Assembly: GCA_035651995.1 (NCBI GenBank) | Contig: DASRER010000028.1 | Location: forward strand, 62,001-126,000 | DNA from: Terriglobales bacterium | GTDB lineage: Bacteria; Acidobacteriota; Terriglobia; Terriglobales; Acidobacteriaceae | DNA length: 64,000 bases | Reading direction: 5' to 3' | Shown here: positions 1 through 64,000 of the stretch, in pieces | How positions within the stretch are numbered: position 1 is the first letter of the stretch | Layout of the letters: each line of letters begins with the position of its first letter | The notes under the pieces: generated by a model | The model's input: only the letters and a program-made list of their open reading frames with translations | What the model was told of the DNA's origin: nothing | Database searches by the model: none | Made by a program: the position numbers and the translations under genes

Positions 1-831
1 CGAAAGGCGCTCGTGCCCGAGCATTTCCTGGATGGCGCGCAGGTCGGCGCCCTCTTCCAGCATGTGCGTGCCAAAGGCGTGCCGCAGAGTGTGCGGATGC
101 ACGTCGGGCGACAGCCCGCGCCGCACCGCGATGTGCTTCACGATGCGGCCCACACTGCGCGTGGTCAGGCGCTCGCCGCGCAGATTGATGAGCAGCGCCG
201 GCGTCTGCTTTTTCTTTTCGCCGAGCACGCGCTGCCTGTGCGGCAAGTACGTCTCCACCGCATCACGCGCCGCGCCGGCGAACGGAACATAGCGCTCCTT
301 CTTGCCCTTGCCCCGGACGAGGATCGCGTCGTTCGACCACGACACATCGTCCAGGTTGATCCCCACCAGCTCCGAATTGCGGATTCCGCACCCGTAGAGC
401 AACTCCAGGATCACCCGATCGCGCTCGGCAAACGCGGCGCTCTCCGGCAACGCGCCGTCCAGCATCGTCGCCATCTCTTCGATCGTCGGGACGCGCGGCA
501 GCTGCTTCGGCAGGCGCGGCGTGGCCACCAGCGCCGCCGGGTTCTGCTCCACCTCACCCTCGCGCGCCAGCCACCGATACAGCGAGCGCACCGCCGCCAG
601 CGCCCGGGCCACGCTGGTCTTGCTCAGCCCGCGCTGATACAGCTCGCCCAGCCACCCGCGGATGCGCACATGATCAATCGCGCGCACGTCCGCATCGCCA
701 ACGAATGCCGCAAACTGCGCCAGGTCTTTCCCGTACGCCAGGATCGTGTTCGGCGAAGCGTTCCGCTCCCGCAGCGCGCTCAGGAAGCGCGCGACGTGCC
801 GCTCGGTTGATGTTTGCTTCTTCGCTGGCAT
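1..831 (-). CDS. Tyrosine recombinase, XerC-like (3' end beyond window)
   Basis: Site-specific tyrosine recombinase of the Xer family, which resolves chromosome dimers at dif sites together with FtsK. 277 codons are visible from an ATG at 831. Residues about 8-95 form the SAM-like core-binding domain and the catalytic domain follows from about 110. Catalytic residues seen are Arg151 (GCGIRNSEL), Lys175 (RGKGKKER), His246 and Arg249 (HPHTLRH) and His272 (LGHERLS). The nucleophilic Tyr should lie about nine residues past the window edge, so the gene is cut, not necessarily broken. A second Xer gene lies 93 bases upstream on the same strand, so the two may be co-transcribed. The motif [17 protein letters not shown] is nearer XerC than XerD, but the symbol is not safe. 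Confidence 0.9.
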
Positions 832-924
832 TGACAACTGCGCTGCTGGTTACTGGCTGCCAGCTGCTGGCCAATGCGGTCCTTGCCTTTGCCAGCAGCC
901 CGTAGCGAACAGCCAGCGGCGCAT

Positions 925-1869
925 TCAGCCCTTTCTCGCCCTCGGATGATGCGCCGCGAACACGCTCTTCAGCCGGTCCAGCGCCACGTGGGTGTAAACC
1001 TGCGTGGTCGAAATGTCGGCATGCCCCAGGATCGTCTGCACCGTGCGCAAATCGGCGCCGCGCTCCACCATGTGTGTGGCCGCCGAGTGCCGCAGCATGT
1101 GCGGGCTCGCGCCGCGTCCCGAGCCCGCTCCCGCGCGCCGCACCAGTTGCCACACGCGCTGCCGCGTCAGCTTGCGCGCTCCACGCGCGATAAACAGCCA
1201 CGGCGCCGTCTTCGCGCCCGCGAGCTTCGGCCGTGCCTCGGCCACATAGTCGCGCAGCGCCGCAATCGCCGACGCCCCCAGCGGCACGATCCGCTCCTTG
1301 TCGCCCTTGCCGCGGACGAGCAGATAGCCGAGATCGAGCTTCAGGTCCTCCATCCGCGCCGAGGTGAGCTCCGAAACTCGCAGCGCGCCCGCGTACAACA
1401 CCTCGAGCATCGTGCGATCGCGCAGCGCGAGCGCGGCGGGCAGCGGACCGCCGTTGGTCCGCGCCGGCGCCAGCATCTTCTCCACTTCCGCGAGCGCCAG
1501 CGACTTGGGCAGGACCTTCCACTGCCGCGGCGTCTCGATATTGAGCGTGGGATCGTGCTTCACGTGCCTATCCAGCAGCAGGTACTTGTAGAAGTGCCGC
1601 AGCGCCGAGAGCTTTCGCGCCACCGACCGCCCGTCGAGCTGATGGGAAAAAAGCTGGTCCAGGAAGGCGCGCACATCCTCGCGCCGCGCAGTCGCCAGCG
1701 TCCGCCGCTTCTTCGCGGCGAACTCGGCGAATTGCTCCAGGTCGCGCTCGTAGGCGCCCAGCGTCAGCCGCGCCAGCCCCTTTTCCACCTGCAGATAATT
1801 AAGGAATGCCGCGGCCAACTGCTTGTCCTCGCTGCGCAACGCGGGCCGCGTCTGGACAAACTTCCGCAT
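925..1869 (-). CDS. xerD: Tyrosine recombinase XerD
   Basis: Full-length Xer recombinase of 314 residues (family usual about 300). The N-terminal core-binding domain spans about residues 17-105 and the catalytic domain about 120-305. All active-site residues are visible: Arg164 (GALRVSEL), Lys188 (RGKGDKER), His257 and Arg260 (HMLRHSAATH), His283 (LGHADIST) and the nucleophile Tyr292 (TQVYTH). The C-terminus ends FAAHHPRARKG, like the HHPRA tail of E. coli XerD, which supports the symbol. It acts in the cytoplasm with a partner recombinase, probably the adjacent Xer gene, on dif. No phage or integron genes are nearby, so a housekeeping role is more likely than a mobile integrase. Confidence 0.92.
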   Translation of the reverse strand: MRKFVQTRPALRSEDKQLAAAFLNYLQVEKGLARLTLGAYERDLEQFAEFAAKKRRTLATARREDVRAFLDQLFSHQLDGRSVARKLSALRHFYKYLLLDRHVKHDPTLNIETPRQWKVLPKSLALAEVEKMLAPARTNGGPLPAALALRDRTMLEVLYAGALRVSELTSARMEDLKLDLGYLLVRGKGDKERIVPLGASAIAALRDYVAEARPKLAGAKTAPWLFIARGARKLTRQRVWQLVRRAGAGSGRGASPHMLRHSAATHMVERGADLRTVQTILGHADISTTQVYTHVALDRLKSVFAAHHPRARKG

Positions 1870-1929
1870 GGGGGAAGTATGCGCGTTATCGGACGCAGCT
1901 GCTAATGGCGAACCCGGTACGCTGACCCG

Positions 1930-2823
1930 CTATGCGGATCCGAACGCGAGCCCTTCATCCCTTGTGATCCAGAACTCAGGCGGCGCATTGCGGTTCAAAG
2001 TGAGGGTTTTCCGTTCTCCGTCGTAGGTTGGAAGCAATTTTGCACACCGCAACGAGGCCCCGGTAAGTTCCTCCGGCGATGCCTGCGCCGGATGTTGCAC
2101 AAGGTGGGCTTTGACCTCGTTTGGCAAGCTGCGCCACGCAGGGGCGAAGGACAAAAGCACACAATCGCGGCGCATTTCGGTCGAGTTGGCGTGGGTTGCG
2201 TGCAGCACTCTGTAGTCAATCACTACAGCGTCCCCGGCCGACACTGCAATCGTCTCCTCACCCGCGAGTTCGATCATGGCGGGATGCTTGTGAAGTGGGC
2301 CTTCCGGTGTACTACTCTGGGCCTCCGGAAGTAGCGCATGAATAGGTGAGCTGCGCAGGTGCGACCCTGGCAGGATGCGCAAAGCCCCATTTGCCTGGGT
2401 GGTGTCGCACAGGTAGCACAGGACTGCAACTTGAACCGGCGATTTTCGATACGTGACCGGGTGGTCCCAGCACCACCAATCCTGATGCCACCAAAGGGGC
2501 CCGCTGTGCGAACTCTTAATGCTGATATACCCGGAGATCCATTTCAGGTCTTCGGCCGAAAGGACAGCCTGAAGACGGCGCATGCGGCCTTCGCAGGCCA
2601 CAATCAAATCAACGATAGCATCGTTCCAGCGTAGCGCCAGCAGAGTGTTGTTGGGACGTTCACAAACGCCCGACGCAGAACTCGCCGCCGAATCTACCAG
2701 CGTTTTCAGGCGCTGAAGCTCTCCCCTGCAGATAAAACGCCGGAGCACCGCAAAACCATGCTCCTCCACGGTCGGCATGGGCGATCGGCACGAAGGCGCT
2801 TCAGATGTGCATTCTGGCCTCAT
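1930..2823 (-). CDS. PhyH-family Fe(II)/2-oxoglutarate dioxygenase
   Basis: Member of the phytanoyl-CoA dioxygenase family, non-heme iron enzymes that hydroxylate small lipophilic or natural-product substrates using O2 and 2-oxoglutarate. It has 297 residues. The His-x-Asp iron motif is H113-Q-D115 within WWHQDWW, the distal His is H208 or H211 in VLHATHANST, and Arg218/219 just after could hold 2-oxoglutarate. The start ATG (2823-2821) overlaps the TGA stop (2822-2820) of the upstream DUF72 gene in an ATGA junction, which favours this start over the internal Met16 and implies translational coupling. Base composition is slightly less GC-rich than its neighbours. The substrate is unknown. Confidence 0.8.
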   Translation of the reverse strand: MRPECTSEAPSCRSPMPTVEEHGFAVLRRFICRGELQRLKTLVDSAASSASGVCERPNNTLLALRWNDAIVDLIVACEGRMRRLQAVLSAEDLKWISGYISIKSSHSGPLWWHQDWWCWDHPVTYRKSPVQVAVLCYLCDTTQANGALRILPGSHLRSSPIHALLPEAQSSTPEGPLHKHPAMIELAGEETIAVSAGDAVVIDYRVLHATHANSTEMRRDCVLLSFAPAWRSLPNEVKAHLVQHPAQASPEELTGASLRCAKLLPTYDGERKTLTLNRNAPPEFWITRDEGLAFGSA

Positions 2824-3527
2824 TTCAACAGCTCCTCCGCGTACCGCGCTCCCGCCGGCGTGTCTTCGTGCTTGAAGTAGGCAAACACGTCGTGCCCGGC
2901 CTGGGTGTGCTCGCGCATCTTCGCCTCAATCTGCTTCAGCTCACCCGCCGAATACTCCGGCTTGCGGAAGCGGTAGTAGGCAAACGCCCCCGTGGTCACA
3001 TCCGGACACTCGATCTTCTCGCTCCCGGCCACGCACAGCGCCGCGCCGTACTTGCGCAGCACGTCGTACACCGCATCGCCGAACCACGACCCGTGCCGGA
3101 ACTCGAACGCCAGCTTCAGCGCCGCTGAGTGCGGCAGCTCCGCCAGGAACGCATCCAGCAGCGCCGCATCTTTTTTCAGGAATGGTGGCAACTGGAACAG
3201 CACTGGCCCGAGCCGTCCGGCCTGCGCCAGCGGCTGGATGGAATCGAGGAACCGTCGCGTGAACTCCTCCGCATCGCGCAGCCGCTTCACGTGCGTGATC
3301 ACCTGGTTCGCCTTGATGGCGAAACGAAACGTCTCCGGCGTCGCCGCCACCCAGCCCTCGATCACCTTGGGCGTCACCATCCGCCGGAAGGTGTAGTTGA
3401 TCTCCACCGTGTTCAGCCGGGTGGCGTAGTAGCCGAGAAACTTCGCAGCGGCGAGCTTCGGCGGATAGAAGTCCGGCTTCCACGCGGGATACGCCCATCC
3501 CGACGTGCCGGCATACACCTTTGCCAT
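2820..3527 (-). CDS. DUF72 family protein (YecE-like TIM barrel)
   Basis: DUF72 proteins adopt a TIM-barrel fold and have no firmly established biochemical role. The 235-residue product begins MAKVYAGTSGWAYPAWK, the usual start of the family (GTSGWxYPxW), so the ATG at 3527 is preferred to an in-frame upstream extension that lacks family similarity. Other family signatures visible are NTVEINYTFRR, ETFRFAIKANQVITH, GPVLFQLPP and FEFRHGSWF. It is coupled to the downstream PhyH gene by an ATGA overlap. A second, diverged DUF72 gene lies at 35510-36433. Confidence 0.85.
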   Translation of the reverse strand: MAKVYAGTSGWAYPAWKPDFYPPKLAAAKFLGYYATRLNTVEINYTFRRMVTPKVIEGWVAATPETFRFAIKANQVITHVKRLRDAEEFTRRFLDSIQPLAQAGRLGPVLFQLPPFLKKDAALLDAFLAELPHSAALKLAFEFRHGSWFGDAVYDVLRKYGAALCVAGSEKIECPDVTTGAFAYYRFRKPEYSAGELKQIEAKMREHTQAGHDVFAYFKHEDTPAGARYAEELLK

Positions 3528-3753
3528 AAGCAGAGATCTGGGGGCCCCACTCTTCGCCTGCTCCTGGCCAAGGGCGGGAACCTGGACTCGCGACATTCTA
3601 CTTCCTGCCCCGCACGCCCGGTGCTACCTTCCAGGGGCCCTTGGGCGCGGTGCCGCCTGCTGCCCTTGGTGTTTTCTTGGCGCCGTTTGTGTTTGCTCTT
3701 GATTTTTTGACTTCGCCGGCGGCCAACGACCAACGACGCTTTCAGGAGCCGTT

Positions 3754-4128
3754 ATGCTCGCCAACGCCAAGCTCATGGGCTTCCTCTTCACCACCGATTA
3801 CGATCGCGCTCGCGCCTTCTTCGAAGGCCAGCTCGGCTTCGAGTTCATCTCGCTCGATCCGTTCGCGCTCGTCATGCGCGCCGGCTCGACCTGCATCCGC
3901 ATCGTCAAGATGCCCAAGTTCACGCCCGCCCAGGGCACCGTTTTGGGATGGCAGGTCACCGACATCGAGGCCGTCGCCGGCTGGCTCGCCTCGCGCGGCG
4001 TCGCGACAGAAAAGTATCCGTTCGTTCAGGACCAGAAGACCGGCATCTGGACCACTCCCAACGGTGACAAGGTCGCCTGGTTCAAAGACCCCGACGGCAA
4101 CGTGCTCAGCATCTCACAACACAACTGA
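3754..4128 (+). CDS. VOC (glyoxalase/bleomycin-resistance fold) family protein
   Basis: Small 124-residue VOC-superfamily protein with two beta-alpha-beta-beta-beta modules (about residues 5-55 and 62-122). The core reads GFLFTTDYDRARAFFEGQLGFEF early and WFKDPDGNVLSISQ at the end, the typical last strand of the fold. VOC proteins are usually metal-dependent lyases, dioxygenases or drug-binding proteins; the reaction cannot be told from sequence. A purine-rich CAGGAG lies just upstream of the ATG as a ribosome site. It stands alone, converging with the polymerase gene on the other strand nine bases away. Confidence 0.8.
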   Translation: MLANAKLMGFLFTTDYDRARAFFEGQLGFEFISLDPFALVMRAGSTCIRIVKMPKFTPAQGTVLGWQVTDIEAVAGWLASRGVATEKYPFVQDQKTGIWTTPNGDKVAWFKDPDGNVLSISQHN

Positions 4129-4137
4129 GCCGACGCC

Positions 4138-5193
4138 CTAGCCTCTCCTCTGCTTGTACTGCTTCGACATCTCCTTGGGAGTCGCCCGCGTCGGGTCATC
4201 CGACTTGCCTGCCGGCGCCTTGCCTTTCGCCAGCAGGCCGGTCGCGGCCACCGCCTCCACCGCCTTCTCCAGCTTTTCCAGCGGCGGCAGCCTCTGCTTC
4301 AGTTTCAGCACCGGCTCGAACAGGTCGCCCATCTTTTCCGCGCGCGCCAGCACCTGCTGCGAATCGAACACCAGTAGGCGCGCGTCGCCCTGGTTGAGCG
4401 TCGCTTCGGTTTCTTCCCACTTCACGGGGGTTGAAACCGTAGGCCGCTCCTTCGCGCGCAGCGAATACACGCAGATCGTGGTCTTGTAGTCGTCGTTCTG
4501 GCTCCAGTCCACGAAGATTTTCCCCACGCGCAGCGCCTTCTTCATGTCCGACACGACAAAGTCCGGCCTGTGCTTCTCCAGCAGTCGCGCCACGGCGCGC
4601 GCAAACGGCTTGGTTTGCTCGTACGTCGCCGGGGAATTCAGCGGCACGTAAACCTGCAGGCCCTTGGAGCCCGACGTCTTGGCCCAGCACTTCATTCCCA
4701 GCTCTTCGAAGATCGCCCGCACCCACATGCCCACGCGGCAGCACTCCACGATATTGGCCGGCGCGCCGGGGTCGAGATCGAACACCAGCATCGTGGGCCG
4801 CGTCATGTCCTGATGCTTCGAGAGCGACGTATGGAGCTCCAGGTCCGCCAGGTTTGCCAGCCACACCAGCGTGGGCAGGTCCTGCGCCAGGATGTAATTC
4901 ACCATGCGGTCGTTGCCCGGGCTCCAGACCGGCGCCACCTGCACCCAATCGGGCCGGTGCGACGGCGCATTCTTCTCGTAGAAGTGCATGCCCGTCACGC
5001 CCTCCGGATACCGCTTCATCGTGAGCGGACGGTCTTTCAGGTGCGGCAGCAGCACCGGCGCAATCCGCACGTAGTAGTCGATCACCTGCCCCTTGGCGAA
5101 CCCCGCCGCGGGATACAGCACCTTCTCCAGGTTCGACAGCTGCAATCGCCTGCCCTGGACCTCGATTTCGGTGGTCTTACGCGCCAAGTTCAA
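4138..5193 (-). CDS. Stand-alone LigD-type polymerase (PolDom) protein
   Basis: Archaeo-eukaryotic primase-like polymerase domain found at one end of bacterial LigD, where it extends and fills ends in non-homologous end joining with a preference for ribonucleotides. The 351-residue protein carries only this domain, with no ligase or phosphoesterase part. Metal-binding Asp139 and Asp141 are in VFDLDPG, a third acidic residue Asp229 is in KIFVDWSQN, and the nucleotide-binding loop is SGSKGLQVYVPL (about residues 174-185). In LigD this loop usually reads SGxKGLH; here the His position is Gln. The last 35 residues are basic and low complexity. No Ku or ligase gene is in the window, so the partner must be elsewhere. 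Confidence 0.85.
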   Translation of the reverse strand: MNLARKTTEIEVQGRRLQLSNLEKVLYPAAGFAKGQVIDYYVRIAPVLLPHLKDRPLTMKRYPEGVTGMHFYEKNAPSHRPDWVQVAPVWSPGNDRMVNYILAQDLPTLVWLANLADLELHTSLSKHQDMTRPTMLVFDLDPGAPANIVECCRVGMWVRAIFEELGMKCWAKTSGSKGLQVYVPLNSPATYEQTKPFARAVARLLEKHRPDFVVSDMKKALRVGKIFVDWSQNDDYKTTICVYSLRAKERPTVSTPVKWEETEATLNQGDARLLVFDSQQVLARAEKMGDLFEPVLKLKQRLPPLEKLEKAVEAVAATGLLAKGKAPAGKSDDPTRATPKEMSKQYKQRRG

Positions 5194-5274
5194 CTCCGTT
5201 GCAAAGTGAAGAGTGGACGTGAACAGTCAGGGCCGGCAACTCACCCCGGGTTGTGCTCGCGCTCCGGGCCATCC

Positions 5275-5440
5275 GTCACCGAGTCATCCCGGGCGAGGCC
5301 ACAGGCCGCCACGAAGCGAGCGGGCGAGGCGAAGGACCCCGCGATGCCCGCGCAAGCGATGCCACAGCTTCCCGGCCACGAACGTCCGCGCCACCTCGTT
5401 CACTGTTCACGTTCCACCATTCACTTTTCACTGCTATCAG
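5275..5440. repeat. Intergenic word-type repeats before the nucleotidyltransferase gene
   Basis: The gap begins with a degenerate copy of a motif seen again near 26.8 kb and 35.5 kb: a GTCATCC word, then GCGAGGC/GCGAAG words, then GGACCC (5279-5345). It is followed by a run of the words TTCAC, GTTCAC and TTTTCAC (5399-5435), like the word-like runs found elsewhere in this window. No gene is recognisable here. Confidence 0.5.
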
Positions 5441-5478
5441 CAACAACATCCGCCGCAACAGGGTACATCCAAGAGTCT

Positions 5479-6312
5479 GTGTCTGCCGACGAAAAGGCGC
5501 TTCCCATCAGCAGTTCGGCGGAGCCTGCCTTTCCCGAAGAACAGCGGCGCCTCTTTTACGAAGTCCTGGAGCTCATGAACTCGCGCGGCGTGCCCTACGC
5601 CGTTTCCGGCGCCTTCGCCCTGCACGAGCATACCGGCATCTGGCGCGACACCAAGGACCTCGACCTGTTCATGACCGACCCGTGGGCCGCGCTCGCACTC
5701 ACCTATCTGCTGGAAGACGGCTTCGAGTGCGAGATCTGCGACCCGGTGTGGCTGGCCAAAGCGCATCGCGGCGAATACTACGTTGACATCATCACCGGCA
5801 TGAGCAATGCCGCCATCGTGGTCAACGACACCTGGATCGAGCGCGCGCGTCCTGCGGAAGTGTTCGGCTCGAAGGTGCGCGTGCTTGCGGCCGAAGAGCT
5901 CATCGCCTCCAAGCTCTTCGTCACCCGCCGCGAGCGCTACGATGCCGCCGACATCTGCCACGTGCTGCACGGCGCGCGCGGCCGCCTCGACTGGCCGCGC
6001 CTGCTCTCGCTCGCCGGCGAGCACTGGGAGCTGCTCTTCTCCGTCATGGTGCTCTACCACTACATCTATCCTGCCGGCGTCGATTCGGTCCCGGCGGAGA
6101 TCTGGGACATGTTGCAGCAGCGCTTCGGCAACGAGCTGCATGCCCACGGCGAGCTGATGAAGACGTTCCGCGGCAGCCTCATCGACGACAAGATGTTCGC
6201 CATCGACGTGGCCGAGTGGGGCCATGAAGACCAGCTCTCCCGCAATCGCGAACGGCGATTGCAGTCGGGCGGCATCCGCTGCGAGCTGCCGCCGCGCAAG
6301 TCCGCCGCGTGA
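5479..6312 (+). CDS. Nucleotidyltransferase-fold protein
   Basis: 277-residue protein with a probable minimal nucleotidyltransferase core: VPYAVSGAFALHEHTG near residues 38-53 followed by KDLDLF, whose Asp60 and Asp62 match the D-x-D metal pair of the fold. A following all-alpha region (about 100-230) resembles substrate-binding parts of kanamycin-nucleotidyltransferase-like and DUF6036-type proteins. The substrate is unknown. The reading frame stays open far upstream, but family-like sequence only begins near the GTG at 5479, which follows an AAGAG ribosome-site-like word; the start is therefore moderately certain. A metallophosphoesterase gene begins four bases after the stop, so the two probably form an operon. 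Confidence 0.7.
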   Translation: MSADEKALPISSSAEPAFPEEQRRLFYEVLELMNSRGVPYAVSGAFALHEHTGIWRDTKDLDLFMTDPWAALALTYLLEDGFECEICDPVWLAKAHRGEYYVDIITGMSNAAIVVNDTWIERARPAEVFGSKVRVLAAEELIASKLFVTRRERYDAADICHVLHGARGRLDWPRLLSLAGEHWELLFSVMVLYHYIYPAGVDSVPAEIWDMLQQRFGNELHAHGELMKTFRGSLIDDKMFAIDVAEWGHEDQLSRNRERRLQSGGIRCELPPRKSAA

Positions 6313-6316
6313 CGCC

Positions 6317-7024
6317 ATGCGCATCGCCGCCACTGCCGACCTGCACTACTCGCCGCAGAGCTATGACCACATCCGCGAGCCCATGTCGCGCGTGCGCGAC
6401 GAGGCCGACCTGCTCGTCCTGGCCGGCGACCTCACCAACTACGGCAAGCCGGAAGAGATGGAGTCGTTGCTCAACGCCCTCGTCCGCCTGCGCATTCCCA
6501 CCGTCGCCGTGCTCGGCAACCACGACTACGAGGCCGGCAAGCAGACGGAACTGATCAAGATGATGACCACCGAGGGAATCAAAGTCCTTGACGGCTCCGG
6601 CTACGAGCGCGATGGCGTCGCCTTTGCCGGGACCAAAGGTTTCCCCGGCGGTTTCGGACGCGGCGTCCTCACCGCCTTCGGCGAGCCCGAGGTGAAGGCC
6701 TTCGTGCAGGCCGCGCTCGACGAGGCCCTCAAGCTCGAACGCGCGCTCTCCCAGCTGCGCGCGCAAAAGCACGTGGTGGTGCTGCACTACGCGCCGGTGG
6801 TGGACACCGTGCGCGGCGAGCCGCCCGAGATTTTTCCCTTCCTCGGCACCGCCCGACTGTCGGAAGTCATAGACCGCCACGGCGCCCAGGCCGTCATCCA
6901 CGGCCACGCCCACCACGGTTCGGCCGACGGCAAAACCACCGCCGGCATCCCGGTGTATAACGTCGCCCTGCCGCTGATCCAGTCAGCCCGGCCGGGCGCG
7001 GTGTACCGGGTGTTCGACGTTTGA
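6317..7024 (+). CDS. Calcineurin-like metallophosphoesterase
   Basis: 235-residue cytoplasmic metallophosphoesterase with the complete motif series of the family: D-x-H in ATADLHY (Asp8, His10), GD in [15 protein letters not shown] in [10 protein letters not shown], a later His in VVVLHYAPV, and GHAHHG near residue 205. These residues bind two metal ions and hydrolyse phosphomono- or diesters. The substrate cannot be inferred. The ATG at 6317 lies four bases after the stop of the nucleotidyltransferase-like gene, pointing to co-transcription and perhaps opposing nucleotidyl-transfer and phosphoester-cleavage roles (inference). Confidence 0.85.
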
Positions 7025-7084
7025 GGTTGCGGAGAAGATGCGATTTTGGGGGCTTGACAAGAAATCGAGCCCGAAGGACAGGCG

Positions 7085-7590
7085 CCGCGAATGCCTGGCT
7101 TGTACTCGATCGCAATGGGAATGGCCGCATTGATAACGGCACAGAACTGTTCGGCAACTTCACGCCCCAGCCCCCTTCAGGCACTGGCTGTGTTCGACGA
7201 ACCGGAGAATGGTGGCAACGGCGATGGCGTGATTGACAGCCGCGACCTGATCTTCTTTAGCTTGCGTTTGTGGCGAGATTCAAACCACAACGGCATATCC
7301 GAGCCCGGGGAATTGTTCACCCTGCCTCAGCTGGGTATCGCCTCGATCTCATTGAATATCGAGAAGACCGTAGGCGTGACCGCTATGGAAACATCTTTCG
7401 TTACCGTGCGAAGCTCAATGGAAGCGGTCAGTCTGACGCTGGGCGTTGGGCGTACGACGTGTTCCTCGTTTCGGAACAGCCATCGGCATCCGTAGTTCCT
7501 CCGTCGCGCAGTTTCAAGCGTGACCTGAATGGCTTCTGGGCAGCGTCGGAAGCAAGGGACGCGGGATTGCTGGCCTTGATACGACCGTAA
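7085..7590 (+). pseudogene. Frameshifted remnant of a calcium-binding-repeat protein
   Basis: Three consecutive pieces in alternating frames read as one decayed protein. The first gives [20 protein letters not shown] and GNFTPQPP (about 7085-7180), the second [19 protein letters not shown] then [17 protein letters not shown] (about 7184-7350, next frame), the third [19 protein letters not shown] and [10 protein letters not shown] (about 7355-7450, back in the first frame). The acidic loops [24 protein letters not shown] and [12 protein letters not shown] match EF-hand/dockerin-like calcium loops. At least two frameshifts separate the pieces and no start or signal peptide is visible, so only the C-terminal part of an exported protein is left. 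Confidence 0.75.
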
Positions 7591-7768
7591 GACCGAACTC
7601 GACATTCGCGCCGCACACAACGCGGCGCGGGACGTGGGGCACCCTCCACGGACGTCACCCCCCGTTTGACACTTTCCTCCCGCCCCAATTAGCTTTCTCC
7701 ATCCCGGCCCACCCCCCTCCTGCGCGAGGAGGGCATTGCACCCAGATCCGTTTCCGGAGGTTGTTCTT

Positions 7769-9301
7769 GTGAAAACCGCCGTCAAGCCCACGTTGGCGAT
7801 GCTGTGCCTGGCGCTGCTGGCAACGCTGCCCCTGGCCGCGCAGGACCTGGCCTCCATCGAGAAGCGCGTCACCGTCCACAAGATGAAGAATGGCCTGACC
7901 GCCGTCATCTACGAGCGCCCCGAGGCGCCGGTGTTCAGCTTCTTCACCGTGGTGGACGCCGGCTCCGTCCAGGACCCCAAGGGCATGACCGGCCTGGCGC
8001 ACATGATGGAGCACGAGGCCTTCAAGGGCACCGACAAGATCGGCACCACCAACTGGCCCGCCGAAAAGGCCGCCCTCGCCAGGTTGGAAGTCGCCTACGC
8101 CGCCTATCGCGCCGAACTCGACAAGACCACCGGCCGCGACGAAAAGAAACTCGCGCAGCTCGAAAAGGCCTTCAATGACGCCCGCGCCGCGGCCGACAAG
8201 TTCGTGGTCAAGAACGAGTTCAGCAAGATCCTCGATTCCAACGGCGCCGTGGGCGTGAACGCCTTCACCGCCAACGACGAGACCGGCTACTTCTATTCCT
8301 TCCCGTCGAACCGGCTGGAGCTGTGGGCGTACCTGGAGTCGGAGCGCTTCCTGCATCCGGTGATGCGCGAGTTCTACACCGAGCGCGACGTGGTCTATGA
8401 AGAGCGCCGCATGCGCACCGACAGCAGCCCCATCGGGCGCCTGGTCGAACAGTTCCTCGCCGCGGCCTTCACCGCGCACTCGTATCGCAATCCGCCCGTC
8501 GGCTGGCCCGGCGATTTGAAGAACTTTTCAGCCACCGACGCGATGAACTTTTTCAAGAAGTATTACATTCCCTCGAACATGGTGGTCGGCGTGGTGGGCG
8601 ATGTGAAGGCCGCACCGACGATCGCCATTCTGGAAAAGTATTTCGGCCGCATTCCCTCGGGCCCCAAGCCGCCGGAGTACGCCACCAGCGAGCCGCCGCA
8701 GAGTTCCGAGCGCCGCGTGGTGCTGCGCGAAGCCACGCAGCCCATCGTCATCGAGGGCTACCACCGGCCCAACTATCGCGATCCTGACGACGCCGGCTAC
8801 GACGTGCTGGCCGACCTGCTGAGCCGCGGACGCACGTCGCGCCTCTACCGCTCGCTCGTGCGCGACCAGAAGATCGCGCTCCAGGCGCAGGGCTTCACCA
8901 ACTTCCCCGGCGTGAAGTACGCCGAGCTGTTCGCCTTCCTGCTGGTGCCCAACGCCGGGCACACGCCGGAAGAAATCATCGCCGCCGCGCGCAAGGAACT
9001 GGACCGGCTGCGCAACGAAGATGTGAGCGACGAGGAACTCGCCTCGGTCAAGACGCGCGCCAAGGCCGACATTGTCCGCGGCCTCAAGGAAAACGACAAT
9101 CTCGCCGAAGGCCTGGCCGAAGCGCAGCTCCGCTTCGGCGACTGGCGCGAACTGTTCCGCCACGTGGACCGCATCGACAAGGTCACCAAGGCCGATATCC
9201 GCCGCCTGGCCAACAAGATTTTCGTGCCCGAGAACCGCACGCTGGCCTTCATCGAGAATCCGCCCAAACCTGAAGCGGCGCCCAGGAAAGGAGGCGAGTA
9301 A
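7769..9301 (+). CDS. M16 family zinc metallopeptidase (catalytic member)
   Basis: 510-residue secreted insulinase/pitrilysin-type peptidase. A signal peptide covers about residues 1-24 (hydrophobic LAMLCLALLATLPLAAQ). The inverted zinc motif His78-x-x-Glu81-His82 is intact in LAHMMEHEAFKG, with a distal Glu expected in VVYEERRMR. A helical, charged insertion of roughly 60 residues follows the motif (AEKAALARLE onward). The M16 N and C domains then follow in the usual order. The GTG at 7769 is chosen because GGAGG lies eight bases before it; the upstream in-frame ATG has no such site. The next gene encodes an inactive M16 partner and starts within this stop codon. Confidence 0.88.
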   Translation: MKTAVKPTLAMLCLALLATLPLAAQDLASIEKRVTVHKMKNGLTAVIYERPEAPVFSFFTVVDAGSVQDPKGMTGLAHMMEHEAFKGTDKIGTTNWPAEKAALARLEVAYAAYRAELDKTTGRDEKKLAQLEKAFNDARAAADKFVVKNEFSKILDSNGAVGVNAFTANDETGYFYSFPSNRLELWAYLESERFLHPVMREFYTERDVVYEERRMRTDSSPIGRLVEQFLAAAFTAHSYRNPPVGWPGDLKNFSATDAMNFFKKYYIPSNMVVGVVGDVKAAPTIAILEKYFGRIPSGPKPPEYATSEPPQSSERRVVLREATQPIVIEGYHRPNYRDPDDAGYDVLADLLSRGRTSRLYRSLVRDQKIALQAQGFTNFPGVKYAELFAFLLVPNAGHTPEEIIAAARKELDRLRNEDVSDEELASVKTRAKADIVRGLKENDNLAEGLAEAQLRFGDWRELFRHVDRIDKVTKADIRRLANKIFVPENRTLAFIENPPKPEAAPRKGGE

Positions 9302-11544
9302 TGAACAGCCGTCGCCGGACTTCACTCACCCTCATGCTCGCCCTGCTGCTGGTGGCCGCATCCGGCCTCGCGATTGCGCAGACCACCGCGCCCAAACAGG
9401 CGCCCAAAGCCGCGCCCCAAGCCACACCGGCGCGACCTTCCGCCGTTCCCAAGGCAACCGGTCCCATCCCGCAGTCGTGGAAGCAGGTCCCCATCCCGCC
9501 GCTGCATCCGTTCAAGGCGCAGGAACCCAAGCGCATCGAGCTGGCCAACGGCATGGTGCTGCTGCTTCAGGAAGACCACGAGCTGCCGTTGATTGACGGC
9601 ACCATCCGCATCCGCGGCGGCGACACCGAGGTCCCCAACGCGAAGACCGGCATGATGAACATCTACGGCGCGGCGTGGCGGCAGGGCGGCACCTCGCGCC
9701 TGACCGGCGACCAGATGGACGACCAGCTCGAAGCGCGCGCCGCGCGCGTCGAGACCACCACCGGCTCGGTCTCCACCACGGTTTCGTTTTCCTGCCTGAA
9801 GCAGGATTTCGAAAACGTCTTCCAGCTCGCCGTCGAGCTGCTGCGCGATCCCGCCTTCCGCCAGGACAAGATCGACCTGGCCAAAACGCGCGTGAAGAGC
9901 GGCATTTCGCGCCGCAACGACCAGGTGGGCGCCATCGTGAACCGGCTTTCGTCGCGCATCGCTTACGGCGCCGACAATCCTTACGGCCGCGAGCCGGAAT
10001 ACGACACGGTTGACGCCGTCACCCGCGAAGACCTGGCCGCCTTTCACAAGCAGCACGTGCACCCGAACAACATCATCGTGGGCATCGTCGGCGACTTCGA
10101 TCCTGCCCAGATGGAAGCGCGCCTGCGCCAGGCGTTCGATTCCTGGCCGAAGGGCCCGCAGGCCACGCCGCCCAGTTTCGAATTCCGCGGACCGAAGGCG
10201 AACACCATCTTCTTCGCGCCCAAGGACGACGTGAACCAGTCGTCCGTGCGCCTGATCCAGCTCGGCACCGACCGCCGCAATCCTGATTTCTTCAACATCG
10301 CGGTCATGGACCAGATCTTTTTCGCCGGCGGCTTCTCCGCGCGCTTCGTTGACGCCATCCGCACCAAGCGCGGCCTGGCCTACTCGGCCGGCGGCGGCTT
10401 CAGCGCGCCCTACGACCACCCCGGCACCTTCGACGCCGGCGCCGACACCAAGAGCCAGACCACGGTCGAGACCATCACGGCCAGCTTCGACGAGATCAAG
10501 GACATGGCAAAAAATCCCGCCACGCCCGACGAACTCAAGCGCGGCAAAGACGCCATCCTCAACTCGTTCATCTTCACCGTGGATTCGAAGGACAAGATCC
10601 TCAGCGAGCGCATGACCTACGAACTGTTCCACTTCCCCGCCGACTACCTGGAGCGCTACAAAGCGGGCGTGGAAAAAACCACCCTGGAAGACGTCAAGCG
10701 CGTTTACGACAAGTACATCCACCCTGAGCAGATGGCCGTGCTCGTCGTCGGCAAGGCGTCTGACTTCGATAAGCCGCTTTCCTCGCTGGGCAAGCCGGTC
10801 GAGACCATCGATCTCACCATCCCGCCGCCCGGCGGCAGCAAGGGCAAGGCCGGCGGCGCAAGGGAAGCGCCCGCCAACACGCCCGAAGCCAAAGCGCTGC
10901 TGGCAAAGGTCGTCAGCGCCCTCGGCGGCGAAGAAAAACTGCGCGGCATCAAGTCGCTGCGCACCACCGCCGAGGTCACCCAGAAGACCCCGATGGGCGA
11001 CATCACCATGAACCGCAAAGTTACGGTTGCCCATCCCGACCGCGCCGCGCTCAGCATGCAATCACCGATGGGCGAGATGCAGCTGGTCATCACGCCGCAG
11101 GCGGCGTTTGCCATGACGCCGCAGGGCGCACAGGACCTGCCGCCCTCGGCGCGCACCGACTTCCTCCGCGACCTGCATCGCAGCATGCACTGGGTCGCCG
11201 GACACTCGGACGAGCCGGGGTTCGCCGTGCGGCTTGACGGCACGAAGAAAATCGGCAACGTCGAAGCGCAGGTCCTCGACCTGGAATCGGCCGACTCGCG
11301 CGCTCGCTGGTTCGTCGACCCCGCCACCGGCCTCGTCCTGCGCGAAGAACACCAGGGCACTGGACGCGACGGCAGCCCCGTCGACGCCGCCACCGACTTC
11401 GCCGACTACAAAGCCGTGGACGGCATCCTGTTCCCCTTTACTTCAACGCAGTACCAGAACAACGAGGTCAGCGCGAACGTGAAAGTCAGCCAGATCGAAG
11501 TGAACCCGCAGGTGGACGAGAAAACATTCCAGAAACCGCAGTAA
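9301..11544 (+). CDS. Non-catalytic M16 peptidase homologue fused to a lipoprotein-carrier-like domain
   Basis: 747-residue exported protein. A signal peptide covers about residues 1-26 and a Pro/Ala-rich linker follows to about residue 58. The M16 fold spans about 70-520, but the zinc motif is gone: the place of H-x-x-E-H reads N120-I-Y-G-A124, so this chain cannot bind catalytic zinc. After a linker, residues about 535-747 form a separate beta-rich domain (ALGGEEKLRGIKSLRTT, later LVLREEHQG) resembling LolA/outer-membrane-lipoprotein-sorting proteins. Its ATG shares one base with the TAA of the catalytic M16 gene, with AAAGGAGG just upstream, so the two are translated together and probably form a heterodimer. 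Confidence 0.85.
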   Translation: MNSRRRTSLTLMLALLLVAASGLAIAQTTAPKQAPKAAPQATPARPSAVPKATGPIPQSWKQVPIPPLHPFKAQEPKRIELANGMVLLLQEDHELPLIDGTIRIRGGDTEVPNAKTGMMNIYGAAWRQGGTSRLTGDQMDDQLEARAARVETTTGSVSTTVSFSCLKQDFENVFQLAVELLRDPAFRQDKIDLAKTRVKSGISRRNDQVGAIVNRLSSRIAYGADNPYGREPEYDTVDAVTREDLAAFHKQHVHPNNIIVGIVGDFDPAQMEARLRQAFDSWPKGPQATPPSFEFRGPKANTIFFAPKDDVNQSSVRLIQLGTDRRNPDFFNIAVMDQIFFAGGFSARFVDAIRTKRGLAYSAGGGFSAPYDHPGTFDAGADTKSQTTVETITASFDEIKDMAKNPATPDELKRGKDAILNSFIFTVDSKDKILSERMTYELFHFPADYLERYKAGVEKTTLEDVKRVYDKYIHPEQMAVLVVGKASDFDKPLSSLGKPVETIDLTIPPPGGSKGKAGGAREAPANTPEAKALLAKVVSALGGEEKLRGIKSLRTTAEVTQKTPMGDITMNRKVTVAHPDRAALSMQSPMGEMQLVITPQAAFAMTPQGAQDLPPSARTDFLRDLHRSMHWVAGHSDEPGFAVRLDGTKKIGNVEAQVLDLESADSRARWFVDPATGLVLREEHQGTGRDGSPVDAATDFADYKAVDGILFPFTSTQYQNNEVSANVKVSQIEVNPQVDEKTFQKPQ

Positions 11545-11782
11545 GTCCGCAGCTGGCTCCTGGCTGCCAGCTGCCAGCCCCCAGGTTGCCGGCAGCGCAC
11601 CGGGGGCCTTCGTGCCCTTTGTGGTCCCCCGTGTCGTTTGGGTTCCGCTGTTGCCTTTGCCTTTTAACCAGCAGCCAGCAGGGCGCTTACGCCGCTTGAC
11701 GACGCTCCCGGCTATTGCTAGTCTGATGAAGCGAATAAAAAGCGAATGTCGCTCTTCCCGGTAAATATTCCCTCAGAACAAG
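11545..11782. repeat. Intergenic gap with CTGGCTGCCAGCTGCCAG-type words
   Basis: Between the M16 pair and the PIN-domain gene. The first 35 bases carry overlapping copies of CTGGCT, GCCAGCTG and CCAGC words (11549-11585), a style repeated near 841-880 and 15600-15625. From about 11700 base composition falls visibly and stays low until the transposase, marking the left edge of the probable island. No gene is seen here. Confidence 0.4.
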
Positions 11783-12430
11783 TTACCCCGGAGCCTTGGG
11801 CTCAAAGTCCTCTGGATGGGGCCCGAGCCTCCGAAAATCAGGAATGAGCTCATTTTGGGCGGACAGCCGCACCGGTTCCTCGACGGCGATAAGTGACTTC
11901 ACCTTGTCGAAGTCTTTGTCCCAGCGCTGAAGCGCATCCACTCTCTTCAGAATTGCAGACGCAGCATGAATGGCGTCAGCAGGCTTCAGGTCGTAATCCC
12001 TAGACAGTTCGACCGCTTTTTTAGCCGTTCGCTCGTCTACAAGCACCTTCTGAATGAACTTCCACTCGAACATTCCGGCTATGTTGTTGATTTGATCCTT
12101 CGTCAATCGCTCATAAGGAGCGGTGTTCCTGTGGTAGTACTCCCACACCTCCTTGATTTGGTTCTCCTCGCCTTTGAAGAGTTTTTGCAGTTCTGGGTCT
12201 TTGGATGTAAGCGGCCTGGTTGCCCAATCAGGGAGATTTGGAATGACTGGCTGCATCCGTCGCGGCCTGATTACCTCAGCAATCGTGAACATGGAAGTCC
12301 AGATTTCTATTTCTTTGCGCTGCGCATGCAGTAGAACATCCTGACAGATCAATCTGCGATCATCCTCTTTTCGGTTAAGAAAGCAGATGAAGCAGGTTGT
12401 GTCCCAGTACAGTTTGCGCAGCTTACTCAT
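11783..12430 (-). CDS. PIN-domain protein, VapC-like putative toxin
   Basis: 215-residue PIN-domain protein. PIN nucleases use clustered acidic residues: here Asp10 in [10 protein letters not shown] at the N-terminus, Glu in FTIAEVI (about residue 52), Asp in [11 protein letters not shown] (about 152) and Asp in [11 protein letters not shown] near residue 170, all in the usual order. It is longer than most VapC toxins (about 130-150 residues), with extra helical sequence between the second and third motifs. Its start overlaps the 3' end of the upstream unknown gene by eight bases, so the pair is translationally coupled like a toxin-antitoxin unit. GC content is visibly lower than the surrounding chromosome, suggesting transfer. 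Confidence 0.75.
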
Positions 12431-13220
12431 CAGCCATATCCTCTAAATATTCCTTGAGCGTTCGTCCGCCAGTGAAATCATCAACGAGGCCGGCCATTTC
12501 TTCGATAGTGGGCAGGGATTCTGTCTCTGCGTATAACCCCAGGTCTTCGAGGTCAACGCTAATGGGTATGCCTGCACTGTTCGCATGAACAATGCCGGAC
12601 ACAATCACGGTCGCGGGGAGCATGTCCTTCACTTGCGCTATGCGCTCAGGCGAAAACTGGCAGCGCACCGGCTTGCCGGTGTTCTTATCCCACACGCGAA
12701 ATTCGTGGGCTCTGTGAACCGACAACGATTCCAGACGGCCAATCACGGAACCGTAAGCGGCATACTTGGGATCGGTCAGTTCCTTGACATTCCTCAACGT
12801 TGCTTCGGTTATCAATTCTTCTTTCTTCGCATGACCGTTCTCGCCAACATATATGGCGGACGGCCCTAGCTGCTTTACGTTCCTAGCCAAATTCTTAATC
12901 TTCGCCAGGGCAGAATCGGGCATGCGCGGCGTGCGCTCCGCAGATTGAGACAGCATGTGAATATTGGTAAGCACCTGCTCGTTGATTGCCTCGCTCCAAT
13001 CCGGCATGTCAACGCGGCGCGGAAAGGGCGTCACCCCTACTACGGGCGGACTCGCTTTGCGCAGCACAGACACTTCCCACTTCACGCTGCCGCGCGGATC
13101 GTCAGACAAAGCAGAATCCAAGTCCTGGAGGACGCCGAGGAAGCTCCGCAGGCGCGCAATAAACGCCGGGAGCGTAATGCGGTCACTATTGCCTACGCGG
13201 AAAAATATCGGTTGCGGCAT
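12423..13220 (-). CDS. Unknown protein coupled to the PIN-domain gene (putative antitoxin or partner)
   Basis: 265-residue cytoplasmic protein that I do not recognise at family level. It has no signal peptide or membrane segment. A central part reads [19 protein letters not shown] and the C-terminus is acidic ([17 protein letters not shown], then [11 protein letters not shown]). The ATG at 13220 is chosen because GGGAGG lies seven bases upstream; two in-frame Met codons further upstream lack one. The gene overlaps the PIN-domain gene by eight bases and precedes it, the usual antitoxin-first order, but it is far larger than a classical VapB, so it may be a regulator or substrate-recognition partner instead. 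Composition is lower in GC than the genome. Confidence 0.6.
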
Positions 13221-13340
13221 TTTGCGGCCTCCCATGATACGCTTGGGTAGGCACACGTCAATTGGGCCACTTTATGAAGAATCACCCTGCGCCTTCCGCC
13301 AAGAATCCGAAGGGCGATTCACGCAATAATCAGCGGCCAT

Positions 13341-14291
13341 TTACACGACAGGAATTCCAGCGACTCGTCGAGCGGGCGATTCACACGCCCGCTCAGAAAC
13401 CTTCTTCAAAATCTCCCCAAAAATAAGGTTGCCCATCTCGCGCCGGTTGTACCGGAACGTGTACTCATTCAAATAGCTCTGCAAGTGCTTCTTGCTCACG
13501 GCGTGATACACGCCGCCGATGCCACGCTTCACCAGCGACCAGAAGCCCTCAATCGTGTTCGTGTGGACGTTTCCCTTCACGTACACACCCGCGCTGTGCT
13601 TGATGCGGCGATGCCGGTAACCCATCTGCGGCATGTGCTTGATGCCCTCGTAGCCCTTCAGTTCGTCTGTGAACACGGTGGACTTCGGCAGTACATACTT
13701 GCGAACGTTGCCGAGCAACGTCGCGCCAGTCACATCATCTAGCGCCAGCGCGACAACCTTGCCGCCGCGTTCCACTAAGCCCATCACTGGCGTCTTTTTC
13801 TTGTCGCCACGCATCGGGCGGCCAGCCCCATACTTGCGGACGCCGCCTACATAAGTTTCGTCAACCTCAACTGAGGAGCCCTCCAAACTCACATCTTCGG
13901 CCAGCAGCGTGCGAATCTGCTTGAACATGCGCCACGCGGTCTTGTACGTGACGCCAAGCTCGCGCTGAATCTGTTTCGCGGAGATGCCACAGCGAGTCGA
14001 GCCCATCAGGTACATGGCATAGAACCAGAGACGCAAAGACGTGGTGCTCTTTTCAAAGATCGTGCCAGCGAGCGGGTAGATGTGGTTCCCGCAGTGGTCG
14101 CACGCATACGCCGTGCGACCGCGTACCCGGTGGTGTTTGCGCTCTTGCTCGCATTTCGCGCAATAGGTGACGCCACCGGGCCAACGCTGCTCTTTGACAT
14201 GTTCAAGGCACGCATCGTCATTCGGAAACTCGGCGTGGAACTGCTCCACCGTGTACCGAAGCTCTTTCGGGATGGTCTGTCTCCGATTCAT
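13341..14291 (-). CDS. IS1595-family transposase
   Basis: 316-residue transposase of the IS1595 type. The N-terminal zinc ribbon has Cys44-x-x-Cys47 and Cys64-x-x-Cys67. The ISXO2-like catalytic domain shows Asp144 in VEVDETYVGG, Asp209 in FTDELKGY and the third residue in HTNTIEGFWSL (Asn245 or Glu248). The C-terminal HLQSYLNEYTFRYNRR is typical. The gene looks intact. Its start lies only seven bases after a good promoter -10 box, so the mRNA may be leaderless. I could not find the terminal inverted repeats or target duplication by eye, so the element ends are not annotated. It points away from the radical SAM gene whose 5' end it abuts. Confidence 0.92.
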   Translation of the reverse strand: MNRRQTIPKELRYTVEQFHAEFPNDDACLEHVKEQRWPGGVTYCAKCEQERKHHRVRGRTAYACDHCGNHIYPLAGTIFEKSTTSLRLWFYAMYLMGSTRCGISAKQIQRELGVTYKTAWRMFKQIRTLLAEDVSLEGSSVEVDETYVGGVRKYGAGRPMRGDKKKTPVMGLVERGGKVVALALDDVTGATLLGNVRKYVLPKSTVFTDELKGYEGIKHMPQMGYRHRRIKHSAGVYVKGNVHTNTIEGFWSLVKRGIGGVYHAVSKKHLQSYLNEYTFRYNRREMGNLIFGEILKKVSERACESPARRVAGIPVV

Positions 14292-15465
14292 GGGCCATAG
14301 TATCGCCTTTTGTTCTACTTGTTGTCAAGGGATAATTACCCTCTTCCCCACGCCCGCCGCCAACCTGGTCGGCATTGCCCGCCTGGCCGCCGAGGGCGCA
14401 TCTCTCTCCGCCGGACACAACGTGGAATACTTCACCATCGGCACGCGCTCGATCCTCAACCGCTGCAACGTGCCGCGCATGCCCTTCTCCTGGACCATCA
14501 ACCCCTACCGCGGCTGCGAATTCGCCTGCAAGTACTGCTACGCCCGCTACACGCACGAGTTCATGGAGATGCGCGACGGGCTCGACTTCGAGCGCAAGAT
14601 TTACGCGAAGCAGCATACGGCGGAGCAGCTCCGCCGAGACCTCCGGCGCGTGAAGCCCGGCGAGGAAATCGCCATCGGCACCGCCACCGACCCCTGGCAG
14701 CCCGCCGAGCGCCGCTATCAGGTCACGCGCGGCATCATGGAAGAACTCGCCCGCCACCGCGGCCTGAAGCTCGGCATCGTCACCAAGTCCACCCTGGTCC
14801 TGCGCGACCTCGACGTGCTCCGCGAAGTGGCGCGCCGCAACCAGCTGTTCGTGAACATCACCATCACCACGCTGAACGCGGACCTGGCGCGCCTGCTCGA
14901 GCCGCGCGCGCCGCGCCCCGATCTCCGCCTCGACGCCGTCAGCAAGCTCGTCGAGGGCGGCCTCGAAGCCGGCGTGATCTGCGCGCCCGTCATCCCCGGC
15001 ATCACCGACGCGCCTTGCGACCTCGACGCGCTCGTGCGCGCCGTCGCCCAGGCCGGCGGCAAATACATTTACGCCAATCCGTTGTTCCTGAAGCCGTGCT
15101 CGGCGAAGGTGTTCCTGCCGTTCCTGGAAGAGAAATTCCCGCAGCTGGTGAAGAGTTACCAGGCGCGCTACGGCGAGCGCGCCTTCGTGGACACCGCCTA
15201 CCGCCGCCGCATCTCCGGCCTGATGGCCAAGCTCCGCCGCAAGCACGGCCTGCATCGCGAGCAGATGGCCTCGGCGCCTGCCCAGCGCCGCGAAGCTCTC
15301 GACGCGCAGGGTGCCCCGCGTTTGCGCCAAGATCTTGGCGGCGCGACCGTGGGAACCGCTGCCGGCAGCAGCGAACAGCTGGACCTGTTCACTGCCGTTG
15401 CCGCAGCCAGCCCACGAACATCCCCAGCATCAGACCTGCCGTCGCGGCGCCGACCAGCCGTCTAG
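14290..15465 (+). CDS. Radical SAM protein, SPL/Rv2578c-like, 5' end disrupted by insertion
   Basis: Radical SAM protein related to the spore-photoproduct-lyase-like (Rv2578c) group, whose substrates are unknown. The 4Fe-4S cluster motif is C-x3-C-x2-C in GCEFACKYCYARY, preceded by PFSWTINPYRG. Further family sequence includes IAIGTATDPWQPAE and TKSTLVLRDLDVL. The C-terminus ends in a short SEQLDLF segment plus a loose tail. Family-like sequence begins at LFPTPAANLVGIARLAAE (about 14341), but no ATG, GTG or TTG lies between the transposase end and that point. The nearest in-frame start is ATG 14290, which overlaps the transposase start codon on the other strand. The native start was therefore probably lost to the insertion. 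Confidence 0.8.
   Translation: MGHSIAFCSTCCQGIITLFPTPAANLVGIARLAAEGASLSAGHNVEYFTIGTRSILNRCNVPRMPFSWTINPYRGCEFACKYCYARYTHEFMEMRDGLDFERKIYAKQHTAEQLRRDLRRVKPGEEIAIGTATDPWQPAERRYQVTRGIMEELARHRGLKLGIVTKSTLVLRDLDVLREVARRNQLFVNITITTLNADLARLLEPRAPRPDLRLDAVSKLVEGGLEAGVICAPVIPGITDAPCDLDALVRAVAQAGGKYIYANPLFLKPCSAKVFLPFLEEKFPQLVKSYQARYGERAFVDTAYRRRISGLMAKLRRKHGLHREQMASAPAQRREALDAQGAPRLRQDLGGATVGTAAGSSEQLDLFTAVAAASPRTSPASDLPSRRRPAV
14299..14328 (-). promoter_or_regulatory. Promoter of the IS1595 transposase
   Basis: On the minus strand TTGACA (14328-14323) is followed after 18 bases by GATACT (14304-14299). The transposase ATG begins at 14291, about where transcription would start, so translation may be leaderless. 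No ribosome site is visible before the ATG. Confidence 0.6.
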
Positions 15466-15526
15466 TTCCGCTCACGCGAAAGAACTTGGTCCTCGCCGGA
15501 TCGGCTTCCACCACGCCCACCGGCAT
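15389..15526 (-). CDS. Possible small membrane protein (uncertain)
   Basis: A 45-residue frame reading MPVGVVEADPARTKFFRVSG, then a hydrophobic stretch LVGAATAGLMLGMFVGWL and a basic end RQRQ looks like a one-pass membrane protein with a natural stop. It overlaps the loosely conserved 3' tail of the radical SAM gene on the other strand by 77 bases, and no ribosome site precedes the ATG. It could be a real small gene, or the C-terminal piece of a longer one whose upstream part is low-complexity Gly-rich sequence. Confidence 0.3.
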   Translation of the reverse strand: MPVGVVEADPARTKFFRVSGTRRLVGAATAGLMLGMFVGWLRQRQ

Positions 15527-15620
15527 CGCGGCCGCGCCGCCGCCTTCGCCGCCGATTCCTGCGCCATCGCCGCCGCGCCCGCCGCGTCCCGTTCCCGAGC
15601 CAGAAGCCAGAAGCCAGCAG

Positions 15621-16721
15621 CTACCCGCGCTCCATCGCCCTCTGGTAGAGAGCATGAAAATGATGCACGCACTTCTCCTGCTTCACGCTGAACCGCCCGC
15701 GCTGATAGCTCCGTGATCGCAGATTGCGCTGCACCTTCTCACAGATGCCGCCATCTTCCAGTTGGATTTCGTCGCTGAAGGCGACCGTCTTGGCCGGCGT
15801 CTCCGTCTGCAGCGCGGACTCGGGAAAATACCACTCGAAGACGGCCACGCACTTTTCCGGCCCGAGCGGCAGCACGATGTTCACCGAGACGTTGTCCGGA
15901 TAGCAGTTCAGCATCCAGTTGGGAAAGATCCAGAAGTACTCCGCCGTCTGTCCCGCCTGCGCCGCGTCGTAGCGCCGCGACTCGCTTCCCTTCTCTGGCG
16001 GACGAATCGGACTCCACTGCCGCGAGTATGTCGCGGCCGTCTCGGCGCGGTACGCCGAGTAGTCCAGCTCGCGGTTCAGACTGGGATGCACGCTCGGCAG
16101 GTGATACCCCTCGAGAAAATTGTCGATATACGTCTTCCAGTTGCACTCCATCACGTATTCACGCCGTTCGTGCAGCCTCATGCGCTCCAGGCCAAACTTC
16201 TCCGCCTGCGCCGGCAGCTCGCCCAGCCACTTCCGCAAATCCGGCGCGCCGCCATCCAGGTTTACGAACACCAGGCCCGACCACTCGGCCGCCTTGATCG
16301 GCGTGAGGCCGAACTTCTCGGGCGCGAAGTCCTCCACGCCTTCCATCTCCGGCGCGGTGATCAGGCGTCCGTCGAGGCCGTACGTCCAGCCGTGATAGCC
16401 GCAGCGAAAGACCTTCCTTGAGCCGCAGCCTTCCGCCGGCGGACCGGCGCGATGCCGGCACACGTTGTAGAAGCCGCGCAGATACTTGTCCGAGCCGCGC
16501 ACCACCAGCAGCGGCTCGCCCGCAACTTCCGTGGTGAAATAGTCGCCCGCATTGCGCACCTGCTCGCTGCGTCCGGCCAGTTGCCAGGTTCGCGCGAAAA
16601 TTTTTTCTTTCTCGGCGGCGAGCACGGCCGGATCGGTGTAAAGATTGGAAGGCAGCGTCCACGAGCGGGCCACGTCGCCGTGCACGCCGGCATCGGACTT
16701 GATCAGGCGCGGTTCAGACAC
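15621..16721 (-). CDS. Rieske non-heme iron oxygenase, alpha-subunit type
   Basis: 366-residue cytoplasmic aromatic-ring-hydroxylating-type oxygenase. The Rieske 2Fe-2S motif is Cys88-x-His90 in NVCRHR and Cys107-x-x-His110 in RCGYHGWTYG. The mononuclear iron site follows in DNFLEGYHLPSVHP with His207 and His212, and a late Asp is expected as third ligand. The Rieske loop is GPPAEGCGS, near the common GAPLxxG pattern. No ferredoxin reductase or beta-subunit gene is nearby, so electrons must come from elsewhere. The frame is open upstream but family sequence begins at about the GTG 16721; a TTG two codons earlier is possible. The substrate is unknown. Confidence 0.85.
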   Translation of the reverse strand: MSEPRLIKSDAGVHGDVARSWTLPSNLYTDPAVLAAEKEKIFARTWQLAGRSEQVRNAGDYFTTEVAGEPLLVVRGSDKYLRGFYNVCRHRAGPPAEGCGSRKVFRCGYHGWTYGLDGRLITAPEMEGVEDFAPEKFGLTPIKAAEWSGLVFVNLDGGAPDLRKWLGELPAQAEKFGLERMRLHERREYVMECNWKTYIDNFLEGYHLPSVHPSLNRELDYSAYRAETAATYSRQWSPIRPPEKGSESRRYDAAQAGQTAEYFWIFPNWMLNCYPDNVSVNIVLPLGPEKCVAVFEWYFPESALQTETPAKTVAFSDEIQLEDGGICEKVQRNLRSRSYQRGRFSVKQEKCVHHFHALYQRAMERG

Positions 16722-16775
16722 GGCCAAGATGATAATTGACCCTGCGGCCCGTGCGCGCCTGCAAGCGGGCAAAAC

Positions 16776-16807
16776 GGGCGCGCGGCGCGCCCGGCGCAAG
16801 CGCCGGC
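16776..16807. repeat. Two abutting hairpins in the Rieske/YbhB divergent gap
   Basis: GGGCGCG and CGCGCCC flank three bases at 16776-16792, immediately followed by GCCGGCGCAAGCGCCGGC (16790-16807). They lie between divergent genes. No T-run follows, so they are not obvious terminators. Confidence 0.4.
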
Positions 16808-16841
16808 TGATTACACTCTGAGCGGCGGCTTGAGGAACCTT

Positions 16842-17393
16842 ATGCGCGAGGTCCTGATCATTCTGGCGTTGTTCAGCTTCGCCGGCGCCGCTCCGCCGCA
16901 ACACGCACCCAAAGGAGGCGACGCCGTGGCGTTCACGCTGACCAGCTCGAGTTTCCAGAACAATCAGCCCATTCCGCGCAAATTCACGTGCGACGGCGAA
17001 GACGCCTCGCCGGCCCTGGCCTGGTCCGATCCGCCGAGCGGCACAAAGGCATTCGCGCTGATCGTCGACGATCCGGACGCTCCCGGCGGCGACTTTGTCC
17101 ACTGGGTCGCCTACGATCTCCCGGCCGGCGTGCACGCGCTTCCCGAGGGCGTGCCGAAAGCCGATGCCTTGCCCGCAGGCGGGCGCCAGGGCCGCACCGG
17201 CTTCGGGAGAGTGGGCTACGGTGGACCGTGTCCGCCGCCCGGCAAGCCGCATCACTACCGCTTCAAACTCTACGCGCTCTCCGGCACGCTCGGCCTTCCC
17301 GCCGGCCAAACGAAAGCAGCCGTACTGCGCGCCATCGGCGCACATCCGCTGGCGACTGCGGAACTGACCGGAACCTACGCGCGAGCCCGCTGA
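16842..17393 (+). CDS. YbhB/YbcL family Raf kinase inhibitor-like protein
   Basis: 183-residue PEBP-fold protein with a hydrophobic N-terminal signal (REVLIILALFSFAGAA), so it is probably exported. Family signatures are FTCDGEDASPALAWSDPP, LIVDDPDAPGGDFVHWVAYDLP and GGPCPPPGKPHHYRFKLYAL, the anion-binding pocket region. Bacterial members have no agreed function. ATG 16842 is chosen with GAGGA a few bases upstream; an in-frame TTG lies four codons earlier. Confidence 0.88.
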   Translation: MREVLIILALFSFAGAAPPQHAPKGGDAVAFTLTSSSFQNNQPIPRKFTCDGEDASPALAWSDPPSGTKAFALIVDDPDAPGGDFVHWVAYDLPAGVHALPEGVPKADALPAGGRQGRTGFGRVGYGGPCPPPGKPHHYRFKLYALSGTLGLPAGQTKAAVLRAIGAHPLATAELTGTYARAR

Positions 17394-17556
17394 TCAGGGC
17401 CGGCAGCGAGGGCAGAAAGCGCCGCAGAGCCTCCGCCTCGTTGGCCACCGGCCGCTGCGCGATCACCTCGCCGCTTCCTTCATCGCCGTGCAGTAGCAGA
17501 ATCGGTGGTGAAGATCTGCGCCAGCGTGGATCAACTCGGCGCCAGGTACTCAGTAC

Positions 17557-18237
17557 TCACATCAACTTCGCCACCAACTCTTCCATCGACTCCACCCGCG
17601 GCAAATCCGTCCCGCAATACGTCCCGCTCACATCGAACAGCATTGCCCGCATTCCCGCGTTCATCGCGCCCAGGTAGTCGACCGAGTAGATATCACCGAC
17701 ATACAGCGACTCATCGGCGCTCGCCTTCATTGTCGTGAGCGCGGCCTCGAAAATCCGCCGGTCAGGCTTCTCATGGCCAATCACGCCAGAGTCGGTGACG
17801 GAATCGAAACACCCGCCCAGACCAATTCGCTCCAGCAGCTTCTCCACACTTCCGTCCGAATTGCTGATCACGCCCAGCCCGTACCGCGAGCGCAGCGTCG
17901 CCAACGCCTCGCGCGTTCCCGGCAGCACGCGGTCCCAGTTCTGCGAATTGCGTGCCTCAGCGACCAGGGCGGGAAGGAGCCGTTGAGAGGCGTCACGATC
18001 GTCGATCGCGAGCTGCCGCAGCAGCCCGGAACAAAAAACTTCCCAGTAGTGTTGATCGCCGAGTTTGTGGCCGTCAGCTGCCGCCGCATCGCGACGCCGC
18101 CGCGCCTCGCGTTCAGCCGCACGCAGCTGCTCGGGCGAAGGCTCCACGCCGCGGTCGAGCAGCGGCGCCAGCGTGCGCCGCAAATCGGGAAACACCAGCG
18201 TGTTCCCCGCGTCGAAGAAGATGGCCTTGAGTTTCAA
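17557..18237 (-). CDS. HAD-superfamily hydrolase
   Basis: About 226-residue HAD subfamily IA hydrolase. Motif I is FFDAGNTLVFPD with nucleophile Asp9; the position two residues later is Gly rather than Asp, as in haloacid-dehalogenase-like members and unlike classical phosphatases. Motif II is VISNSDGS, motif III the Lys in GHEKPDRRIF and motif IV GDIYSVDYLGAMNAG. A helical cap lies between motif I and II. The reaction (phosphatase or dehalogenase) is not certain. A TTG at 18237 just before motif I is the likely start; an open frame extends 24 codons further without similarity. Confidence 0.8.
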   Translation of the reverse strand: MKLKAIFFDAGNTLVFPDLRRTLAPLLDRGVEPSPEQLRAAEREARRRRDAAAADGHKLGDQHYWEVFCSGLLRQLAIDDRDASQRLLPALVAEARNSQNWDRVLPGTREALATLRSRYGLGVISNSDGSVEKLLERIGLGGCFDSVTDSGVIGHEKPDRRIFEAALTTMKASADESLYVGDIYSVDYLGAMNAGMRAMLFDVSGTYCGTDLPRVESMEELVAKLM

Positions 18238-18334
18238 CCCGCGATGATAACGCGTGAGGGCGCCCTGCGTTCGCGCCGTACCCTTGGCGGCGCTGACGTG
18301 GGATAACAATTTTCAAAACGAAGCGTACTCGGCT

Positions 18335-19123
18335 CTACCCCGCCTCCCCCGCCAGCACCATCGGCATGGTTGGCGTGGAGGCCCCGGGATCAGCTTCAAT
18401 GGTCACCGCGAACATCTTGGGCGAGAGGTCAGCTCCGGCGTCGTGCATCATCATCGCCCCGCCGGAGGCATCCGGCTTGAACGTCCCGGCGGGAATCGGC
18501 GCGCCCGTCTTCGGCACCACCCAAAGCTGATACACCTTGTTCGCCGGCAGCGGCGCCAGGTTGCTGGCCATGAAAACGATCGTGCCCTTATGCGGCATGT
18601 ACATGGCGCGCGCGGTGGGCTGCGGCCTGGCGCCCGCCGCTACCAGCGTCACGCGCATCGCATCCGGCGACGTCAGCCCTTCCAGCAGCTCCCGCGCCTT
18701 CGCATACCTGGCATCGGTCTCGGCCAGCCGCGCGTTCGTGTCGGCCAGTTCCTGCCGCAGCTCGCGCCGCTCCTTCAGTTGGATCAGTCCGAACACCGCC
18801 AGCACGACGGCCGCCAGCGCCGGCGCCCAACTGCCGGCGCGCCAGCGCCAGCCAAGGTGCGACGCGCCAATCGCGGCCCGGCGCGGCGCCATGCGCGGCT
18901 CGCGCGCCACCGCCGCCATCAGCCGCGCACGCGCCGCCGGCGGCGCCGCCGCGTCTGCCGAACTCAGCGACAGCATGGCCAGGTCGGTGCGCGAGCGCTC
19001 CAGCTCGGCGCGGCACTCGCCGCACGAGCCCAGATGCCGCTCCAGCTCCGCCTGCTCCGCCGGCGAAAGCTCGCCCAGCAGATACGGCAGGAAATCGGCC
19101 GCGAATTGTTCGTGCGTCGTCAT
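18335..19123 (-). CDS. Anti-sigma factor, RskA-like
   Basis: 262-residue membrane anti-sigma factor. The N-terminal zinc-binding anti-sigma domain shows His30-x3-Cys34-x2-Cys37 (RHLGSCGECRAEL). A membrane segment spans about residues 96-115 (GSWAPALAAVVLAVFGLIQL). A short coiled coil follows (ERRELRQELADTNARLAE), then a periplasmic RskA C-terminal domain (NKVYQLWVVPKTGAPIPAG, GAMMMHD). The gene lies 45 bases downstream of the ECF sigma gene, its likely target, which it would hold at the membrane until a signal triggers release. Confidence 0.9.
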   Translation of the reverse strand: MTTHEQFAADFLPYLLGELSPAEQAELERHLGSCGECRAELERSRTDLAMLSLSSADAAAPPAARARLMAAVAREPRMAPRRAAIGASHLGWRWRAGSWAPALAAVVLAVFGLIQLKERRELRQELADTNARLAETDARYAKARELLEGLTSPDAMRVTLVAAGARPQPTARAMYMPHKGTIVFMASNLAPLPANKVYQLWVVPKTGAPIPAGTFKPDASGGAMMMHDAGADLSPKMFAVTIEADPGASTPTMPMVLAGEAG

Positions 19124-19168
19124 CTATTTTGCGTTCATCGTCTATTTCGCGTCATCGTCCGGTCCGCG

Positions 19169-19828
19169 TCATCGCCCCAGCGCCCTGCGCAGGGTGAGCA
19201 GGGCCGTCCGGATGCGCGTCTTCACCGTGCCCAGCGGCTGCCCGGTTTTTTGCGCGATCTCGCTGTGCGTCATGCCCTCGAAAAACGCCATCTCCACCGC
19301 CGCGCGCTGCTCGCCGGGAATGCCCGCCAGCACTCCGCGCACTTTTTCGATGGCGCGTGCGCGCTCGGCCGCATCGTCCAGGCCGGCGTCCACGCTGAGC
19401 GCCACGTCCTCGAAGTCGGTTTCCGGCTTGCGCCGCCGCAGACGGTCGATGGCCCGGTTGCGCGCGATCACCGAGAGCCATGCCGCGAGGCTCCCGCGGT
19501 TGGCGTTGAAGGCTGAGGGGTTCCGCCACAACTGCATGAAGACGTCCTGGAGCACATCTTCGGCCGCGCCGGTGTCGCCCAGCACGCGCAGCGCAGCGCC
19601 GTACACCACGCACGAGTAGCGGTCGTACAGCTCCCCGATGGCGCTCTCGTCGCCGGCGCGAATCCGCGACACCAGCTCGCCGGCCTCGCGTGGGCCTGCC
19701 GCCGGCGCGCCGCTCTGGACGCCGCTTTGCGCTGGATTACGGCCGGAACGTGGATGGGACGCTTCCGGGATGTTCCACTCCTTCTGAAGTACGCGGGCCG
19801 CCCGCCCGCCGGATTGCCGCCGCAGCAT
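19169..19828 (-). CDS. ECF RNA polymerase sigma factor (SigK/RpoE-like)
   Basis: 219-residue extracytoplasmic-function sigma factor. Region 2 is visible in ESAIGELYDRYSCVVYGAAL, then DVLQDVFMQLWRN and LSVIARNRAIDRLRRRK. Region 4 with its helix-turn-helix is MTHSEIAQKTGQPLGTVKTR. The ATG at 19828 gives an N-terminal extension of about 55 residues before region 2; a GTG nearer region 2 (in ELVSRIRAG) is an alternative start. It is followed by its cognate RskA-like anti-sigma gene and is divergent from a polysaccharide export gene, a possible target (inference). Confidence 0.88.
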   Translation of the reverse strand: MLRRQSGGRAARVLQKEWNIPEASHPRSGRNPAQSGVQSGAPAAGPREAGELVSRIRAGDESAIGELYDRYSCVVYGAALRVLGDTGAAEDVLQDVFMQLWRNPSAFNANRGSLAAWLSVIARNRAIDRLRRRKPETDFEDVALSVDAGLDDAAERARAIEKVRGVLAGIPGEQRAAVEMAFFEGMTHSEIAQKTGQPLGTVKTRIRTALLTLRRALGR

Positions 19829-19905
19829 GATACCGGACGGCCTGGTGGCGGGCGACCCACATCTGCTGGCGCGCCCTATCCCAGCGGGAGGGAGACGAAG
19901 CCACC

Positions 19906-19943
19906 TCGCCAACTCGGTACTCGCCACTCGGCGCCCGGCACCG
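19906..19943. repeat. Degenerate ACTCGGTACTCGCCACTCGG word repeat
   Basis: Between the divergent sigma-factor and export genes, words of the form ACTCGG, TACTCGCC and ACTCGG follow each other. The reverse-complement words (CGAGTACCGAGT, GCGAGTAGCGAGT) recur at 30611-30640 and 35365-35396. No coding content is seen. Confidence 0.45.
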
Positions 19944-19978
19944 GTTTTTTCCGTGCTAAACTCCCGTTCAGAACTCCC

Positions 19979-20968
19979 GTGAAAACGCGTCGCTTCGCCA
20001 CCGCTTCGACGGCGCTGCTGATCTGCATCGCGCTGGCCCCGGCCGCCGCGCAGACGCCCGTGCAATCGCAGGAGCCGGCCGGTCCCACGCCCATTGTCGC
20101 CCCCGTGTCTCCGGATGCGACCGCTGCGCCACGCGCCGGCGACTCCGGCGAGGGCAAGTTGCGCCTTGGACCCGGCGACCTGCTGCTGTTCGACGTCTAC
20201 GGCGTCCCCGACATGAAGACGGAAACGCGCATCGCCGGCGGCGGCGAAGCCATGCTCCCGCTGATCGGGCCATTCAAGCTCAGCGGCCTCACCCCGGAAG
20301 AAGCGCAGAGCGCGCTGGAAAAGCGCTACGTCGCCGACGGCTACCTGAAGAACCCGCACATTTCCATCATCATTAAGGAGTACGCCACGCAGGGCGTGAC
20401 CGTGCTCGGCGAGGTGAACAAGCCGGGCATTTACCCGATTCTCGGCCCGCGCCGTCTCTTCGACGTGATCTCCGCCGCCAGCGGCCTCACCAAGGGCGCC
20501 GGCTCGGCCGTGACCATCACACGCCGCGACAGGCCCGGCGATCCCATCACCGTGAACTTCTCCCAGGACCCGGTGCAGGCCCTCACCAGTAACGTCGAGG
20601 TCTTCCCCGGCGACACCGTCCTGGTCTCACGCGCCGGCGTCGTCTACGTCACCGGCGAAGTCGGCCGTCCCGGCGGCTACGTGATGGACAACAACGGCTC
20701 GCTCACCGTGCTCCAGGCCCTTGCCCTCGCCGGTGGCCCCAGCCACGTCGCCAAGCTGAATTCCGCCAAGCTGATTCGCAAAACCCAGCAGGGACGCCAG
20801 GAAGTTCCGCTCGAGCTGGCCAAAATCATCTCCGACAAGGCGCCCGACGTCCCGCTTCAGGGCGACGACATCCTGTTCATCCCCTCCAGCGCCGCCAAGA
20901 GCGCCGCCCGCCGGAGCCTGGAATCCATCGTCTCGATAACCACCGGGCTCGCCATCTACCGCCGCTAG
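19979..20968 (+). CDS. Polysaccharide export protein (Wza-like) with SLBB domains
   Basis: 329-residue exported protein. A signal peptide covers about residues 1-25 (LLICIALAPAAAQ). The polysaccharide-export domain spans about 55-140 (RLGPGDLLLFDVYGVPDM through ISIIIKEYATQ). Two SLBB-type beta-grasp segments follow: VTVLGEVNKPGIYPILG and VYVTGEVGRPGGYVMDNNG. It lacks the C-terminal amphipathic helix region of E. coli Wza. Such proteins form the periplasmic/outer-membrane channel for capsule or exopolysaccharide. No glycosyltransferase or chain-length gene is adjacent. The GTG at 19979 is inferred from the signal peptide, with only a weak ribosome site. Confidence 0.88.
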   Translation: MKTRRFATASTALLICIALAPAAAQTPVQSQEPAGPTPIVAPVSPDATAAPRAGDSGEGKLRLGPGDLLLFDVYGVPDMKTETRIAGGGEAMLPLIGPFKLSGLTPEEAQSALEKRYVADGYLKNPHISIIIKEYATQGVTVLGEVNKPGIYPILGPRRLFDVISAASGLTKGAGSAVTITRRDRPGDPITVNFSQDPVQALTSNVEVFPGDTVLVSRAGVVYVTGEVGRPGGYVMDNNGSLTVLQALALAGGPSHVAKLNSAKLIRKTQQGRQEVPLELAKIISDKAPDVPLQGDDILFIPSSAAKSAARRSLESIVSITTGLAIYRR

Positions 20969-20992
20969 CGCGTTCTGTTACGCTGTACCGAC

Positions 20993-23131
20993 ATGCGCGC
21001 CTTCTGCTTTTTCGCCCTCATGCTCATCGCCGCCCTCGCCTTCGCCCAGGCGGGCGACAGCTCCGCCGACGCCGCCGCGCCCAAGGCTCCGCCCCGCGCC
21101 AAACCCGAGCCCGTCGAAGACGTCATCCACGGCCACCGGATCGTCGATCCCTACCGCTGGATGGAAAACGCCGACAGCCCTGAGACGCAGCGCTACGTCG
21201 CCGATCAGCTGGCCTATACGCGCAGCCGGCTCGATCCGCTCCCCGGGCGCGACCGCATCCACGCGCGCCTCACCGAGCTGCTCAACATCGGCACGGTGAC
21301 CGCGCCCTCCGTCGCCGGCAAGTATTTCCTTTACACGCGCCGCGACAGCGGGCAGAACCAGCCCATCCTCTACGTCCGCGAAGGCCTCGCCGGCAAAGAC
21401 CGCGTGCTGGTTGACGCCAACCAGCTCGCCGCCGACGGAACCGTCGCCCTCGACTGGTGGTACCCGACGCACGACGGCAAGTACGTTGCCTACGGCCTCT
21501 CCTCCTCCGGCTCGGAGATGAGCACGCTCTACGTGATGGAAATCTCGACCGGCCGCAAACTCGCGGAAGCCATCGACCGCACGCGCGCCGCCAGCGTCGC
21601 CTGGCTGCCCGACAACTCCGGCTTCTACTACACGCGCTATCCCCGCGCCGGCGAAGTGCCCGCGGGCGAAGAGTTCTACCACCGCAGGGTCTTCTTCCAC
21701 CAGCTCGGCTCCAGCCCTGACGGGGGCGCCGACGCGCTCGTCTTTCCTCTGAAAGAAGACGTGAAGCCCGACCAGTGGACCAGCGTCCAGGTGTCGGAGG
21801 ACGGCAAGTGGCTGCTGGTGGGCCTCTCCACTGGCTGGACGAAAACGCAGCTCTTCCTGAAGGAACGCGCCTCCAGCGCGCCCTTCGTCGAGATCACCCA
21901 GGGCAAAGAATTTCTCTACACCGCCGACTTTTTCCGCGGCGAGCTCTACATCCACAGCAACGAAGACGCGCCGCGCTACCGCATCTTCAAGGTTGCGGCC
22001 GCGAACCCGGCGCGCGCCAACTGGCGTGAAATCGTTCCCCAGTCTGACGCGGTGATCGAAACGGCCGGCATCGTCGGCGGAAAGATCTTCGCCACCGGCG
22101 AGAAGAACGCCACCTCGCTGCTGAAGGTCTACTCGCTCGACGGCAAGCTCGAAGCCGAACCGAAGCTGCCGGGCCTCGGCACCGTGCCCGCGTTCGGCGG
22201 CACTTACGACAGCAACGACGCCTTCTTCAGCTTCAACTCGTTCGTCGTGCCGCCCGCCGTCTTCCACTACGACATGCGCACGCGGCGGTCGTCGGAGTGG
22301 GCGCGCGTCGCCGCGCCGGTTGACGCTTCGCCCTACGACGTTCGCCAGGTCTGGTACACGTCGAAAGACGGCACGCGCGTGCCCATGTTCATCGTGGCGC
22401 GCAAGGGCCTGAAGCAGGACGGCTCGAACCCCACGCTGCTCACCGGCTACGGCGGCTTCAACGTGAGCGAGCGCCCCGCGTTCAACCGCTCGCTCTACGT
22501 CTGGCTCGAGCACGGCGGCATTTATGCGCTCGCCAACCTGCGCGGCGGCTCCGAGTTCGGCGAAGACTGGCACCGCGCCGGCATGCTCGACAAGAAGCAG
22601 AACGTCTTCGACGATTTCATCGCCGCCGCCGAATACCTGATCGCCGAGAAGTACACCTCGCGCGAGCACCTCGCCATCCAGGGCGGCTCCAACGGCGGGC
22701 TGCTCGTGGGCGCCGCGCTCACCCAGCGCCCCGATCTCTACCGCGCCGTCATCTGCCAGGTGCCGCTGCTCGATATGCTGCGCTACCAGAACTTCAAGAT
22801 CGCCAAGCTCTGGGTTCCCGAATACGGCTCGGCCGAAGACGCCAGGCAGTTCGACTTCCTCTACGCCTACTCGCCGTATCACCACGTCAAGGACGGCGTG
22901 AAGTACCCGGCCGTGCTGCTCACCACCGCCGACAGCGACAGCCGCGTCGATCCCATGCACGCCAAAAAGATGGCCGCGCGCCTGCAAGCCGCCAACGCCG
23001 GACCCAACCCGATCCTGCTGCGCATCGAGCCCAAGGCCGGACACGGCGCCGGCAAGCCCGTCACCAAGCAGATCGAGGAAGGCGCCGACATCTGGTCGTT
23101 CTTGTTCTGGCAGCTCGGCGTCAAGCCGTAG
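20993..23131 (+). CDS. Prolyl oligopeptidase family serine peptidase (S9A)
   Basis: 712-residue S9A peptidase with a signal peptide (residues about 1-18, AFCFFALMLIAALAFAQ), so probably periplasmic. The N-terminal beta-propeller spans about 50-430. The C-terminal alpha/beta hydrolase carries Ser566 in QGGSNGGLLVG, the acid in TADSDSRVDPMH (about 644-655) and His in KAGHGAGKP near residue 690. These enzymes cut short peptides after proline. It lies 24 bases after the export gene on the same strand and may be read through. Confidence 0.93.
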   Translation: MRAFCFFALMLIAALAFAQAGDSSADAAAPKAPPRAKPEPVEDVIHGHRIVDPYRWMENADSPETQRYVADQLAYTRSRLDPLPGRDRIHARLTELLNIGTVTAPSVAGKYFLYTRRDSGQNQPILYVREGLAGKDRVLVDANQLAADGTVALDWWYPTHDGKYVAYGLSSSGSEMSTLYVMEISTGRKLAEAIDRTRAASVAWLPDNSGFYYTRYPRAGEVPAGEEFYHRRVFFHQLGSSPDGGADALVFPLKEDVKPDQWTSVQVSEDGKWLLVGLSTGWTKTQLFLKERASSAPFVEITQGKEFLYTADFFRGELYIHSNEDAPRYRIFKVAAANPARANWREIVPQSDAVIETAGIVGGKIFATGEKNATSLLKVYSLDGKLEAEPKLPGLGTVPAFGGTYDSNDAFFSFNSFVVPPAVFHYDMRTRRSSEWARVAAPVDASPYDVRQVWYTSKDGTRVPMFIVARKGLKQDGSNPTLLTGYGGFNVSERPAFNRSLYVWLEHGGIYALANLRGGSEFGEDWHRAGMLDKKQNVFDDFIAAAEYLIAEKYTSREHLAIQGGSNGGLLVGAALTQRPDLYRAVICQVPLLDMLRYQNFKIAKLWVPEYGSAEDARQFDFLYAYSPYHHVKDGVKYPAVLLTTADSDSRVDPMHAKKMAARLQAANAGPNPILLRIEPKAGHGAGKPVTKQIEEGADIWSFLFWQLGVKP

Positions 23132-23281
23132 CGGCCTGGCGCCATTTCTGGCCGCGCCAAGGTCACCGCCGCGCTCGATTTTCGCGAACGAAAGCGTCCG
23201 TGCAGCGGCCTCCACGATCGGTACTAAGTGCCTGCTGCTGATTTCATCTGCTCACCTTGCGATAACATCGTCCTTCGCCCA

Positions 23282-25654
23282 ATGGAAGCCTCGTCCCGGC
23301 CCGCGTTGCAGCAATCCAGGTCTGCGTCGCCGATGGCGCTTTATGCCGCCGTCACCGCGCTGAGCGCTTTCCTGCTGTTCCAGGTGCAGCTCATCATCGC
23401 CAAGTGCATCCTGCCGTGGTTCGGCGGGACGGCGGGCGTGTGGACCACCAGCGTGTTCTTTTTCCAGGCGCTGCTGCTCGCCGGATACGCCTTCACCCAC
23501 GCGACCGGCAAGCTCGCGCCCCGCGCGCGCTTCCGCCTTCAGGCCGCGCTGATGATCGTGTCGCTGGCCCTGCTCGCGGTGCACGCCGTTGCCTGGCGCT
23601 CGCCCATCACGCCGGTCGCCGCGCCCGCGATCACCGGCGCCAGGCCCACGCTCGGACTGCTGCTGCTGCTCGTCACCAGCGTCGGCCTGCCGTTCCTGCT
23701 GCTCTCCACCACGTCGCCGCTGCTGCAGGACTGGTACGCGCGCTCGCAGGGCGTCGCGCCGTATCGGCTCTACGCGCTGTCGAACCTGGGCTCGCTCGCC
23801 GGACTGCTCACCTATCCCTTCGTGGTCGAGCCCGGAACGACGCTGATCACACAGGGATGGCTCTGGGCCATCGGCTACGCGGCGTTCGTCGGCGGCGTCA
23901 TCGTCTGCGGGCTCGGCGCCAGCCGCATTGAACCAGTGCCGGCCGCTGCCGAGAGTGGACCGAAGAAGCAGCGCGCGAAAGCACCACGCGCCGCCACGAC
24001 AACCTGGGGAACGCGGCCTCAGGTCATCGCCGCGTCCTGGATCCTGCTCTCCGCCGGCGGCTCCAGCCTGATGCTGGCCACCACGAACTTTCTCTCGCAG
24101 GACGTGGCCGCGGTCCCGCTGCTGTGGGTGGTGCCGCTCTCGCTCTACCTGATCTCGTTCATCGTCACGTTCAACAACGACCGCTTCTATCGCCGCGGCA
24201 TCTTCCTGCCGGCGCTGGGCGTCGCGATCGCGGCCATGCTCTACGCGCTGTTCCGCAGCGGCTTCATCAAGGTGCGGATCGAAATCTGGCTCTATAACTT
24301 GCTGCTGCTCGCCGGATGCATCGTGCTGCACGGCGAACTGGCGCGGCTGAAGCCGGCGGCGGCCGGTGACGACAAGCGCCAGCTCACGCGCTTCTACGTC
24401 GCCATCGCGCTGGGCGGCGCCGTGGGCAGCACGTTCGTCGCGCTGCTGGCGCCGCATCTTCTCCCCGACGTCTGGGAGTTCCACATCTCTGTGTTCGCCG
24501 CCGCGCTGCTGGCGGTGCTGGCGCAGCTGCGCGATCCCGATTCCTGGCTGCGCCGCGCCGAAGCGTGGAAGTCGCTGGCGGCCGTCACCCTCGCCGCGGT
24601 CCTGCCCATCGTCGCGGCGATGGAATTCCGCTCGGTGCTCTCGCAGGGCCTGCGCGCGGCCTACTGGATCGCGCTCGCGGTGTGCGCGCTTGGCGCCATC
24701 GTCTTCCGCGTGCTCGAAGATTCGGGCGGCCGGCGCCGCGTCTCGCAGGCGATTGCGGCCGGCGCCGCGATTGTGCTCGGGCTCACGCTCTACCTGCACA
24801 CCACGCAAATCGAAGGACTGCCGATCGCGCGCGTGCGCAATTTTTACGGCGTGGCGCGCGTCGTCGAGCTCGATCCCAATGACCCGGTGCGCCACGCCTA
24901 CGAGCTCTACCACGGACGCATCCTGCACGGCATACAGATGCGCGCGCCCGGCATGCGGCACCGCGCCACGTCGTACTACGGCAACCAGAGCGGCGCGGGC
25001 CTGGCGCTGAAGTACCAGACGCGCCGCTGGAGCACCGACCCGCAGCAGGCCACGCTGCGCGTCGGCGTGGTCGGACTCGGCGCCGGCACGCTGGCCAACT
25101 ACGCCGTGCCGGGCGACTACTTCCGCATCTACGAGCTGAACCCGCAGGTCGCCGCCTTCAGCCAGGGCGCCGAGCCGTATTTCACGTCGGTGCGCGACTG
25201 CCGCGGCGCCTGCGAGATCGTGCTGGGCGACGCGCGCATCTCCATGCAGCGCGAAGCTGACTCCGGCCAGTTGCAGAAGTTCGACGTGCTGGTGCTCGAC
25301 GCCTTCAGCGGCGACGCCATCCCCGTCCACCTGCTCACGCGCCAGGCCTTTGAGCTTTACTTCCGGCATCTGCGCGACGACCAGAGCCTGATCGCCATCC
25401 ACGTGACCAACCGCGTGGTGAACCTGCTGCCGGTGCTCGCTCACCTGGCGCGCGTGATGAAGCTCGAGGCGATCCAGATCAGCGCGCCCGCACGCGGCGC
25501 CTACATCCTGGAAACCAACTACGTGCTGCTCAAGCGCGCGCCGGTGGTGCTGAAAGCGCCGCCGCTCGATCCCGGCGTGAAGGTCACCGACCTCGGGCCG
25601 GAAGGGCCGCTGTGGACCGACGACTTCAGCAATATCTACTCGGTGCTGCGGTAG
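23282..25654 (+). CDS. Multi-pass membrane protein with C-terminal spermidine-synthase-like domain
   Basis: About 790 residues. The first two thirds carry many hydrophobic segments in an arrangement reminiscent of a transporter (YAAVTALSAFLLFQVQLIIA, LGLLLLLVTSVGLPFLLLS, VAVPLLWVVPLSLYLISFIV). The last 250 residues form a Rossmann-like domain of the polyamine aminopropyltransferase group (VGVVGLGAGTLANYAVPGD, IYELNPQVAAFS, FDVLVLDAFSGDAIPVHLLT). Such membrane fusions are common and of unknown substrate; spermidine synthesis is not assured. ATG 23282 is chosen; a second Met at 23333 also fits just before the first membrane segment. Confidence 0.8.
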   Translation: MEASSRPALQQSRSASPMALYAAVTALSAFLLFQVQLIIAKCILPWFGGTAGVWTTSVFFFQALLLAGYAFTHATGKLAPRARFRLQAALMIVSLALLAVHAVAWRSPITPVAAPAITGARPTLGLLLLLVTSVGLPFLLLSTTSPLLQDWYARSQGVAPYRLYALSNLGSLAGLLTYPFVVEPGTTLITQGWLWAIGYAAFVGGVIVCGLGASRIEPVPAAAESGPKKQRAKAPRAATTTWGTRPQVIAASWILLSAGGSSLMLATTNFLSQDVAAVPLLWVVPLSLYLISFIVTFNNDRFYRRGIFLPALGVAIAAMLYALFRSGFIKVRIEIWLYNLLLLAGCIVLHGELARLKPAAAGDDKRQLTRFYVAIALGGAVGSTFVALLAPHLLPDVWEFHISVFAAALLAVLAQLRDPDSWLRRAEAWKSLAAVTLAAVLPIVAAMEFRSVLSQGLRAAYWIALAVCALGAIVFRVLEDSGGRRRVSQAIAAGAAIVLGLTLYLHTTQIEGLPIARVRNFYGVARVVELDPNDPVRHAYELYHGRILHGIQMRAPGMRHRATSYYGNQSGAGLALKYQTRRWSTDPQQATLRVGVVGLGAGTLANYAVPGDYFRIYELNPQVAAFSQGAEPYFTSVRDCRGACEIVLGDARISMQREADSGQLQKFDVLVLDAFSGDAIPVHLLTRQAFELYFRHLRDDQSLIAIHVTNRVVNLLPVLAHLARVMKLEAIQISAPARGAYILETNYVLLKRAPVVLKAPPLDPGVKVTDLGPEGPLWTDDFSNIYSVLR

Positions 25655-26190
25655 GGCGAGTCTTCACCGCAGAGATCGCAGAGGAAACTTCCTTACCGCG
25701 GATGAACGCGGATTAGCACGGACCAAAACCCAAACCATAAAGCTTGCAGGATTTTTTCTTTCGGAGGGGCGTGGCTTCAGCCGCGCCGTTCCGGGCGCAT
25801 TGAGATTGCGCTTGAGCGCCTGAGGTATTTCTTTCGCGCGGCAGGAGCGAAGACCTCAGCGGCTGAAGCCGCTCGCGTTGGCGGCTGGTACGGCACGGCG
25901 CTGGCAACCGCTCGCGTCCCGGGCTGAAGCCCGGGCCTACCAAGCCGTGCCCCTCCGAAAACAAGAAGGGCCCAGGGCTGAAGCCCATGAGAGCGCGCGA
26001 CCTTTTCACCGGGCTGAAGCCCGGTGCTTCCACCGAAAAATCAAGCACCGTCGGAAGCGCCCGGACGTGACGTCCGGGCCTACGCACTCTCGGCGAGCCT
26101 CCGCGTCCTCTGCGTCCCCTGCGGGGGGAAGTCCGGCATAGGACAACGACTCTGGCCGGAGCGGCATCGCATTGACCGTCTGAGCGGGGG
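25655..26190. repeat. Repeat-rich gap with GGGCTGAAGCCC palindromes
   Basis: Over 500 bases without a convincing gene. It begins with CACCGCAGAGATCGCAGAGG (25668-25687) and a CCGCGGATGAACGCGGAT word (25697-25714). At least five short palindromes follow: AGCGGCTGAAGCCGCT (25858-25873), CCCGGGCTGAAGCCCGGG (25918-25935), GGGCTGAAGCCC (25975-25986), ACCGGGCTGAAGCCCGGT (26008-26025) and one with arms CCCGGACGT / ACGTCCGGG (26060-26078). Several are followed by CCTAC or GCTTCC. The loop word TGAA is constant while the arms change together. Confidence 0.75.
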
Positions 26191-26198
26191 GAGTGTCC

Positions 26199-26441
26199 GT
26201 GGAAAGGGAGAGGCGGAGGGGCGAGAGGATTTCCCTGGCCGACAAGTACTGCAAGCTGGCCGACAAGATGCTGCATCCGCCTGAAATTCCCGTCTATGAC
26301 CGGGCCAAGGCGCTGGTGCGGCAGAATCATGAGCAGCGCGAGGTGATGCGGCGTCTGCTGGCGGACCAGCGGCGGCGGCGCGAAGAGGCGCACAAGACGG
26401 CGGAGCGGGCCAGGAAGAACGGCAAGGGGAAGACGGCGTGA
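26199..26441 (+). CDS. Possible small highly charged protein (unknown)
   Basis: An 80-residue frame reading RISLADKYCKLADKMLHPPE and VYDRAKALVRQNHEQREVMR, then an Arg/Lys/Glu-rich helix to the end. GGGGGGAG five bases before the GTG at 26199 is a plausible ribosome site. The central part looks like a folded helical protein rather than chance translation. The surroundings are repeats on both sides and I recognise no family. It could be a real small cytoplasmic protein or a fortuitous frame. Confidence 0.4.
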   Translation: MERERRRGERISLADKYCKLADKMLHPPEIPVYDRAKALVRQNHEQREVMRRLLADQRRRREEAHKTAERARKNGKGKTA

Positions 26442-27100
26442 ACGGCCTGAGTTTCAAGTTTCAAGTTTCGAGTTTCAAGCAAAACCCCTAAGGCGGCGAA
26501 TTCCCCACCCTTCGCCAAAGGAGGGCGAAAGGGTGGGGCATCCGCGGTGTTGGTGGTGCGGGCGAAATACATCAATCCTCCACCCCAACGCGCCAAAGGA
26601 GGGCGCGTCGGGGGCCCCGGCCTGAGCCCGCAAAGAGCGCGGGCTCAGGATGACCCGATCTTTGATTGTGCGATTGAGGTCAACTGATGTGCGTTAATTG
26701 TGCAGGCACCCGGACGAGGGCGTGCCCGCTACAACATCCGTGGCCGAGAAGCTTGGTGCGGCACGAATGATAGCGGCGGTGTTGGGGTCCTTCGCTTCGC
26801 TCAGGATGACTCGGACTGATGAGTCGTGATGGCGCGAGCACGCGGACGAGGCCGCCACGCCATCGCGCCAAAATCGGGCGCGTTGGGGGCCCCGGGGCGT
26901 CCGCGTCACGCGCGGTTCGTGGTCACCCAACGGATGGACCGTGGTGGCGCGCCGACGGGCGAGGGCGCCCGTCGCTACATCGTGGACAGTCGGGCGGCAG
27001 AGAATCCGTGTTCATCCGCGTTCATCCGCGGTAAGGGTTCGGGTTCGCGTCCCGCATGGCGAATTGACCCTCCGGCAGCAGCATGCTATAAGACATAGTT
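26442..27100. repeat. Repeat-rich gene-free region
   Basis: No gene is seen. Elements in order: GTTTCAAGTTTCAAG/TTTCGAG words (26451-26480); a hairpin with arms CCCCACCCTTCGCC and GGCGAAAGGGTGGGG (26503-26538); a hairpin CCTGAGCCCGC / GCGGGCTCAGG with AAAGA in the loop, running into GATGAC (26621-26653); a variant of the tailed palindrome family ending GCCCGCTACA (26705-26731); a GTCCTTCGCTTCGCTCAGG word (26788-26806); the tailed palindrome GACGGGCGAGGGCGCCCGTC plus GCTACA (26954-26979); and a reverse-strand CCGCGGATGAACGCGGAT unit (27004-27036). Confidence 0.7.
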
Positions 27101-27190
27101 TCGTGTCGGCTGGGGTGATGAGCCTGGGCCGGCGGAACCCCGGCCTCCCGGGCCCTGTCGGAGCATCGATGGAAGACAGGTGAGAGCGCG
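27101..27190 (+). other. Candidate structured RNA leader upstream of the H+-pyrophosphatase
   Basis: A compact segment with several possible helices: GGGG (27112-27115) with CCCC (27138-27141), or alternatively GGCCGG (27127-27132) with CCGGCC (27140-27145), CCTGGG (27123-27128) with CCCGGG (27148-27153), and CTGTC (27155-27159) with GACAG (27175-27179). The joining sequences TGATGAGCC and GCGGAACCCC look conserved rather than random, in the manner of a riboswitch. It lies about 300 bases before the pyrophosphatase start, with repeats in between. No known class can be assigned by eye. Confidence 0.3.
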
Positions 27191-27238
27191 GCCAAATCTC
27201 AAGTCCTTTCTTTGTGGTGGAAGCGCGCTCCAAATGCA

Positions 27239-27470
27239 CGTTTCAAGTTTCCCGTTTCACGTTTCCCGACGTCAGCCGCGCGGTCCGTGGCGCAGGCGCG
27301 TTTGAGGCAAGCGAACGCGGGATGTATTTGGGGCGCCAGACGGCACTGCGCTCGCTGGGCTCGCGTTCCGGGCTAAAGCCCGGAACTACCCAGTCGAGCC
27401 CAACAAATCGCTGAAGCCGCGTCCCTCGAAATCACAAAAGCCCGCGCCTGCACACGAATGCGGCGCGGGT
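27239..27470. repeat. Word repeats and hairpins in the H+-pyrophosphatase leader
   Basis: CGTTTCAAGTTTCCCGTTTC words occur at 27239-27268. A palindrome TTCCGGGCTAAAGCCCGGAA (27366-27385) followed by CTACC belongs to the same family as those at 25.9 kb. A hairpin with arms CCCGCGCC (27441-27448) and GGCGCGGG (27462-27469) lies just before the ribosome site; read on the minus strand it is followed by CTTTTG and could also act as a weak terminator there. Confidence 0.55.
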
Positions 27471-27493
27471 GATGCACGTTCGGAGGAACCATT

Positions 27494-29755
27494 ATGTTTG
27501 CTTCGCTGGTGGCGAGCCTCGCGTACTTTCAGGGGAGCGCAACGACCGGAGAGGGCTCGAACTGGCTGTGGCTGGCGCTGGGAATCAGCGTGGCCGCGCT
27601 GCTGATGGCGTTCGTTTTCGCCCGACAGGTTTTGGCGGCCGACACGGGAACGGCCGAGATGCAGGCGATCAGCAACGCCATCAAGGAAGGCGCCGAGGCG
27701 TTCCTGCGCCGCCAGTACAAGACGATCGGCATTCTGAGCGTGGTGCTGGCGATCGTGCTTGCCGTGGGTTACTCCCTCAGCGAGCGCAACCGCGCGGTGA
27801 TGTGGCCGACGGTGATCTCGTTCCTGATTGGCGCGGCGTGCTCGGGCGCGGCCGGATTCACCGGCATGTACGTCTCCATCCGGGCAAACATCCGGACGGC
27901 GAGCGCGGCGCGCACTTCGCTGAACCGCGCGCTGCAGATCGCGCTGAGGGGCGGCGCGGTGACCGGGCTGGTGGTGGTGGCGCTCTCGCTGCTGGGCGTG
28001 GGTTTGCTGTTCTTCTTCTTCCATGGCCTGGACAACCCGCGCTCGGTGCCGTACGAGATTGTCGGGTTCGGGTTCGGCGCAAGTTTCGTGGCGCTGTTCG
28101 CGCAGCTGGGCGGCGGAATTTACACCAAGGCCGCGGACGTGGGCGCTGACCTGGTGGGCAAGGTCGAGGCGGGCATTCCGGAAGACGATCCGCGCAATCC
28201 GGCGGTGATCGCTGACCTGGTCGGCGACAACGTGGGCGACTGTGCCGGCCGCGGCGCCGACCTGTTCGAGTCCACGGCTGCGGAAAACGTGGGCGCGATG
28301 ATCCTGGGCGCGGCGCTGTATCCGCACTTCGGCATCAAGGGAATTCTCTTCCCGCTGGTGGCGCGCGCGTTTGGCTTGATCGCGTCGACGTTCGGCATCC
28401 TGATCGTAAAGACGAAAGAAACCGAAGACCCGATGGCGGCCCTGAACCGCGGCTACTACCTGACGACGGTGCTGGCCATCGCCGGCTTCGCGGTGGCGGT
28501 CTTCTACCTGCTGCAGGGCAACTGGTGGTTCCTGGGGTCGGGCGTGGTGGGGATCATCACGTCGTTCCTGTTCGTGTGGATCACGCAGTACTACACCGAG
28601 TATCGCTACCGACCGGTGGCGGAGATTGCCAAGGCGTCGACGACGGGCCCGGCGACGAACATCATCAGCGGACTGGCGGTTGGCCTGGAAACGCCGGCGC
28701 TGCCGGTGATCGTGATTGGCATTGCTCTGCTGCTGGCGTACTGGTTCGGGCTGAAGGGCCTGGAAGGCGTGGCCGGCATGAGCGATTACGCCAAGGGAAT
28801 TTACGGCACGGCGATCGCCACCATGGGCATGCTCTCGACGGCGGCGTACATTCTGGCGATGGACACGTTCGGTCCGATCACGGACAACGCGGGCGGAATT
28901 ATCGAAATGTCGCACCAGCCGGAGGAGATTCGCGTCAAGACCGACCGCCTGGACGCGGTCGGCAACACGACCAAGGCGCTGACCAAGGGATACGCGATCG
29001 GCAGCGCGGCGCTGGCGGCGTTCCTGCTGTTTTCGGCGTATCTGGATGAGATTTCCGCGATCGTGGGCAAGCGGGTGGGCGCGCCGCTGGGCGTGACCGA
29101 CTTCCGCTACTCGTTCGAGAACATCAACCTGGCGAACGTGCCGGTGTTCGTGGGCGCGCTGCTGGGGGCGATGCTGGTGTTCCTGTTTTCGTCGCTGGCG
29201 ATCAAGGCGGTGGGCAAGGCGGCGCAGTACGTGATCGAAGAAGTGCGCCGGCAGTTCCGCGAGAACCCGGGCATCATGCAGGGCACGTCGAAGCCGGACT
29301 ACGGACGCTGCGTGGACATTGTGACCGGAGCGGCGCTCAGGCAGATGGTGCTGCCCGGAATTCTGGCCGTCGGCATGCCGATAGCCGTGGGCCTGGTGTT
29401 CCGCTACTTCACCGGCTTCCGCGTGGGCGAGATGACCGACATCGTGGTGGCGGGGGTGCGCGTGCCGGCGCAGAACCTGATTGGCGCCGAGTCGGTGGCG
29501 GCGCTGCTGATGGTGGGCACAATCTCCGGCATCCTGCTGGCCACGATGATGAACAACGGCGGCGGCGCCTGGGACAACGCCAAGAAATTCATCGAGACCG
29601 GCCAGTACGGCGGCAAGCGCTCGGAGGCCCACAAGGCCGCGGTGGTGGGCGACACGGTGGGCGATCCGTTCAAGGACACGGCCGGGCCGTCGCTGCACGT
29701 ACTGATCAAGCTGCTGAGCACGATCACGCTGGTGATGGCGCCGCTGTTTGTCTGA
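27494..29755 (+). CDS. hppA: K+-independent H+-translocating membrane pyrophosphatase
   Basis: 753-residue integral membrane pyrophosphatase with about 16 membrane segments that couples PPi hydrolysis to H+ export. The PPi-binding signature DVGADLVGKVE is at 215-225, followed by NPAVIADLVGDNVGDCAGRGAD (shown in part: DNVGDCAGRGADLFES at 245-260). The potassium-switch region reads GNTTKALTKG with Lys494, the Lys of the K+-independent subfamily (Ala in K+-dependent enzymes). The Na+-pump-specific pattern was not evident, so H+ is the likely ion. GGAGGA lies just before the ATG. A rho-independent terminator follows. The long leader holds hairpins and a possible structured RNA. Confidence 0.95.
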   Translation: MFASLVASLAYFQGSATTGEGSNWLWLALGISVAALLMAFVFARQVLAADTGTAEMQAISNAIKEGAEAFLRRQYKTIGILSVVLAIVLAVGYSLSERNRAVMWPTVISFLIGAACSGAAGFTGMYVSIRANIRTASAARTSLNRALQIALRGGAVTGLVVVALSLLGVGLLFFFFHGLDNPRSVPYEIVGFGFGASFVALFAQLGGGIYTKAADVGADLVGKVEAGIPEDDPRNPAVIADLVGDNVGDCAGRGADLFESTAAENVGAMILGAALYPHFGIKGILFPLVARAFGLIASTFGILIVKTKETEDPMAALNRGYYLTTVLAIAGFAVAVFYLLQGNWWFLGSGVVGIITSFLFVWITQYYTEYRYRPVAEIAKASTTGPATNIISGLAVGLETPALPVIVIGIALLLAYWFGLKGLEGVAGMSDYAKGIYGTAIATMGMLSTAAYILAMDTFGPITDNAGGIIEMSHQPEEIRVKTDRLDAVGNTTKALTKGYAIGSAALAAFLLFSAYLDEISAIVGKRVGAPLGVTDFRYSFENINLANVPVFVGALLGAMLVFLFSSLAIKAVGKAAQYVIEEVRRQFRENPGIMQGTSKPDYGRCVDIVTGAALRQMVLPGILAVGMPIAVGLVFRYFTGFRVGEMTDIVVAGVRVPAQNLIGAESVAALLMVGTISGILLATMMNNGGGAWDNAKKFIETGQYGGKRSEAHKAAVVGDTVGDPFKDTAGPSLHVLIKLLSTITLVMAPLFV

Positions 29756-29786
29756 CGGCAGTGGATCGTGGCTGGCGGACAGTGAA

Positions 29787-29826
29787 TCGGGCCGCGCCGC
29801 AGACGCAGCGCGGCCCGGTCTTTTTT
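29787..29826 (+). terminator. Rho-independent terminator of hppA
   Basis: Arms CGGGCCGCGC (from 29788) and GCGCGGCCCG (to 29817) form a GC-rich hairpin, followed by GTC and six T (29821-29826), 30 bases after the hppA stop. Confidence 0.85.
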
Positions 29827-29848
29827 CCCCGAAACAATCTCTGATGAA

Positions 29849-30523
29849 TTACGAGCGGCGGGCGGAAGCTCCGCCGGCGAGTTCGCGCAGAGCTTCGAAG
29901 AGGCCACTGCGCGGATCGGCGCTGGGCGGAATGGCGTCGAGCGGGATGGTGGCGGAGAATTGCGGCGAGCGGCGGCGATAGCGCACGGCGTGAAACTCGC
30001 GCTGGCGCGCGGCGAGCAGCGCGTCCATCATGGGCGAGAGTTCGCCCCGCCACTCTTCGCGCGTGGTGATGAGGAACGGCTGCGTGTGCTCCACCTGCCA
30101 TTGCACGGGGCGGCGCGGATTGAGGCGGCGCGTGCGTCCGATCCAACGGTGGTTCTGCACGTCGAGGTCGAAGTCGGGAGCGAGGCCGAGGTCGGCTTCG
30201 AAGGTGACCATCTCGGGCTGATTGCGGACCGCCGACATCAGCCAGAGCAGCGGGAACTCGCGCGGGGTGAGTTGCACGTCAACCGAGGCATGCTGGAAGG
30301 GAGCGGTGAAGATGCGGAGCTGGGCGTGGAAGCGCGAGGCGGAGGTCCAGTGCACGCCGACGACGGCGCCGTGTCCGGCGAGAGCTCCCTCGATGAGGCG
30401 CAGCGCGCGACATGAGCGCTTCCGGTTGGCGCTGCGCAGGACGACGTACCACAACGCCAGCGCGAGCATCGCGGCAACAACGGAAGTGAGCAGCCACAGC
30501 AACATCTGATTGGTAGATGCCAC
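29849..30523 (-). CDS. Membrane-anchored protein of unknown function
   Basis: 224-residue protein with one N-terminal membrane segment (about residues 7-30, LLWLLTSVVAAMLALALWYVVL) and a soluble remainder. The soluble part reads ALAGHGAVVGVHWTSASRFH and LTPREFPLLWLMSAVRNQPE, then Arg-rich stretches (RWIGRTRRLNPRRPVQWQVE). I recognise no family. The GTG at 30523 or the ATG at 30505 could be the start. It is convergent with hppA and separated from it by the terminator. Confidence 0.7.
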   Translation of the reverse strand: MASTNQMLLWLLTSVVAAMLALALWYVVLRSANRKRSCRALRLIEGALAGHGAVVGVHWTSASRFHAQLRIFTAPFQHASVDVQLTPREFPLLWLMSAVRNQPEMVTFEADLGLAPDFDLDVQNHRWIGRTRRLNPRRPVQWQVEHTQPFLITTREEWRGELSPMMDALLAARQREFHAVRYRRRSPQFSATIPLDAIPPSADPRSGLFEALRELAGGASARRS

Positions 30524-30610
30524 CGCGCCGGTGAACGATGTCAGGCAGGGAACCCGACCGCTGCTACCCCGGACGAAGCGGCGGAAAACGAGGCCAGAAT
30601 GATACCAGTA

Positions 30611-30640
30611 CCGGGTGGCGAGTCGCGAGTAGCGAGTGAA
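30611..30640. repeat. GCGAGTCGCGAGTAGCGAGT word repeat
   Basis: Three overlapping GCGAGT words at the 3' side of the SDR gene, matching runs near 19906-19943 and 35365-35396. Confidence 0.5.
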
Positions 30641-30658
30641 GGCGGTACCCGGATGCTC

Positions 30659-31447
30659 CTACAGGCCCTTGTAGATGCCGCCGTCGACGAGCAGCGTTTG
30701 GCCGGTGATGTAGGAGGCGCGCTCGGAAGCGAGCCAGACGATGGTGTCGGCGACTTCTTCGGGGCGGGCGAGGCGGCGGAGCGGAATTTCAGCAGACCAG
30801 GTCTGGCGGATGTGGTCGGGCGTGACGCCCAGGGCAAGCGCGCGCGTGCCGGCGAGCTCTTTGAGGCGGCCGGTTTCGGTGTATCCGGGAGCGACGTTGT
30901 TCACGGTGATGCCGTCTTGGCCGAAGTCGTTGGAGAGGCTCTTGACCAGGCCGACGACGGCGGCGCGCACCGCGTTGGACATGATCAGTTCGGCAATGGG
31001 CTGCTTTACCGACACGGACGTGAGCGTGACGATGCGTCCCCAGCGCTTGCGCTGCATGTGGGGAATGACCTCGCGGGCGAGATAGACGACGCTGAGGAAG
31101 TTCACCTCGACGGCGCGCTGCCACTCGTCGCTGGTGACGGAGAGGAAGTTCTTGGCGGGAGGTCCGCCGGCGTTGGTCACGCAGACATCGACGCCGCCGA
31201 AGCGGGCAGCGACGGCGCTGACGAAGTCGCGGACGGCGGAGGGATTGGTCACGTCGAGGGCCTGCGCGAAGACGTCGGCACGATGGCGAGAACGGATTTC
31301 GGCGGCGGCGGCGTTGAGTTTGGCTTCGCCGCGGGCGCACATGGCAACGCGCGCGCCTTCGGCGGCGAAGCGCTCGGCGGTGGCGCGTCCGATGCCGGTG
31401 CTGGAGGCGGCGACGAGGGCGACTTTGTCTTTGAGTCCGAGGTCCAT
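30659..31447 (-). CDS. SDR-family protein with altered active site
   Basis: 262-residue short-chain dehydrogenase/reductase fold. The cofactor loop reads VAASSTGIGRATAE (TG replaced by AA), then NAGG at 92-95 and Ser144 in LTSVSVKQP. The catalytic YxxxK pair is missing: the place reads S157-N-A-V-R161 in LIMSNAVRAAVVG. C-terminal LLVDGGIYKGL is typical of FabG-like members. Proteins with this SNAVR pattern form a known subgroup annotated as 3-oxoacyl-ACP-reductase-like. Whether it still reduces a ketone is doubtful, and it could be a non-enzymatic or mechanistically different member. The ATG at 31447 follows a weak ribosome site. Confidence 0.85.
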   Translation of the reverse strand: MDLGLKDKVALVAASSTGIGRATAERFAAEGARVAMCARGEAKLNAAAAEIRSRHRADVFAQALDVTNPSAVRDFVSAVAARFGGVDVCVTNAGGPPAKNFLSVTSDEWQRAVEVNFLSVVYLAREVIPHMQRKRWGRIVTLTSVSVKQPIAELIMSNAVRAAVVGLVKSLSNDFGQDGITVNNVAPGYTETGRLKELAGTRALALGVTPDHIRQTWSAEIPLRRLARPEEVADTIVWLASERASYITGQTLLVDGGIYKGL

Positions 31448-31450
31448 AAG

Positions 31451-31670
31451 GCAAGTTTCGAGTTTCAGGTTTTAAGTTTCGAGTAAAGACCGTTGCAGCG
31501 CGATTCAGCAAAACTCAGGCGTCCCCGCGGGACCGGTTCCGTTCCCTCTCCTATCCCAGCACGTCGTGCTGGCTACATTCAGCCGCCCTTCAAGCAAAGC
31601 CTGCGGAACATTTGGGCCGTCCTGGCGCCCGGGGGCGCGGGGCCGGCGGGCGAGGACGCCCGCCGCTACA
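31451..31670. repeat. Word repeats, composite palindrome and tailed palindrome
   Basis: Upstream of the SDR gene: TTTCGAGTTTCAGG words (31451-31485); a composite element beginning GTCCCCGCGGGAC (31521-31533), then CCAGCACGTCGTGCTGG (31556-31572), CTACATTCAGCCGCCCTTC (31573-31591), copies of which recur at 45085 and 53521; and the tailed palindrome GGCGGGCGAGGACGCCCGCC (31645-31664) plus GCTACA. No gene is seen. Confidence 0.7.
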
Positions 31671-31686
31671 GCGCGCGATCTCCCTT

Positions 31687-32565
31687 CTATTGCGGGGGCC
31701 GGGCGGGCTCGGCGACGACGACCTGCGCGGGGCGCGCCGGGCGGATGTTATTTTTTTCCAGGCACTCCTTGATGCGGCGGCGCAGCTCGCGGCCGACACG
31801 CAACTGGTCGGCGGGGCGCGTCTTCACCAGCATGAGGTAGTCAACTTCGCCGCCGGTGACGCGCTCGATGCCGGGAACGTCCGGATCGCCGACCATGGCG
31901 TCGGCAAAATCGGGATCGTGGCGCACTTCATCAGCGACCTGGCGGAGGACGGCGAGGACGCGATCGCTGTTCTCGTCGTAGGCGACGTTGATGTGCAGGG
32001 CGAGCTGCGACCAGTCGCGCGTGAGGTTGCTGACGATCTTGATTTCGCTGTTGGGGACGAAGTGCAGCGAGCCGTCCTGGTCGCGGAGGACGGTCTTGCG
32101 CAGGGTCATGTTCTCGACCGTGCCCTTGACGCCGGCGATGCGCACGATGTCGCCGAGGTCGTACTGGTTCTCCATGAGGATGAAGAAACCGTTGATGACG
32201 TCGCGCACCAGGGTTTGCGCGCCGAAGCCGACGGCGAGTCCGACGATGCCGGCGCTGGCCAGCAGCGGGCCGACGGCGATGCGCATGGTGTTGAGGACTT
32301 CAATGACGGCGAAGAAGACGATGACGGCGGCGCCGACGCTGTTGATGACGCCGGAGAGGGTGCGGAGCTGCTGCACGCGGATGCCCGTGGGCAGCGCGGG
32401 CTGGCGGCGGCTGTACTCGGCGAGGCGGCCGGTGGCGCCGCGCAGCATGCGCAGCAGCACCATGGCAACCACGAGAATGGCAATGATGCGCAGCAGGTCG
32501 GGGACGGCCTGATGACGCAGCCATGAGGCGAAGTCGGAGGTCCAGTATTCGAGCAGGTCCTGCAC
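31687..32565 (-). CDS. Small-conductance mechanosensitive channel, MscS family
   Basis: 292-residue inner-membrane channel that opens under membrane tension to release solutes. Three membrane segments (about residues 20-45, 65-90 and 95-120) are followed by the pore-lining TM3 pattern ASAGIVGLAVGFGAQTLVRD and the cytoplasmic beta domain (QYDLGDIVRIAGVKGTVENM, DQDGSLHFVPNSEI). Length matches E. coli MscS (286). The start is a GTG at 32565. Confidence 0.92.
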   Translation of the reverse strand: MQDLLEYWTSDFASWLRHQAVPDLLRIIAILVVAMVLLRMLRGATGRLAEYSRRQPALPTGIRVQQLRTLSGVINSVGAAVIVFFAVIEVLNTMRIAVGPLLASAGIVGLAVGFGAQTLVRDVINGFFILMENQYDLGDIVRIAGVKGTVENMTLRKTVLRDQDGSLHFVPNSEIKIVSNLTRDWSQLALHINVAYDENSDRVLAVLRQVADEVRHDPDFADAMVGDPDVPGIERVTGGEVDYLMLVKTRPADQLRVGRELRRRIKECLEKNNIRPARPAQVVVAEPARPPQ

Positions 32566-32877
32566 GTCTCTTGTGAGCTCGTGTTGCGCGCAACCAGCGC
32601 GCGATTATAACAAGCGGGTTGGGAAGCGGCGATGCAGCTCCAGTTTCAAGTTTCAAGTTTCAAGTTTGGAGTTTCAGGTTTCGAGTAAGGGCCGCGGCGC
32701 GGCGGTCTTGACCCGCGTCAGCGCCGCGCAGAACGCGGCGCGGAACGCGGGGCGCCCCCGCACGACGTCCGGCGCACAACTGCTCGCGGGCGGGGCCGCC
32801 CGCGTTTACACGGTCGGTGGTGAGGCGGGAGCTCTGGCTATAATCGCTGGCAAGACTCCCGAGGTGATTAGGTCATC
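32566..32877. repeat. Repeat-rich gap with a -10-like box
   Basis: GTTTCAAGTTTCAAGTTTCAAG words and variants cover 32641-32688. The palindrome CGCGGGCGGGGCCGCCCGCG (32785-32804) carries the tail TTTACACGGTC. A TATAAT box lies at 32839-32844, about 35 bases before the next gene, with no clear -35. No coding content is seen. Confidence 0.6.
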
Positions 32878-33234
32878 ATGAAACGAGCAGCCGCCGTGTT
32901 TCTGTTTGTGCTGTTGGGGTGGAGCATCCCCGTGCCCGCGTGGCAGTTGCCGCCGGCGCCGGATGCGTCGCAGGGACGGGTTGGGCGCCCGCGGGACCGC
33001 GCGCAGGACGAGCAGATCGAGCGCCTGGAGCGCGAGCAGGAGAAGAGGCGCAATAAGCAGCGCCAGGAAGAACTTCAGAAAGACACGGACAAGCTGCTGG
33101 AGCTGGCCACGCAGCTCAAGCAGTATGTGGACAAGAGCAACGAGCACCTGCTTTCCATCGACGTAGTGCGCAAGGCGGAAGAAATCGAGAAGCTGGCGCA
33201 CTCGGTGAAGGACAAGATGAAGAGCGGTCTTTGA
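32878..33234 (+). CDS. Small exported coiled-coil protein of unknown function
   Basis: 118-residue protein with a signal peptide (about residues 1-22, AVFLFVLLGWSIPVPAW) and a charged helical mature part (QIERLEREQEKRRNKQRQEE, then LLELATQLKQYVDKSNEHLL) predicted to form a coiled coil. It probably resides in the periplasm. I do not recognise a named family. A GAGGTGATTAGG stretch before the ATG can serve as ribosome site. Confidence 0.75.
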   Translation: MKRAAAVFLFVLLGWSIPVPAWQLPPAPDASQGRVGRPRDRAQDEQIERLEREQEKRRNKQRQEELQKDTDKLLELATQLKQYVDKSNEHLLSIDVVRKAEEIEKLAHSVKDKMKSGL

Positions 33235-33442
33235 GTTTACAGTTCACCGTTCACCGTTAGGGCGGCGCGACCGGCTTTTTACCGTGAACAGTAAACGGTC
33301 CTTGCTTCCCACCGCGCCGTGGGCACGCGCCGACGGGGGGACGCCCGCCGCGGCAACGTGGAGGGCTGCGGTGGCGTAGGGGCGCGGGCGGGGCCGCCCG
33401 TGTCCACACGGTCCGTGCCGGCTAACGAAAATCTCGGCAAAG
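33235..33442. repeat. Word repeats and a tailed palindrome
   Basis: GTTTACAGTTCACCGTTCACC words (33235-33258) are mirrored by GTGAACAGTAAACGG (33283-33297). A degenerate palindrome is near 33330-33350 and CGCGGGCGGGGCCGCCCGTG (33383-33402) is followed by TCCACACGGTCC. No gene is seen. Confidence 0.55.
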
Positions 33443-33468
33443 AAAAATGCGCGGGCGAACCCGCGCAC
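33443..33468 (-). terminator. Rho-independent terminator of the FecR-like gene
   Basis: On the minus strand TGCGCGGG, a TTCG tetraloop and CCCGCGCA are followed by five T. It lies about 20 bases after the stop of the FecR-like gene. Confidence 0.85.
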
Positions 33469-33487
33469 TGTGGAAACGTTATCGCGA

Positions 33488-34126
33488 CTATTGAATCGGG
33501 CTGGCCGGGGCGGGCGTTATTGTTTCGTTGGTCGTAAAAGCCAAGGTCGCACCGAGAGCGAAGGCGGCGCCGGAGATGCCGATGGCGGCAGCGTTGCTCA
33601 GGAACAGAGCTCCTGCGCCAGCTCCTGCCTGAGCGCCCGCGGGTTTAGGCGCCGCGAACATGATGGCCTTGCCGGGCTGGAGCAGCATTTCGCTCTTTCC
33701 GTCGCTGACGCGGACGGCGCCTTCCAAGGCCGCGATCACAACCTTGTCATTGCGCTGGCCAAGGTTAAAACGCGCCTTGGGATTGTCGGGCGTGACGGTA
33801 AGGTTCAAAAGCTGCGCCTTCAAGCCGCGCTGGGTGTTGACCAGGACGCTGCCGGTAGAAACACGGAGCTGCCCGGCGTCGTACTGCACTTCCGACTGCG
33901 AATTGATCTGCACGGCGCTGCCCGGCATGGAGAGCGTGACAGTACCCTGCTCGCCAGTGCTCACTTTGTCGCCGGCAAAAAGCGCGGTGGAGCGCATCAG
34001 GGGAGTGCCGTTGACGGTCACCTTGCCTTGCGGGAACAGCATTGCCGCATTGCCGGTGGCGAAACCAGTATGTGGAACCGCCAGCGCCAGTCCCAGGCTG
34101 ACGACTTGAAAGAATTTCTTTCGCAC
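33488..34126 (-). CDS. FecR-domain-like exported protein
   Basis: 212-residue protein with an N-terminal signal (FFQVVSLGLALAVPHTGFA) and a FecR-like beta domain: GKVTVNGTPLMRSTALFAGD, then VSTGEQGTVTLSMPGSAVQI and VSTGSVLVNTQRG. The C-terminal region is hydrophobic and Gly/Ala-rich (LFLSNAAAIGISGAAFALGA), perhaps a membrane segment. No sigma factor or TonB receptor is adjacent, so it is not a canonical iron-signalling FecR. GTG 34126 is chosen with GAGGG just upstream; the frame is open 13 codons further. Confidence 0.8.
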   Translation of the reverse strand: MRKKFFQVVSLGLALAVPHTGFATGNAAMLFPQGKVTVNGTPLMRSTALFAGDKVSTGEQGTVTLSMPGSAVQINSQSEVQYDAGQLRVSTGSVLVNTQRGLKAQLLNLTVTPDNPKARFNLGQRNDKVVIAALEGAVRVSDGKSEMLLQPGKAIMFAAPKPAGAQAGAGAGALFLSNAAAIGISGAAFALGATLAFTTNETITPAPASPIQ

Positions 34127-34251
34127 GAATCCCTCGCCGGGGAGAACCCACCACGTTAGTACCACATTAACCCGGTTTTATTGGATTGCAAATATTCGTT
34201 TAGTAACCGGATTAGTTACCTTGGTACCGCGGGCCGGGGTGGAGGCGGCGG

Positions 34252-35250
34252 CTACTTCCCTGCCGCTACGGCACTTAGCGGAACCCGGGCGCGGACCTGA
34301 TCTTCGATCCAGCGATAGGTCCGGGCCAATCCTTCTTCCAACGTGATTTCCGGCTCCCATCCCAGCACCTGGCGCAAGCGGGTGTTATCGGAGTTGCGGC
34401 CGCGTACGCCCTGGGGACCGGGGACGTGCTTTTTGACGATGCGGACACCGGCGATGGAGGCGACCATGTCGGCGAGCTGGTTGATGGTGACCATGCGGTC
34501 CTGGCCGAGGTTCAGCGGATCGCTGTAGCCGGAGCCCATGAGCTTGTAAAGCCCGGTGACGCAGTCGTCGATGTAGCAGAAGGAGCGGGTCTGCTCGCCG
34601 TCGCCCCAAAGCTCGATTTCGGGGTTGCCGGTGAGCTTGGCCTCGGCCACCTTGCGGCAGAGCGCGGCCGGGGCCTTTTCGCGTCCGCCCTCCCAGGTAC
34701 CGAGCGGTCCGAAGATGTTGTGGAAGCGAACGACGCGAACCTCCATGCCGTAGTCGTCGCGATAGTGCATGCAGAGGCGCTCGGTGAGGAGCTTTTCCCA
34801 GCCGTAGGCGTCCTGCGGATCGGCGGGATAGGCGTCGTCTTCCTTGAGCGGGACGACGTTGGCCTCGCGCTGGCGGTACTCGGGATAAATGCAGGCCGAC
34901 GATGTGTACAGGTAGCGCTCGACCTGAGCTTCGCGCGCGGCCTCTAGCGTGTGGAAGTTGATGAGCGTGTTGTTGTGCAGGATCTCGGAGTGATGGCAGG
35001 AGATGAAGCCCATGCCACCCATGTCGGCGGCGAGGGCGTAAACCTGGTGCATGCCGGCGACGGCGCGCCGGCAGTTCTCCCAGCGACGCAGGTCGAGCAG
35101 GAGGAATTCGTGCGCGTCGGAGGCGCTGAATTCGGGCAGCTTCCGATCAACGCCGCGGACCCAGTATCCCTGGCGGCGAAGGAAGGTAACGAGGTGATGT
35201 CCGATGAACCCGCCCGCGCCGGTGACCAGGACCTTTTTCTGCGACAACAC
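34252..35250 (-). CDS. NAD-dependent sugar epimerase, GDP-mannose 3,5-epimerase-like
   Basis: 332-residue extended SDR. The NAD loop is VTGAGGFIGHHLV (residues 9-21), the catalytic triad is Ser in TSSACIYPE with Tyr and Lys in DAYGWEKLL. The stretch ALAADMGGMGFISCHHSEIL is a hallmark of GDP-mannose 3,5-epimerases, and RVVRFHNIFGPLGTWEGGRE also fits. It would act on a nucleotide sugar for surface polysaccharide in the cytoplasm. The exact substrate needs biochemistry. A GTG start at 35250 has GGGAGA upstream. Confidence 0.88.
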   Translation of the reverse strand: MLSQKKVLVTGAGGFIGHHLVTFLRRQGYWVRGVDRKLPEFSASDAHEFLLLDLRRWENCRRAVAGMHQVYALAADMGGMGFISCHHSEILHNNTLINFHTLEAAREAQVERYLYTSSACIYPEYRQREANVVPLKEDDAYPADPQDAYGWEKLLTERLCMHYRDDYGMEVRVVRFHNIFGPLGTWEGGREKAPAALCRKVAEAKLTGNPEIELWGDGEQTRSFCYIDDCVTGLYKLMGSGYSDPLNLGQDRMVTINQLADMVASIAGVRIVKKHVPGPQGVRGRNSDNTRLRQVLGWEPEITLEEGLARTYRWIEDQVRARVPLSAVAAGK

Positions 35251-35314
35251 GTTTCTCCCGAATTTTTCAGAGTTGATGCTCGTGCATTATAGCGTGGAAC
35301 ACAATCGCGCGTGC

Positions 35315-35525
35315 CGGGTGGAAAGCACCGAGTAACCAGCTAAGGTGGCGGGCCGCGAAATCGGCACCGAGTACCGAGTGGCGAGTAGCGAGTTGAGGCG
35401 CGCGGCTTCGTCGCAGCATTTTTTTGAAATCGGGCGCCAGGCAGGCGACCTTGCGTCGCAGGAACGGCGCCGGCGGCGCTGGGACCCGCCGGCCGCAAAA
35501 AACGCGGCCTCAGGATGACTCGGAG
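35315..35525. repeat. Word repeats and a CTCAGGATGAC palindrome
   Basis: CACCGAGTACCGAGTGGCGAG words (35365-35385 and on to 35396). A hairpin GGCCGC, AAAAAAC, GCGGCC runs into TCAGGATGACTCGG (about 35490-35524), the same design as at 26621-26653. It overlaps the last codons and stop of the DUF72 gene, so the repeat supplies that gene's stop codon. Confidence 0.55.
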
Positions 35526-36433
35526 AGGAAGGATGTTTCCGAGTCAACCACCTCGCGCAGGCGGGGGTAGGTCTCGATGAGCGTGGCGGGAGCTTTGACG
35601 GGGCGCTGGCCGAGCATGCGTTTGAGCTCGACGGCGTTGGCGGCGGCTTTGCCCTTGTAGTGGTTGTTGGTGACGACAAAGGTCTTCTCGGCTTTTTCGG
35701 CGACCTGATCGATTCGCCCTTTCCACCATTGTAGTTCGTCAGCGGTGTAGAGGTAGTCGTAGCGGTCGTGGGGGCGCTCGGCGGTGAACCACTGGTCGTA
35801 GCGGCGTCCGTGGAGGCGCACGTATCCCACGGGTGAAGTGACGTGCGCGGTGGGGCGCAACGAGCGGCCGAGGATGGGCTGATCGATGTTGCAGAAGCCG
35901 ACGCCCTGTTCGGCGAAGGCGCGCAGCGTCTGCTGGTCGTTCCAGGTGGCGTGGCGGATTTCGACCACTCGCGGGTATTCGCGAAAGCGCTCCAGGAGGG
36001 ACGCGAGGTAGGCGCGGTTTTCCTCGGTGTTCTTGAACGAAACGGGAAACTGGATGAGCAGAGCGCCGAGTTTATTTTCGGCGGCGATGGAGTCGAGGCC
36101 GGCCTTGGCGAGCGATTCGTCTTCGGGATTGGGCTTGATGGTGGCGGCGGAAGTGGATTCGACGACCGCGACCGGCGAGTGGGTGAAGGCGCGGTTGAGC
36201 TTGGCGGTGAAGAGGAATTCCGGATTCACTTCGGCGGCGCGGGACCACTGGCGGCCAAGGCCGGGCTTGATGTGTCCGTAGAACGATGTGTTGATCTCGA
36301 TCAGGTCGAAGTATTGCGCGAGAAAAGCGACGGGATGCTGGCGGCGCTTCAGTCCCTTTGGGTAGACGGTCCCTTCCCAGTCTTGGTAGGACCAGCCAGC
36401 GGGACCGATGCGGATTGGCTCGGGCGGCGCCAT
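35510..36433 (-). CDS. DUF72 family protein, second copy
   Basis: 307-residue DUF72 TIM-barrel protein, longer than the copy at 2820-3527. Signatures: IRIGPAGWSYQDWEGTVYP, DLIEINTSFYGHIKP, EFLFTAKLNRAFTH, LGALLIQFPVSFKNT, VVEIRHATWND, and TFVVTNNHYKGKAAANAVEL near the C-terminus, which matches the usual family ending. The last residues (SETSFLSESS) derive partly from an intergenic repeat. The ATG at 36433 is one codon after an in-frame GTG. Confidence 0.88.
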   Translation of the reverse strand: MAPPEPIRIGPAGWSYQDWEGTVYPKGLKRRQHPVAFLAQYFDLIEINTSFYGHIKPGLGRQWSRAAEVNPEFLFTAKLNRAFTHSPVAVVESTSAATIKPNPEDESLAKAGLDSIAAENKLGALLIQFPVSFKNTEENRAYLASLLERFREYPRVVEIRHATWNDQQTLRAFAEQGVGFCNIDQPILGRSLRPTAHVTSPVGYVRLHGRRYDQWFTAERPHDRYDYLYTADELQWWKGRIDQVAEKAEKTFVVTNNHYKGKAAANAVELKRMLGQRPVKAPATLIETYPRLREVVDSETSFLSESS

Positions 36434-36469
36434 CACAAGTCAAAGTCAAAAGCAGCCCGCCAGGGACAC

Positions 36470-36500
36470 GAAGGTCGCACGAGGGGCACGAAGGAAACCA
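36470..36500. repeat. GGACACGAAGG/GGGCACGAAGG word repeat
   Basis: Three related words (GGGACACGAAGG, TCGCACGA, GGGGCACGAAGGAAA) in the gap between the CAP-domain and DUF72 genes. The same series, in the same order, is at 46363-46404. Both are preceded by AGTCAAAAG-type words. Confidence 0.55.
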
Positions 36501-36502
36501 CG

Positions 36503-37324
36503 TCAGAAGAATACCGCGACGACGCGGAAGCCGCCGTTGCCGCCGGGCGTGGGCTGGAGCGGGCAGGCGCGGAGGGCGACGGCGTCGAGGTCGCGACGGC
36601 GGGCGTCGGTGAGCATGGGCTCGGGGAGGTCGTCGGTGTTCCAGATGGTGAAGACGACGGCGGTCTGGCTGGTGGCGAAGCGGGTGATGAGCAGCTGCGG
36701 CGTGACGTCGGGAGCGCACGCCATTTCGTTGAGGCGGTCGAGGGTGACGACGCGCGCGGGGCCGCGTTTGGCGGCGGCGCGGGCGCGCTGAAACGTGCGC
36801 AGGACGGCCTGCTCGGCCTGGGCGGGCGTCATGTCGTCGTATATGCGGGCGAAATCCTCCGTGACATAGACGTAGTTGCCGCGGCGGACGACGCCGATGC
36901 CGACGGCGTTGTAGCGCGCGTCGAGGATGTTGGCGCGATGCGGAGGCGACGCCATGAGCGACTGGTGGGCGTTGTCGGCGGGATCGCCGCCTTCGGAGCT
37001 GCGGGAAACGTTTTCGCCGAGCGAGTCGAAGCGCAGGCCGGTCCGCGCGACGCGGGCGCCGAGCTCCGGCTCGCCGCTGACGCGATGGGTGAGCTGTTTC
37101 GCGTCGGCCATGGCGGTGCTGTGATCGCGAGCGGCGCGGGCCAGGTCGTCGTTGGCGCGAACGGCGGGCAAGCCGCGCCTGGTGCGCTCCTGATTGACCA
37201 GGCGCACCAGGTCGGCGACAACGCGAGATTCTTCGCCGGAGGGCCCGGATGATGCGGGCAGCAGGGGCGTGAGCGCGGAGATGAGGCAGAGGGTTAGGGC
37301 CTGGCGTTGAACGGCGCGGAGCAT
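36503..37324 (-). CDS. CAP-domain (SCP/PR1-like) secreted protein
   Basis: 273-residue exported protein. A signal peptide covers about residues 1-24. The CAP domain follows (LVRLVNQERTRRGLPAVRAN, DHSTAMADAKQLTHR, ENVSRSSEGG, MASPPHRANILDARYNAVGI), with the conserved His of DHS, the Glu of LGEN and the His of PPHR in place. The C-terminal 90 residues are a separate unknown part (RVVTLDRLNEMACAPDVTP). Function in bacteria is unclear. ATG 37324 is used; a GTG five codons upstream is possible. Confidence 0.85.
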   Translation of the reverse strand: MLRAVQRQALTLCLISALTPLLPASSGPSGEESRVVADLVRLVNQERTRRGLPAVRANDDLARAARDHSTAMADAKQLTHRVSGEPELGARVARTGLRFDSLGENVSRSSEGGDPADNAHQSLMASPPHRANILDARYNAVGIGVVRRGNYVYVTEDFARIYDDMTPAQAEQAVLRTFQRARAAAKRGPARVVTLDRLNEMACAPDVTPQLLITRFATSQTAVVFTIWNTDDLPEPMLTDARRRDLDAVALRACPLQPTPGGNGGFRVVAVFF

Positions 37325-37424
37325 CGGGTGGTCAGACACCGTAAACCAGTATAGGAGAGCGCGGGTTGCGCACGTTAGTGTCGCGGCAGCGCGAAGGGCA
37401 CGGTGGTGCGCACGTCTGGGGCCG

Positions 37425-37474
37425 CCCACCCTTCGCGCAAAGGAAGGCGAAAGCGTGGGGCGCCCGCCGCTACA
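37425..37474. repeat. CCCACCCTTCGC palindrome joined to a half tailed palindrome
   Basis: Arms CCCACCCTTCGC (37425-37436) and GCGAAAGCGTGGG (37448-37460) with GCAAAGGAAG in the loop, immediately joined to GGCGCCCGCCGCTACA (37459-37474), the right half of the tailed palindrome family. Confidence 0.55.
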
Positions 37475-37538
37475 TTGTGCGGGGCCGGGTGGTCCAAGAC
37501 CCGGCCGTGGGCGGCCCGCTTCCATCGGGTCTCGCGGC

Positions 37539-38198
37539 CTACTGCGGGGCGCGGCGGGCCTTGAGGTCGGCGAGGAGGCGGTCGATTTCCTGCTCGCGCT
37601 CGAGGCGGGCGAACTTGTCGTCAATGTTGTCGCCCAGCAGTTCGGCGTGGGCCTGCGCGACCGCTTCCTGCTTCAGGACCTTGTGCTTCATGCGGTCAAA
37701 GGTTGAGCCTTTGTCCTCGGTGGCGGCCTGCTGCGCCTGGTTGGCGCGCGTGGCCACGCGCGAGCGCCGGTGCTGCGCGATGAGCAGCTCGCTCTTGCCG
37801 CGGGCTTCGGCGAGTTTCTGCTCGAGCTTGGAGAGCGCCGACTTCAGGCCCTCGACCTGGGCCTTCTGGTCGGCGATCTGCTCGCGGAAGCTCTCCTGCA
37901 TCTGCTGGTAGCTCATGGAGCGCTGGAGGGCGGCGCGGGCGAGGTCGTCCTGTTTTTTGTCGACGGCGAGCTCGGCGCGGCGCATCCAGTCGGCGGCTCG
38001 CTCCTCGTTTTCTTTGGCTTTTTTCTCCAGCAGGTGCTGGTCGGCGATGGCGATGGCAACCTGCGTCTTGACCTGGAGGAGCTGGTTCTGCATGTCGAGG
38101 ATGACCTGCTTGATCATCTTCTCGGGGTCTTCGGCCTTGTCGATCAGGTCGTTGAGATTGGCGCGGACAAGAGTTGATACGCGTTCAAGGAGTGCCAT
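37539..38198 (-). CDS. pspA: Phage shock protein A (PspA/IM30 family)
   Basis: 219-residue PspA/IM30 protein, an ESCRT-III-like membrane-repair and stress protein. It begins MALLERVSTLVRANLNDLID, a typical amphipathic helix, then a long coiled coil (PEKMIKQVILDMQNQLLQVK, ADQHLLEKKAKENEERAADW, FREQIADQKAQVEGLKSALS) and the short helix-rich end. Length is that of classical PspA (about 220). It probably acts at the inner face of the cytoplasmic membrane. No PspF/B/C is nearby; instead it follows flotillin, NfeD and SdpI-like genes on the same strand. GAGG lies before the ATG. Confidence 0.9.
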   Translation of the reverse strand: MALLERVSTLVRANLNDLIDKAEDPEKMIKQVILDMQNQLLQVKTQVAIAIADQHLLEKKAKENEERAADWMRRAELAVDKKQDDLARAALQRSMSYQQMQESFREQIADQKAQVEGLKSALSKLEQKLAEARGKSELLIAQHRRSRVATRANQAQQAATEDKGSTFDRMKHKVLKQEAVAQAHAELLGDNIDDKFARLEREQEIDRLLADLKARRAPQ

Positions 38199-38208
38199 GG
38201 GACACCTC

Positions 38209-38262
38209 AGTTTCCGGTTTCTAGTTTCGAGTTCTTGTTTCCTGTTGTTCGTTTCCTGTTCC
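38209..38262. repeat. GTTTCCGGTTTCTAGTTTCGAG word repeat between SdpI-like and pspA genes
   Basis: Degenerate GTTTCC, GTTTCTAG, GTTTCGAG, GTTCTTG and GTTTCCTG words in series, upstream of pspA. They may separate pspA transcription from the genes before it. No promoter is evident by eye. Confidence 0.5.
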
Positions 38263-38321
38263 GAAGAAGTCAAAAGCGTTGCGCGTTGCGCGTTTCCGGA
38301 GAAAGTCAAAATTAAAACCGT

Positions 38322-38975
38322 TCATAGCTGGCCGCGGTGTTCGAGGCGTTTGTAATAAACGAGCGAATGGACGATGGGAACGCCGCCGGCAAGCATGAGC
38401 ACGACGAGCGGCGCCCAGAAGTTGCGGATGATGAGCGTGAGCAGCAGGCCCACGATGCCGCCGGCGATGAACCATTTGGCGGCGAAGACATGGGTGGCGT
38501 GCCACACCTCCTCGCTGGCCAGAGTCCAGGGTGTGCGAATGCCGACGTAGAAGTTGCGGCGCAGGCGCGGCAGGAAGGCGCCGAGCACGGCGAAGAGTCC
38601 GCAAACGGCCCCGGTGATTGCCATGTTCATGTTGAGGTGACGGCCGGTGGCAGCGGTGAGGATGAGCGCGTGAATCGCCGCGAGAAAGCCGAGGACGACG
38701 AGCAGCACCTGGAGGTAAACGGCGCCGTTGGCGCGTCCGTTGACTTCGAACTTGCGCGGCGAGAGCCAGGGCAGCGCAGCGAAGAGCAGCGTCATGGCGG
38801 CCATGATGGCGGGCACGAAGAGCGCGGCGAAGAGCCGGCTGCCGTATCCGTTGACTTGACCCTGCGCGTTCCAATGCATGGGCACCCGCTCGGGCAGCGA
38901 GGAATAGAGCACGACGCTGGAGGCGAGGGCGACGAGGACGAAAACGGCGGCGAAGACGTAGTAACGCGTTTTCAT
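38322..38975 (-). CDS. SdpI-like membrane protein (DUF1648 plus SdpI domains)
   Basis: 217-residue membrane protein with about six membrane segments. The N-terminal DUF1648 part reads YYVFAAVFVLVALASSVVLY and SSLPERVPMHWNAQGQVNGYG. The C-terminal SdpI part includes RRNFYVGIRTPWTLASEEVW and HATHVFAAKWF. In Bacillus SdpI gives immunity to the SdpC toxin and signals to SdpR; here no sdpC is seen, so a general envelope role is inferred. The ATG overlaps the stop of the small upstream gene in an ATGA junction. Confidence 0.87.
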   Translation of the reverse strand: MKTRYYVFAAVFVLVALASSVVLYSSLPERVPMHWNAQGQVNGYGSRLFAALFVPAIMAAMTLLFAALPWLSPRKFEVNGRANGAVYLQVLLVVLGFLAAIHALILTAATGRHLNMNMAITGAVCGLFAVLGAFLPRLRRNFYVGIRTPWTLASEEVWHATHVFAAKWFIAGGIVGLLLTLIIRNFWAPLVVLMLAGGVPIVHSLVYYKRLEHRGQL

Positions 38976-39142
38976 GATTGACGTCCTTCCACGAACCACT
39001 TCAGGTAGAGCACGCCGGCGGCGTTGGTGATGAGCATGGCGGCGATGGCGGCCAGCGCCGGGACCTTGCCGGCGAACATGCCCACCGCGGCGGCGACGGC
39101 GACGGCCAGGATGAGGATTCGGATTGTGAGTTTGGTGGTCAT
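38972..39142 (-). CDS. Small two-segment membrane protein
   Basis: 56-residue hydrophobic protein, MTTKLTIRILILAVAVAAAV then GKVPALAAIAAMLITNAAGV and LYLKWFVEGRQS, fitting two membrane helices. It is coupled by a four-base ATGA overlap to the SdpI-like gene, so it is probably a partner subunit. The upstream in-frame extension consists of repeats and is not used. No named family is recognised. Confidence 0.7.
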   Translation of the reverse strand: MTTKLTIRILILAVAVAAAVGMFAGKVPALAAIAAMLITNAAGVLYLKWFVEGRQS

Positions 39143-39331
39143 TGCGTTCTCGCTTTGCGGGCGGGGCTGAAGCCCCGGGTTGTTTCCTCCTTTATTCACC
39201 GGGTTGGAGCCGGGTGCTGCCACCCGTTCCCCCATCTGGCCAACTGCGGGCCAGATGTGGGGCACCGTCGAGGTCCGTGGTCTGGCGCCGGCGGGCGAGG
39301 TCGCCCGCCGCTACACGGTCGAGTGGTCTCA
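39143..39331. repeat. Cluster of four palindromes
   Basis: Between flotillin and the small membrane gene: CGGGGCTGAAGCCCCG (39162-39177), CACCGGGTTGGAGCCGGGTG (39198-39217), a hairpin with arms CCCCCATCTGGCC and GGCCAGATGTGGGG (39229-39262), and GGCGGGCGAGGTCGCCCGCC (39290-39309) plus GCTACACGGTC. Four different repeat families sit in under 200 bases. Confidence 0.7.
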
Positions 39332-40774
39332 TCACGCGCCTGCCTTCGCGCCGCCGCTGTCGCCGGGGCGCGGACCCTTGTCGCCGATCTGGCGGACTTT
39401 GCCGAGGAGTTCGGACATCTGCATGCCGGAAAGGGCCTCGAACAGGGCCGGGACCTGCGCGGCGATCCTGGCCATGTCGCCGGTGATCTTGTGAGCGCCG
39501 GCGGCGCCGTTTTCGCCGGTGGAGACGATGGTGATCTTGTCCACGTTGGCGAGCGGCGACGACATGGCGCGCACGACCTCGGGCAAGCCGGTGATGAGCT
39601 TGTCCACGACGGCGGCCTGGTTGTACTCCTGGTAGGCCTCGGCCTTGACGTTCATCGCCCTGGCTTCGGCTTCGCCCTTCTTGAAGATGATTTCGGCTTC
39701 GGCCTCGCCGGTGGCGCGGGTGGCGCTGGCGCGGCCTTCGGCTTCGATCATGAGGCGCTGCTTTTCAGCGGCGGCGAGCTGCTCGATGCGCGCGCGCTCG
39801 ACCTCGGCGGCCTTGAGGACGCTGGCGATCAGCTCCTTTTCGTGGCGCAGGATTTCCGCTTCCTGCACCTTGATCTGCTGCTCTTTCTCCACCTGCTGCA
39901 CGCGGACGGCTTCGGCGGTGACCTGCTGCTGCATGATGTTGGCCTGGATCTCGTAGGCCTTGTCGGCCGTGGCCTGCTTTTTCCTGGTGGCTTCCTGGTA
40001 TTCGGCGCGATTGATCTCCAAATCGCGCTGCGCCTGGGCCTGCTTGGACATGGAAATGGTTTCGGCGAGGACGCGCTCCTGGTCGGCTTGCGCCTTGGCG
40101 ATGGCGGCTTCGCGCTGGGCGAGAGCGCGCCTGATGGCGGTGTCGCGCTCGGCTTCGGCGGCGGCGACGTCGGCGTCGCGCTTGATGCGGGCGACGTCGG
40201 GGCGTCCCATGTTGGTGATGTACTCGTTCTTGTCGCGGACCTCCTTAATGGTGAAGGAAACGACCTCGAGGCCCATCTTGTTCATGTCGTCGGCGCAGGT
40301 GGAGCGCATGCGCTCGGCGACCATCTCGGGTTGCTTCACGATTTCTTCCACCGTGAGCTGGCCGATGATGCCGCGCAGGTGGCCTTCCATCACCAGGCGG
40401 ATGAGGCCTTCGCGCTCCTGCGGCGGCTTGGTGAGGAACTGCTCGGCCGCGGTGAGGATGGATTCCTTGTCGGACTTGACTTTTATTTGAGCGACGGCCT
40501 CGACGGTGACGGCCACGCCCTGGCGGGTGTACAGGTCCTGCTGCGGCGCGACGTCGAACGACATCAGTTCGAGCGAGAGGTCGCGGCAGGTCTCAACCAT
40601 GGGGAAGATGACCGTGCCGCCACCCGACACGATGCGCGTGCCGCGAAATCCGTAGACGACCAGCGCCTGGTGCGGGCCGGCTTTGCGGTAGAGCTGCGTG
40701 AGCACGATCATCAGCGTGAACGTGCCGAAGATCAGCAGCGCGATGACGGTCCATGCTCCAGTTGTGAGTTCCAT
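39332..40774 (-). CDS. Flotillin-like SPFH/band-7 protein
   Basis: 480-residue flotillin. One N-terminal membrane segment (about residues 7-27), an SPFH domain (GPHQALVVYGFRGTRIVSGG, then MSFDVAPQQDLYTRQGVAVT) and a long Glu/Ala-rich coiled-coil flotillin domain (AAEAERDTAIRRALAQREAA, EAEAEIIFKKGEAEARAM). The C-terminal LPEVVRAMSSPLANVDKITI is typical. Flotillins scaffold membrane microdomains and in Bacillus (YuaG/FloT) pair with the NfeD protein YuaF, as the next upstream gene here does. GGAGGA precedes the ATG. Confidence 0.92.
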   Translation of the reverse strand: MELTTGAWTVIALLIFGTFTLMIVLTQLYRKAGPHQALVVYGFRGTRIVSGGGTVIFPMVETCRDLSLELMSFDVAPQQDLYTRQGVAVTVEAVAQIKVKSDKESILTAAEQFLTKPPQEREGLIRLVMEGHLRGIIGQLTVEEIVKQPEMVAERMRSTCADDMNKMGLEVVSFTIKEVRDKNEYITNMGRPDVARIKRDADVAAAEAERDTAIRRALAQREAAIAKAQADQERVLAETISMSKQAQAQRDLEINRAEYQEATRKKQATADKAYEIQANIMQQQVTAEAVRVQQVEKEQQIKVQEAEILRHEKELIASVLKAAEVERARIEQLAAAEKQRLMIEAEGRASATRATGEAEAEIIFKKGEAEARAMNVKAEAYQEYNQAAVVDKLITGLPEVVRAMSSPLANVDKITIVSTGENGAAGAHKITGDMARIAAQVPALFEALSGMQMSELLGKVRQIGDKGPRPGDSGGAKAGA

Positions 40775-40972
40775 AAGTCCTCCGTTGAGTTCCCGGTCCT
40801 CAGTTCTCGGTCCTCGGGTCCTCAGTTCTCAGTTCTCGGTAAGAAACCGTTTGTGCGGGCTGTTCGCTTGCACCTTTCGCCACAAAGAGCGCGAACGGTT
40901 GGGGCAGCCGATTCATCGTTGCTTGCCGACGGGCGAGGGCGCCGGTCGTTACACGGCAAAAAGTTTGGCGGC
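40775..40972. repeat. Word repeats and palindromes between NfeD and flotillin genes
   Basis: CTCAGTTCTCGGTCCTCGG words cover 40783-40842. A hairpin-like element CACCTTTCGCC ... GGTTGGGGC lies at 40871-40905. GACGGGCGAGGGCGCCGGTC (40928-40947) plus GTTACACGG is a tailed palindrome. No gene is seen. Confidence 0.6.
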
Positions 40973-41635
40973 TCATAGATCCTTCTTCTCTGGCGCGGCG
41001 CGGTCGAAGGCGTGTTCGCCGGCCAGTTCTTCCCAGCGGCGGACGTAGGCCAGGCCGCGCTCGTAGCGGGTAATCACGACTTCAGTTCCCTTGGGGATGG
41101 CGGCGCCGTCGTCGCTGCGGGCGCCGGAGACGCGGCGCGTGCCGGCCTGGGAGAAGATGATCTCGCCGGTGCCTCCGCCTTCGCGGATGGGCACGTTGAC
41201 GGTGCCGAGCACGCCGATGCGGTCGTAGTCGGCGGCGTCCAAGGAGCGCTCGCAGGAGAGCAGCTTAACCAGGAACCAGAAGATGATCGAGGCGCCTACC
41301 AATCCGCCGAGAACGGCGGCGATGAAGCCGAAGACGACCTGCACGTGTCCGTAGTGGGTAAGCAGGTATCCGGCGCCGCCGAACCAGGCGAGGAAGGCGA
41401 CGATCGTCGAAAAATTCAGGAACGGAACCTCGGTTTCGGCGTGCGCGCCGTGGGCGTGGACACCCGTGGCGTGCGCATGCACGCCGCCGACGTGCGCATG
41501 GCCGTTACCGAAATGCGGCAGGCGCCAGCCGGCGGGAAGGTGCAGGTGGAACTGCATGGCGCCGAGCAGGAACGACAGCATGACCAGCGCGAAGCCGACG
41601 ATGAAACAGACGAGATAGAAGGAGGCGAAATTCAT
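40973..41635 (-). CDS. NfeD-like membrane protein with a histidine-rich loop
   Basis: 220-residue NfeD/YuaF-type protein: an N-terminal membrane segment, a loop, two or three further membrane segments (about 72-130) and a C-terminal OB fold (GVLGTVNVPIREGGGTGEII, EVVITRYERGLAYVRRW). The loop at about 41-65 is unusual: eight His in 25 residues with VHAHATGVHAHGAHAE repeats, a possible metal-binding site. It is coupled to the upstream XRE gene by ATGA and lies upstream of flotillin, the usual NfeD partner. Confidence 0.88.
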   Translation of the reverse strand: MNFASFYLVCFIVGFALVMLSFLLGAMQFHLHLPAGWRLPHFGNGHAHVGGVHAHATGVHAHGAHAETEVPFLNFSTIVAFLAWFGGAGYLLTHYGHVQVVFGFIAAVLGGLVGASIIFWFLVKLLSCERSLDAADYDRIGVLGTVNVPIREGGGTGEIIFSQAGTRRVSGARSDDGAAIPKGTEVVITRYERGLAYVRRWEELAGEHAFDRAAPEKKDL

Positions 41636-42135
41636 TGCGAGTCACCTTCCTTTTGTGGTTTCGCGCGGCGCTCCGGACGTAATACGTGCAACAAGCGGTC
41701 GACGAGCTCGGGGTTTTCCAGGATGGCGCCGAGCAGGACGATGCACTTGCGCGAATCTTGGTGGCGGGCGACGGCGAGGAGCGCCTGGCAGACTTCGGCG
41801 TCTTTGCGGAAGCGCTCGGCGCCGTTGATGAGCCACATGTCGAGCTTGTCTTCGATGGCGCGCAGGTCGGAGATGAGCTCGGTGTGGTAGCCCTCGGGGT
41901 CGCTCACCAGGTAGCCGGGGTGCACGTTGAAAAAACGCGCCAGCAGCGTGCGCGACTTGTTGGTGAGGTGCGGGCGCGCGCCGCTCTCGATTTGCGAGAG
42001 ATAGGACTGGCTGAGGCCCTCGCCGAGGTCGCGCTTGATGGCGCGCACGACCTCCTGCTGGGTCATCTCGCGGTCCATGCCGCGGAGCGTGCCCTCGACG
42101 TGGCGGAGGTAGCGGATTTTTTCGCCGAGGTTCAT
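41632..42135 (-). CDS. XRE-family transcriptional regulator
   Basis: 167-residue regulator with an N-terminal Cro/C1-type helix-turn-helix (about residues 4-60; MTQQEVVRAIKRDLGEGLSQ, SYLSQIESGARPH) and a C-terminal helical part of unknown ligand (ISDLRAIEDKLDMWLINGAE). The stop overlaps the NfeD start (ATGA), so it is the first gene of the NfeD-flotillin block and its probable regulator. A perfect 24-bp palindrome 77 bases upstream is a candidate autoregulatory operator. The ATG at 42135 fits the domain start. Confidence 0.88.
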   Translation of the reverse strand: MNLGEKIRYLRHVEGTLRGMDREMTQQEVVRAIKRDLGEGLSQSYLSQIESGARPHLTNKSRTLLARFFNVHPGYLVSDPEGYHTELISDLRAIEDKLDMWLINGAERFRKDAEVCQALLAVARHQDSRKCIVLLGAILENPELVDRLLHVLRPERRAKPQKEGDSQ

Positions 42136-42153
42136 GAGAATCGGCCGGTGGCC

Positions 42154-42200
42154 GTTGGCCCCGGTGGCACGTTGGCCCCGGTGGCACGTTGGCCCCGGTG
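42154..42200. repeat. 17-bp tandem repeat in the XRE gene leader
   Basis: The unit GTTGGCCCCGGTGGCAC occurs at 42154-42170 and 42171-42187 exactly, then 13 bases of a third copy (42188-42200). It lies between the palindrome and the XRE start codon, in the presumed 5' leader. Confidence 0.85.
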
Positions 42201-42211
42201 TCGCAATTACT

Positions 42212-42235
42212 AATTGCAATATTAATATTGCAATT
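42212..42235. promoter_or_regulatory. Perfect 24-bp AT-rich palindrome, candidate XRE operator
   Basis: Half-site AATTGCAATATT meets its exact reverse complement, giving 24 matched bases with no spacer, inside a GC-rich genome. It lies between the divergent XRE and ArsR genes, 77 bases from the XRE start and about 147 from the ArsR start. Binding by the XRE protein is an inference from position. Confidence 0.65.
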
Positions 42236-42321
42236 TGTGAATCACGTCAAGACCTGGATTTCCCTTCCCTGCTAGCGGTTACCGACGACCTTTGGAAAAA
42301 GACCCGGCGCGCGCGAGGTGC

Positions 42322-42366
42322 TTGACAGAACCGGCCGCAGCGTATATAACCGTTACGTTATATAAT
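42322..42366 (+). promoter_or_regulatory. ArsR-SRPBCC promoter with overlapping inverted repeat
   Basis: TTGACA (42322-42327), a 17-base spacer and TATAAC (42345-42350). The -10 is part of an inverted repeat TATATAAC (42343-42350), CGTTAC, GTTATATA (42357-42364), an arrangement typical of self-repressing ArsR regulators. Confidence 0.7.
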
Positions 42367-42381
42367 CTAGGAGTTATGCAC

Positions 42382-42780
42382 ATGACCCAATCGGAGCAAC
42401 TGGACGCGACGTTTGCGGCGCTGGCCGATCCGACGCGGCGGGCGATCCTGGCGCGGCTGGCGTCGGGCGCGGCGTCGGTCCAGGACCTGGCGAGGCCGTT
42501 CGAGATGAGCCAGCCGGCAATCTCCAGGCACCTGAAGGTGCTGGAGAGAGCGGGGCTGATTTCAGCGGGGCGGGAGGCGCAGCGGCGGCCGCGGCGGATC
42601 GAGGCCCGGCCGCTGGCGGAGGCGAACCAGTGGCTGGAGAACTATCGGGAGCTGTGGGAGGCGCGCTTCGAGAAACTGGACGCGCTGCTGGACGAAATGA
42701 AGCCGGTAAACAAGGGGCCGAAACGGACATTGAAACAAAAAACCGGGCGCGGAGGCGCTGACAAAGGAGAGAAGCAATGA
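42382..42780 (+). CDS. ArsR-family transcriptional regulator
   Basis: 132-residue winged-helix repressor: LDATFAALADPTRRAILARL, ASVQDLARPFEMSQPAISRH, LKVLERAGLISAGREAQRR. It lacks the CVC metal motif of metal sensors and belongs to the SRPBCC-partnered group. AGGAG ends eight bases before the ATG at 42382, making it better than the ATG two codons upstream. The stop overlaps the start of the SRPBCC gene. It likely represses its own operon through the inverted repeat at its promoter. Confidence 0.9.
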   Translation: MTQSEQLDATFAALADPTRRAILARLASGAASVQDLARPFEMSQPAISRHLKVLERAGLISAGREAQRRPRRIEARPLAEANQWLENYRELWEARFEKLDALLDEMKPVNKGPKRTLKQKTGRGGADKGEKQ

Positions 42781-43274
42781 GCAACACGGGAAACCTGAAG
42801 GTGGAAGCACGCGGGGACCACGAGGTGGTGTTCACGCGAACGTTCGACGCGCCCGCCGCCCTGGTGTTTGACGCTCACACCAAGCCGGAGCTGGTAAAGC
42901 GGTGGATGCTGGGGCCGGAAGGCTGGACGATGCCGGTGTGCGAGATCGATCTGCGGGTGGGCGGAACATACCGGTATGTGTGGCGGCACCCGAAGAAGGG
43001 CGAGATGGGGCTGGGGGGCACGTTTCGCGAGATCGCGCGGCCGCACCGCATCGTGCACACAGAAAAGTTCGACCAGCCGTGGTATCCGGGCGAGGCGGTG
43101 GTCACGACGTTGTTCGAGGAGCAGGGCGGCAAGACCACGATGACGATGGTCATGTGGCTGGAGTCGAAGGAGGGGCGCGATGGCGTGCTGAAGTCGGGTA
43201 TGGAGACCGGCATGGAGACCAGCTACCAGCGACTGGATGCGATCGTGGCCGAGCAGCTGGCCGGGAAGAAGTAA
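42777..43274 (+). CDS. SRPBCC/AHSA1-domain protein
   Basis: 165-residue protein of the activator-of-Hsp90-ATPase-1-like SRPBCC group: VVFTRTFDAPAALVFDAHTK, ELVKRWMLGPEGWTMPVCEI, GGTYRYVWRHPKKGEM, GMETGMETSYQRLDAIVAEQ. The fold binds small hydrophobic ligands. It is translationally coupled (ATGA) to the ArsR gene, a very common pair. A rho-independent terminator follows. Confidence 0.92.
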   Translation: MSNTGNLKVEARGDHEVVFTRTFDAPAALVFDAHTKPELVKRWMLGPEGWTMPVCEIDLRVGGTYRYVWRHPKKGEMGLGGTFREIARPHRIVHTEKFDQPWYPGEAVVTTLFEEQGGKTTMTMVMWLESKEGRDGVLKSGMETGMETSYQRLDAIVAEQLAGKK

Positions 43275-43278
43275 GAAC

Positions 43279-43311
43279 TTACCGCGGATTTACGCGGATG
43301 AACGCAGATCC
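43279..43311. repeat. ACCGCGGATTTACGCGGATGAAC word unit
   Basis: GCGGATT, ACGCGGATGA and ACGCAGATC words in series just after the SRPBCC stop, matching units at 25694, 27004 (reverse) and 50599. Confidence 0.55.
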
Positions 43312-43320
43312 AATTCATCA

Positions 43321-43352
43321 GGGCAGGGCGAAACAGTGCTCTGCCCTTTTTT
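43321..43352 (+). terminator. Rho-independent terminator of the ArsR-SRPBCC operon
   Basis: GGGCAGGGC pairs with GCTCTGCCC (one mismatch), followed by six T (43347-43352). It also overlaps the end of the convergent PPK2 gene. Confidence 0.8.
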
Positions 43353-44218
43353 CATTTCGTGAGTTCCTTGCGGATGGATTGCAGCTCGCGGCGGCGGGCG
43401 GCGTCGAGCTTGGGATAGGTGATGTCGAGCCCGGCCAAGGTTTCCAGCAGCACCTGGGAGACGATGAGCCGGGCATTTTTCTTGTCGTCGGCCGGGACGA
43501 TGTACCAGGGCGCGAATTTGGTGCTGGTCTGGGCAATGCAGTCTGCATAGGCGCGCTGGTAGTCGCTCCAGTACGTCCGCTCCTGAACGTCGGCCATGCT
43601 GAACTTCCAGTTGCGCTGCGGGTCGTCCATGCGCTGGAGCAGGCGGCGGGCCTGCTCGTCGCGGGAGATGTGGAGGAAGATCTTGACGATGCGGGTGCCG
43701 TTGCGGTGGAGGTGCTTTTCGTGGTGGTTGATGGAGGTGAAGCGGTGGCGCCAGATTTTCCCGTCGCTGAGCACGTCTTGCGGCAACGGCTCGGCGCGCA
43801 GAACTTCAGGATGCACGCGGACGACGAGCACTTCTTCGTAATACGAGCGGTTGAAGATGCCGATGTGCCCGCGCTGCGGCAGGCGGCGGGTAGTGCGCCA
43901 GAGAAAGTCGTGCTGGAGCTCTTCGTCGTTGGGCTGCTTGAAGGCGTAGGCGCGGCAGCCGAGCGGATTCAATCCCGACATGACGTGCTTGATGGCGCCG
44001 TCTTTGCCGGCGGCGTCCATGCCCTGGAAGATGACGAGCACGGCGTAGCGGCCGTGCGCGTAGAGGCGCGCCTGCGCCTCGGTGAGCCGCGAACGATGGT
44101 CATCGAGGATGCGCTCGTAGTCCTGTTTGGATTTGTAGTGAGGCCCGACGCGCGTGGGCCATTCGGCCAGGTCGATCCTGGCGTCGCGCGCGCGGAAGTC
44201 TTTGAGCTTGATCTTCAT
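43352..44218 (-). CDS. Polyphosphate kinase 2 family protein
   Basis: 288-residue PPK2 enzyme, which moves phosphate between polyphosphate and nucleotides in the cytoplasm. Walker A is GMDAAGKDGAIK (66-77), followed by HVMSGLNPLGCRAYAFKQP. The Walker B/lid region is GHIGIFNRSYYEEVLVVRVH. RFTSINHHEKHLHRNGTRIV and KFSMADVQERTYWSDYQRAY are typical of one-domain PPK2. Nucleotide preference (ADP or AMP) cannot be told. The gene starts two bases after the DppC-like stop, so it is in that transcription unit. Confidence 0.92.
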   Translation of the reverse strand: MKIKLKDFRARDARIDLAEWPTRVGPHYKSKQDYERILDDHRSRLTEAQARLYAHGRYAVLVIFQGMDAAGKDGAIKHVMSGLNPLGCRAYAFKQPNDEELQHDFLWRTTRRLPQRGHIGIFNRSYYEEVLVVRVHPEVLRAEPLPQDVLSDGKIWRHRFTSINHHEKHLHRNGTRIVKIFLHISRDEQARRLLQRMDDPQRNWKFSMADVQERTYWSDYQRAYADCIAQTSTKFAPWYIVPADDKKNARLIVSQVLLETLAGLDITYPKLDAARRRELQSIRKELTK

Positions 44219-44220
44219 CC

Positions 44221-45066
44221 CTACAGTCCGGCCTCGAGGCGGGCGCGCGGGTCGAGGTAGTCGCGCAGGGCGTCGCCGACGAAGTTGAAGCTGAGCACGG
44301 CGAGCATGACGGTGACGGCGGGAAAGAGGACCAGGTGCGGGGCGTCGAACAGGTGGGAGCGGCCGTCGTTGAGCATGGAGCCCCAGCTGGCGGTGGGGGG
44401 CGTGACCCCGAGTCCGAGGAAGCTCATGGTGGCTTCGGCGAGGACGGCGCCGGCCATGCCGATGGCGGCCTGCACGATGACCGGCTGGATCATGTTGGGA
44501 AGGATGTGGCGGATGATGACGCGCGCGTCGGAGGCGCCGAGGGCGCGGGCGGCTTCGACGAATTCGCGTTCGCGCGTGGCCAGCACCTGCGCGCGGACCA
44601 GGCGCGCGTAGCCCACCCATCCGCCAAGCGCGAGCGCGAGGATGAGGTTCAGCAGGCCGGGTCCGAGAAAGGCGACGAAGGCGATGGCGAGCAGGATGCC
44701 GGGGAAGGAGAGGAAGGCGTTCATCACGATGACGTTGACGAAGCGGTCGACGCGTCCGCCGTAGTATCCGGCGATGGAGCCGATGACCAGGCCGAGCAGG
44801 AGCGAGGCGGTGACGACGCTCGCGCCGACCAGCATGGAGACGCGCGCGCCGTAGAGGATGCGGGCGTAGATGTCGCGCCCGAGTTCGTCGGTGCCGAACC
44901 AGTGCGCGGCGGATGGGCGCTGAAGGCGGTCGGGCAGGCTGATGGCGGCGGGATCGTGGCCCGCGAGCAGCGGCGCGAACAGCGCGCCGGCGATGAAGAT
45001 CGCGACCATCACGACGCCGGCGGCGGCGAGCGGGTGGGCGCGGGCGAGTTGGAAGCTCGTGGTCAC
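44221..45066 (-). CDS. Oligopeptide ABC transporter permease, DppC/OppC-like
   Basis: 281-residue inner-membrane permease with about six membrane segments. HWFGTDELGRDIYARILYGA is the OppC N-terminal signature and EFVEAARALGASDARVIIRH the ATPase-docking EAA loop. It imports di- or oligopeptides or similar solutes. No binding protein or ATPase gene is next to it. GTG 45066 is the likely start. It pairs with the DppB-like gene 282 bases upstream. Confidence 0.9.
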   Translation of the reverse strand: MTTSFQLARAHPLAAAGVVMVAIFIAGALFAPLLAGHDPAAISLPDRLQRPSAAHWFGTDELGRDIYARILYGARVSMLVGASVVTASLLLGLVIGSIAGYYGGRVDRFVNVIVMNAFLSFPGILLAIAFVAFLGPGLLNLILALALGGWVGYARLVRAQVLATREREFVEAARALGASDARVIIRHILPNMIQPVIVQAAIGMAGAVLAEATMSFLGLGVTPPTASWGSMLNDGRSHLFDAPHLVLFPAVTVMLAVLSFNFVGDALRDYLDPRARLEAGL

Positions 45067-45348
45067 GTTCGCGAAGGCTCAGTCGTCCCTGCGGGACTCC
45101 ATTATCTACTTACAACGTGCCCAGCACCGGGTGCTGGGCCACATTCAGCCGGCCTTCGGGCCGATACAGGCCGGGGCCAAGGCCCGACCCGATTGAGTTC
45201 GGCTGCCACCGGGCCCAAAGCGCGGCGCTCCCACCGTCACCTCCCTGCTCCCTTGTTGAGGAGGAGCACGGCGGCGATCAGGAGGGCCTTGCGCATTTCA
45301 GTTCCCAGACGCTACAGCGCGCGAAGCCGGGCAGTTCGCGCTCACTGG
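45067..45348. repeat. Repeat-filled gap splitting the two permease genes
   Basis: The composite element (45085-45163) has GTCCCTGCGGGAC, CCCAGCACCGGGTGCTGGG (45120-45138), CCACATTCAGCC and the hairpin GGCCTTCGGGCC. A minus-strand 19-codon frame (45237-45296, MRKALLIAAVLLLNKGAGR) is hydrophobic but probably chance. Such a gap inside a permease pair is unusual. Confidence 0.6.
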
Positions 45349-46266
45349 TCATTGTCGAATGCGAGGGTTGACGGCGGAGTAGAGCACGTCCGTGAGAAAG
45401 TTTACGGCGACATACGTGAGGCCAATGGTCAGGATGCAGCCCTGGACGACATAGTAGTCGCGGTTGCTGATGGCGGTGATGGTGAGGCGGCCGAGTCCGG
45501 GCCAGGAAAAGATCGTTTCCGTCACGATGGCGCCGGCGAGCAGCGCGCCGAATTGCAGTCCAACGACGGTCAGCACGGGGATGAGCGCGTTGCGGAGCGC
45601 GTGGCGATAGACGACGTCGCGCTCGGGCACGCCCTTGGCGCGCGCGGTGCGGATGTAGTCCTGGCCGAGTTCTTCGAGCATGGATGTGCGCACCATGCGG
45701 GTGAGGATGGCGGCGAGGGCACCGCCCAGCGTGATGGCCGGGAGAACAAAGCTGGTCCAACCAGTGGCGCCGGAGACGGGCAGAAGGCCGAGATAGATGG
45801 CGAAGAACAGTATAAGGATGGGACCGAGGGCGAAGTTGGGAAATGAGAGTCCGAGCAGCGAGACGAAGCTGATGACGCGGTCGTCCCACTGATTGCGGCG
45901 TCGGGCGGAGCGGACGCCGGCGGGAATGGAGAGCAGCAGGGCGACAGCGAGCGCGGCGAGCGTCAGCTTCAGCGTGTAGGGATAGCGCTGCGCGATGAGC
46001 GAGGTCACGCCCTGGTTGAAGCGGATGGACTTGCCGAGGTCGCCGTGGAGAACGCCTTTCCAGTAGTTGAGGTACTGCTGGCCGAGGGGAGCGTCGAGTC
46101 CGAAGGCGTGGCGGGCAGCTTCAATGTCGGCGGGCGTGCCGCCCTCGCCCATCATCTGGGCGATGGGGTCGCCGGGGACGATATGAATCAGGAGAAAGAC
46201 GACGGAGACGACGAGCCACACCACCGGGACCATGTAGAGCAGGCGGGCCAGGATGTAGCGAAGCAT
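45349..46266 (-). CDS. Oligopeptide ABC transporter permease, DppB/OppB-like
   Basis: 305-residue inner-membrane permease. It starts MLRYILARLLYMVPVVWLVV, then FLLIHIVPGDPIAQMMGE, characteristic of DppB/OppB, and carries the EAA-type loop DYIRTARAKGVPERDVVYRH. About six membrane segments. Together with the downstream DppC-like protein it would form the transport channel; solute-binding and ATPase genes must be elsewhere. ATG 46266 precedes the first membrane segment directly. Confidence 0.9.
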   Translation of the reverse strand: MLRYILARLLYMVPVVWLVVSVVFLLIHIVPGDPIAQMMGEGGTPADIEAARHAFGLDAPLGQQYLNYWKGVLHGDLGKSIRFNQGVTSLIAQRYPYTLKLTLAALAVALLLSIPAGVRSARRRNQWDDRVISFVSLLGLSFPNFALGPILILFFAIYLGLLPVSGATGWTSFVLPAITLGGALAAILTRMVRTSMLEELGQDYIRTARAKGVPERDVVYRHALRNALIPVLTVVGLQFGALLAGAIVTETIFSWPGLGRLTITAISNRDYYVVQGCILTIGLTYVAVNFLTDVLYSAVNPRIRQ

Positions 46267-46289
46267 GGCTGGACAGTGTAACGCGTTGG

Positions 46290-46445
46290 AAGGGGTCGGC
46301 GGTCGCCGGTCGCTGGCCTTCGGTCGTTGGCCAAGAGTCAAAAGAAAAAATCAGGAGCGTTCACACAAAGGACACGCAGGACGCACGAAGGGCACGAAGG
46401 AAATCGCGCTCGTCGCGGCCAACGACGAACGGCGGACCGACGCCA
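46290..46445. repeat. Word repeats between CorC-like and DppB-like genes
   Basis: GGTCGCTGGCC and GGTCGTTGGCC words (46301-46331), AGAGTCAAAAG, then the GGACACGCAGG, ACGCACGAAGG, GGCACGAAGG series (46369-46401), and GGCCAACGACGAACGG (46419-46434), the reverse of the first words. No coding content. Confidence 0.55.
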
Positions 46446-46449
46446 CTGT

Positions 46450-47823
46450 TCAGTCGCCCGCCTTCTCCACGCGCTGTTGCAGCGGCGGCGCCACCGTTTC
46501 GACCTTGACGCGCTGGATGCGGAGGCCGTCCATTTCGAGGACGACGAAGCGGTGGCCGTCGTGGACGAAGGCGTCGCCGGGTTTGGGGACCTTTTGCAGC
46601 GAGGCCATGACGAAGCCGCCGAGGGTCTCAAAGCCCAGGTCGCGAGGGAGCGGCAGGTGGTGATGGGTTTCCAGGTCGCGCAGGGTGGCGGAGCCATCGA
46701 GCACCATGCTGCCGGCGGTGACCAGCGGCGGCTTGGGCGCCACGTCGTATTCGTCTTCCAATTCGCCGACGATTTGCTCGAGCACGTCTTCCACGGTGAC
46801 CACGCCGGAAACAGAGCCGTATTCGTCCACGACGACGGCGAGGTGGCGGCGGTGGGTCTTGAAGTCTATGAGCAGGTCGGGAAGGACCTTGGTTTCCGGC
46901 ACGACGAGCACGCTGCGCATGATGTTGCGGACCTCGAGGCGCGGCAGCAGGTCGGCGGGCGCGTTCTGGCGCACGTGCGCCAGGCGGATCTGCATCCAGC
47001 GCATGAGCTCCTTGGCGTAGAGGACGCCGACGATGTGTTCGGGGCCGCGCTGCGGGTCGTAGACCGGGATGCGGGAGTGCTGGTCTTGGACGACGCGGTC
47101 GAGGGCATCGTCGAGCGGCATGTCAGCCGGGAGAGGGAAGATGTTGGTGCGCGGGATCATGACCTCGCGGACGGTCACGTCGCCCAGCTCGAGCGTGCGA
47201 TGAATGGTTTCTTCCTGCAGCGGCGGCAGCAGGCCCACGCGGCGTGAGGCGGTGACGATGAGCTTGAGTTCCTCGGGCGAGTGCACGCCGCCCTCGCGGA
47301 GGTGGCGCAGCCCGAAGATGCGCAGCACCAGGCGAGCGGACCGGCTGAACAGGTAGAGCGCCGGCTTGGAGATGGTCATGAAGACTTCCATCGGGCCGGA
47401 GACAGCGAGGGCCACGCGCTCGGCGCGCTCCAGCGCAACCGACTTGGGTACCAGCTCGCCGAGGGTGACGTGGAGGAAAGTGATGCCGGCGAAGGCCAGC
47501 GTGATGGCGATGCCGTGCGCATAAAGGCCGGCGTAAGGGACGCCGCGGAAGAGGGGTTCCAAGAGCCCGGCGAGCGTGGCTTCGCCAACCCAGCCGAGTC
47601 CCAGGCTGGTAAGGGTGACGCCGAACTGCACGGCGCTGAGCAGCTGGTCGAGGTTCTGCTGGAGCCGGCGGACGGTGCGCGCGCCGAGGCGGCGGGCTTC
47701 AATGAGCTGCTGGATGCGCGTGTCGCGGACGCTGACCAGGGCAAACTCGGCGGCCACGAAGAAGGCGTTCGCCGCCACCAGCAGGAAAAGAGCAATCACC
47801 CGCAGCAGCGCCAGGCTGACCAT
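46450..47823 (-). CDS. HlyC/CorC-type transporter with CNNM and CBS domains
   Basis: 457-residue membrane protein. The N-terminal CNNM/DUF21 domain has about four membrane segments (ALLRVIALFLLVAANAFFVA, AITLAFAGITFLHVTLGELV). Two CBS domains follow (VREVMIPRTNIFPLPADMPL, then the second after EVRNIMRSVLVVPETKVLPD), then the CorC_HlyC domain (LGFETLGGFVMASLQKVPKP). The family is linked to Mg2+ or Co2+ export. ATG 47823 starts just before the first membrane segment; the frame is open further but without similarity. Confidence 0.9.
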   Translation of the reverse strand: MVSLALLRVIALFLLVAANAFFVAAEFALVSVRDTRIQQLIEARRLGARTVRRLQQNLDQLLSAVQFGVTLTSLGLGWVGEATLAGLLEPLFRGVPYAGLYAHGIAITLAFAGITFLHVTLGELVPKSVALERAERVALAVSGPMEVFMTISKPALYLFSRSARLVLRIFGLRHLREGGVHSPEELKLIVTASRRVGLLPPLQEETIHRTLELGDVTVREVMIPRTNIFPLPADMPLDDALDRVVQDQHSRIPVYDPQRGPEHIVGVLYAKELMRWMQIRLAHVRQNAPADLLPRLEVRNIMRSVLVVPETKVLPDLLIDFKTHRRHLAVVVDEYGSVSGVVTVEDVLEQIVGELEDEYDVAPKPPLVTAGSMVLDGSATLRDLETHHHLPLPRDLGFETLGGFVMASLQKVPKPGDAFVHDGHRFVVLEMDGLRIQRVKVETVAPPLQQRVEKAGD

Positions 47824-48290
47824 TCGTGAAAATTCTAGCACTGGCAAAGGCAGCCGCATCCCTGCTTGCATCTGTATGACAACACATGGCTTTGCTATGA
47901 ATGGCGCGCAGTTTTGCAACGCCAGCGGGCCGCCTGCGCAGGCTGGTGTGAGGGCGGGAAAACGGCTATCCTGAGCCGGAACCTGGCGGTAACTCCCTTC
48001 CTTCGCAGGCCCATTCCAGTGGATTGTTCCGTCCGGGGCGGAGGCTGGAAAACCTGCTTTCGGAACGCTTGCGCTGCTTCCATTTCGGGCGGAGCGGGGT
48101 CTAAGCATTGATCATCGGGCGATGTTCAAGTTTTCCCGGGGCAGTGGAACCAAGCCAGCACCGGCTGCGTAACAGAGTCAGGCAGCGAGAAAGGCCCCCG
48201 CGCCGATCGGCGCGACGTACGAGTTCAAAAAGAGCCGAGCAGGGCGCGCCACTGAAACAGGAGGGTGGCTCGCGGAGGCAGGAGGACCCA
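47824..48290. other. Divergent gap, no gene recognised
   Basis: 467 bases between the CorC-like and HlyD-like genes. I see no gene and no member of the palindrome families. A hairpin-like GCCCCCGCGCCGATCGGCGC (48195-48214) lies in the likely leader of the adaptor gene. Promoters are expected on both sides but none is convincing by eye. Confidence 0.4.
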
Positions 48291-49499
48291 GTGGCGAACG
48301 GCAATGGCAAGAAAAAGAAGCGCCGGCTGCTCTACGGAGGCATCGGCGTCGGACTGGTATTGCTGATCGCGGTTGTGGTGATGGCGGCGACGCGCGGCGG
48401 CACCAAGATCGATCCCTCGAAGCTCGGCAAAGTGGAGAGGGGCGACCTGGCCAAGAGCGTGGTCGCGACCGGCAAGATCCAGCCGATCATCCAGGTGGAT
48501 GTGAAGTCGAAGGCCAGCGGAATCATCAAGCGGCTGCTGGTGGAAGAAGGCCAGACGGTGAAGGCCGGGCAGGTGGTGGCCGAGCTGGACCGCGACGAGA
48601 TCGAGGCGCAGGTGAATTCGGCGCGCGCCATGCTTGCCAGCTCGGAAGCCAACATGCGCGCCTCGGAAGCCGAGTATGAGCGCGCCAAAGTAGACGCTGA
48701 AGGTCCCGACGTTCCGCTGCTGAAGCGCGCCTACGAGCGCGCGGTTTCCATGAGCAAGGACGGCGTGGTTTCGACGTCGCAGATGGAAGACGCGCAGAAG
48801 GCCTACGAACTGGCGGTGAACAAGCAGAACGTGGCGCGGGCGCAGCTCCAGGTGAGCAAGGCGAAGGCGATGCAGGCCGCCGCCGAAGTGGCGCGCAGCC
48901 GCGCGACGCTCAAGCAACTGGAAGAGCAGCTCAGCTACACGACGATCGTGGCGCCCATGGACGGCGTGATCCTGTCGCGGCCAGTGGAACTGGGTGACGC
49001 GGTGAGCTCCATTCTGGTGATGGGCTCGACGGCGACGCTGGTGATGACCATGGGCGACACTCACGAGGTCTACGTGAAGGGCAAGGTGGACGAGAGCGAT
49101 ATCGGCAAGGTCTACCTGGGCCAGACGGCGAGGATCAAAGTCGAGTCGTTCAAGGACAAGACGTTCACCGGCAAGGTGACGAAGATTTCGCCGATGGGCG
49201 TGGAGAAGGACAACGTCACCACGTTCGAAGTGCGGGTCTCGATCAACAATCCCGGCGGCGAATTGAAGGCCGCGATGACGGCGAACGCCGAGATCATCCT
49301 GGAAGAACACAAGAACGTGCTGCAGATCCCGGAAGGTTCGCTGATCTACGACAAGGACAAGAAGGCATCGGTGGAAGTGCCCGACCCGAGCGCGAAAGAC
49401 GGCAAGCGGAGAGTGCCGGTCGAGGTGGGAATTTCCAACGGCGCGAAGACCGAACTGCTGAAGGGCCTGAAGGAAGGGGACAAGGTCATTCTGCAGTAA
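48291..49499 (+). CDS. HlyD/MacA-like periplasmic adaptor protein
   Basis: 402-residue membrane-fusion protein of a tripartite efflux or export pump. After a basic cytosolic start comes one membrane segment (about residues 15-35, IGVGLVLLIAVVVMAATRGG), then a biotinyl-lipoyl half (SKASGIIKRLLVEEGQTVKA), a long alpha hairpin (EANMRASEAEYERAKVDAEG to about 200), the second half (YTTIVAPMDGVILSRPVELG) and the beta-barrel part. It resembles MacA. No ABC ATPase/permease follows within the window, which is odd. GTG 48291 has AGGAGGA just upstream. Confidence 0.9.
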   Translation: MANGNGKKKKRRLLYGGIGVGLVLLIAVVVMAATRGGTKIDPSKLGKVERGDLAKSVVATGKIQPIIQVDVKSKASGIIKRLLVEEGQTVKAGQVVAELDRDEIEAQVNSARAMLASSEANMRASEAEYERAKVDAEGPDVPLLKRAYERAVSMSKDGVVSTSQMEDAQKAYELAVNKQNVARAQLQVSKAKAMQAAAEVARSRATLKQLEEQLSYTTIVAPMDGVILSRPVELGDAVSSILVMGSTATLVMTMGDTHEVYVKGKVDESDIGKVYLGQTARIKVESFKDKTFTGKVTKISPMGVEKDNVTTFEVRVSINNPGGELKAAMTANAEIILEEHKNVLQIPEGSLIYDKDKKASVEVPDPSAKDGKRRVPVEVGISNGAKTELLKGLKEGDKVILQ

Positions 49500-49599
49500 A
49501 CGAGCTTCCGGGCGCGCAAATGCGTCCGGACCCCGGACCACGGCCCGCATGACCGGCACACCCTCCGCCGGCTGCGGGCTGTGGCATTTTGGAAGACAC

Positions 49600-49645
49600 C
49601 GGCAGTTGGCACTTAGCAATTGGCATTTGGCCGTGTAGCTCTGGA
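49600..49645. repeat. CAGTTGGCACTTAGCAATTGGC word repeat
   Basis: GTTGGCACTTAGCA, ATTGGCATTTGGC words in series upstream of the first DUF4097 gene. Similar in style to the other word repeats but of unique sequence in this window. Confidence 0.4.
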
Positions 49646-49711
49646 ATAGAAAATCTAAAGATCGCGGTTTGGGACATTTAGGCCAGCAACCTACGAATTG
49701 AGGAGAGCGCG

Positions 49712-50587
49712 ATGACTCACCTGGCCCGCCGTTTTGCCTTCCCTGCCCTGCTTGCATTCACGATCACATCTTTGCTGGCTGTTTCCTCACTGGCCGACAC
49801 CGGTACGGACGAACAGCGGGAGCAGAAGACGTTTGCGCTGCGCTCGGGTGGAACGCTGGTGCTCAAGCACGAGCGCGGACGCGTTTCCGTGCAGGGCTGG
49901 GACAAGGACCAGGTAGTCGTCGACGTGGTGAAGCGCTACGAGGGCGGCAGCACCGCCGAGCGCGACGAGTGGCTGCGCGATACGAAAGTCAATTTCACCA
50001 GCGAAAGCGGGCGGCTGGAGATCGAAGTGGAGCGCGCCAACCGGTTCTGCATTGGTATCTGCTACTCGGGCCGGGGCACGGTTGACCTGACGATCCATGC
50101 GCCACGCAAGGTGCAGCTCGACATTCATGAGTCGCGCGCGGATTTGCAGGTCACAGATATCGAGGGCGACCTGAGGCTGCGGAATGAACGGTCGAGCGTG
50201 CAGGTGGAGCGGCTGACCGGCGGCGTGCGCATTGAGAGCGAGCGCGGGCCGGTGCGCCTGCGCGATGTGAACGTGCGCGGTGATTTCGACGTGAGCGTGG
50301 AGCGCGCCGAGTTCGAGTTCCAGGGCTCGGGGCTGCCGCGCGGCGGGCGCGTGCAGAGCGAGCGCGGCGACGTGGTGCTGCGTCTGCCGGAAAACGTGGC
50401 GCTGAATGTTGAAGTGAACACCGACCGGCGGTCGAGCTTCCGCAGCGACTTCCCCATCGCCACCACGACTTCTTACAACAGCGAAAAGCTGCGCGGCACT
50501 GTGAACGGCGGCGGGCCGCTGCTTCGCCTGGAGAGCACTCGCGGGCCGGTGCGGCTGCTGCGGTACGTGAGCCCGGGCAGGATGTAG
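49712..50587 (+). CDS. Exported DUF4097-like (toast-rack beta-solenoid) protein
   Basis: 291-residue exported protein. The signal peptide covers about residues 1-29 (FPALLAFTITSLLAVSSLAD). The rest is short beta strands in repeats: GGTLVLKHERGRVSVQGWDK, DLQVTDIEGDLRLRNERSSV, GGVRIESERGPVRLRDVNV, consistent with a DUF4097 adhesin-like solenoid. Function is unknown; such proteins often accompany envelope-stress systems. GAGGAGAG precedes the ATG. A related gene follows. Confidence 0.75.
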   Translation: MTHLARRFAFPALLAFTITSLLAVSSLADTGTDEQREQKTFALRSGGTLVLKHERGRVSVQGWDKDQVVVDVVKRYEGGSTAERDEWLRDTKVNFTSESGRLEIEVERANRFCIGICYSGRGTVDLTIHAPRKVQLDIHESRADLQVTDIEGDLRLRNERSSVQVERLTGGVRIESERGPVRLRDVNVRGDFDVSVERAEFEFQGSGLPRGGRVQSERGDVVLRLPENVALNVEVNTDRRSSFRSDFPIATTTSYNSEKLRGTVNGGGPLLRLESTRGPVRLLRYVSPGRM

Positions 50588-50598
50588 AGAACTTCCCT

Positions 50599-50680
50599 TG
50601 CCGCGGATGAACGCGGATTCTTACGGATCTTGAATTCTTTTTCGAGCTGATCCGTGATGGTCCGTGTGCATGCGTGGCAA
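50599..50680. repeat. CCGCGGATGAACGCGGAT word unit and related GATCCGTGATGGTCCGTG words
   Basis: GCGGATGAACGCGGATTC and TTACGGATC words, then GATCCGTGATGGTCCGTGTG, between the two DUF4097 genes. Confidence 0.5.
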
Positions 50681-50780
50681 AGAGCTTTTGTGAGTGCTCT
50701 CCTCGCGCCGGCTGGCGCGTCTGAAGAGCGAGAAAGTTCGGGCGGGTGGCGGCGGTTGCTGCTCCCGATGGAGGAACAAG

Positions 50781-51758
50781 ATGAAAAATCAAAGATGGCG
50801 GGGGATCGCGATTCTGGCGGTGATGCTGGCGTTTGCCACGGCCGCGTTCGCGGCGGAAGAGGGCACGTTTGATCGCGCGCTCAAGGTGACGGGCCCGGTA
50901 GAGATGGAAGTTGCGACCGGCTCGGGGCAGATCATGGTGCACAGCGGGGCGGCGGGGGCGGTGACGATCAAAGGCACAGTCCGGGTGAGCGACAGCTGGA
51001 TGGGCACTAGCGACGCCAAGGCGAAGTTGCAGCGCATCCTGGGCAATCCGCCGGTGGAACAGAGCGGAAACGTGATCAAGATCGGGCGGGTTGACGATCC
51101 GGAGCTGCGGCGCAACGTGAGCATCAGCTATGAGATCGTTACGCCGGCGGAGACGCGGCTGGTGGCGAAGACGGGCTCGGGCGATCAGACGGTGGCGGGA
51201 CTTCGCGGGCCGGTGGAAATCGCAACCGGATCAGGCCGCCTTCGCGCGAACGATATCGGGAGCGAGGTGCGCGCGAGTTCGGGATCGGGCGACATTGGGC
51301 TGGAGAACATCAACGGCGCGGTGCGCGCGTCAACCGGCAGCGGGCGCGTGAGCGCGCTGCGCGTGGCGGGCAGCTTCGACGCCAGCTCGGGATCGGGCGA
51401 GATTGAGTCGGAGCAGACTGCAGGCGGCAATGCCCGGGTGAGCACGGGATCGGGCAGCATCCGGCTGCGCGGCGTGAAGGGTGCGCTGACGGTCAGCACG
51501 GGCAGCGGCGACATCCAGGCGCAGGGCGAACCGACCAGCGAGTGGAAAGTGGACACGGGCTCGGGCAGCGTGGAGCTACACGTGCCGCAGCAAGCGGCGT
51601 TCGACGTCTACGCGCGCAGCAGCTCGGGACGGATCACGGTGGACCATCCGATGACCGTGCGAGGCACGATCAACCGGCACGAAGTTCGCGGTTCGGTGCG
51701 CGGCGGCGGCGCGCTGCTGAACGTGCACACCGCGTCGGGCAACATCGAGGTGCGGTAG
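50781..51758 (+). CDS. Exported DUF4097 protein with 18-residue GSG repeats
   Basis: 325-residue exported protein with a signal peptide (about 1-25). Its beta-solenoid is marked by a GSG turn every 18-19 residues: T131-GSG, T149, S167, T185, S203, T222, T240, T259, each followed by an acidic, polar or hydrophobic pair (SGDIGL, SGRVSA, SGEIES, SGSIRL). This regularity indicates one rung per repeat. A final TASGNIEVR ends the solenoid. GGAGGA lies five bases before the ATG. A strong terminator follows. It is probably a surface or periplasmic protein; the ligand is unknown. Confidence 0.82.
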   Translation: MKNQRWRGIAILAVMLAFATAAFAAEEGTFDRALKVTGPVEMEVATGSGQIMVHSGAAGAVTIKGTVRVSDSWMGTSDAKAKLQRILGNPPVEQSGNVIKIGRVDDPELRRNVSISYEIVTPAETRLVAKTGSGDQTVAGLRGPVEIATGSGRLRANDIGSEVRASSGSGDIGLENINGAVRASTGSGRVSALRVAGSFDASSGSGEIESEQTAGGNARVSTGSGSIRLRGVKGALTVSTGSGDIQAQGEPTSEWKVDTGSGSVELHVPQQAAFDVYARSSSGRITVDHPMTVRGTINRHEVRGSVRGGGALLNVHTASGNIEVR

Positions 51759-51774
51759 GGCACGCACCAGCGCG

Positions 51775-51829
51775 ACGGCCCGCGCTTTCGCCGACTGACT
51801 CTGCTCCGGCGGGACGCGGGCCGTTTTTT
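51775..51829 (+). terminator. Rho-independent terminator of the DUF4097 gene
   Basis: ACGGCCCGCG (51775-51784) pairs with CGCGGGCCGT (51815-51824), with a 30-base loop, and six T follow directly. Confidence 0.8.
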
Positions 51830-51879
51830 GTTCTGCTGACGATTATTGTCGCTTTGCAAGCGGTGTTCGCAGCGCCATC

Positions 51880-52086
51880 ATGCGAGGCTTGGCTGAGCAC
51901 AGAGAGAGAACACAACTGGTTGGCGATGCGCTGCGAGAAGGGGCAGTGCTGATCGCGGTCTTGTGGCCGCTGGAGCGCTACGTAACCGAACCTGGACACC
52001 ATGTTGGTGTTTGGGAGATCGTTCTTGCCGAGACACTCGCCGGCATCCTGCTATGGTGGGGTATCATCATGGAAGGCAGGGATTAG
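51880..52086 (+). CDS. Small membrane protein of unknown function
   Basis: 68-residue protein. After a polar start (MRGLAEHRERTQLVGDALRE) come two hydrophobic stretches (GAVLIAVLWPLERYV and VLAETLAGILLWWGIIM), suggesting two membrane helices or one plus a re-entrant helix. No known family. It ends two bases before a second tiny membrane gene, so the two form a unit. Confidence 0.6.
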   Translation: MRGLAEHRERTQLVGDALREGAVLIAVLWPLERYVTEPGHHVGVWEIVLAETLAGILLWWGIIMEGRD

Positions 52087-52088
52087 CA

Positions 52089-52208
52089 ATGGACATCTAT
52101 GGTGTCTGGCTCGCCACCTTCGGATTTTTCGCCGTGGTGTTCCTGGTCGGAAAGTACTGGCAGTCGCGCGATCGCGCCGAACGCGAAAAAAGACGCGCAG
52201 CGCGCTGA
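52089..52208 (+). CDS. Tiny single-pass membrane protein
   Basis: 39-residue protein, MDIYGVWLATFGFFAVVFLV then GKYWQSRDRAEREKRRAAR: one membrane helix and a basic, charged cytosolic tail. It starts two bases after the preceding small gene. CAGGGATTAG upstream of the ATG is a plausible ribosome site. Confidence 0.55.
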   Translation: MDIYGVWLATFGFFAVVFLVGKYWQSRDRAEREKRRAAR

Positions 52209-52266
52209 AGCCGCGCGCCGAAGCAGTGCTCCTCGGGCCTTTCTCGTGCCATTCTTCCCTGAATTC

Positions 52267-52294
52267 TTGACTTGCGCGCGGCGCGCGCGATAAC
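52267..52294 (+). promoter_or_regulatory. Probable promoter of the SAM hydrolase gene
   Basis: TTGACT (52267-52272), a 16-base spacer made of CGCG steps, then GATAAC (52289-52294). It lies about 45 bases before the start codon. Confidence 0.5.
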
Positions 52295-52335
52295 GTCCCG
52301 ACGACTTTCTGATTCCGTTCTGGCGGGAGATTCCT

Positions 52336-53166
52336 TTGGCGCAGCGCATGGTGACCTTCACCACCGACTTCGGCACGACGGACCACTACGTCGGAGCGAT
52401 GAAGGGCGTGATCTACAGCATCAATCCGGATGCGAAGCTGGTGGACATTTCCAACTCGGTGCAGTCCTACGACGTGCTGGACGGCGCGATCACCATCGCG
52501 CAGGCGTACAGCTACTACCCGGCGGGCACGATTCACGTGGTGATCGTCGATCCCGGCGTGGGGTCGTCGCGGCGGCCGCTGCTGGTCACGACCGAGCGGC
52601 ACATGTTCCTGGCGCCCGACAACGGCGTGCTGTCGTTCGTCTTCGAGCGCGAAGAGCGGCTGTCGGTGCGGCACATCACCAGCGAGCACTATTTTCTCCA
52701 GCCGGTGAGCCAGACGTTCCACGGACGCGACGTGTTTGCCGCCGTCGCGGGATGGATGAGCAAGGGGGTTGAGGCGGCGAAGTTCGGCGACGAGATCACC
52801 GACTTCGTCCGCTTCGCGGCGCCGAAGCCGAAGGCGCTGAGCGACAAGGCCATGAAGGGACTGGTGCTCAAGACGGACAAGTTCGGGAACCTGATTACGA
52901 ACATTCGTCCTGACGATTTGCCGCAGCTGTTTCAGGCGGAGCCGCCGCCATTTCGGATTGTCGTCGGCAAGGGCGAGATCACGAAGATGAAGACGGCCTA
53001 CGCGCAGGGCACGCCCGGCGAGGTCTTCGCGATCCAGGGCAGCATGGGTTTTTTGGAGATTGCGACCAACCGGGGGTCGGCGTCGCGCACGATCCTGGCG
53101 GACAAGGGCAGCGAAGTCGGAATTTGGATTGGGGAAGATGCGGTGGCCACTCCCGCGGCTTCGTAA
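52336..53166 (+). CDS. SAM hydroxide adenosyltransferase (SAM hydrolase, DUF62)
   Basis: 276-residue enzyme of the DUF62/fluorinase-like family, whose usual members hydrolyse S-adenosylmethionine to adenosine and methionine. FTTDFGTTDHYVGAMKGVIY near the N-terminus holds the catalytic Asp motif. Further signatures are HVVIVDPGVGSSRRPLLVTT, FLAPDNGVLSFV, SQTFHGRDVFAAVAG and DKFGNLITNI. A TTG at 52336, seven bases after GGGAG, is preferred; the ATG four codons later is too far from that site. It stands alone. Confidence 0.9.
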   Translation: MAQRMVTFTTDFGTTDHYVGAMKGVIYSINPDAKLVDISNSVQSYDVLDGAITIAQAYSYYPAGTIHVVIVDPGVGSSRRPLLVTTERHMFLAPDNGVLSFVFEREERLSVRHITSEHYFLQPVSQTFHGRDVFAAVAGWMSKGVEAAKFGDEITDFVRFAAPKPKALSDKAMKGLVLKTDKFGNLITNIRPDDLPQLFQAEPPPFRIVVGKGEITKMKTAYAQGTPGEVFAIQGSMGFLEIATNRGSASRTILADKGSEVGIWIGEDAVATPAAS

Positions 53167-53205
53167 AACCAGTTTCACGTTTCGCGTTCCGCGCCCCGAA
53201 GGCCG

Positions 53206-53439
53206 TTACGGGTTGCGCGGCTTCGGGCGCGCATAGCGGTCCATTTCGGCGGTCCACTTCAGGAAGCGGGCCAGTTCGCGGCGCTCGCGCCACATGAACC
53301 CCCAAAATTCCAGGAAACCGATTTTGTCCATCTTGAGGCCGCAGTAGGTCTCGATGCGCCACTTTAGATAGGGACTTCGCCAGGGGGCGAGGCGGTGTCC
53401 CGCGGTGGCGGCCCAGAGGAAGCGGAGGATGTAACGCAT
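53206..53439 (-). CDS. Small conserved-looking hypothetical protein
   Basis: 77-residue basic protein, MRYILRFLWAATAGHRLAPW then RSPYLKWRIETYCGLKMDKI and GFLEFWGFMWRERRELARFL. The sequence is rich in aromatic and basic residues and has no signal peptide. I do not recognise a family. It lies downstream of pilR on the same strand, separated by repeats. The upstream in-frame extension is repeat-derived and excluded. Confidence 0.6.
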   Translation of the reverse strand: MRYILRFLWAATAGHRLAPWRSPYLKWRIETYCGLKMDKIGFLEFWGFMWRERRELARFLKWTAEMDRYARPKPRNP

Positions 53440-53625
53440 GAAGACCGTCGTTGGTCGTTGGCCGCCGGCCGCTGGCCACCGGCCTGCAACGAGTATAGCG
53501 GGCGTCGGCAGCGGCCCAGTCGTTTCTGCGGGACCGGATCGAATTCGATCCGTTCCCCGGCGCTTCGTGCCGGGCCACATTCAGCCGCCCTTCCGGCTGC
53601 TCGTTCCAAGAACCGAGAACCGGTT
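53440..53625. repeat. Word repeats and third composite palindrome element
   Basis: GTCGTTGGTCGTTGGCC words (53444-53460), then the composite element (53521-53600): TGCGGGACC, GGATCGAATTCGATCC, a CCCGGCGCTTCGTGCCGGG-like hairpin, CCACATTCAGCCGCCCTTC, and AGAACCGAGAACCGG words. No gene is seen. Confidence 0.65.
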
Positions 53626-55005
53626 TCAGATGTCGTACTTCTTCAGCAGGTGGCGGAAGCTGCGGTAGGAGATTTTCAGCAGGTCGGCGGCGCGGGTTTG
53701 GACGCCGCCGGACTGGCGGAGGGCGGACTGGATCAGCGAGCGCTCGATGCTGGCGACGTAGCGCTCCAGGTCAACGCCCTCGGGCGGGAGCGCGGCGCCG
53801 TCGCCTGCAATGCCCGCTGCCGCGGCGGTGGCGCGGGCGCGCGGACGGTCCATGGGTATCTCGACGTGGAGCTCGTTGCCGCTCTCGAGCGCGACGGCGC
53901 GTTCGATAGTGTTCTCCAGCTGGCGGACGTTGCCCGGCCACTCGTAGGCGCAGAGGTCGCGCAGCGAGCTGGCGGCGATGCGCAGGATGCTCTTGCCTGC
54001 CGCCGGCGCGAAGCGCTTGAGAAAGTGGCCGGCGAGCAGGGGGATGTCTTCTTTGCGGTCGCGCAGCGGCGGGACTTCGATGGGGATGACGCTCAAGCGA
54101 TAGTAAAGGTCTTCGCGGAAGCCGCTTTCGGCGACGAGCTTTTCCAGGTCTTTGTTGGTGGCGGCGATGACGCGGACGTCCACCGGAATTTCTTCCGTGC
54201 CGCCGACGGGGCGCACGGTGCGCTCCTGGAGCGCGCGCAGCAGCTTGACCTGCATGGCGATGCTCATCTCGCTGACTTCGTCGAGGAAGATGGTGCCGCC
54301 GTGCGCGCCTTCGAACAGGCCGCGCGAGTTGTGCGTGGCGCCGGTGAAGGCGCCCTTCACGTATCCGAAGAGTTCGCTTTCGAGCAGCGTCTCCGGAAAC
54401 GCGCCGCAGTTGACGGGAATGAAGGGTTCGGAGGCGCGCGGCGAGCAGGCGTGCAGCGCGCGCGCGACCAGTTCCTTTCCGGTCCCGCTCTCGCCCAGGA
54501 TCACCACGGTGCTGCCGGTGGCGGCGACGGTGCGGATGGTTTCCTTCAGCTTCTCCATCGCGGCGCTGGCGCCGATGATGTTCTCCAGCGAGTTGCGGCT
54601 GTTGGCGTCGCGGCGGAAGGCCTGGTTCTGGCGGCGGAGCGAGACTTTGTCGAGCGCGGCGTCGATGGCCAGGCGGACGGCCTCCACCAGGTCTGGCCCT
54701 TTTTGCAGGTAGTCGGAGGCGCCGGCCTTCACGGCCTGGATGGCGGCGTGCACGTCTTCGACGGCGGTCATGAGGACGACGGCGGTCTCGGGCGAGGAGC
54801 GGCGCGCGTGCTTGAGCACGTCAATGCCGTTGGTGTGCGGCATCTTGATGTCGGTGAGGATGATGTCGTAGAGCGCGGAATCAATCTTGCGCTTGGCGGC
54901 CTCGCCCGAGTTCACCGTTTCAATGCGGTGGCCGTCTTTGCGCAGGGTGATTTCGAGCATTTCGCAGATGGAGCGCTCGTCGTCGCAGACCAGGATGTTA
55001 GCCAT
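53626..55005 (-). CDS. pilR: NtrC-family response regulator PilR
   Basis: 459-residue sigma54 activator. The receiver domain has phosphoacceptor Asp52 (ILTDIKMP). The AAA+ domain has Walker A GESGTGKE (171-178), intact GAFTGA (218-223) and Walker B GGTIFLDEVSEM. The Fis-type DNA-binding helix-turn-helix is at the C-terminus (GGVQTRAADLLKISYRSFRH). The start overlaps the end of the pilS gene by eight bases, so the two are coupled. In other bacteria PilR activates pilA from a sigma54 promoter; no pilA is in the window. Confidence 0.92.
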   Translation of the reverse strand: MANILVCDDERSICEMLEITLRKDGHRIETVNSGEAAKRKIDSALYDIILTDIKMPHTNGIDVLKHARRSSPETAVVLMTAVEDVHAAIQAVKAGASDYLQKGPDLVEAVRLAIDAALDKVSLRRQNQAFRRDANSRNSLENIIGASAAMEKLKETIRTVAATGSTVVILGESGTGKELVARALHACSPRASEPFIPVNCGAFPETLLESELFGYVKGAFTGATHNSRGLFEGAHGGTIFLDEVSEMSIAMQVKLLRALQERTVRPVGGTEEIPVDVRVIAATNKDLEKLVAESGFREDLYYRLSVIPIEVPPLRDRKEDIPLLAGHFLKRFAPAAGKSILRIAASSLRDLCAYEWPGNVRQLENTIERAVALESGNELHVEIPMDRPRARATAAAAGIAGDGAALPPEGVDLERYVASIERSLIQSALRQSGGVQTRAADLLKISYRSFRHLLKKYDI

Positions 55006-56689
55006 GCGCCCCCTTAACCGCGGCGGAGACCGGTTCGTCCGCGCCGGGACGATCAGCGGGTGCGGGAACGCGGGCGGCCTGCCTGATTTCGAGGATGAAT
55101 TCGGCGCCGTGGCCGGGCTCGGAGCGCACGCTGATCTTGGCGTCGTGCGCCTGCACGATCTGGTAGACGATGGCGAGGCCGAGGCCGCTGCCGCTCTCAA
55201 ACCATGACTGATAGGGTTCGAAGACTTTTTCCACCTGCTGCGCGGTGAGGCCGGGGCCGGTGTCGGCGAAGCTGATGAGCCACTTGCCGTCGCGGGCACG
55301 CAGAGAAACAGTGAGCGTGCCGCCGTGCGGCATGGCGCGGACCGCATTCTCGCAGATATTCCAGAAAACCTGCTTCATGCGGTCGCCGTCAGCGACGGCC
55401 GGGGCCTCGGCAGCCTCGAAGTTGCGGACGATGCGGATGGCGGGGCGTGGGCTGTCGCCCGATCCGAGCAGCGGAAGCCGGTTTTCGAGCAGGGTGAGCG
55501 TGTCATCGAGCAGCAGGCGCAGGTCGAGGTGCGCGAAGGTGTAGTTTTTGTCGCGCGCGTAGGCGAGGAAGTCGGAGATGATGCCGTTGAGGCGCACGGA
55601 CTCGCGGCCGACGATATCCACCAGGCGGAGCTGCTCGTCGTTGAGCGCGGCGACGGAGGCGAGCACCTTGACCGAACCGGCGATGGAAGCCAGCGGCTGG
55701 CGGATTTCGTGGGCAATGCCTTCCGCCATGCGTCCGAGGGCGGCGAGGCGGTCGCGCATGCGGACCTCGCGCTCCAGGCGGCGGACCTCGGTGAGGTCGG
55801 TAAACGTGTAGAGGAAGCCGGAGGCGCCGCTGCCGGGCACGGTGAGGGTGGCGGCGGTGACGCCGAGGGTTTTTTCCTTGCCGGTGGGAGTGAGCGAGCG
55901 CGCTTCGCCGCGCGATGAGCCGCGGATTCCGATGGGCAGGCGGTCGAGAAACAGGCTGCTTACCGGTTGGCCGAGCACGTCTGCCTCTTCGCGCTCCAGC
56001 AGGCTCGCGCCGGCGGGATTGAGCACGGTGACGCGGCCCTCAAGGTCGGTGGTGATGAGGCCGCCGGTCATCGAGTTGATGATGTTCTCGTGCAGGGCCT
56101 GGAGGTTGAGCAGCGCGCCGCTCTTATCGGCCAGCTGCACGTCGGCCTGGCGCAGCTTGTTGCTGAGCATGCTCGACAGGTAGGCGATGGCGATGTACGC
56201 GAACAGGTTGATGAAGATGACGGCCTGCAGCGAGCGCGGGCCGGGTGTGGAGGAGCCGTAGGACGGAATGATGCCGAAGTAGGTGAGCTCGAGCATCGCG
56301 CCGAAGGCGATGAAAGCCAGCAGGGCGGTGAGGTATGCCCAGACGCGCGAGAGCAGGATGCTGGCGACGATGATGATGAGCGGGTTGAGGAAATTGAACG
56401 AGGTGTCGATGCCGCCGGTGACGTAGAGCACGGCGGTGGCGAAGACCAGGTCAGCCAGAATCTGGGCGCGGGCCTCGAGAACGTCGTGTCCCCAGCGGCT
56501 GAGCAGCAGGTACATGAGGCTGGGGACGACGTACCAGGCGAGGATGACGCCGACGAACAGCGCTTCCGAAACGTGGGTCGGGGTGAGCCGGATGATGGCC
56601 AGCTCGATGACGAGCAGGCAGGTAACGATGATGACCCTGACCTTGACCAGCCAGGTCAGCCATGTGCGGACATTGAAGTCGGTCGCCAT
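54998..56689 (-). CDS. pilS: Sensor histidine kinase PilS
   Basis: 563-residue membrane kinase with about six N-terminal membrane segments (LVKVRVIIVTCLLVIELAII, LVFATAVLYVTGG, LIIIVASILLSRVWAYLTAL), a PAS domain (ENIINSMTGGLITTDLEGRV), an H-box (GIAHEIRQPLASIAGSVKVL) and an ATPase domain (FWNICENAVRAMPHGGTL, FADTGPGL, GSGLGLAIVYQI). It phosphorylates PilR and in Pseudomonas senses pilin levels in the membrane. ATG 56689 is chosen at the start of the conserved N-terminus. Confidence 0.9.
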   Translation of the reverse strand: MATDFNVRTWLTWLVKVRVIIVTCLLVIELAIIRLTPTHVSEALFVGVILAWYVVPSLMYLLLSRWGHDVLEARAQILADLVFATAVLYVTGGIDTSFNFLNPLIIIVASILLSRVWAYLTALLAFIAFGAMLELTYFGIIPSYGSSTPGPRSLQAVIFINLFAYIAIAYLSSMLSNKLRQADVQLADKSGALLNLQALHENIINSMTGGLITTDLEGRVTVLNPAGASLLEREEADVLGQPVSSLFLDRLPIGIRGSSRGEARSLTPTGKEKTLGVTAATLTVPGSGASGFLYTFTDLTEVRRLEREVRMRDRLAALGRMAEGIAHEIRQPLASIAGSVKVLASVAALNDEQLRLVDIVGRESVRLNGIISDFLAYARDKNYTFAHLDLRLLLDDTLTLLENRLPLLGSGDSPRPAIRIVRNFEAAEAPAVADGDRMKQVFWNICENAVRAMPHGGTLTVSLRARDGKWLISFADTGPGLTAQQVEKVFEPYQSWFESGSGLGLAIVYQIVQAHDAKISVRSEPGHGAEFILEIRQAARVPAPADRPGADEPVSAAVKGAHG

Positions 56690-56770
56690 CGTCTTCTGTC
56701 GTCTGTCGGGCGCAGAGAGCGGGCGTTGCACGCCAGCGGCGCGCAGCGCTGCGCCCTCCGCTCCCGGACC

Positions 56771-57979
56771 TCAGCCGGCCAGCTTGGAGATGAGCGAGAA
56801 CAGCGGCATGTACAGCGAGATCACGATGCCGCCGACCATGAAGCCGAGGAAGCCGATCATGATCGGCTCCAAGAGAGTGAGCATGTCCTTGGTGGCCGCG
56901 TCGACGTCGTCTTCGTAGAAGTCGGCGATCTTCTGGAGCATGGCGTCCATCGCGCCCGTGGCTTCGCCGACGCCGATCATCTGCGTGACCATGTTGGGGA
57001 AGACGCCGCTTTCCTTCAGCGGATCGACAATGGTGCGGCCTTCTTCAATGGCCTTGCGCACCTTCATGAGCGCGCGCTCGAGCACGGCGTTGCCGGATGT
57101 GCGCGCGGTGATGGAGAGACCTTCCAGGATGGGCACGCCGGAGGTGATCAGAGTGCCGAGCGTGCGGCTGAAGCGCGCGACCGCGATCTTGCGCAGCAGC
57201 ATGCCGACAACCGGAAGGTTGAGCAGGAACTTGTCGAAGTAGTAGCGGCCTTCGGGATGCTTGGTGATCTGCTTGATGGCAATGACCAGCGCGATCAGGC
57301 CGGCGATGAACACCCACCAGAAGCGGCCCACGAAGTTGCTGGCGCTCATGACGATGCGGGTGGGCAGCGGCAGGTCAACACCCAGGCCGGCGAACAACTG
57401 CGCAAACGTGGGGACGACGAACTTCAACAGGCCGCCGACGATCAGCACGGCGATGCTGATGACCGACACGGGATAGATGAGCGCCGACTTGACGGCCGAT
57501 TTCAGCTTGACGGCTTTTTCGACGTAGGTCGAAAGGCGCTGGAGAATCGTGTCCAGAATACCGCCGGTCTCGCCCGCCTCGATCATGTTGGTGGTGAGGT
57601 CGTCGAAGATCTTGGGATAGCCACGCATGGCGTTGGCGAGGGTGGAGCCGCCCTCGACCGTGGTCCGCACGCCGTTCAGGGCGCGCTGGAACGCCTGGCT
57701 CTCCTGGTTGGCGCCAAGGATTTCAAGACACTGCACCAGCGGCAGTCCGGCGTCGATCATGACGGAGAACTGGCGGAAGAAGATGGCAATGTCCTTGGTG
57801 CCGACCTTGCCTCCACCGAAGGTGGGCAGGGCGAACTCCTTGCCCTTCTCCTTGATGGCGTCGGCGGTAATGCGTTCGCGCAGCAGCTGTGCCTTGAGCA
57901 CCTGCTTGTTTTCAGCCACGCGTTCGCCGTTGACCTTCTGACCCGCGGCGTTCTTGCCAGTGTAAGTAAAAGTTGGCAT
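56771..57979 (-). CDS. pilC: Type IV pilus inner-membrane platform protein PilC
   Basis: 402-residue PilC/GspF protein with two T2SSF domains. FTYTGKNAAGQKVNGERVAE starts it. Each domain has FFRQFSVMIDAGLPLVQCLE or FSRTLGTLITSGVPILEGLS. Three membrane segments near 170-195, 215-235 and 370-395 are visible. It anchors PilB/PilT to the pilus machine. GGGAGG lies before the ATG. It sits between pilT and pilS. Confidence 0.95.
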   Translation of the reverse strand: MPTFTYTGKNAAGQKVNGERVAENKQVLKAQLLRERITADAIKEKGKEFALPTFGGGKVGTKDIAIFFRQFSVMIDAGLPLVQCLEILGANQESQAFQRALNGVRTTVEGGSTLANAMRGYPKIFDDLTTNMIEAGETGGILDTILQRLSTYVEKAVKLKSAVKSALIYPVSVISIAVLIVGGLLKFVVPTFAQLFAGLGVDLPLPTRIVMSASNFVGRFWWVFIAGLIALVIAIKQITKHPEGRYYFDKFLLNLPVVGMLLRKIAVARFSRTLGTLITSGVPILEGLSITARTSGNAVLERALMKVRKAIEEGRTIVDPLKESGVFPNMVTQMIGVGEATGAMDAMLQKIADFYEDDVDAATKDMLTLLEPIMIGFLGFMVGGIVISLYMPLFSLISKLAG

Positions 57980-58129
57980 GCCAAGCCTCCCATCAGCTCC
58001 GGCCTATGGCCGGGCGTCGAGCCCGAACAGCGTGTTAACCATCGCGCCTCAGTCGCGTTCGCTCCCTCGGCGCACCCCGCAATCAACGTCCCGTTTCGGC
58101 ACGACCCAAGTCGTGCCCTGACACAACCA
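57980..58129. other. Gap between pilT and pilC
   Basis: About 150 bases with no gene and no recognised repeat apart from a possible CGGCCTATGGCCG hairpin (58001-58013). Confidence 0.4.
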
Positions 58130-59239
58130 CTACCGTTTCATGGCCGCCGCCGCGCCGGTGGACTTCACACCCGCGCCGCGGTTGATCATTTCCTGCAGCT
58201 CGTCAGGCATGGACGAGCGCAGCAGGGCCGTCTCCAGCGAAATCTGCTTTTGGAAATAGAGCGTGGCGAGCGCCTGGTTGAACGTCTGCATCCCGTACTT
58301 GTCCTGGCCGGACTGCATGGCCGAGTAAATCTGGTGGATTTTGTCTTCGCGGATCAGGTTGCGGACGGCCGCGTTCGGCACCAGGATTTCCATGGCGCAG
58401 GCGCGTCCCTGGCCGCCGATTTTCGGCAGCAGCGATTGACACATGATGCCTTCCAGCACGAGCGAAAGCTGGGCGCGAATCTGCGACTGCTGGTGCGAGG
58501 GGAAGACGTCAATAATACGGTTGATGGTGGACGCGGCCGAGTTGGTGTGCAGCGTGCCGAAGGTCAAGTGGCCGGTTTCGGCGATGCGCAGCGCCGACTC
58601 AATCGTTTCCAAATCGCGCATTTCGCCGATGAGCACCACGTCAGGGTCTTCGCGGAGCGCGGCGCGGAGGGCCTCGGTGAATCCCTTGGTATCGGCGTGC
58701 ACCTCGCGCTGGTTCACCAGGCAATTCTTGTTCTGGTGGACGAACTCGATCGGGTCTTCGATGGTGATGATGTGGTCGTGGCGCTCGGAGTTGATCTTGT
58801 CGATCATGGCGGCGAGCGTGGTGGACTTGCCCGAGCCGGTGGGGCCGGTGACCAGCACCAGGCCGCGCGGCTTTTCGCACAGCTTGGCGACGACGGGCGG
58901 CAGTCCGAGCTGGTTGAACGACTTGATCTCGAACGGGATGACGCGGAAGACCGCGCCGGTGGCGCCGCGCTGATTGAACAGGTTGCCGCGGAAGCGGGCC
59001 AGGCCCTTGAGGCCGAAGCTGAAGTCGAGCTCCCAGTTTTCTTCGAAGCGGTGCTTTTGCGCATCGGTGAGCACGCTGTAGCAGAGCTGCTTGGTCTCAG
59101 CCGGCTGCATGGGCGGCATGTCGAGCGGCTGCAAGTGGCCGTGTACGCGCACTTGCGGCGGCGAGTTGGTGGAGATGTGGAGATCGCTGCCGTTCATCTC
59201 CAGCATTTTTCTGAGCAGGTCGCTTAACGTAACGTTCAT
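58130..59239 (-). CDS. pilT: Twitching motility ATPase PilT
   Basis: 369-residue pilus retraction ATPase. Walker A is LVTGPTGSGKSTTLA, the His/Asp boxes are HIITIEDPIEFVHQNKNC and EALRAALREDPDVVLIGEMR, and the PilT-specific AIRNLIRE motif appears as AVRNLIREDKIHQIYSAMQS. It would power retraction of type IV pili. AGGTGA precedes the ATG. It lies between pilB and pilC. Confidence 0.96.
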   Translation of the reverse strand: MNVTLSDLLRKMLEMNGSDLHISTNSPPQVRVHGHLQPLDMPPMQPAETKQLCYSVLTDAQKHRFEENWELDFSFGLKGLARFRGNLFNQRGATGAVFRVIPFEIKSFNQLGLPPVVAKLCEKPRGLVLVTGPTGSGKSTTLAAMIDKINSERHDHIITIEDPIEFVHQNKNCLVNQREVHADTKGFTEALRAALREDPDVVLIGEMRDLETIESALRIAETGHLTFGTLHTNSAASTINRIIDVFPSHQQSQIRAQLSLVLEGIMCQSLLPKIGGQGRACAMEILVPNAAVRNLIREDKIHQIYSAMQSGQDKYGMQTFNQALATLYFQKQISLETALLRSSMPDELQEMINRGAGVKSTGAAAAMKR

Positions 59240-59330
59240 CGCTTCACCTGAATGTCGTGTTCGATCCGTCAGCCGGCCAGTCGGTCAGCGGTTTGGCTGA
59301 AGTGACTGAGCGACGGACGGACTGCAAGAC

Positions 59331-61046
59331 TCAGTGCACTGTCTCTCTTGCCACTTCCTCCAGCGTGGTCATGCCGCCCATGACCTTGATGAGGCCGCTG
59401 CGGCGCAGCGTGATCATGCCACGTTCGATGGCCTTTTTCTTCAATTCCAGGGCCGAGGCGCCCACGAGGATAAGTTCGCGCAGCTCGTCATCCACTTCCA
59501 TGACCTCGTAGAGCCCGCAGCGTCCTTTGTAGCCGGTATTGTTACAGGTTCCGCAGCCTTTTCCCTTCTTGATTTTTACGGTTTTTGCTTCCTGGGGGGT
59601 GTAGCCGGCCTCGATGAGGGTCTGCTGCGGGACTTCCTGCTCCTCGCCGCAGTCGGCGCAGATGCGGCGCACCAGGCGCTGGGCCACGATCATGTGCACG
59701 GATGTGGCCACCAGGAAAGGCTCTATGCCCATGTTCATGAGGCGCGAGATGGTTTCCGGCGCGCCGTTGGTGTGCAGCGTGCTCAGCACCAGGTGGCCGG
59801 TGAGGGCGGCCTTGATGGCGATTTCCGCCGTCTCGAAGTCGCGGATCTCGCCCACCAGGATGATGTTGGGGTCCTGGCGGAGGAAGGCGCGCAGCGCGGC
59901 GGCGAAGTTCAGGCCGATGGATTCCTTCATCTGGACCTGGTTGACGCCCGGGAGCTGAAACTCGACCGGGTCTTCGGCGGTCATGATGTTGGTGTCGGGC
60001 TGATTGAGTCGCGCGATGGAGGAGTAGAGGGTATTGGTCTTGCCCGAGCCGGTCGGCCCGGTGACCAGCACCATGCCGTAGGGCTTGAGAATGGCGCGCT
60101 CGAACTTGGTGAGCGACTCCTGCTCGAAGCCGAGCTTGGTCATGTCGAGCCGCAGGTTTTCCTTGTCGAGCAGCCGCATGACGATCTTTTCGCCCCAGAG
60201 CGTGGGCAGGGTGGAGACGCGGTAGTCGAGCTGTTTCTTCTTTCCGTGGACGGCCATTTTGAGCATGATGCGGCCGTCCTGCGGCAGGCGCTTCTCGCTG
60301 ATGTCGAGCTTGGCCATGATCTTGATGCGCGAAGTGATGGCGTCTTTCAATTTCATGGGCGGCGACATGATGGTTTGCAGCATGCCGTCAATGCGGAAGC
60401 GGACGCGGTACTCCTTCTCGTACGGCTCCATGTGGATGTCGCTGGCGCCGCGCTTGACCGCGTCGGTAAGGATGAGGTTGACGAGCTTGACGATGGGCGC
60501 TTCGTCGGCGGCCCTTTCCAGGTCTTCGAGGGCGAGTTCTTCTTCGTCGCTGGCGGAAAGCTCGACATCGGCTTCGGCCTCGCCGATGGAGGCCATGACC
60601 TTTTCCAGGTCCTCTTCCTGGGTGGAGCCGTACGCCTTCTCGATGCCGGCCATGATCGAGCTTTCCGAGGCGACGACGGGCTCGATGTTGAAGCCGGTCA
60701 TGAACTTGATGTCGTCCATGGCGAAGACATTCGTGGGGTCCACCATGGCGATGGTCAGCGAAGAGCCGACGCGGCTGAGCGGCAGGATCTGATAGCGCTT
60801 GGCGGTTTCGTAGGGGATGAGCTTGACCACCGCCGGGTCAATTTCGAAGTAGGAGAGATTGATGGCCGGCACGCCGTACTGGCGGGAGAGGAAGTTGGTA
60901 ACCTCTTCGTCGGAGAGGAAGCCCAGCTTGACCAGCACGGATCCGAGGCGCCCGGATGACTCTTTCTGCACCTTCAGCGCCTGGTCGAGCTGTTCCGACG
61001 AAATGACCTTCTCCTTAACCAGAAGGTCGCCGAGGCGCTGAGACAT
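59331..61046 (-). CDS. pilB: Type IV pilus assembly ATPase PilB
   Basis: 571-residue GspE/PilB ATPase. An N-terminal MshEN-like domain (about residues 1-150; EKVISSEQLDQALKVQKESS, LGFLSDEEVTNFLSRQYGVP) precedes the core with Walker A VLVTGPTGSGKTNTLYSSIA, His and Asp boxes (TAEDPVEFQLPGVNQVQ, FLRQDPNIILVGEIRD) and a tetracysteine zinc site (CADCG, then CGTCNNTGYKGRCG). It powers pilus extension. N-terminal MshEN domains often bind c-di-GMP, which is a possibility here. A promoter with TTGACA and TAGGAT lies about 110 bases upstream. Confidence 0.95.
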   Translation of the reverse strand: MSQRLGDLLVKEKVISSEQLDQALKVQKESSGRLGSVLVKLGFLSDEEVTNFLSRQYGVPAINLSYFEIDPAVVKLIPYETAKRYQILPLSRVGSSLTIAMVDPTNVFAMDDIKFMTGFNIEPVVASESSIMAGIEKAYGSTQEEDLEKVMASIGEAEADVELSASDEEELALEDLERAADEAPIVKLVNLILTDAVKRGASDIHMEPYEKEYRVRFRIDGMLQTIMSPPMKLKDAITSRIKIMAKLDISEKRLPQDGRIMLKMAVHGKKKQLDYRVSTLPTLWGEKIVMRLLDKENLRLDMTKLGFEQESLTKFERAILKPYGMVLVTGPTGSGKTNTLYSSIARLNQPDTNIMTAEDPVEFQLPGVNQVQMKESIGLNFAAALRAFLRQDPNIILVGEIRDFETAEIAIKAALTGHLVLSTLHTNGAPETISRLMNMGIEPFLVATSVHMIVAQRLVRRICADCGEEQEVPQQTLIEAGYTPQEAKTVKIKKGKGCGTCNNTGYKGRCGLYEVMEVDDELRELILVGASALELKKKAIERGMITLRRSGLIKVMGGMTTLEEVARETVH

Positions 61047-61480
61047 TACCGGGTCTCCCTTGCCATGTCACTGGACTGGAACTGCTTAGCGATCACGCTT
61101 GCGGGCGCAATCGCTGCGCTGCGACGGTGGAAAAGCAAGCTCGTGCAGGTTGGGCGCATCCTATGTTCGCTGTCAAAAATTGTCAATCCAGAATAGCTGC
61201 CGGATTGCTTAGTTTTACACTGGTTTAAAGCACGAAGGTTCAATGACCTAGGGGCAGATCGAGACATCGGAAACACATGCCGGCCCGCCGCCCAGGGTTG
61301 CTTGCCGGACGGGTCAGGATTTGCCCGCGAAGTGAGCGGCCGAGATGCCGAGGAAGAGGAAGATCATTGTGTATGTCGTCACCAGGGCCGATGGCCTTAT
61401 CGCGCGACCGGACGGGCGATGTTAAGTGGCCCGATTCGCCCGACCGAGAACTCAGAACGGAGAACTAAGCCGGCGACTGG
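61047..61480. other. Gap upstream of pilB holding a promoter and a possible 22-codon frame
   Basis: No full gene. It holds the pilB promoter (61158-61186), and on the minus strand GTG 61382 to stop 61314 encodes a hydrophobic peptide MTTYTMIFLFLGISAAHFAG plus KS, which looks like a single membrane helix. A run of CCGAGAACTCAGAACGG words is at 61444-61460. Confidence 0.45.
61158..61186 (-). promoter_or_regulatory. Sigma70-like promoter of the pilBTCSR operon
   Basis: On the minus strand TTGACA (61186-61181), 17 bases, TAGGAT (61163-61158). The leader to the pilB ATG is about 105 bases and contains GGGAGA just before it. A second overlapping TTGACA lies ten bases closer. Confidence 0.65.
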
Positions 61481-62836
61481 CTACTCCTTCACCGCAATCC
61501 CCAGCGTCTTCATCTTCCGATACAGATGTGACCGCTCCAGCCCCAGCACCTCGGCCGTCCGGCTCACGTTGCCGTGATTGTCGTCGAGCTTCTTCAGGAT
61601 GTAATCGCGCTCATACGCAGCGCGGGCCTGGTGCAGCGTGGAAAATTCGGCCGGCGCCGCGCGGCCGCCGCCATCGCGATACACCAGCGGCGGCAGATGC
61701 TTGCGGTCGAGCCTGGCCGCCGCCGGATTCATGATCACCATGCGCTCGATGACGTTGCGCAACTCGCGCACGTTCCCCGGCCACGAGTAGCGCATCAGCG
61801 CTTCCACCGCGTCGTCGGAGATCTCGCGCGTGCGCCGGCTGTAGGAACTGGAGAACTCCTTCAGAAAGTGGCGCGCCAGCAGCGGAATGTCCTCTTTGCG
61901 CTCACGCAGGGGCGGGACGAAGAACGGAATCACGTTCAGCCGATAGAACAGGTCTTCGCGAAAATTTCCGCGCGAAATTTCTTCCTCCAGGTTTTTGTTC
62001 GTCGCCGCAATCACGCGCGCATCCACGGTGATTGCCTCATCGCCGCCCACGCGCTCAAAACGCTGCTCGTCGAGGGTGCGCAGCACCTTCGACTGCGTCT
62101 TCAGGCTCATGTCGCCCACTTCGTCGAGGAAGAGGGTGCCGCCGTCGGCCTTCTGGAATTTGCCGTCCTTGTCGGACGCGGCGCCGGCGAACGAACCCGC
62201 CCGATGTCCGAACAACTCGCTCTCGATGAAATCTTCCGGGATCGCCGCGCAGTTCACCTTCACGAACATCGCTTCCTTGCGCAGGCTCTGCTGATGGATG
62301 GCGCGCGCCACCAGCTCTTTGCCCGTGCCCGACTCGCCGAAGATGAGCACGCGCCCGTTCGTCGGCGCCATCAAGCCGATCTGCTGGCGCAGCGCCTTGA
62401 CCGGGACGCTCTCGCCCACCAGCACGCTGCGCGCCAGCACCAGCCGCTTCAGCTCGCGGTTCTCCACGCGCAGCCGGTGCGCCTCGACCGCGTTCTTTAC
62501 CACGATCAGCGTCTTTTCCAGCAACAGCGGTTTTTCCAGGAAGTCGAAGGCGCCCAGCTTGGTCGCGCGCACCGCCGTCTCGATCGTTCCGTGCCCGGAG
62601 ATGATCACCACCTCGGGATGCTCCGGGTCCTCCTTGATTTTCTCCAGCGTCTCCAGGCCGTCCATGCCGGGCAGCCAGATGTCGAGCAGCACCACGTCGA
62701 AGGTGCTGCGGCGCAGCGTGTCCATGCAGGCCTCGCCGCTCTCGACGTCGGCCACCTTGTAGCCTTCGTCTTCCAGCACGCCGCGCAGCGACTCGCGGAT
62801 GCTCGCTTCGTCGTCAACGATCAGGAGGTTATGCAT
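61481..62836 (-). CDS. NtrX-like response regulator with altered sigma54 loop
   Basis: 451-residue NtrC-family regulator. Receiver Asp52 (LLDIWLPGMDG). AAA+ Walker A GESGTGKE (167-174), Walker B GGTLFLDEVGDM. The sigma54-contact loop, GAFTGA in most activators, reads GSFAGA here (214-219), losing the key Thr. The Fis-type helix-turn-helix is at the C-terminus (GNVSRTAEVLGLERSHLYRK). The start overlaps the stop of the NtrY-like kinase by eight bases. It may act as a repressor or with another polymerase form. Confidence 0.9.
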   Translation of the reverse strand: MHNLLIVDDEASIRESLRGVLEDEGYKVADVESGEACMDTLRRSTFDVVLLDIWLPGMDGLETLEKIKEDPEHPEVVIISGHGTIETAVRATKLGAFDFLEKPLLLEKTLIVVKNAVEAHRLRVENRELKRLVLARSVLVGESVPVKALRQQIGLMAPTNGRVLIFGESGTGKELVARAIHQQSLRKEAMFVKVNCAAIPEDFIESELFGHRAGSFAGAASDKDGKFQKADGGTLFLDEVGDMSLKTQSKVLRTLDEQRFERVGGDEAITVDARVIAATNKNLEEEISRGNFREDLFYRLNVIPFFVPPLRERKEDIPLLARHFLKEFSSSYSRRTREISDDAVEALMRYSWPGNVRELRNVIERMVIMNPAAARLDRKHLPPLVYRDGGGRAAPAEFSTLHQARAAYERDYILKKLDDNHGNVSRTAEVLGLERSHLYRKMKTLGIAVKE

Positions 62837-64000
62837 GGGCCTCGACGAGCGCCGATTCGGTGGCCACCGGCAGCTCCACGATGAAGCGCGCGCCCACCGG
62901 CGAATTCTCTTCCACGCGAATGGACCCGCGATGCTCCTCCACGATGCGGCTCACAATCGCAAGCCCGAGTCCCGTGCCGCGGCGTTTGGTGGAGAAGTAC
63001 GGCAGGAAAAGTTTTTCCTTCAGTTCGCGGCTCACGCCGTGACCCGTGTCGGCCACGATGATTTCCACCGCGTCACGGCTGGAGAGCAGCGTCGTCTGTA
63101 TGTGGATTTCGCGCAGCAGCGAGTCCTGCATCGCCTCGGCGGCGTTGTCCACCAGGTTGGCGATGGCGCGCTTCATCGCTTCCGGATCGGCCAAGACCCG
63201 CGGCAGATCGGCGGCCAGGTGCCGCTCCACGCGGATGCCGTCGAGCCGTCCATCGAACAAGGCCAGCGCGCTCTCCACGATTCCGTTGATGTTCGCCGGC
63301 TGCGGCTGCGCGTTCGGGAAGCGCGCCAGCGTGGAGAACTCGTCCACCAGGGTGCGCACCGTCTCCACCGCGCCGGCAATCGTTTCGGCGCATCCCTGCA
63401 CGATGGCCAGCGCCTGCGGCTCGGGATTGGCGCGCTGCAAGTGGCGGCGGATGCGCTCCGCCGAAAGCGCAATCGGCGTGAGCGGGTTCTTGATCTCGTG
63501 CGCCACGCGCCGCGCTACTTCGCGCCACGCCGCCTGCTTCTGCGCCTTGAGCACGTCGGAGAGATCTTCGAACACGACCACGTAGCCGAGCCGCTGCGCC
63601 CCATGCTTCAGCGCCGCGGCGGTCACGGCCACGCTCAGTTGGGCGCGCGGCGTCGCGATCTCCATCTGGCTGGTGTTCGCGCCCATGCGCTCGGACTTGC
63701 GCAGCAGGTGCTCCAGGTCGGCCGCCACGTCGCGCGAGAAGACGTCATCCAGTCCCGCGCCCACCGGGACCTCGCCCGCGCCGGCAAACATGCGCGCGAA
63801 CGCGTTGTTCACGTGGGTCACGCGCCGCCGGGCGTCCAGCGACAGCACGCCCGAAGGAATGCTCTCCAGGATGGTTTCGATCTGCCGCCGCCGCTGCTCC
63901 AGTTGCGCGTTGGCATCGGCCAGGTCGCGCGAGGAAGCTTCGATCTGCTTGCGGTTCGACTCCAGCTCCGCGGCCATCGCGTTGAAACTCGCCACCAGGT
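62829..64000 (-). CDS. NtrY-like sensor histidine kinase (5' part beyond window)
   Basis: About 390 codons of a sensor kinase, cut by the window end. The visible part has the end of a HAMP domain (VASFNAMAAELESNRKQIEA), a PAS domain (ILESIPSGVLSLDARRRVTH), an H-box (RVAHEIKNPLTPIALSAERI) and an ATPase domain (IANLVDNAAEAMQDSLLREI, VADTGHGV, KRRGTGLGLAIVSRIV). The membrane part must lie past 64000. It overlaps the NtrX-like gene by eight bases, its cognate regulator. Confidence 0.9.
   Translation of the reverse strand, partial: LVASFNAMAAELESNRKQIEASSRDLADANAQLEQRRRQIETILESIPSGVLSLDARRRVTHVNNAFARMFAGAGEVPVGAGLDDVFSRDVAADLEHLLRKSERMGANTSQMEIATPRAQLSVAVTAAALKHGAQRLGYVVVFEDLSDVLKAQKQAAWREVARRVAHEIKNPLTPIALSAERIRRHLQRANPEPQALAIVQGCAETIAGAVETVRTLVDEFSTLARFPNAQPQPANINGIVESALALFDGRLDGIRVERHLAADLPRVLADPEAMKRAIANLVDNAAEAMQDSLLREIHIQTTLLSSRDAVEIIVADTGHGVSRELKEKLFLPYFSTKRRGTGLGLAIVSRIVEEHRGSIRVEENSPVGARFIVELPVATESALVEAHA

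What the first reader, a model, noticed from the sequence alone, without database searches (positions are those of the whole stretch)
42212..42235. Perfect 24-bp AT-rich palindrome between divergent XRE and ArsR genes
Twelve-base half-sites AATTGCAATATT pair exactly in a GC-rich genome where such a sequence is very unlikely by chance. Its position 77 bases before the XRE start fits an operator for the membrane module.
Basis: partly seen in the sequence, partly recalled or inferred. Interest (0 to 1): 0.6.

Follow-up and report, generated by a model that had tools for sequence, protein, structure and literature searches.

The report
Self-control switch of membrane-stress operon
The palindrome is the middle of a conserved DNA switch, two side-by-side repressor-like sites wrapped around a promoter, that very probably lets a small regulator control its own membrane-stress (flotillin and PspA) operon in a group of Acidobacteria.

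Summary
The 24-bp palindrome at 42212-42235 is real. It is the core of a larger element, 42206-42241, minus strand: I read it as two 15-bp dyads (ATYGCAAWTTGCRAT), centres 21 bp apart, around the predicted XRE promoter (-35 TTGACG 42245-42250, 17 bp, -10 TATTAA 42222-42227). A profile trained without the window scores it 44.8 bits; the next unrelated place in the window scores 0.2. Of 91 distinct upstream regions of XRE orthologues (window included), 87 carry the standard form, two have one extra central base and two have it 400 and 557 nt upstream; 8 of 8 loci fetched later carry it. XRE–NfeD-like–flotillin–PspA is intact in 65 of 65 loci with enough sequence; no ArsR homologue appears in the other 92. 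Best explanation: an autorepressor operator bound by the XRE protein, nearest solved relative EspR. Binding and repression are inferred. The operon and an HTH gene in it were already noted in print (PMC9239133, passages); six searches found no description of the site.

The parts
42206..42241 (-). Full operator: two 15-bp dyads with centres 21 bp apart, built round the predicted -10 box of the XRE promoter
   Evidence: Profile trained without the window scores it 44.8 bits (minus) and 35.7 (plus); next unrelated place in the window 0.2
42212..42235 (.).
42227..42241 (-). Dyad 1 (TTCACAAATTGCAAT), between -35 and -10
   Evidence: one search lists it as ATYGCAAWTTGCRAT with 2 mismatches; family columns
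42206..42220 (-). Dyad 2 (ATTGCAATTAGTAAT), over the predicted transcription start
   Evidence: 2 mismatches; family columns
42245..42250 (-). Predicted -35 box TTGACG
   Evidence: sequence; of 83 loci with at least 4 of 6 matches to TTGACA, 44 have a 17-bp spacer and 14 have 18 (ties in that count were settled towards 17)
42222..42227 (-). Predicted -10 box TATTAA at the axis of the palindrome
   Evidence: sequence; 72 of 87 loci match TATAAT at 4 or 5 of 6 positions here
42153..42203 (.). 17-bp GC-rich tandem repeat, 3 copies, between operator and ATG; lengthens the leader in this genome
   Evidence: family D1 (third copy 88% identical)
41632..42135 (-). XRE-family regulator (167 aa), presumed binder; EspR-like HTH plus a C-terminal helical region without a family hit
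   Evidence: Pfam HTH_3 E 3.4e-4, 21 bits against a cut-off of 23; EspR E 7.8e-6; model and fold matches
40973..41635 (-). NfeD/YqiJ-like membrane protein (220 aa); this name is recalled, no library hit
   Evidence: homologue in 91 of 93 loci; no Pfam or NCBIfam match at E <= 0.001
39332..40774 (-). Flotillin (Band_7 + Flot)
   Evidence: Pfam hits; NCBIfam FloT below its cut-off; present in 65 of 65 long loci
38322..38984 (-). SdpI/DUF1648 membrane protein in this genome's operon
   Evidence: no homologue at E <= 1e-4 in 65 long loci
37539..38195 (-). PspA/IM30 protein
   Evidence: Pfam E 1.4e-39; NCBIfam PspA below its cut-off; present in 65 of 65 long loci

Best explanation
The palindrome is the centre of an autoregulatory operator for the XRE–NfeD-like–flotillin–(SdpI)–PspA operon. 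Two XRE dimers would bind side by side, one on each 15-bp dyad (half-sites ATYRC/GYRAT about 10 bp apart), with dyad centres 21 bp, about two helical turns, apart on one face of the DNA. The -10 box lies between the dyads, dyad 1 fills the -35/-10 spacer and dyad 2 covers the predicted transcription start, so occupancy would block sigma-70-type RNA polymerase. The operon would thus be held low by its own first product until an envelope signal, perhaps relayed by the operon's membrane proteins, releases it. Shown: the element, its conservation, its fixed relation to the operon and to promoter-like boxes, and that no second full site was found in the genome. Inferred: the promoter itself, that XRE is the binder, that binding represses, dimer geometry and cooperativity, and the inducing signal.
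For: Of 91 distinct upstream regions (window included), 87 score 32 bits or more; L070 and L090 carry it with one extra central base; L014 and L077 carry it 557 and 400 nt upstream at 47.9 and 48.2 bits. The window was left out of training and scores 44.8; the other 90 were in the training. Eight loci fetched later (the 8 of 11 phylum-sample matches not already held) score 36.0-47.3, one from another family of the phylum; two of the eight have the same site. Over all 93 loci, 1.49 Mb counting both strands, the only hits above 12 bits outside the 200 nt upstream of XRE are the displaced L014 and L077 sites. Information content falls to near zero upstream of the -35 region, so this is not general flank conservation. 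A -10 like TATAAT sits at the axis, and TTGACA is 17-18 bp away in 58 of 83 loci. In 41 genomes, 13 of 13 with XRE have a site and 0 of 28 without it have one at E <= 1e-3. In the own genome it is the only match up to E 10 among the 150 of 422 candidates scored. NfeD-like, flotillin and PspA genes follow in 65 of 65 long loci. In L070 and L090 both dyads stay intact while the gap between them grows by one base, which favours the dyad as the unit; the two may share one event. EspR, the nearest solved relative by profile, recognises TTTGC[TC][GA] (passages of PMC3315491), a core similar to the TTGC here.
Against: No binding or expression data. A flotillin of this type (E <= 1e-60) is absent from the same 28 genomes that lack XRE, so co-occurrence ties the site to the operon but cannot single out XRE as the binder; the genomes are also related, not independent. 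Overlap with the -10 fits repression, but an activator or dual regulator is not excluded. The promoter is predicted: in 19 of the 83 loci with a recognisable -35 the spacer to this -10 is 13, 14, 15, 19 or 20 bp, and 4 of 87 have no -35 with 4 or more matches. Dimer geometry is read from sequence only. Site-model searches scored at most 150 candidates per genome, so weak secondary sites may be missed. One XRE-less genome, G012, gave weak partial hits (best E 0.015), and G007 gave two extra weak places (E 0.007, 0.04). The EspR fold match is no better than a tie with other XRE folds.
Confidence: 0.86

Rival explanations
1. XRE binds the site but acts as an activator, or as a dual activator/repressor with two unequal sites, as restriction-modification controller (C) proteins do.
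For: Two adjacent dimer sites at a promoter are also the layout of C-protein operators (recalled); the C.AhdI fold is among the structural matches.
Against: Both dyads are similarly strong (half-sites H1-H4 match in 77, 78, 77 and 79 of 87 loci) and straddle the -10 and predicted start, a position that would block RNA polymerase; in most loci -35 and -10 both look good, so no activator seems needed.
Confidence: 0.08
2. A regulator other than XRE owns the site, for example the divergent ArsR protein or an unrelated global factor.
For: The site lies between the XRE and ArsR genes; no binding data; site and operon are absent together, so the binder is not identified genetically.
Against: ArsR has its own predicted promoter and a TATATAAC-N6-GTTATATA dyad (42343-42364) and no homologue in the held stretches of the other 92 loci. 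A global factor would have many sites; the own genome gave one match up to E 10, with 150 of 422 candidates scored.
Confidence: 0.06
3. The palindrome works as RNA or structural DNA (hairpin, attenuator, terminator).
For: It is a perfect inverted repeat that could form a hairpin.
Against: The predicted -10 lies inside it, so much of it is upstream of the predicted start and untranscribed; it is AT-rich without the usual GC stem and T run; conservation follows ten invariant dyad bases in 79 aligned sites. No fold of it was computed.
Confidence: 0.02
4. Chance palindrome without function.
For: In 5 of 200 dinucleotide shuffles of the window some perfect palindrome had an arm of 12 or more.
Against: Present in all 91 distinct upstream regions examined in some form and in all 8 loci fetched later.
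Confidence: 0.002

Closest known systems
EspR of Mycobacterium tuberculosis (XRE-family regulator / nucleoid-associated protein)
   Same: Nearest solved relative by sequence (profile positions 25-80, E 7.8e-6); first in Foldseek, though at E 2.8e-3, and first by VIA-align 2 (Z 10.6, rmsd 3.1, 91 residues), tied within 1 with TP901-1 CI at 9.8. It recognises a TTTGC core and binds its own promoter (passages of PMC3315491).
   Different: EspR binds hundreds of places; here one full site was found in the genome. The profile match covers the HTH only, and the controlled genes differ.
SinR, 434/P22 repressors, TP901-1 CI and DdrO (XRE repressors with promoter-overlapping operators; operator details recalled)
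   Same: HTH fold (Z 8.3-9.8) and the logic of two-fold operators over a promoter.
   Different: Different operator sequence (recalled); no protease or antagonist (IrrE, SinI) was looked for here.
Psp regulation by PspF (enhancer-binding activator) or ClgR (recalled)
   Same: Controls a pspA-containing envelope-stress operon.
   Different: Here a small XRE protein with an operator on a predicted sigma-70-type promoter.
Acidobacteriota PspA–band 7/FloT–NfeD–HTH neighbourhood of PMC9239133
   Same: Same kinds of genes; that paper says HTH regulators in these operons potentially regulate them (passages seen).
   Different: The words 'operator', 'palindrom' and 'binding motif' do not occur in its main text; supplements not seen.

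Membership tests
Autoregulatory operator of an XRE-family repressor | Two-fold symmetric site overlapping the regulator gene's own promoter | tested here: met
   Element with promoter-like -35/-10 boxes and spacing; the promoter is a prediction
Autoregulatory operator of an XRE-family repressor | Site conserved upstream of orthologous regulator genes | tested here: met
   91 of 91 distinct regions in some form (87 standard), 8 of 8 fetched later
Autoregulatory operator of an XRE-family repressor | Neighbouring gene encodes an XRE-fold HTH protein | tested here: met
   HTH_3 just under its cut-off; EspR by profile; XRE folds
Autoregulatory operator of an XRE-family repressor | The protein binds the site and lowers transcription | not testable with these tools
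   needs gel shift, footprint, reporter
EspR family | Sequence and fold similarity over the HTH domain | tested here: met
   profile; fold; no Foldseek match at E <= 0.001, and VIA-align ties with other XRE folds
EspR family | Same C-terminal dimerisation domain | tested here: inconclusive
   Profile match stops at position 80; one EspR chain aligns to model residue 143 with rmsd 4.6
EspR family | Many binding sites (nucleoid-associated protein) | tested here: inconclusive
   Own genome: one full site up to E 10, 150 of 422 candidates scored. Single dyads with up to 2 mismatches lie at 7 other places; six fetched ones overlap long open frames, weak evidence in GC-rich DNA, the seventh was only read as sequence. 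Degenerate sites cannot be excluded
Psp envelope-stress operon | Contains PspA/IM30 | tested here: met
   Pfam E 1.4e-39; 65 of 65 long loci
Psp envelope-stress operon | Induced by envelope stress | not testable with these tools
   needs expression data

The most novel reading that the evidence does not exclude
A group of Acidobacteria runs its flotillin/PspA envelope-stress response with a dedicated one-component switch, different from PspF and ClgR: an EspR-like XRE repressor whose conserved but unclassified C-terminal helical region senses the state of the NfeD–flotillin–PspA assembly, for instance by being titrated to the membrane, and so releases two dimers from a tandem operator.
Probability: 0.35. 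Interest if true: 0.62.

Novelty: new member of a known kind. Interest (0 to 1): 0.42.

Why it matters
It gives a defined, testable control element, with predicted promoter, start and dimer sites, for the flotillin/NfeD/PspA envelope-stress operon of part of a major soil phylum, where the paper found here only notes a neighbouring HTH gene. The strength of the motif means operons of this kind can be recognised from sequence, and the short DNA element can be used directly in gel-shift or reporter assays to look for the inducing signal.

Tried and rejected
Wider regulon: the full-site profile found no second site in the own genome up to E 10, with 150 of 422 candidates scored. The single-dyad pattern with up to 2 mismatches gave 9 places (control, the pattern read backwards: 1). 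Two are this operator; I took the other seven as chance. Six were fetched and overlap open frames of 110 or more codons, weak evidence in GC-rich DNA; one of them (L117) lies at what looks like a gene start. The seventh, window 15716-15730, was only read as sequence.

Genomes without XRE as a test that XRE is the binder: they also lack a flotillin of this type at E <= 1e-60, so the test ties the site to the operon and not to XRE. Counting matches up to E 0.1, 14 of 41 genomes have one: the 13 with XRE plus G012 (four weak partial hits, best E 0.015, 23 of 37 positions). G007 gave two further weak places (E 0.007 and 0.04). None was followed.

Phylum-wide element: rejected. In a sample of 199 genomes of the phylum only 11 have the XRE protein, 10 of them in the window's family.

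Strict leaderless mRNA: considered because the ATG abuts the operator in most loci. The predicted start lies about 10 nt before the ATG, so 'short leader' fits better; passages of PMC3160421 put leaderless -10 boxes about 12 bp from the start codon, here about 22.

Foldseek gave no match at E <= 0.001, the model has pTM 0.48, and the C-terminal region was not folded alone, so nothing is claimed about its fold.

Literature: six searches bore on operon or site; they found PMC9239133 for the operon and nothing on the site. Searches were about leaderless genes and EspR. The library holds open-licence papers only; of the three papers opened I saw passages, not whole texts.

Rows dropped before counts: of 93 loci (the window's own, L002, included), 2 with identical last 60 nt were dropped to give 91; near-identical sites were kept. 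79 of the 87 standard sites were given to the site alignment and 77 of 87 XRE proteins to the protein alignment. One search kept the best 80 of 243 relatives; the other 163 were not seen.

Full report
Observation. The 24-bp palindrome is at 42212-42235 exactly as described and is the longest perfect gapless palindrome in the window. Length alone is only moderately improbable: 5 of 200 dinucleotide shuffles of the window had an arm of 12 or more. The inner 20 bp occur at one place in the 3.66-Mb assembly with up to 3 mismatches.

Neighbourhood. On the minus strand run XRE (41632-42135), an NfeD/YqiJ-like membrane protein (name recalled; no library hit), flotillin, an SdpI/DUF1648 protein and PspA; on the plus strand ArsR and AHSA1. 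The ArsR gene has its own predicted promoter (TTGACA at 42322, 17 bp, TATAAC) overlapped by its own inverted repeat TATATAAC-N6-GTTATATA.

Orthologues. XRE orthologues were found in 13 of 41 related genomes, the own genome included. In the species collection 243 matches encoded a relative and the best 80 loci were kept; 3 of these 80 records (L028, L043, L094) carry proteobacterial names, the others acidobacterial ones. In an even sample of 199 genomes of the phylum only 11 have the protein, 10 in the window's family, so this is an element of part of the phylum.

Site. The 93 loci gave 91 distinct upstream regions, the window's own included. A profile trained on the other 90 finds a 36-bp near-palindrome in 87 of 91 at 32 bits or more; the window, left out of training, scores 44.8 against 0.2 for the next unrelated place in the window. 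L070 and L090 have the same arrangement with one extra central base (9.7 and 2.7 bits in the fixed-length profile), and L014 and L077 have it further upstream. In L014 a different open frame lies between site and XRE gene, consistent with the site being the operon promoter. Outside the 200 nt upstream of XRE, only those displaced sites exceed 12 bits in 1.49 Mb, counting both strands. Eight loci fetched afterwards, not used in training, all carry the site (36.0-47.3 bits; two share one sequence; one is from another family of the phylum, where the gene has an in-frame TGA).

Anatomy. Ten positions are invariant in 79 aligned sites and fall into two copies of the dyad ATYGCAAWTTGCRAT. Within a dyad the half-sites are about 10 bp apart; the dyad centres are 21 bp apart. 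In the two variants with an extra central base both dyads stay intact, which favours the dyad as the binding unit. So the reported palindrome is made of the inner half-site of each dyad plus the central -10. A TATAAT-like hexamer lies at the axis (4 or 5 of 6 matches in 72 of 87), and TTGACA precedes it by 17 or 18 bp in 58 of the 83 loci with a recognisable -35; the other 25 have 13-16, 19 or 20, and ties were settled towards 17. The ATG starts exactly 17 nt from the reference centre in 55 of 87 loci, giving a predicted leader of about 10 nt. In the window a 17-bp repeat in three copies (42153-42203) lies between site and ATG, and the distance is 87 nt.

Operon. In all 65 loci with at least 3.5 kb downstream of the XRE start, NfeD-like, flotillin and PspA homologues follow on the same strand. 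ArsR is found only in the window's own locus, and the SdpI gene in none of the 65 (tblastn E <= 1e-4). Across 41 genomes XRE, site (E <= 1e-3) and flotillin (E <= 1e-60) are present together in 13 and absent together in 28. The site model was built partly from these genomes, up to 150 candidates per genome were scored, and there are weak partial hits in G012 and two extra weak places in G007.

Regulator. XRE matches HTH_3 just under the Pfam cut-off. By profile its nearest solved relative is EspR (E 7.8e-6 over the HTH), also first by Foldseek, although without a match at E <= 0.001, and by VIA-align 2 (Z 10.6, rmsd 3.1, 91 residues), where other XRE repressors tie within 1. The model has mean pLDDT 83 and pTM 0.48. 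EspR recognises TTTGC[TC][GA] and binds its own promoter (passages of PMC3315491).

Mechanism. The two dyads straddle the -10 and cover spacer and predicted start, so autorepression is the simplest reading. Binding by XRE, repression, cooperativity and the inducing signal are inferred. Activation or dual control, and another binder, remain possible at low probability.

Known or new. The Acidobacteriota PspA/FloT/NfeD/HTH neighbourhood is in print (PMC9239133, passages). No description of the operator was found in six searches of an open-licence library. It is a new member of a known kind: an autoregulatory XRE operator, here strongly conserved and, as far as the searches reach, dedicated to one operon.

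Noticed in passing
42153-42203: Three head-to-tail copies of a 17-bp GC-rich unit sit between operator and XRE start; most orthologous loci have a far shorter leader.
   Followed up: partly
42322-42376: The divergent ArsR (SdpR-like) gene has its own promoter-like boxes overlapped by TATATAAC-N6-GTTATATA, probably its own operator.
   Followed up: partly
38322-38984: An SdpI/DUF1648 membrane protein lies between flotillin and PspA here and has no homologue in 65 related operons.
   Followed up: no
window 26000 and 62000: GC skew changes sign near 26 kb (negative to positive) and again near 62 kb.
   Followed up: no
L014, between operator and XRE gene: A different membrane-protein-like open frame (my reading of the translation) lies between the operator and the XRE gene.
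   Followed up: partly
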